Shown: positions 1-18,142 of the stretch, one piece after another
Layout of the letters: each line of letters opens with the position of its first letter
Position numbering within the stretch: position 1 is the stretch's first letter
Source of the DNA: DASVDK01 sp036381125 [NCBI: Thermodesulfobacteriota bacterium]
GTDB lineage: Bacteria > DASVDK01
Direction: 5' to 3'
Length of the DNA stretch: 18,142 nucleotides
Assembly (NCBI GenBank): GCA_036381125.1
Contig: DASVDK010000358.1
Span: forward strand, 1-18,142
Position numbers and translations under genes: made by a program
The notes under the pieces: generated by a model
Database searches by the model: none
What the model was told of the DNA's origin: nothing
What the model saw: the letters and a program-made list of their open reading frames with translations, nothing else

Positions 1-249
1 ACCAAGATCGGCACCGTCGTCTCGTCGGACCTCCCGCGCCTCGCCCAGCTCGTGCCGGGCGGCGAGGTCCGCTTCGAGGTGGTCGACCTCGCGGACGCCT
101 ACCGCGCCGCGCGCGAGGCGGAGGCGGCGCTCGACGCGGCGCTCGCCCGCGTCGCGCGCGCCGACGGGCCGCCCCCCTGGGCCGCGTCGCACCGCCTTCT
201 CGCCCGCAACCTGATCTCCGGCGCGGTCGCCGCCGGGGAGGAGCCGTAG
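1..249 (+). CDS. C-terminal end of a biotin-dependent carboxyltransferase-family protein (PxpC/KipA-like), partial
   Basis: The first 82 codons are open in frame 1 and enter from outside the window, so only the C-terminus is visible. The stretch K-I-G-T-V-V-S-S-D-L-P-R-L-A-Q-L-V-P-G followed by V-R-F-E resembles the end of the allophanate hydrolase subunit 2/KipA/PxpC fold, whose members typically carry a T-V-I-S-A-D-L-P-R-L-x-Q-L-x-P-G-D-x-V-R-F block near the C-terminus. In the family, PxpC works with PxpA and PxpB in ATP-dependent 5-oxoproline (pyroglutamate) opening, or as part of a urea/allophanate-type enzyme. The tail R-N-L-I-S-G-A-V-A also fits KipA-like ends. It is followed after 4 nt by a DUF1989 gene, a common partner of urea-carboxylase-like genes. 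A pxpA-type gene lies about 16.5 kb downstream. Which family branch it belongs to cannot be decided from this fragment. Confidence 0.72.
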   Translation, partial: TKIGTVVSSDLPRLAQLVPGGEVRFEVVDLADAYRAAREAEAALDAALARVARADGPPPWAASHRLLARNLISGAVAAGEEP

Positions 250-253
250 CGCC

Positions 254-1102
254 GTGCCGTCGCCCGAACCGACCTACCTGCCGACGCGGGGCGGTCCGCT
301 CGACGTCGACCGCGCCTTCTACGATCGGCTGTCGCGCGACATCGCCGGCCGGACGCCGGTCGAGTCGTTCGTCGTCCCGATCCGCTCGGGCCGCGCCTGG
401 CCGCTGCGCGCCGGGCAGATGTGCCGCATCGTCACCATCGAGGCGGCGCAGGTGGCCGACCTCAACGCCTGGAACCTCCACAACCCGCGCGAGCGCTTCT
501 GGGCCGCCCGCACCCGCCAGCTCCAGCGGGCGCACGTCTCGACCTACGACCGCCTCTGGTCCACCCTCCCCTACCTCAGGCCGATGCTGACGATCACGAA
601 GGACTCGCTCGACTGGTACGGCGTCGACGACGACGGCGGCCGCTGCCACGGCCTCCTCGGCAGCCGCTGCGACCCCTACGTGAACCGGCTCCTCACCGGC
701 GAGTCGTTCGACTACCACTGCCACTCGAACCTCACCCGCGCCGTCCTGCCCTGGCGGCTCACCGAGCTCGACGTCCACGACGTGCTCAACGTCTTCCAGG
801 TCGAGGGGCTCACGCGCGACGGCGACCAGTACTTCATCAAGCCGAGCCCGGCGAGGCGGGGGGACGTGTTCGAGTTCTTCGCCGAGATCGACCTGCTCGT
901 GGCGATCTCGACCTGCCCCGGCGGCGACCTCTCCGTGCCGCTCTGGGGGCCCAACGCGGGCGACCCGCTCGCGGTCTGCCGCCCGCTCGGCGTCGAGATC
1001 TACGAGCCCGACCCCACGCTCCTCGCCGGCTGGTCCTCCCCCGCCCCGGCCGACTACCGCGGCAACCACGGGATGCCGATGCCCTTGCTCCCCCCATCGT
1101 AG
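254..1102 (+). CDS. DUF1989 family protein (urea carboxylase-associated type)
   Basis: This 282-residue protein starts at a GTG four bases after the upstream stop, suggesting translational coupling. It shows the DUF1989 pattern: an N-terminal beta-rich part ending in L-R-A-G-Q (about residues 51-55), then C139-D, H155-C156-H157-S-N-L, a D-V-L-N-V-F block (about 176-181), a P-S-P-A-R-R-G-D block (about 197-204) and I-S-T-C221-P. The conserved Cys and His residues are likely metal ligands. Members are often encoded beside urea carboxylase or allophanate hydrolase genes, and some are linked to metabolism of guanidine-type or carboxylated nitrogen compounds, but the reaction is not firmly known. 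Length is somewhat above the roughly 200-residue domain because of N- and C-terminal additions. The next gene is 138 nt away, so the transcription unit probably ends here. The family call is firm; the function is open. Confidence 0.85.
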   Translation: MPSPEPTYLPTRGGPLDVDRAFYDRLSRDIAGRTPVESFVVPIRSGRAWPLRAGQMCRIVTIEAAQVADLNAWNLHNPRERFWAARTRQLQRAHVSTYDRLWSTLPYLRPMLTITKDSLDWYGVDDDGGRCHGLLGSRCDPYVNRLLTGESFDYHCHSNLTRAVLPWRLTELDVHDVLNVFQVEGLTRDGDQYFIKPSPARRGDVFEFFAEIDLLVAISTCPGGDLSVPLWGPNAGDPLAVCRPLGVEIYEPDPTLLAGWSSPAPADYRGNHGMPMPLLPPS

Positions 1103-1161
1103 AGACCGGCTGATCCGATCCACCGGTCACGGCAGCGAGTGGGGCCTTCCGCGGCAGCATA

Positions 1162-1190
1162 GAATTTAGAATTACATTTTATGTTTGACA
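1162..1190 (+). promoter_or_regulatory. AT-rich regulatory element, copy 1 (candidate promoter/GntR operator)
   Basis: A sharply AT-rich run stands out in GC-rich DNA 51 bases before the TRAP binding-protein start. It ends in ATTTTATGTTTGACA, and 22 of 29 positions match a second copy at 9478-9506 ahead of the GntR gene. It contains a perfect TTGACA at 1185-1190, followed after 18 bases by CCTAAT (1209-1214), a reasonable sigma70-type -35/-10 pair. A -10-like TAGAAT (1167-1172) is also inside. The element is a weak inverted repeat. Whether it is a promoter, an operator or both is inference. Confidence 0.6.
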
Positions 1191-1240
1191 CCCTCATCCC
1201 GGCGGTGGCCTAATGGCGCATCAGAGGACGGAGGTGACGG

Positions 1241-2194
1241 ATGAAGACACGTCTCGTCCTGGTCCTTGCCGCGCTGCTCCTCGCCCCGGCGCTGACGCTC
1301 TCCGCAACCCGTATTTCCATCGGGACCGGCTCGAGCGGCGGCGTCTACTTCTTCGTCGGCAACGCGATGACCTCGTTGCTCAACAAGCACATGGCCGGCC
1401 TCAACGCGACACCGGAGCCGGTGACCGGCTCGGCGCATGCGAGCAAGCTCGTCGACTCCGGTGACCTCGCACTCGCGCTCGCCGAGGTGGCGACGGCGTA
1501 CCACGGCTACCGCGGATCCCGGAAGGACTTCCCGAAGCCGCTCGAGAACATTCGCTTCGTCATGGGCGGCATGGCGAGCGGCCAGGCCCCGGTCGTCTGG
1601 GCCGACTCGCCCATCAAGTCCTGGGCGGACATCAAAGGGAAGCGGATCGCCACCAACTCGCCGGCGTCCCTGGCGATGGTCACGCCCCTCCTCGAAATGC
1701 ACGGGATCGAGATGAGCGACGTCGACCACAAGACGCTCAACTACACCGAGCAGGTCAGCGCGATGAAGGACGGCAACCTCGACGTGGCCTTCATGGCACC
1801 CGCGCCTCGCAACGCCAGCGTGATGGATCTCGGCGCCAGACGCGCGATCCGAATCCTCGGGCTCGCGCCCGACACGGCTAAGGAGTACGCCAGGCGCTAT
1901 CCGCACTGGTCGCCGATCACCCTGAAGGCCGGGACGTACGACGGGCAGAAGGCGGACGTCATCATGCCTGCCTACCACACGGCCGTCATCGCGAACAAGG
2001 ACGTCGATGCCGACCTGATCTACGGGATCGTCAAGACGGTGATCGAGCACAACAAGGAGTTCGGCGAGATGCACGAGAGCGGCAAGGAGTTCACCGTCGA
2101 GCGCACGCGAGACTTCCTCCGGCAGGAGATGGTGCCGGCGCCGTTCCACCCAGGGGCCGAGCGCTTCTGGCGCGAGAAGGGAGTCGTCAAATAG
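1241..2194 (+). CDS. TAXI family TRAP transporter solute-binding protein
   Basis: The 317-residue protein begins with a basic, hydrophobic signal peptide (residues 1 to about 22), then R-I-S-I-G-T-G-S-S-G-G-V-Y-F at about 24-37, the hallmark start of TAXI (TRAP-associated extracytoplasmic immunogenic) binding proteins. Later blocks (ligand-site region around V-T-G-S-A-H-A, D-I-K-G-K-R-I-A near 127-134, and a conserved C-terminal helix region) also fit. It would bind a small organic solute, often a carboxylate or amino acid, in the periplasm and deliver it to the fused membrane permease encoded next. Start choice is supported by GGAGGTG (1229-1235) just upstream of ATG 1241. It is the first gene after the AT-rich element and heads a probable operon with the permease and the Grd-like genes. 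The substrate cannot be read from the sequence; given the neighbours, an amine such as betaine, sarcosine or glycine is a guess. Confidence 0.93.
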   Translation: MKTRLVLVLAALLLAPALTLSATRISIGTGSSGGVYFFVGNAMTSLLNKHMAGLNATPEPVTGSAHASKLVDSGDLALALAEVATAYHGYRGSRKDFPKPLENIRFVMGGMASGQAPVVWADSPIKSWADIKGKRIATNSPASLAMVTPLLEMHGIEMSDVDHKTLNYTEQVSAMKDGNLDVAFMAPAPRNASVMDLGARRAIRILGLAPDTAKEYARRYPHWSPITLKAGTYDGQKADVIMPAYHTAVIANKDVDADLIYGIVKTVIEHNKEFGEMHESGKEFTVERTRDFLRQEMVPAPFHPGAERFWREKGVVK

Positions 2195-2319
2195 CCGCTT
2201 CCGGTGCCGGCGGGACGGCGCCGCGGCCGCGCCTCGTCACGGCCATCGCGGCCGCCTGGTCCATCTTCCACCTCTGGATCGGCTTCTTCGGGGCGCTCCC
2301 CGCCTTCCAGCAGCGCGGG

Positions 2320-4083
2320 GTGCACCTGGCCTTCGGCCTCGCCCTCGTCTTCCTGTCGCTGCCGGTCGGCACGAAGAGATCGTGGACGCGCGCGCTCGAC
2401 CTGACCCTGGCGGCCGCCGGCATCCTCACCGCCGGGTACGTCGCCTGGGACGCCGACGGCATTCTCCTCCGCTCGGGCAGCTACGAGTCGTTCGAGCTCT
2501 GGTTCGCCGGCGCCCTCGTCCTGCTCGTCCTCGAGGGGACCCGGCGGACCATCGGCTGGCCCTTGCCCACCTTCGCCGTGCTCGCCATGGCGTACGCCGC
2601 ACTCGGCCACTACCTGCCCTGGGAGCTGGTCGCGCATCCCGGATACAACGTGCGGCGGATCCTCTCGACGCTCTACCTCACCTACGACGGCATCTTCGGC
2701 CTGATCCTCGGCGTCTCGGCGTCGTTCATCTTCCTCTTCGTCCTGTTCGGGGCGTTCTTCCGCGAGTCGGGCGGCGGGCAGTTCTTCCTCGACCTCGCGC
2801 GGTCGCTCCTCGGCGGGGTGCGGGGAGGGGCGGCCAAGGCCGCCATCGTCGGCTCGAGCCTCTTCGGGATGATCTCCGGCAGCACCGTCGCGAACGTCGG
2901 GACCGTCGGCACGCTGACGATCCCGCTCATGAGGCGGACCGGCTTCTCGCCGGGCTTCGCCGCCGGCGTCGAGTCGGCCGCGTCGGTGGCGGGCCAGCTG
3001 ATGCCGCCCGTCATGGGCGCGGCCGCCTTCATCATGGCCGAGGTGCTCAACGTCCCCTACGTCGAGGTCGCGGCGGCCGCCGCCATCCCCGCCGTTCTCT
3101 ACTACCTCGCCCTGTTCGCGATGGTGGACCTGCACGCGGCGAAACTCGGCATGCGCGGGCTGCCGGAGTCCGAGCGGCCGGCGCTCCCCTCCGTAGTCCG
3201 GGCCGGGTGGTTCGCCGTGATCCCGGTGGCCGTCCTCGTGTACCTGATGGGGGTGCTGGACTACTCGCCGCGGCTCGCGTCGGCATGGGCCATCGCCGCG
3301 GTGGTGGGCATCGCGGTCCTTCGAGGACAGCCGACGTTCGGGCCGTCCAGGCTCCCGACGGTCCTGGCCGGCGGGGCGCTGGCGGCGCTCGAGGTCGTCA
3401 TGGCCTCCGCGTGCGTCGGCATCATCATCGGCATGGTGATGTTGACGGGCATCGGACTCAAGCTCTCGAGTCTCCTCGTGGACGTCTCCGCCGGCAGCCT
3501 CCCGCTCCTCCTCGTGATGACCATGATCGCGTCCCTGATCCTCGGCACGGCGCTGCCGACGACGGCCACGTACGTGATCCTCGCCGTCCTGGTTGCGCCG
3601 GCGGTCACACAGATGGGCGTGCCGCCGATGGCCGCGCACCTCTTCGTCTTCTACTTCGGCGTGATTGCCGACATCACGCCGCCGACGGCGCTCTGCGTCT
3701 TCGTCGCCTCGAACATCGCCGGAGCCCCGTTCCAGCGGACCTGTTGGCTCGCCTGCCGACTCGCCCTGGCCGGGTTCCTCCTGCCGTTCTTCTTCGTCTA
3801 CGGGCCGCACCTGGTCCTCATCGGCGACCTGCCGGGCATCGCCCTCGCCACCGTCACGGCGGCGCTCGGCGTCCTGGCGCTCGCCGCAGCCATCGAGGGA
3901 TACGCGCTGCGTCCCGCCACCATCCCCGAGCGACTCCTCCTCATGTTCGGGACGCTGCTCCTGATCGCTCCCGGATGGAAGTCCGGGCTCGCGGGCGCGG
4001 CATGCCTCGCCGTCGTGCTCGCCAGACAGGTCGTCGCACGGTCGCGTACGGCCTGGCCGGCCCCCGCGGTCGGCGACTCCTGA
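2320..4083 (+). CDS. TRAP transporter fused permease (4TM + 12TM), TAXI-associated; true start probably upstream near 2191
   Basis: At least 587 residues of mostly hydrophobic membrane segments match the fused small/large TRAP permease family: R-G-V-H-L-A-F-G at the beginning, G-M-I-S-G-S-T-V-A-N-V-G-T-V-G-T in the DctM-like part, G-Q-L-M-P-P-V-M-G-A-A-A-F, G-T-A-L-P-T-T-A-T-Y and D-I-T-P-P-T-A-L. It forms the inner-membrane channel driven by an ion gradient, taking solute from the TAXI protein encoded just before it. The first canonical start is GTG 2320, but the same frame is open upstream and encodes W-S-I-F-H-L-W-I-G-F-F-G-A-L-P, the conserved first membrane helix of this family, from about 2254. 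Upstream of 2320 there is no ATG, GTG or TTG in this frame. AAGGGAG (2177-2183) sits 7 bases before an in-frame ATA at 2191 that overlaps the TAG stop of the binding protein, so a rare non-AUG start is plausible. Confidence 0.92.
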   Translation: MHLAFGLALVFLSLPVGTKRSWTRALDLTLAAAGILTAGYVAWDADGILLRSGSYESFELWFAGALVLLVLEGTRRTIGWPLPTFAVLAMAYAALGHYLPWELVAHPGYNVRRILSTLYLTYDGIFGLILGVSASFIFLFVLFGAFFRESGGGQFFLDLARSLLGGVRGGAAKAAIVGSSLFGMISGSTVANVGTVGTLTIPLMRRTGFSPGFAAGVESAASVAGQLMPPVMGAAAFIMAEVLNVPYVEVAAAAAIPAVLYYLALFAMVDLHAAKLGMRGLPESERPALPSVVRAGWFAVIPVAVLVYLMGVLDYSPRLASAWAIAAVVGIAVLRGQPTFGPSRLPTVLAGGALAALEVVMASACVGIIIGMVMLTGIGLKLSSLLVDVSAGSLPLLLVMTMIASLILGTALPTTATYVILAVLVAPAVTQMGVPPMAAHLFVFYFGVIADITPPTALCVFVASNIAGAPFQRTCWLACRLALAGFLLPFFFVYGPHLVLIGDLPGIALATVTAALGVLALAAAIEGYALRPATIPERLLLMFGTLLLIAPGWKSGLAGAACLAVVLARQVVARSRTAWPAPAVGDS

Positions 4084-4098
4084 ACGTTCGACTTCGTC

Positions 4099-4124
4099 GC
4101 GCCGCGGCCTCGCGACCGCGGCGC
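4099..4124. other. Strong GC hairpin between the TRAP permease and grdE-like genes
   Basis: GCGCCGCGG (4099-4107) and CCGCGGCGC (4116-4124) form a perfect 9-bp inverted repeat with an 8-base loop in the 58-base gap between genes. No T-tract follows, so it is not a classical intrinsic terminator. It could be an mRNA-stabilising or partial-termination structure that sets different levels of transporter and reductase genes. The function is inference. Confidence 0.5.
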
Positions 4125-4141
4125 CTCCAGGGGTACATCGT

Positions 4142-5425
4142 ATGCAGCTCGAGCTCCTCGGCTTCACGGTCCGCGACGTCCGGTTCGGCGCCCGCACGGA
4201 TCTCGCCGGCGGCGTGCTCACGGTCGACAAGGACGCCCTCGCGAGCCATCTCCTCGAGGACCCCGACCTCGCGGAGGTGCGGCTCGCGATCGCGCGCCCG
4301 GGCGACTCCACCCGCATCATCCACATCCTCGACGCCGTCGAGCCGCGCCTCAAGGTCAAGGGCGGGGGCGACTTCCCCGGCTTCCTGTCGACTCCGACGC
4401 CGGTCGGCGCCGGCGTGACGCACCGACTCGAGGGCGTCACCGTGCTGGTGACCGGCACGCTCTCCGGCGCCGCCGACAGCCAGGGACTCAAGGAGAGCAT
4501 CGTGGACATGTCCGGGCCAGCCGCCCGGTACAACCCGGTCTCCGGGAACGTCAACCTCGTGATCGAGGTCGCCGCGCGGCCCGGCGCCTCGCCCGTCGAG
4601 AGCGCCGCCGCGAGCCGCAAGGCCGCGCTGAAGGCCGCGGTCTACCTCGCCTCGCCGACGCGCGGGCTCACGCCGGATCGCCGGGAGTCCCTGGCGCTCC
4701 CGCCGGTGGACGGCGCACTGCCACGCATCGGGTACGTCATGCCCGCCATGAGCGAGGGCGAGCTCCACACGACCTTCTTCTACGGCCGGAGCGTGCAGAG
4801 CCTTCCGGCGCTGGTGCACCCGAACGAGATCCTCGACGGGGCGCTCGTGAGCGCGGACTACTGGATCGCCTGCCACAGGAGCCCTACCTACCTTTATCAG
4901 AACGAGCCGGTCATCCGCTCCCTCATCGCCAGGCACGGCCGCGACCTCGAGTTCGCAGGAGTCCTCCTCTGCCGCTGCCTCATCACCTCGCAGGACGAGA
5001 AGATGCGCCAGGCGAGCCAGACCGCCAAGGTCGCGCGCATGCTCGGTATCCGCGGCGCCGTCGTCACGATGTCCAACGGCGGGCACGCCTACCTCGATCA
5101 GATGCTCATCTGCAGGGAGCTCGAGCAGGCCGGCGTCGCCACCGTCCTCGGCGTGGACGAGTACTCGGATGCCGACGGGAGCGACTTCCCGCTCGTGACG
5201 ACCGTCCCCGAGGCGACCGCCGTCGTGAGCATGGGCAACCAGGAGCAGATCGTCGACTGCCCGGCGGTGGACACCGTTCTCGGGGGCACCGCGTTCCTCG
5301 CCGGCAACAGCTACGAGAAGGCGTTCGGTCAGGCGCCAGGGTCCGCGCTGTCGGTCGCGCTGCGACAGATCTACTGCTCCACGAACCAGCTCGGCTGGTC
5401 CACCCTCCGGGGTCGGGCATACTAG
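4142..5425 (+). CDS. grdE: Glycine/sarcosine/betaine reductase component B alpha/beta subunit-like protein (GrdE-like)
   Basis: The 427-residue protein matches the GrdE/GrdG/GrdI proprotein family along its length: an N-terminal M-x-L-E-L plus V-R-D-V-R-F-G block, R-P-G-D-S-T-R-I-I and E-P-R-L-K-V, G-G-G-D-F-P-G-F, D-M-S-G-P-A-A-R-Y-N-P, E-L-H-T-T-F-F-Y-G, I-L-D-G-A-L-V-S and Y-L-Y-Q-N-E-P-V-I-R. In characterised clostridial enzymes this protein is cleaved autocatalytically, creating a pyruvoyl group from a Cys that binds the amine substrate as a Schiff base. In my recollection of clostridial GrdE the matching segment reads G-N-C-V-S-A-C; here it is A-D239-Y-W-I-A-C244, so the first Cys and its Asn are absent and only C244 remains. 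Maturation may therefore differ. An AGGGG (4129-4133) eight bases before the ATG supports the start. The gene runs into grdB after an 11-base gap with AGGGGG overlapping its stop codon. Substrate is unassigned. Confidence 0.88.
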   Translation: MQLELLGFTVRDVRFGARTDLAGGVLTVDKDALASHLLEDPDLAEVRLAIARPGDSTRIIHILDAVEPRLKVKGGGDFPGFLSTPTPVGAGVTHRLEGVTVLVTGTLSGAADSQGLKESIVDMSGPAARYNPVSGNVNLVIEVAARPGASPVESAAASRKAALKAAVYLASPTRGLTPDRRESLALPPVDGALPRIGYVMPAMSEGELHTTFFYGRSVQSLPALVHPNEILDGALVSADYWIACHRSPTYLYQNEPVIRSLIARHGRDLEFAGVLLCRCLITSQDEKMRQASQTAKVARMLGIRGAVVTMSNGGHAYLDQMLICRELEQAGVATVLGVDEYSDADGSDFPLVTTVPEATAVVSMGNQEQIVDCPAVDTVLGGTAFLAGNSYEKAFGQAPGSALSVALRQIYCSTNQLGWSTLRGRAY

Positions 5426-5436
5426 GGGGCTCGCGC

Positions 5437-6750
5437 ATGTCGACGTTCCGCATCGTCCACTACCTGAACCAGTTCTTCGGCGGTCTCGGTGGGGAGGAGA
5501 AGGCGGATGCCGCCCCGACGCTCCGCGCGGGCCCCATCGGCCCCGGCGTCCTCCTGCACGACCTCTGCCGCGGGCAGGCGGAGGTCGCGGCCACCGTGAC
5601 GTGCGGCGACAACCGGATGGCCGAGCATCCGGCCGAGACGCTCCGCGCGGTGCTCGATCTCGTCCGTGAGGCGAAGCCCGACCTGCTGGTTGCCGGTCCG
5701 GCGTTCGGCTCGGGCCGCTACGGGCTCGCCTGCGCCGCCGTCTGCTCGGCCGCGCGCCAGGAGCTCGGCGTGCCGGCCGTCACGGCGATGTCGCCGGACA
5801 ACCCCGGCGCCGAGTCGCGTGGGGCGCACGTCATCGTCGCGATCAGCGGCCCCACGGCCTCCACGATGAAGGCCGACCTCGAGCGACTCGCCAGGCTCGC
5901 CGTGAAGATCGGCCGGCGCGAACCGCTCGGCGCGGCGGACGACGAGGGGTACCTCCCGAGTGGGCGTCGAGTCAACGAGTTCGGGACGAAGACCGGCGCC
6001 GAACGAATGGTCGAGATGCTGCTCCGGAAGGTGCGGGGAGAGCCGTTCGCGAGCGAGGTGGTCGTGCCGGCGTTCGAGCCGGTCCCGCCCGCGCCGCCCG
6101 TCCGGGACCTGAGCACGGCGACCCTGGCCGTCGTCACGACCTCCGGCCTGGTCGGCGCCGGCAACCCCGGGGGTGTGGAGTCCTGGCGGGCCACGAAGTG
6201 GGAGAAGTACGACATCTCCGGTCTCTCCGAGCTGTCGCCGGACGCGTTCACCTGCGTGCACGGCGGCTACGACACGCGCCACATTCGCGCGAATCCGAAC
6301 CGCGCCGTGCCTCTCGACGCCCTCCGTGCCTCGGAGCGAGAGGGCCGGATCGGCCGGCTGCACGACGTGCTCTACACGACGGTCGGCAACGTGATGCCGG
6401 TGCTGCGGGCGAGCCAGTTCGGGCGGGAGATCGCCGCGGAGCTCCGGAGCGCCGGCGTGGAGGCTGCCATCTTCACGGCGACCTGAGGGACCTGCAATCG
6501 TTGCGGGTCAACGATGGCGAAGGAGATCGAGCGAGTCGGAATCCCCGTGGCCTTCTGCACCGCGATCCCGGCGGTCCCCCTGTCCGTCGGCGTCTCGCGA
6601 ATCTTCCAGGGAAAGGCCGTGACCTGCCTGCTCGGCGACGCGTCGCTGCCGGCCGAGGCGGAGCGGTCGCTCCGCGCCCGGCTCACCGCCGGGGCGCTCG
6701 CGACGCTCACTCGCGAGGTGAACGAGCCGACCCTGTTCAGGGCGGATTGA
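5437..6750 (+). CDS. grdB: Glycine/sarcosine/betaine reductase component B selenoprotein (GrdB-like), UGA 6484-6486 read as selenocysteine
   Basis: The frame from ATG 5437 stops at TGA 6484, yet the same frame continues with full family similarity to 6750. Read through, it gives 437 residues, the size of clostridial GrdB. N-terminal blocks H-Y-L-N-Q-F-F-G-G-L-G-G-E-E, V-T-C-G-D-N and A-G-P-A-F-G-S-G-R-Y-G fit the family, as do N-P-G-A-E, G-N-P-G-G-V-E-S and T-V-G-N. The TGA falls at residue 350 in F-T-A-T-U-G-T-C-N-R-C-G-S-T-M, corresponding to the known U-x-x-C-x-x-C selenocysteine site; C353 and C356 follow. The C-terminal part I-E-R-V-G-I-P-V-A-F continues to the end region. Together with GrdE the protein forms component B, which binds the substrate amine and transfers its carboxymethyl group to the selenium of GrdA. 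AGGGGG (5424-5429) precedes the start. Sec insertion requires selA, selB, selC and selD elsewhere. An annotation ending at 6486 would be wrong. Confidence 0.93.
6487..6511 (+). promoter_or_regulatory. SECIS-like hairpin directly after the grdB UGA
   Basis: GACCTGCAA (6489-6497) pairs with TTGCGGGTC (6501-6509) in nine base pairs, one of them T-G, leaving loop TCG; opening the two A-T pairs enlarges the loop to AATCGTT with a G and a GU step. It begins three bases after the TGA, and the loop lies about 14 bases downstream, near where bacterial SECIS loops recruit SelB. The helix lies inside the coding sequence for T-C-N-R-C-G. The assignment is structural inference. Confidence 0.6.
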
Positions 6751-6763
6751 CGGAAGAGTCGAG

Positions 6764-7050
6764 GTGGGGAGCGTGGGCGAGCCGGTGATCGCGGCCGTCT
6801 CGCAGGTCCTCGCGCGCGCGCCGGGTCTGGTTCGCTACGGCTCTAGGACGAGCAGGGACCTCGCACGCCAGCCGGGGCTCTCCGAAACGCTGGAGAGGCA
6901 CCTTCTGCGATCGCGCGAGCCTGGTCCACCTCGACGAGAGCACGCTCGCCCGGGGCGCGGCTCGCCTGAGCGCGCGCGGCCTCGTCCGGCGCGAGGCGCT
7001 CGAGCGGCTCGGCGCCGATCGTCCGGAGACGATCGAGCGAGTCGCCGAAA
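6764..7050 (+). pseudogene. Decayed grdC-like gene (component C beta subunit), deleted and frameshifted
   Basis: From GTG 6764 (or GTG 6773) about 48 codons resemble the start of glycine/betaine reductase component C subunit GrdC: E-P-V-I-A-A-V-S-Q-V-L-A-R-A-P-G-L-V-R-Y-G-S, then a R-D-L-A-R-Q-P-G-L block and L-E-R-H-L. After about 6900 the similarity moves to frame 3 and encodes A-S-L-V-H-L-D-E-S-T-L-A-R-G, G-L-V-R-R-E-A-L-E-R-L and R-P-E-T-I-E-R-V-A, resembling a later segment of GrdC (about residues 95-145 in the family, by memory). The remaining several hundred residues are missing; grdA begins right after. Intact GrdC is about 500 residues and, with GrdD, converts Se-carboxymethyl-GrdA to acetyl phosphate. 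The alternative is an unrelated short protein, but the two shifted blocks make a pseudogene more likely. Confidence 0.65.
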
Positions 7051-7065
7051 GAGGAGGAGCACGGG

Positions 7066-7632
7066 ATGGATCTCAGAGGGAAGCGGGTGCTGGCGATCGG
7101 TGAACGCGACGGCGTGAACGGGACCGCGATCGAGGCCTGGGCGAAGAGCGCGGGCGCGGAGGTCCTCTACGTCGAAACCCAGTGCTTCGTCTGAACCGCC
7201 GCGGGCGCCATGGACCTCGAGGGTCAAGGTCGAATCAGGCGGCTCGTCGAGCAGGCAGGCACCGAGAACGTCGTCGCCATCCTCGGGGCCAACTCGGCCC
7301 CCGCCGTCGAGATGGCGGCCCTCGCGCTGAAGAGCGGCGATCCGAGCTACGCGGGCCCGCTGGCCGGCGTCTCGCTGGGGATCCCGGCGTATCACGTCCT
7401 CGAGCCCGAGATCACCGCGCAGGTCGATCCCGCGGTCTACGAGCGGGAACTCGCGCTGCCGGCGATGGCGATGGACCTCGCGGAGGTCGTCGGACCACTC
7501 AAGGCGATCCGGGGGTCGGACAGCCAGGATCGGCGCGGCCGAGCCAGGGGGTCCCCATGCGCCTCGACCTCGCGCGCCACGTCGTGCGCGCGCTCGAGCT
7601 CGCGGACCGGCCGAGGACGGACATCAGCATGA
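7066..7632 (+). CDS. grdA: Glycine reductase selenoprotein A (GrdA-like), UGA 7192-7194 read as selenocysteine
   Basis: An AGGAGG (7052-7057) eight bases upstream marks ATG 7066. The frame encodes D-L-R-G-K-R-V-L-A-I-G-E-R-D-G, then A-G-A-E-V-L-Y-V-E-T-Q-C-F-V, meets TGA at 7192 and continues T-A-A-G-A-M-D-L-E. This reproduces GrdA, whose C-x-x-U site (C-F-V-U-T-A-A-G-A-M-D-L-E) is nearly invariant; here Cys40 and Sec43. Downstream blocks G-D-P-S-Y-A-G-P-L-A-G-V, A-Y-H-V-L-E-P-E and A-V-Y-E-R also fit. GrdA is a small carrier that takes the carboxymethyl group from component B as a selenoether and is reoxidised to a mixed selenide-sulfide, normally reduced by thioredoxin. The family usually ends about residue 158; this frame runs on to 188 with unrelated-looking low-complexity residues across the next start at 7557, so the native stop may have been lost. 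The gene would be invisible to a standard caller before residue 44. Confidence 0.92.
7192..7227 (+). promoter_or_regulatory. SECIS-like hairpin after the grdA UGA
   Basis: GACC (7213-7216) and GGTC (7222-7225) enclose loop TCGAG about 25 bases after the start of the TGA at 7192, within the usual distance for a bacterial SECIS loop. The flanks GGACCT and GGGTCAA recur in the hairpin after the grdB TGA. The stem is short (4 bp plus a possible T-G), so support is moderate. Confidence 0.45.
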
Positions 7633-7796
7633 TCGGCCACGTCCCCGAGGCCGATCTCATGGCCAGTTCTTCGGTGGTCGCGGCGGCGAGGCACGCGCGG
7701 GCGGCGGCCTCGAGGTCCGCGAGGGGCCGTCGGGCCGGGGTTACGGCTCGAGCGGCATCTCCGTGACGACGCGGCCGTCGTCGGGACCGTCACGTA
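7557..7796 (+). pseudogene. Remnant of a second GrdE/GrdB-like pair, frameshifted and truncated
   Basis: ATG 7557, preceded by AGGGGG, begins M-R-L-D-L-A-R-H-V-V-R-A-L-E-L-A-D-R, which resembles a GrdE-type N-terminus. Similarity then changes frame: frame 2 encodes G-Q-F-F-G-G-R-G-G-E and L-E-V-R-E-G-P-S-G-R-G (about 7660-7740), the N-terminal block of GrdB-type proteins, and frame 1 next encodes L-E-R-H-L-R-D-D-A-A-V-V-G-T-V-T (about 7747-7794) with a TAG exactly where C-G-D-N would be expected. These pieces look like the beginnings of an E-type and a B-type gene joined by a deletion and then broken by frameshifts. The E-type part is the weaker match. A short unknown protein in frame 3 (62 codons to 7769) is the alternative. 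Confidence 0.5.
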
Positions 7797-7841
7797 GCAC
7801 GGGCCAGGGAGGCGAACCGCCTCGATCGAAAGGAGCATGCC

Positions 7842-8894
7842 ATGCGTCGTATCCAGGTGCTGCTCGGCTTTGCCCCCCTGCTCGTCGCCGCGCTCTGGTC
7901 GACCACGGTGGTCGGCCAGGGGCAGAGGGAGGTCGTGGTCATGAGCTGGGGCGGCGACTACGAGCGCAAGATGGCCGAGCTGATCGGTCCGGCGTTCGAG
8001 AAGGCCACCGGGTACAGGATCAGCTACGTCACGGCGGGCAGCTCTGCCGAGATGGTGGCCCGCGTCAAGGCGCAGGCCGACCGACCGCAGATCGACGTCG
8101 TGATCTGCGACGAGGGTCCCCAGCTCGTCGGCGGGGAGCTCTGGCAGCCGATCGAGGCGTCGTACCTCACGAACATGAGCCAGATGTACGACCTGGCACG
8201 CGTTCCCGAGAACCGTCGGGTCCGGCCCTTCGCCGGCGCGGTCACGCTTCTGTACAACACGAAGGTGTTCGCGGAGAAGGGCTGGGCGCCTCCGACCTCC
8301 TGGAACGACCTCTGGGATCCCAGGTACAAGGGTCACGTCATCACTCCCGAGGGGACCAGCCCGTACGCGTACGGCCTCACGGTGATCGCCGCTCGCCTCG
8401 AAGGCGGCGGCGAGCGAAACCTCGAGCCGGGATGGAGCAGGATGAAGTCCCTGGCACCGGCCATCCCGGTCTTCGCCACCCCGGCGTCGAAGTTCGGTGA
8501 CCTGTTCCGGCAGGGCACGGGGTGGATCGGCGTCGCCTCGGAGGGCTCGGCCCTGCGCCACCGCAAGGCGGGCCTGCCGATAGGCACGGCCTTCCCCAGG
8601 GAGGGCGCCCTCTTCGTGCCGGCGTCGGCCGCGGTGGTCGACGGCGGCCCGAACCCGGACGGCGCCAAGAAGTTCGTGAACCACCTGCTCACGCCCGAGG
8701 TGCAGCGCATCTGGGCCGAGAGCTTCGGCTGGGCGCCGCTCAACCGCCACGTGGATCTCCCGGCGGACATCGCGGCGCAGCTCACGTTCGGCGCCGAACG
8801 CGTGGCGCGCCTCCAGCAGGTCGACTGGGACGAGTACAACCGGGTGCTGCCCGAGTTCCTCGACCGCTGGAACCGCGAGATCGCCTCGCGTTGA
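7842..8894 (+). CDS. ABC transporter substrate-binding protein, polyamine (PotD)-type
   Basis: The 350-residue protein carries a signal peptide (residues 1 to about 26, ending near V-V-G-Q-G) and the extracellular solute-binding family 1/PotD pattern: V-V-V-M-S-W-G-G-D-Y at the mature N-terminus, an E-K-A-T-G-Y block, D-V-V-I-C-D, L-Y-N-T-K-V-F, a P-T-S-W-N-D-L-W-D-P-R-Y-K-G-H-V hinge block and P-x-G-A-L-F-V-P-A-S. It would deliver spermidine/putrescine-like cations, betaine-like amines or other small ligands to an ABC permease. AAAGGAG (7829-7835) supports the ATG. It is intact, but the ATPase and permease genes that follow are collapsed, so it is an orphan unless served by a transporter elsewhere. 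The exact ligand is not predictable. Confidence 0.9.
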   Translation: MRRIQVLLGFAPLLVAALWSTTVVGQGQREVVVMSWGGDYERKMAELIGPAFEKATGYRISYVTAGSSAEMVARVKAQADRPQIDVVICDEGPQLVGGELWQPIEASYLTNMSQMYDLARVPENRRVRPFAGAVTLLYNTKVFAEKGWAPPTSWNDLWDPRYKGHVITPEGTSPYAYGLTVIAARLEGGGERNLEPGWSRMKSLAPAIPVFATPASKFGDLFRQGTGWIGVASEGSALRHRKAGLPIGTAFPREGALFVPASAAVVDGGPNPDGAKKFVNHLLTPEVQRIWAESFGWAPLNRHVDLPADIAAQLTFGAERVARLQQVDWDEYNRVLPEFLDRWNREIASR

Positions 8895-8902
8895 CGGCGC
8901 CG

Positions 8903-9221
8903 TGTCCGCGGCCGAGCTGATCATCGAGGGGCTGACCAGGCGATACGGTCAGCTCCTCGCCCTCGACGGCGTGTCGCTCACGGTCCATCGAGGGGCGTGC
9001 GTGTCGGACGAGATCGAGCGGCGAGTGCGGTGCGCATCCTCCTCCTGGACGAACCGCTCTCGAACCTCGACGCCCGGGTGAGGGAGTCCATGCGGTTCGA
9101 GCTGCGCGAGATCCAGCAGCGTAGCGGGATCACGGCCCTCTTCGTGACCCACGACATCCAGGAGGCCTTCGTGCTCTCGGACCGCGTCGCCGTGATGTGC
9201 CGGGGTCGCATCGAGCAGGTG
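8903..9221 (+). pseudogene. Collapsed ABC transporter ATPase (PotA-like) missing Walker A and signature
   Basis: GTG 8903 opens in frame 2 with [26 protein letters not shown], the standard start of an ABC ATPase. The Walker A loop, Q-loop and signature that should follow are absent: after about 8985 the similarity resumes in frame 3 with [13 protein letters not shown] (Walker B and D-loop), [10 protein letters not shown] (H-loop) and D-R-V-A-V-M (from about 9030). The gene then passes without a break into permease sequence at about 9222. A protein made from 8997 could not bind ATP in the usual way. This is an internal deletion plus frameshift, or an assembly error. Confidence 0.8.
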
Positions 9222-9454
9222 CGGATCTCCGCGGTCGTCACGGCCGTCTCGCTGGTGGTCGGCTACCCCGCGGCCTGTTTCCGCTGGACGCTGCCGCCGA
9301 TGGCCCGCGCCCTCATGATCCTGGCCTATCTCTCCCCGTCGCTTGTGAGCGTCGTCGTCAAGGCGTACGGCTCGACGGTCCTGGTCGCTCTCTCGTTCGG
9401 CCTGTCCTCGTGCTCGAGCGCCTGGTCGGTCTGCGTCGTCCGTTCGACGCGTGA
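9222..9454 (+). pseudogene. Truncated ABC transporter permease remnant (PotB-like)
   Basis: Joined in frame 3 to the ATPase remnant is a membrane segment, [17 protein letters not shown] followed by [20 protein letters not shown], which matches the middle helices of spermidine/putrescine-type permeases. Similarity then appears to slip to frame 2, where [13 protein letters not shown] fits the next part of such permeases before TGA 9452. Both the start and the last helices of a normal, roughly 280-residue permease are missing. Confidence 0.65.
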
Positions 9455-9477
9455 CACGCGGCCACCGGAGGCGGCTG

Positions 9478-9506
9478 AAATGTATAACTTAATTTTATAT
9501 TTGACA
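9478..9506 (+). promoter_or_regulatory. AT-rich regulatory element, copy 2 (candidate GntR operator/promoter)
   Basis: Starting 58 bases before the GntR ATG, an AT-only-looking run contains an imperfect palindrome (9478-9502, 9 of 12 half-site positions paired) and ends in ATTTTATATTTGACA. It matches copy 1 at 1162-1190 in 22 of 29 positions, including TTGACA and a -10-like hexamer (TATAAC here, TAGAAT there). No good -10 lies 16-18 bases after TTGACA, so operator function is favoured over a plain promoter. Autoregulation by the GntR protein is an inference from position. Confidence 0.6.
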
Positions 9507-9535
9507 GTCATGCCGCTGTATGGCCAGATGTAGCC

Positions 9536-10222
9536 ATGGTGGTGAACCGCACCCGCCTGGCCCATGCGAATCTCGGGGAGCAGGTCTTCCGGGCGGTCCG
9601 TGAAGCGATCCTCGGCCGCGCCTTCGCCCCGGGCACGCGCATCCGGGTCGAGCACTTCACGGAGTCGCTCGGCGTCTCGCGGACGCCGGTCCTCGACGCT
9701 CTGCGGCGGCTCGAAGCCGAAGGCCTCGTGGCGACGGTCCCACGCCAGGGCATCTACGTCGTCGAGTTCACCCGCCAGCGTGCCGAGGAGCTGTACGCCG
9801 TGCGCGGGGCCCTCGAGGGGCTGGCCGCGCGGCTCGCCGCCGCACGGGCCGGACGCGGTCTGGTGGAGGCGCCGGCGAGGCGGCGGCTCGCCGAGCTGCT
9901 CGACGAGCAGGCCGCGGCCGTCCGCGACCGGGACTACGCGCGTTTCTCGAAGGCGGACATCGCATTCCACAACGAGGTCCTCGCGCTCGCCGGCAACGAG
10001 ACCCTGACGCGGTCGCTCGACGCGGTCTACGGCCAGATCCTGGTCCTGCGCCTGCGCACGCTGAACATCGCCGAACGCGCGGCGCCCTCCGTCGCGGAAC
10101 ACCGTCTCGTCCTCGAGGCGATCGAGTCCGGCGACGCAGCGGCGGCGGAGACCGCCGCCCGCGCGCACGTCGACCAGGTCGGGGAGGACGCGGCGCGGTT
10201 GCTGGCGGCGCTCGACACCTGA
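9536..10222 (+). CDS. GntR family transcriptional regulator, FCD (FadR) subfamily
   Basis: The 228-residue protein has an N-terminal winged helix-turn-helix (about residues 12-78; recognition region S-L-G-V-S-R-T-P-V-L-D-A-L-R-R-L-E-A-E-G-L-V at 44-65, the second half of the GntR motif) and a C-terminal FCD ligand domain. The FCD metal site residues are present: D141 and H145 in K-A-D-I-A-F-H, H189 in A-E-H-R-L-V-L and H211 in A-R-A-H-V-D-Q. It would bind DNA as a dimer and release on binding a small organic acid, perhaps a pathway intermediate. It sits between the two gene blocks and behind the second AT-rich element, so it probably controls itself and possibly the TRAP/Grd genes and the downstream operon. 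The starting codon is ATG 9536; GTG codons follow directly in frame. Confidence 0.94.
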   Translation: MVVNRTRLAHANLGEQVFRAVREAILGRAFAPGTRIRVEHFTESLGVSRTPVLDALRRLEAEGLVATVPRQGIYVVEFTRQRAEELYAVRGALEGLAARLAAARAGRGLVEAPARRRLAELLDEQAAAVRDRDYARFSKADIAFHNEVLALAGNETLTRSLDAVYGQILVLRLRTLNIAERAAPSVAEHRLVLEAIESGDAAAAETAARAHVDQVGEDAARLLAALDT

Positions 10223-10272
10223 GAGACTGGCCACAACGCGAACGGACGCATCAGCAAACAAGGGAGAGAGCG

Positions 10273-11307
10273 GTGAAGGCGGCGGTGTTCCACAGGTACG
10301 GCCCCCCGGAGGTGCTCGTGTACGAGGACGTCGAGCCCCTGCCGGTCGGCCCGCGCGACGTGAAGATCAAGGTGAAGGCGACGGCGCTCAACTTCTACGA
10401 CGTGCTCGCGCGCCGGGGGGCCTACAAGCCGAACGAGCGGTGGCCGCACATCCTCGGGGGCGACATCTCGGGCGACATCGTCGAGGTCGGCTCGGAGGTG
10501 ACGAGCGTCGAGGTGGGCCAGCCGGTGGTGGTGTACGCGGCCGTCGGCTGCGGCACCTGCGAGATCTGCCTCAAGGGCGAGCCGAACTGCTGCGTCAAGT
10601 ACCGCTACTTCGGCGCGCACCTCTGGGGCGGCTACGCGCAGTACTGCGTCGTCCCGGAGTTCAACGTCGTGCCGCTCTACAAGGGCATGAGCTACGCCGA
10701 GGCGGCGTCGATCAACATGACCTTCCTCACCTCGTGGCACATGCTCGTCACCCGCGCCAACATCCGCGCCGGCGAGGACATCCTGATCCACGCGGCCGGC
10801 AGCGGCATCGGCGTGGCGGCCGTGCAGATCGCCAAGATGATGGGGCTTCGGGTCTTCGGGACGGCCGGCACCGACGAGAAGTGCCGGAAGGCGCTCGAGC
10901 TCGGCGCCGATCACATGATCAACTACCGGAAGCAGGACTTCTTCGAGGAGATCCAGAGGCTCACCGGCAAGCGAGGCGTCGACGTGGTCTTCGAGCACGT
11001 CGGCAAGGACGTCTTCGACCGGAGCGTCCGGTGCCTGGTCCGGATGGGCCGGCTCGTCACCTGCGGCGGCTCCTCGGGCTACGAGGTGACCATGAACGTG
11101 AACCACGTCTTCCACAAGCAGCTCACGATCATCGGGTCGAACCACGGCACCAAGAACGAGCTCGCCCGGATCGTGAAGTGCCTGGAGGCCGGCAAGCTCA
11201 GGCCCGTCATCGACCGGATCATGCCGCTCGAGGACGCCGCGCGGGCCCACCAGATGCTCGAGCAGCGCGAGGGCTTCGGCAAGCTCGTGCTCGAGCCGCC
11301 GCAGTAA
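10273..11307 (+). CDS. Medium-chain dehydrogenase/reductase (zinc-type alcohol dehydrogenase-like/quinone oxidoreductase family)
   Basis: The 344-residue protein has the GroES-like N-terminal fold and a Rossmann domain with A-A-G-S-G-I-G (about 174-180) for NAD(P)H. A structural zinc site is retained: C93, C96, C99 and C107 (C-x2-C-x2-C-x7-C). The catalytic zinc ligands are not: the usual Cys position in the early loop reads N40-F-Y-D, and the G-H-E block reads G62-G63-D64. This fits zinc-independent MDR members such as quinone or enoyl-CoA (acryloyl/crotonyl-type) reductases rather than a true alcohol dehydrogenase. Start GTG 10273 follows AGGGAGAGAG. The gene lies 50 bases after the regulator and 4 bases before a CoA-transferase gene, so it probably acts on a CoA-thioester or related intermediate of the same pathway; the substrate is inference. 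Confidence 0.9.
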   Translation: MKAAVFHRYGPPEVLVYEDVEPLPVGPRDVKIKVKATALNFYDVLARRGAYKPNERWPHILGGDISGDIVEVGSEVTSVEVGQPVVVYAAVGCGTCEICLKGEPNCCVKYRYFGAHLWGGYAQYCVVPEFNVVPLYKGMSYAEAASINMTFLTSWHMLVTRANIRAGEDILIHAAGSGIGVAAVQIAKMMGLRVFGTAGTDEKCRKALELGADHMINYRKQDFFEEIQRLTGKRGVDVVFEHVGKDVFDRSVRCLVRMGRLVTCGGSSGYEVTMNVNHVFHKQLTIIGSNHGTKNELARIVKCLEAGKLRPVIDRIMPLEDAARAHQMLEQREGFGKLVLEPPQ

Positions 11308-11311
11308 GGCC

Positions 11312-12292
11312 GTGCTCGACCGGCCGATGGACGCGTCGGTCCCCTACGCCGAGGTCCGCGCCCGCCTGGCGGCGCGCGACCGCGGCCTCAGGGACAAGGT
11401 CACGACCCTGGAGGACGCCATCGGCCTGGTCCGCGACGGCGACCACGTCGGCCTCTCCGGCTCCACCCTCTCGCGCACGCCGATCGCCCTCGTCTGGGCG
11501 CTGATCCGCGCCCGCCGCAAGGACCTCGTCGTCTCGCGCGGCATCACGTCCAACGTGGGGGAGTGGCTCTACGCGTCTGGCGTCTCGTCGCACGTCATCA
11601 CCTCCTGGTTCTGCCAGGGGATCATCTACGGCGTCTCGCGCGTCGTGCGCGACTTCACCGAGAGCGGCCGCGCCCGCTTCGAGGAGTGGAGCCACATGTC
11701 GATCGGCCTCGGCTACCGGGCCGCCGCCATGGGGCTGCCGTTCCTGCCGACCCGCTCGATGCTCGGCTCGGACGTGGCGCGGCAGGTCGAGGGGCGCTTC
11801 AGGACCATGACCTGCCCGTACACCGGCGAGACGCTCGGCCTGGTCCCGGCGCTCAGGCCGGACGTGGCGCTGATCCACGTCCAGCGCGCGGATCGCTACG
11901 GCAACGGCGTCATCGACGGCCTCCCCTTCATGGACGTCGACCTCGCCCTGGCGGCCGACCGGGTGATCCTCTCCTGCGAGCGGATCGTCTCGAACGACCA
12001 GATCCGCCGCGCGCCCGATCGGACGAAGATCCCCTTCTTCTGCGTCGAGGCGGTCGTCGAGGTTCCCTTCGGCGCCTCGCCGCACGAGTGCTACGGCGAG
12101 TACGAGATGCTCTTCCGGCACCTCGACCGCTACGCGAAGGCGATGCGCGACGGGGGCGTCGAGGCGTGCCGCCGCTGGCTCGACGAGATGGTCTACGGGC
12201 CGACGTCCCACACCGAGTTCCTCGAGCGGCTCGGGATGGCGGAACTCCTCGAGGCGCAGCAGTCGGGGCGCCGGATGATCTGGAATGACTGA
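11312..12292 (+). CDS. CoA-transferase subunit A (glutaconate CoA-transferase/GctA-like)
   Basis: The 326-residue protein resembles the alpha chain of family I CoA-transferases of the glutaconate type: D-A-I-G-L-V-R-D-G-D-H-V-G-L-S-G near the N-terminus, R-G-I-T-S-N-V-G-E-W, P-F-L-P-T-R-S-M-L-G-S-D, C-P-Y-T-G-E-T and R-A-D-R-Y-G-N-G. The partner gene overlaps it by 8 bases and carries the likely catalytic Glu. Together they would move CoA between an acyl-CoA donor and a free acid in the cytoplasm. GTG 11312 and ATG 11327 are both possible starts; neither has a strong ribosome site, and coupling to the upstream gene (4-base gap) is likely. The acid is not predictable from sequence. Confidence 0.9.
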   Translation: MLDRPMDASVPYAEVRARLAARDRGLRDKVTTLEDAIGLVRDGDHVGLSGSTLSRTPIALVWALIRARRKDLVVSRGITSNVGEWLYASGVSSHVITSWFCQGIIYGVSRVVRDFTESGRARFEEWSHMSIGLGYRAAAMGLPFLPTRSMLGSDVARQVEGRFRTMTCPYTGETLGLVPALRPDVALIHVQRADRYGNGVIDGLPFMDVDLALAADRVILSCERIVSNDQIRRAPDRTKIPFFCVEAVVEVPFGASPHECYGEYEMLFRHLDRYAKAMRDGGVEACRRWLDEMVYGPTSHTEFLERLGMAELLEAQQSGRRMIWND

Positions 12293-13061
12293 CCGGGGCC
12301 GGGGCGGCTACACGGCGGCCGAGATCCTCACCGTCCACGCGGCGCGCGCGCTGTCGGACGGCCAGGTGGTCTTCGCCGGCATCGGCATCCCGCTCCTCGC
12401 CGCGACGCTCGCGCAGCAGACGCACGCCCCCACCCTCACGATCCTCTTCGAGGGGGGGATCATCGGCCCGATGATCGAGCCCGGCCGGCTCCCCCCCTCG
12501 ACCAACGAGGCGCGGACGGCGCGCAAGGCGAACATGCTCTTGCCGATCACCGACGTGATGCTGCTGCTCCAGCGGGGCTACGTCGACTACGGCTTCATGG
12601 GGGGCGCGCAGATCGACCAGTACGGGAACCTCAACTCGTCGTTCATCGGCGACCCCGCGAGCCCGAGCGTCCGCCTCCCCGGCACCGGCGGGGGCAACGA
12701 CATCGCCTCGCTCGCGAAGATGCTGGTCGCCATGAGGCACGAGAAGCGGCGGTTCGTCGAGCGGGTCGACTTCGTCACGAGCCCCGGCTTCCTGCGCGGC
12801 GGCACGAGCCGTTCGGCGTCGGGCCTCCTCGCCGGCGGGATGCACCGGGTCATCACCGACCTCGGGCTCCTCGGCTTCGACCCGGAGACGAAGCGGATGC
12901 GGCTCGAGGCGCTCCACCCCGGCGTCACCGTGGAGCAGGTCCAGGCGGAGACCGGCTTCCCGCTCCTCGTGGCCCCGACGCTCGAGGAGACGCGGCCGCC
13001 GACGCCGGCGGAGATGGCGGCGCTGCGCCGCCTCGATCCGGAGAGGATGCTGACGAAATGA
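12285..13061 (+). CDS. CoA-transferase subunit B (GctB-like)
   Basis: The 258-residue protein is the beta chain of a family I CoA-transferase. The segment T-I-L-F-E56-G-G-I-I-G corresponds to the active-site motif that in succinyl-CoA transferases reads S-E-N-G and in glutaconate CoA-transferase contains Glu54; E56 is thus the candidate nucleophile forming the glutamyl-CoA intermediate. Other blocks are G-I-G-I-P-L-L-A, D-Y-G-F-M-G-G-A-Q-I-D-Q-Y-G-N-L-N and P-G-T-G-G-G-N-D-I-A. It begins inside the end of subunit A (8-base overlap) and ends with an ATGA overlap to the next gene, so all are co-translated. Confidence 0.9.
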   Translation: MTDRGRGGYTAAEILTVHAARALSDGQVVFAGIGIPLLAATLAQQTHAPTLTILFEGGIIGPMIEPGRLPPSTNEARTARKANMLLPITDVMLLLQRGYVDYGFMGGAQIDQYGNLNSSFIGDPASPSVRLPGTGGGNDIASLAKMLVAMRHEKRRFVERVDFVTSPGFLRGGTSRSASGLLAGGMHRVITDLGLLGFDPETKRMRLEALHPGVTVEQVQAETGFPLLVAPTLEETRPPTPAEMAALRRLDPERMLTK

Positions 13062-13960
13062 GCCTGGCCGGCCTCACGACGAGGGTCCTCGCCCGCTTCG
13101 AGTACGCCGCGCCGACCTCGCTCGAGGCGGCGCTGGACCTCCTCGGCCGCCACGGCGAGGCGGCGCGGCCGCTCGCGGGCGGCACCGACCTCCTCCTCCA
13201 GATGCGGCGCGGCCGCATGCGCCCGGCCGTCCTGGTGGACCTCAAGCGGGTGCCGGGCCTGGCCGGGATCGAGAACGGCGGCGGCCTGCGGATCGGCGCC
13301 CTCGCGTCCCACGCCGACCTCGTCGCCTCCCCGCTCGCCGCCGCGCCGGCGCGCCGGGCGCTCGCCGAGGCGGCCCGCTGCGTGTCCGGCCCGCAGATCC
13401 GAAACCGCGGCACGGTCGGCGGCAACCTCTGCAACGCCTCGCCGGCGGCCGACCTGGCGCCCCCCCTCCTCGCGCTCGGCGCCGCGGTGGAGGTGGCGCG
13501 CCGCGGCGCGCCGGTCCGGACGCTCCCGGCCGAGCGGCTCTTCGCCGGCCCCGGCCGGACGGTCCTCTCGCCCGGCGACCTGCTCGTCGGGATCGCGCTG
13601 CCGGCCGCGGCGGCGCGCACCGGGAGCGCCTACGAGCGGGCGACGCGGGTCGCCATCGACATCGCGCTCGTGGGGGTCGCCGCCTGCGTGACGCTGGCCG
13701 CCGACGGGACCGTGGCCGAGGCGCGGGTCGCCCTCGGCGCGGTCGCGCCGACGCCGATCCTCGCCGCCGGCGCCGCGGCCGCGCTCGTCGGGCGCGCCCC
13801 CGAGCCGGCCGCGCTCGCCGCCGCGGCCCGGGCGGCCGCGGCCGACGCCCGGCCCATCACCGCCGTCCGCGCGTCGGCCGACTACCGGCGCCACATGGTC
13901 GAGGTGCTCGCCCGTCGCGCCCTCGCTCGGGCCGTCGCCGCGGCCCGGAGCCCACGATGA
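13058..13960 (+). CDS. Molybdenum hydroxylase FAD-binding subunit (CoxM/XdhB-like)
   Basis: The 300-residue protein is the medium subunit of a xanthine dehydrogenase/CO dehydrogenase-type enzyme. It has the FAD loop A-G-G-T-D-L-L (about 40-46), the second FAD motif T-V-G-G-N-L-C-N-A-S-P-A-A-D (about 121-134), and a C-terminal CO_deh_flav_C-like domain ending in R-R-H-M. It passes electrons between the 2Fe-2S centres of the small subunit and NAD or another acceptor. The start codon overlaps the upstream stop as ATGA (13058-13061). Codon use is extremely GC-rich, more so than in the TRAP/Grd segment. Confidence 0.92.
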   Translation: MSLAGLTTRVLARFEYAAPTSLEAALDLLGRHGEAARPLAGGTDLLLQMRRGRMRPAVLVDLKRVPGLAGIENGGGLRIGALASHADLVASPLAAAPARRALAEAARCVSGPQIRNRGTVGGNLCNASPAADLAPPLLALGAAVEVARRGAPVRTLPAERLFAGPGRTVLSPGDLLVGIALPAAAARTGSAYERATRVAIDIALVGVAACVTLAADGTVAEARVALGAVAPTPILAAGAAAALVGRAPEPAALAAAARAAAADARPITAVRASADYRRHMVEVLARRALARAVAAARSPR

Positions 13961-16272
13961 ACGAGAGCGGTCTGATCGGCCAGCGGGTCCTCCCCCAGGA
14001 CGCCCGCGAGAAGGCGGGCGGGGAGATCCGCTACCTGCCCGACATGGCGTTCCCCGGCCTGCTGGTCGGCAAGGTGCTGCGCAGCCCCCACCCGCACGCC
14101 CTCGTGCGGCGCATCGACGCGTCGAAGGCGAGGCGCGTGCCGGGCGTGCGCGCGGTCGTGACGCGCGAGAACACGCCGAAGGTCCACTTCGGCATCGTCC
14201 TCAAGGACGAGCTGCCGCTCGCGCACGAGAAGGTGCGCTACGTCGGCGACGAGGTCGCGGCGGTCGCGGCCGAGAGCGAGGAGGCGGCGCTCGAGGGGCT
14301 CGCGGCGATCGAGGTCGAGTACGAGCCGTTGCCGGCGGTGTTCGACCTGGAGGCGGCCATCGCCGAGGAGGCGCCGCTCGTCCACGACAACGCCCCCCGC
14401 AACGTGCCGGGCGGGGTCCACGTCGAGCGGGGCGACGTCGAGACCGAGATGGCCCGCGCGTACAGGGTCGTCGAGGGGCGCTACGAGACGCCGATGATGC
14501 ACCAGGCGGCGCTCGAGCCGATCTGCTGCGTGGCCGACTGGCGCGAGGGGACGCTCTCCCTGTGGGGCCCCTTCCAGAGCCCGTTCCTCATCCGCCAGTA
14601 CCTGCTCGCCGCGCCGCTCGGGCTCTCCCTCTCGCAGATCCGCCTCTACCAGACCATGGTCGGCGGCGCCTTCGGCGGCAAGCTCGACCAGCGCCACTAC
14701 CTCGTCTGCGCCCTCCTCGCCATGGAGGCGGGCCGCCCGGTGCGCCTGCTGAACACGCTCGAGGAGGAGCTGATCGCGACGCGGCCGCGCATGGCGGCCA
14801 TCATCCGGCTGCGGACCGGCTGGAGCCGCGAGGGGAGGCTCCTCGCCAAGCAGGTGCGCATCCTCGCCGACAACGGCGCCTACACGAGCCTCTCGCTGCC
14901 GATCCTCTCGTCGATGTCGATGCGGACCGACTCGGTCTACCGGACCCCCTGCGTCTCGGTGAACGCCGACCTGGTCTACACGAACACCTGCCCCTCGGGC
15001 CAGATGCGGGGCTTCGGCAACGTGCAGGCGACCTTCGCCTTCGAGAGCCACCTCGACGAGGTGGCCGACGTGCTCGGGATCGACCCGGTCGACCTCAGGC
15101 TCGCCAACGCGACCCGGCCGGGGGACGTCTCGGTCCACGGCTGGAAGATGCTCTCCTGCGGCCTCTCGGAGGCGATCACCGCCGCAGCCGAGCGGATCGG
15201 CTGGACGGAGAAGCGGGGCCGGGCGCGGCGCGGGGGGGGCGAGGGCCCGCTGCGCCGCGGGGTCGGGCTCGCCGGCAACATGCACGTCACCTCCAACAAG
15301 CCGTTCGCCACGTCGATCACCGGCTACGACTTCGACGGCTCGGCCGCCCTCGTGCGGGTCCACGAGGACGGGCGGGTCACCGTCCTCACCGGCGAGGTCG
15401 ACCTCGGCGAGGGGGTCACGACGACGCTCGGCATCATCGCCGCCGAGGAACTGGGCGTGCCGCTCGACCGCGTCCGGGTGGCGAACGTCGACACCGAGGT
15501 CGCCCCCTACGGGCTCGGCACCTACGCCTCCCGTGTGACCTTCATGGCCGGCAACGCCGTGCGGGTCGCGGCCGCCGACGCCAGGCGGCAGCTCCTCGAG
15601 GTGGCGGCGCGCGTCCTCGACGCGCCCGCCTCCGAGCTCGACGTGAAGGACGGGGTCATCTCGGTGAAGGGCTTCCCCCACCGGCGGCTTACCGTCGCCG
15701 AGGCGGCGCAGCGCGGCTTCGCCCTCGGCCTCACGAACGTCGTCGGCCGGGGCGAGTTCCACTCCGAGCCGGGCCCGATGGACGTCAAGGCCAAGTACGG
15801 CAACCAGACGATGACCTACTCCTTCGCCTGCCACGCGGCCGAGGTCGAGGTGGACGTCGAGACGGGCCGGGTGCGCGTCCTCAAGGTCGTCGCCGCGCAC
15901 GACCTCGGCCGCGTCATCAACCGGCTCGGCGCCGAGGGGCAGATCGACGGCGGCGTCACCCAGGGGATCGGCTTCGCGCTGGTCGAGGAGCTGATCCGCA
16001 CGGACGGGGTGATCCGCAACCCCTCGTTCCTCGACTACAAGATCCCGAGCAGCCTCGACGCGCCGCCGGTCGTCGAGAAGGTCTTCGTGGAGACGATCGA
16101 CCCGGCGGGCCCGCACGGCGCCAAGGGGCTCGCCGAGACGGCGATCAACCCGACCGCCGCGGCCGTCGCCAACGCCATCGCCGACGCGATCGGCGTCCGG
16201 ATCCGCTCGGTCCCGATCACCCCCGAGAAGATCCTCGGGGCTCTCGGGACGCTCAACGGAGGTCGAGCGTGA
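13957..16272 (+). CDS. Molybdenum hydroxylase large (molybdopterin-binding) subunit, xanthine dehydrogenase family
   Basis: The 771-residue protein has the aldehyde oxidase/xanthine dehydrogenase domains: an a/b hammerhead near the start (G-K-V-L-R-S-P-H-P-H-A at about 38-48), V-G-G-A-F-G-G-K at 235-242 in the cofactor-binding domain, Q-M-R-G-F-G-N near 349-355 where CO dehydrogenases have the V-A-Y-R-C-S-F-R loop, and G-A-K-G-L-A-E727, whose Glu is the usual catalytic base. The absence of the Cys-bearing loop argues against CO dehydrogenase. Likely reaction: water-derived hydroxylation next to a ring nitrogen or of an aldehyde. The gene order medium-large-small with overlaps (ATGA at 13957, GTGA at 16269) is a single operon. 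The substrate is unresolved; an N-heterocycle fits the CoA-transferase and PxpA neighbours, which is inference. Confidence 0.92.
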   Translation: MNESGLIGQRVLPQDAREKAGGEIRYLPDMAFPGLLVGKVLRSPHPHALVRRIDASKARRVPGVRAVVTRENTPKVHFGIVLKDELPLAHEKVRYVGDEVAAVAAESEEAALEGLAAIEVEYEPLPAVFDLEAAIAEEAPLVHDNAPRNVPGGVHVERGDVETEMARAYRVVEGRYETPMMHQAALEPICCVADWREGTLSLWGPFQSPFLIRQYLLAAPLGLSLSQIRLYQTMVGGAFGGKLDQRHYLVCALLAMEAGRPVRLLNTLEEELIATRPRMAAIIRLRTGWSREGRLLAKQVRILADNGAYTSLSLPILSSMSMRTDSVYRTPCVSVNADLVYTNTCPSGQMRGFGNVQATFAFESHLDEVADVLGIDPVDLRLANATRPGDVSVHGWKMLSCGLSEAITAAAERIGWTEKRGRARRGGGEGPLRRGVGLAGNMHVTSNKPFATSITGYDFDGSAALVRVHEDGRVTVLTGEVDLGEGVTTTLGIIAAEELGVPLDRVRVANVDTEVAPYGLGTYASRVTFMAGNAVRVAAADARRQLLEVAARVLDAPASELDVKDGVISVKGFPHRRLTVAEAAQRGFALGLTNVVGRGEFHSEPGPMDVKAKYGNQTMTYSFACHAAEVEVDVETGRVRVLKVVAAHDLGRVINRLGAEGQIDGGVTQGIGFALVEELIRTDGVIRNPSFLDYKIPSSLDAPPVVEKVFVETIDPAGPHGAKGLAETAINPTAAAVANAIADAIGVRIRSVPITPEKILGALGTLNGGRA

Positions 16273-16754
16273 CGACCATTCGCCTCACGGTGAACGGCGA
16301 GGCGCGCGAGGCGCAGGTGGACCCGCGCACCACCCTGCTCCACTTCCTGCGGGAGGCGCTCCACCTCACCGGCACCAAGGAGTCGTGCGCCGAGGGGGAG
16401 TGCGGCGCCTGCACGGTCTGGCTCGACGGGCGGACGGTGAACGCCTGCCTGGTCTTCGCCGTCGAGGCCGACGGGCGCGAGGTCACGACCATCGAGGGCC
16501 TGCGGAGCGGCCGGGCCCGGCCGCTCATCGAGGCGCTCGCCGCCCTGGGCGGGGTACAGTGCGGGTTCTGCGTCCCGGGCATCGTCATGTCGGCCGCGAA
16601 GCTGCTCGAGACGACGCCGAACCCCACTCGCGAGGACGTTCTCGTCGGGCTCTCGGGCAACCTCTGCCGGTGCACCGGGTACCAGAAGATCATCGAGGCC
16701 ATTCTGACCGTGGCGCACGCCCCCGCGGCGGCGCCTGGTGGAGACCGTTCATGA
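16269..16754 (+). CDS. Molybdenum hydroxylase 2Fe-2S small subunit (CoxS-like)
   Basis: The 161-residue protein carries two [2Fe-2S] sites in the family order: plant-type C40, C45, C48 and C60 (E-S-C-A-E-G-E-C-G-A-C...N-A-C), and the C-terminal C98-G-F-C101 with C133-R-C135. GTG 16269 is chosen because GGAGGT (16258-16263) lies six bases upstream and the start overlaps the large-subunit stop as GTGA. It relays electrons from the molybdenum centre to the FAD subunit. Length is typical. Confidence 0.94.
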   Translation: MTTIRLTVNGEAREAQVDPRTTLLHFLREALHLTGTKESCAEGECGACTVWLDGRTVNACLVFAVEADGREVTTIEGLRSGRARPLIEALAALGGVQCGFCVPGIVMSAAKLLETTPNPTREDVLVGLSGNLCRCTGYQKIIEAILTVAHAPAAAPGGDRS

Positions 16755-17518
16755 CCCTTCGCATCGACTTCAACTCCGACATGGGCGAGTCGTTCGGCCA
16801 GTTCAAGATGGGCGACGACGAGGCGATCCTCGATCACGTCTCGTCGGCCAACCTCGCCTGCGGCTGGCACGGCGGCGACCCGCTCACCATGCGCAGGACC
16901 GTCTTCATGGCGGTCAAGAAGGGGGTCAACGTCGGCGCCCACCCGAGCTACCCGGACCTCATGGGCTTCGGGCGGCGCGTCATGCAGCTCACGCCGGAGG
17001 AGGCGCACAACTACATGGTCTACCAGCTCGGCGCCCTTGCCGCGTTCTGCAAGGCGGCCGGCACGACCATGCAGCACGTGAAGCCCCACGGCGCCCTCTT
17101 CAACGCCGCCCAGGACGACCCGGTCCTCGCCGAGGGGCTCGTCACGGGCATCAAGGAGGTCGACCCGAAGCTCATCGTGGTCGCCCTGCCCGGCTCCGAG
17201 GTCGACAAGGCCGCCACGAGGATCGGCCTCAAGGTGGCCCGCGAGGGCTTCGCCGACCGGGAGTACACCGACGACGGCCGGCTCATGCCGCGCACGGTGA
17301 AGGGCTCGGTCATCCACGACCCGAAGCGGATCGCCGATCGGGTCATCCAGATGGTGAAGGGCAGGCTCGTCGCGATGAGCGGCAAGCCCCTGGACGTCGA
17401 GGTGCAGACCATCTGCCTGCACAGCGACACGCCGGGCGCAGGCGACCTGGCACGAACCATCCGGAGCGCCGTCGAGGCCGCCGGCGTCCGGGTGACTCCC
17501 ATGCGGGAACTGGTCTAG
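16751..17518 (+). CDS. pxpA: LamB/YcsF family protein, 5-oxoprolinase subunit A-like (PxpA)
   Basis: The 255-residue protein matches PxpA/YcsF throughout: D-F-N-S-D-M-G-E-S-F-G near the N-terminus (about 6-16), A-C-G-W-H40-G-G-D-P, N-V-G-A-H64-P-S-Y-P-D, H-V-K111-P-H113-G-A-L-F-N and E-G-F-A-D-R-E-Y-T-D-D-G-R-L. In E. coli and Bacillus, PxpA works with PxpB and PxpC to open 5-oxoproline using ATP; YcsF-type proteins are also found in other lactam or amide pathways. ATG 16751 overlaps the preceding stop as ATGA. Its membership in the molybdenum-hydroxylase operon suggests that a cyclic amide formed by hydroxylation might be its substrate, which is inference. A PxpC-like gene ends at base 249 of the window, but no PxpB is seen here. 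Confidence 0.93.
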   Translation: MTLRIDFNSDMGESFGQFKMGDDEAILDHVSSANLACGWHGGDPLTMRRTVFMAVKKGVNVGAHPSYPDLMGFGRRVMQLTPEEAHNYMVYQLGALAAFCKAAGTTMQHVKPHGALFNAAQDDPVLAEGLVTGIKEVDPKLIVVALPGSEVDKAATRIGLKVAREGFADREYTDDGRLMPRTVKGSVIHDPKRIADRVIQMVKGRLVAMSGKPLDVEVQTICLHSDTPGAGDLARTIRSAVEAAGVRVTPMRELV

Positions 17519-17602
17519 CGGCGCTGCGCGTTCGCCCGGGCCGCGAAGGCAGCAACGTGGCCCGTCAGGCAACGCCCGAGGTGTGCGCGCACGCGGCAAA
17601 CG

Positions 17603-17636
17603 AGCCGGCCGGGCCCTCCGGGCCCGGCAACCGGCT
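17603..17636 (+). terminator. Strong GC hairpin, candidate terminator or processing site after pxpA
   Basis: GCCGGGCCC (17608-17616), loop TCC, and GGGCCCGGC (17620-17628) form a perfect 9-bp stem; outer AGCCG (17603-17607) and CGGCT (17632-17636) can extend it. It lies in the 138-base gap between pxpA and the next binding-protein gene. No T-tract follows, so it may terminate poorly or protect the transcript end. Confidence 0.55.
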
Positions 17637-17656
17637 GTAACGCAGGAGGTCCAGTC

Positions 17657-18142
17657 ATGCGTTCCCCGACCCGCGTGCTCGCGGCCCTCACGGCCGCCGC
17701 TCTCGCGACCGGCTTCGGTCCGGCCGCGCCCGACGCCGAGGCCCAGCTCAAGATCGGCGTCATCCAGCCGCTCTCGGGGCCGGTCGCGGCCTCCGGGAAC
17801 TACGTCGTCAGCGGCGCGAAGATCGCCGCCGACGAGGTCAACGAGAAGGGCGGGGTCCTCGGCGGCAAGCTCGAGCTCCTCGTCGAGGACAACAAGAGCG
17901 ACCCGGCCGAGGCGGTCAACGCGGCCGAGAAGCTCATCCAGCGCGACCGTGTGCCGGTGCTGATCGGCGCGTGGGGCTCGTCCATGACGCTCGCCGTCAT
18001 GCCGAAGCTGCAGCAGTACGGCGTGCCGATGGTCGTCGAGACCTCCTCCTCGGGCAAGATCACCAAGCAGGGCAACCCGTACGTCTTCCGCATCAGCCCG
18101 ACCTCCGAGATGGAGGCGATCGGCATCGGCCCCCACCTGACG
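17657..18142 (+). CDS. Branched-chain amino acid-type ABC binding protein (LivK-like), partial
   Basis: AGGAGGT (17644-17650) precedes ATG 17657 with 6 bases between. The visible 162 codons begin with a signal peptide (about residues 1-29, A-x-A-type end at A-E-A), then L-K-I-G-V-I-Q-P-L-S-G-P-V-A-A-S-G and a N-E-K-G-G-V-L-G block typical of periplasmic type I binding proteins, then E-D-N-K-S-D-P, L-I-G-A-W-G-S-S and V-F-R-I-S-P. It would capture an amino acid or other small ligand for a LivHMGF-type ABC transporter encoded beyond the window. The gene is not finished here. The preceding hairpin suggests it starts a separate transcript. Confidence 0.93.
   Translation, partial: MRSPTRVLAALTAAALATGFGPAAPDAEAQLKIGVIQPLSGPVAASGNYVVSGAKIAADEVNEKGGVLGGKLELLVEDNKSDPAEAVNAAEKLIQRDRVPVLIGAWGSSMTLAVMPKLQQYGVPMVVETSSSGKITKQGNPYVFRISPTSEMEAIGIGPHLT

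What the first reader, a model, noticed from the sequence alone, without database searches (positions are those of the whole stretch)
7192..7194. A second selenoprotein: GrdA with Sec43 in a C-F-V-U context
The small ORF from ATG 7066 has a perfect AGGAGG site, but it ends at UGA after 42 residues unless read through. The join restores the near-invariant C-x-x-U-T-A-A-G-A-M-D-L-E signature of GrdA. Two recoded genes of the same system within 700 bases greatly strengthen both calls. Standard annotation would miss the first part and mislabel the rest.
Basis: partly seen in the sequence, partly recalled or inferred. Interest (0 to 1): 0.9.

Follow-up and report, generated by a model that had tools for sequence, protein, structure and literature searches.

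The report
Selenocysteine glycine-reductase gene, partner gene eroded
The stop codon is, as claimed, a selenocysteine codon in the gene for glycine-reductase selenoprotein A, a well-known protein, but it sits in a locus whose energy-harvesting partner gene seems reduced to fragments.

Summary
An ORF with an AGGAGG site starts at ATG 7066 and meets TGA at 7192-7194; both sides match GrdA separately in the same frame (1.3e-11 and 4.7e-34; whole 8.5e-54). In a 299-genome sample all 101 near-full-length GrdA matches carry exactly one TGA. GrdB next door has its own Sec codon at 6484-6486. So this is a new member of a textbook selenoprotein pair.

(1) No intact grdC was found: the grdB-grdA gap holds two collinear, frame-shifted GrdC-like pieces, low-scoring but unmatched by 1000 shuffles and 614 overlapping control stretches. 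A grdD-like piece is weak. (2) grdA has no stop at the usual place and runs about 38 codons on with non-coding composition. (3) GrdE lacks the Asn-Cys that forms the pyruvoyl group, as reported for betaine and fluoroacetate subunits.

The host's Sec machinery could not be tested: no genome is held. SECIS tests did not discriminate. Most likely: a Sec-dependent reductase with an unassigned substrate, using grdCD elsewhere or beginning to decay.

The parts
4142..5425 (+). grdE-like gene (427 aa), substrate subunit of protein B; lacks the S-G-N-C pyruvoyl site (here SADYWIACH; the second conserved Cys is kept)
   Evidence: PF09338 1.4e-111; alignments
5437..6750 (+). grdB-like gene (437 aa read through), selenoprotein B
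   Evidence: TIGR01918 446 bits; both halves match separately; 12 of 12 GrdB relatives compared have TGA at the aligned residue 350
6484..6486 (+). TGA read as Sec350 of GrdB, in U-G-T-C-N-R-C
6782..6874 (+). grdC remnant piece 1, like GrdC profile positions 2-33 (low score)
6906..7049 (+). grdC remnant piece 2 in another frame, like GrdC profile positions 105-153 (low score)
7052..7057 (+). AGGAGG ribosome-binding site of grdA
7066..7632 (+). grdA ORF read through the TGA (188 codons); homology ends near 7515, the last ~38 codons look non-coding in this frame
7192..7194 (+). TGA read as Sec43 of GrdA
7575..7673 (+). possible grdD remnant (GrdD profile positions 37-71), weak
   Evidence: 3 of 1000 shuffles but 8 of 614 control stretches score as high
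254..1102 (+). DUF1989 protein upstream (family that includes carboxyguanidine deiminases); membership in the same operon not shown
   Evidence: PF09347 6.1e-48
1241..2194 (+). TAXI-family TRAP solute-binding protein upstream
   Evidence: TIGR02122 205.7 bits
2320..4083 (+). fused TRAP permease upstream
   Evidence: TIGR02123 605.9 bits

Best explanation
7066-7632 is grdA, coding for the small selenoprotein A of a glycine-reductase-type complex, and TGA 7192-7194 is its Sec43 codon. Together with grdE (4142-5425) and the selenoprotein gene grdB (5437-6750, Sec350) it forms a selenium-dependent reductase: protein B (GrdE+GrdB) binds a substrate with an activated alpha-carbon bond, the GrdB selenolate attacks it, and the carboxymethyl-type group is passed to Sec43 of GrdA. 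In the known system protein C (GrdC/GrdD) then releases acetyl phosphate. Shown here: gene identities, the two Sec codons, loss of the pyruvoyl Asn-Cys in GrdE, and GrdC-like fragments instead of an intact grdC at this locus. Inferred: the chemistry, Sec insertion, and that intact grdCD, if the system still works, lie elsewhere in the genome. The missing pyruvoyl site suggests a substrate other than glycine or sarcosine.
For: GrdA match across the TGA and on each side alone; family-wide TGA at this place; GrdB read-through, with TGA at aligned residue 350 in 12 of 12 GrdB genes from 11 loci; E-B-A in one direction. In 299 genomes of one phylum, 87 of 90 with a GrdA match also have a SelA match (E up to 0.001), against 122 of 209 without; both genomes behind the scan's relatives have a tRNA-Sec over the cut-off (2 of 2). 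GrdE lacks the Asn-Cys kept by 33 of 39 distinct sequences compared (30 of the 39 are the window's own best matches, not a random sample). The GrdC-like pair is reached by 0 of 1000 shuffles and 0 of 614 control stretches.
Against: No host genome, so no SelA/SelB/SelD/tRNA-Sec test. SECIS: by a simple hairpin rule 1997 of 3436 ordinary codons do as well as the grdA site and 1459 of 3436 as well as the grdB site, and only 24 of 42 relatives meet the rule; the consensus fold of 40 sites gives a 2-pair helix only. The grdA stop is not at the usual place, and a truncated grdC raises the chance that the operon is decaying. The GrdC-like pieces score low (3.1 and -0.3 bits), were first noticed by eye before the profile was run, and are not seen by the NCBIfam or Pfam models. 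Three of the 90 GrdA genomes show no SelA (G168, G258, G299).
Confidence: 0.85

Rival explanations
1. The whole locus is a decaying relic: grdC (and perhaps grdD) are already deleted, grdA has lost its own stop, and grdE, grdB and grdA are still open only because decay is recent. The Sec codons are real but the pathway no longer runs.
For: GrdC-like fragments; grdA tail without coding composition; of the ABC ATPase downstream only positions 147-216 of 353 of its best model are matched. In the sampled phylum GrdA without GrdC is rare: 3 of 90 genomes, of which one has only a weak GrdA fragment (G063), one has GrdD pieces that run into contig ends (G176), and one lacks both by these searches (G104).
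Against: About 1,010 codons of grdE, grdB and the homologous part of grdA carry no stop or frame break apart from the two Sec TGAs. G246 has GrdE, GrdB and GrdA in one cluster and grdC and grdD on another contig, so a cluster without C is not dead by itself.
Confidence: 0.3
2. The gaps in grdC and the ABC genes are assembly or binning artefacts of a metagenome contig; the real operon is complete.
For: No genome is held for the window, so its quality is unknown; more than one gene within 3 kb looks cut.
Against: The long genes on either side are intact, and missing stretches of tens to over a hundred residues are not typical sequencing errors (inference).
Confidence: 0.12
3. The TGA is an ordinary stop: a 42-aa peptide followed by an unrelated ORF from ATG 7210.
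For: Under table 11 the frame does stop there, and an ATG in the same frame follows at 7210.
Against: Both sides match one family in one frame with a single position between them; relatives carry TGA there.
Confidence: 0.02

Closest known systems
GrdA, selenoprotein A of glycine/sarcosine/betaine reductase (PF04723, NF040748)
   Same: Length of the conserved part, C-F-V-U-T-A-A-G-A-M-D-L-E, Sec at the same column, 44-53% identity to five relatives
   Different: No stop at the usual end; neighbouring grdC is only fragments
GrdE/GrdG (pyruvoyl proproteins of protein B)
   Same: Full-length PF09338 match; 35-39% identity to the five compared, up to 42% in the sampled phylum
   Different: S-G-N-C replaced by S-A-D-Y; the second Cys of the motif is kept
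GrdI, betaine-reductase type subunit (Enterococcus gilvus, L010)
   Same: Also lacks the Asn-Cys; next group in a small unrooted tree (0.957)
   Different: 32% identity only; its site is SGSF; the window groups with L077 (G246) and L100 (G207) at 0.998
Fluoroacetate reductase FarE/FarB (Cloacibacillus porcorum MFA1; PMC10838667, passages seen)
   Same: Protein B alpha subunit said to lack the pyruvoyl cysteines, beside a GrdB-type selenoprotein
   Different: Window scores 161.6 bits against the FarE cut-off of 675; window GrdB keeps a C-x-x-C, which FarB is said to lack

Membership tests
GrdA selenoprotein A | Full-length match to the family model above its cut-off | tested here: met
   NF040748 181.6 bits, cut-off 130, residues 3-150
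GrdA selenoprotein A | In-frame UGA in the C-x-x-U motif | tested here: met
GrdA selenoprotein A | Selenocysteine machinery in the host | not testable with these tools
   No host genome held; none among the window's genes identified, no tRNA found
GrdA selenoprotein A | Bacterial SECIS hairpin behind the UGA | tested here: inconclusive
   Rule (recalled) satisfied, but more than half of ordinary codons of this GC-rich DNA do as well (1997 of 3436); no consensus helix beyond 2 pairs
Glycine reductase complex | GrdB selenoprotein with U-x-x-C-x-x-C | tested here: met
   UGTCNRC at 350-356
Glycine reductase complex | GrdE proprotein with the Asn-Cys that becomes the pyruvoyl group | tested here: not met
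   SADYWIACH in place of SGNCVSACD
Glycine reductase complex | Protein C (GrdC and GrdD) making acetyl phosphate | tested here: inconclusive
   Not intact in the window, only fragments; the rest of the genome could not be searched
Fluoroacetate reductase FarE | Score above the NF053623 cut-off | tested here: not met
   161.6 against 675 bits
Sarcosine reductase GrdG/GrdF | Score above the NF040793/NF040794 cut-offs | tested here: not met
   265 against 780 and 438.6 against 800 bits
Betaine reductase GrdH | Score above the NF040795 cut-off | tested here: not met
   407.1 against 775 bits
Glycine reductase GrdB | Score above the TIGR01917 cut-off | tested here: not met
   398.6 against 602.2 bits; the broader TIGR01918 is met, 446.3 against 65.45

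The most novel reading that the evidence does not exclude
The window belongs to a so far unnamed branch of pyruvoyl-less protein B (GrdE/GrdB, with G246:C15 and G207:C54) that reduces an uncharacterised, perhaps guanidino- or otherwise nitrogen-rich substrate, and here GrdA works without a local protein C, handing its selenium-bound group to a different acceptor than the acetyl-phosphate-forming GrdC/GrdD.
Probability: 0.1. Interest if true: 0.65.

Novelty: new member of a known kind. Interest (0 to 1): 0.3.

Why it matters
GrdA is a diagnostic selenoprotein: a 2006 survey set it apart as the family with no known Cys-containing homologs (PMC1794560, passage), so finding it in a 71% G+C contig marks a Sec-using lineage if the machinery is confirmed. 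The missing pyruvoyl site and the eroded grdC would show either a differently wired selenium reductase or a snapshot of its loss.

Tried and rejected
SECIS by single folds, hairpin rule and consensus fold: no discrimination. Rfam over the window at gathering score: 0 matches. Solved structures by sequence: none at 0.001 for GrdA or GrdB. Host identification: the genome scan gave only 2 relatives, at 52 and 51%; plasmid tblastn gave hits under 60% only; viral contigs gave none (one of the two patterns had C for Sec and could not match a TGA). GrdC by plain tblastn with two GrdC sequences showed nothing in 6751-7065 among the 30 rows printed (one row, E 1.7, falls on the grdD-like piece at 7581-7634); only the profile of 33 sequences did, and NCBIfam and Pfam scans of the pieces gave no GrdC hit. 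The grdD remnant did not hold up against control stretches (8 of 614). The GrdE branch (window, L077, L100) is not confirmed by the GrdB tree, which is unresolved there (0.332). FarE membership rejected. Papers: PMC10838667, PMC13188914, PMC1794560 and PMC11271267 were seen in passages only; other papers only as search listings.

Full report
What is there. The ORF at 7066 has AGGAGG at 7052-7057 and meets TGA at 7192-7194 after 42 codons. Read as Sec it gives C-F-V-U-T-A-A-G-A-M-D-L-E. Pfam GRDA matches at 3.9e-52 and NCBIfam NF040748 at 181.6 bits over a cut-off of 130. The front part alone gives 1.3e-11 (model 1-40) and the part behind the TGA 4.7e-34 (model 42-148) in the same frame. Codon-position G+C is coding-like on both sides. 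This cannot reasonably be chance.

Family evidence. In 299 genomes of the phylum of G002 (Bacillota by the record titles of L001 and L002) a GrdA match was found in 90, in two of them (G063, G141) only as fragments; of 110 matches, 101 span at least 136 of 147 positions and each of these has exactly one TGA (counted by eye; 9 fragments left out). In each of 41 loci examined there is a C-F-V-TGA site (42 sites; L002 and L013 are one gene). [quoted passage not shown] 87 of 90 GrdA genomes have a SelA match against 122 of 209 others; the three without are G168, G258 and G299.

GrdB and GrdE. 5437-6750 is GrdB with TGA 6484-6486 at Sec350 in UGTCNRC; both halves match separately, and 12 of 12 GrdB genes in 11 loci have TGA at the aligned residue. 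4142-5425 is GrdE-like, but SADYWIACH replaces SGNCVSACD: the first Cys is gone, the second kept. Of 39 distinct aligned sequences, 33 keep the Asn-Cys; the 6 without are the window, L010 (betaine type), L077, L100, L108 and L110 (30 of the 39 were chosen as the window's best matches). PMC10838667 (passages) says FarE lacks the two cysteines needed for a pyruvoyl group, like the betaine subunit GrdI. In a small tree the window groups with L077 (G246) and L100 (G207) at 0.998, next to the betaine type at 0.957. The GrdB tree neither confirms nor excludes that group (0.332). The window passes none of the glycine, sarcosine, betaine or fluoroacetate subtype models, so the substrate is open.

Context of the relatives. 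G246:C15 has the GrdE-GrdB pair with GrdA about 4 kb away, a BMP-type substrate-binding protein (91.6 bits, below its cut-off), transporter genes named by reading their translations, an amidohydrolase and a creatininase-like gene (48.6 bits, below its cut-off), while its grdC and grdD are on another contig. In the window the neighbours are a DUF1989 gene and a TAXI-TRAP transporter. DUF1989 includes carboxyguanidine deiminases (PMC11271267, passage). A nitrogen-rich or guanidino substrate is therefore a guess, no more.

Protein C. I noticed a GrdC-like start by eye and then tested it. A profile of 33 GrdC sequences gives its two best window matches, in two frames and in the right order, in the 315 bases between grdB and grdA: positions 2-33 at 6782-6874 and 105-153 at 6906-7049. 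Scores are low (-0.3 and 3.1 bits), but none of 1000 dinucleotide shuffles and none of 614 overlapping stretches from the rest of the window, both strands, reaches the single score or the pair. The frame with a roughly coding G+C pattern switches at the same place. tblastn with two single GrdC sequences (rows printed) and the public models do not see it. A GrdD-like piece at 7575-7673 is reached by 3 of 1000 shuffles but by 8 of 614 control stretches, so it stays open. Crossed controls (GrdC on the grdD gap, GrdD on the grdC gap) were reached by 56 and 88 of 1000 shuffles. In the sampled phylum GrdA without GrdC occurred in 3 of 90 genomes and GrdC without GrdA in none (using GrdC matches below 1e-50; 87 genomes, 84 of them over the curated cut-off); of the three, G063 has only a weak GrdA fragment, G176 has GrdD pieces running into contig ends, and G104 shows neither C nor D.

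The end of grdA. Homology stops near 7515, yet the frame stays open to TGA 7630; the stretch 7513-7629 has G+C 0.56/0.92/0.79 against 0.74/0.48/0.89 for the body. Of the ABC ATPase downstream only positions 147-216 of 353 of its best model are matched; an N-terminal-like piece before it is my reading and is not seen by Pfam. The stretch from about 6750 to 9500, apart from grdA and the solute-binding gene, therefore looks eroded, or misassembled.

How it most likely works. By established knowledge of the family (PMC13188914 passages, and recall), GrdB attacks the substrate, GrdA Sec43 takes the carboxymethyl group, and protein C releases acetyl phosphate. Gene identities and Sec codons are shown; chemistry and insertion are inferred; SECIS is inconclusive; the Sec machinery of the host is untested.

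Verdict. It is an ordinary member of a known kind, in a less ordinary, probably incomplete operon. Interest 0.3.

Noticed in passing
8905-9452: ABC ATPase of which only model positions 147-216 of 353 are matched, with an N-terminal-like piece before it and a permease-like stub behind it read by eye only (no Pfam hit); the solute-binding gene before it (7842-8894) is intact.
   Followed up: partly
4142-5425 with L077 and L100: A branch of GrdE-like proteins without the pyruvoyl Asn-Cys, in varied neighbourhoods (creatininase-like and amidohydrolase genes in G246; an ORF that reads like aldehyde dehydrogenase in G207; DUF1989 and TRAP in the window); L077 and the window, the two scanned, pass no public subtype model.
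   Followed up: partly
L108 (G104:C20): GrdE, GrdB and GrdA together in a genome with no real GrdC or GrdD match (weak 8.5e-5 and 6.5e-5 only).
   Followed up: partly
1-249 and 16385-17518: End of a carboxyltransferase-like ORF (weak, below cut-off) and a LamB/YcsF gene, which recall 5-oxoprolinase parts, at opposite ends of the window.
   Followed up: no
L107 12120-12451 (G246:C15): A second, broken grdA copy (one TGA and two TAA inside) near an intact one.
   Followed up: no
hit H23 (MT838886.1): A 4.8 kb record labelled 'Bacteriophage sp.' encodes a relative of nearly the whole front part of GrdB (44.4% identity, query residues 3-349), probably a mislabelled bacterial fragment.
   Followed up: no
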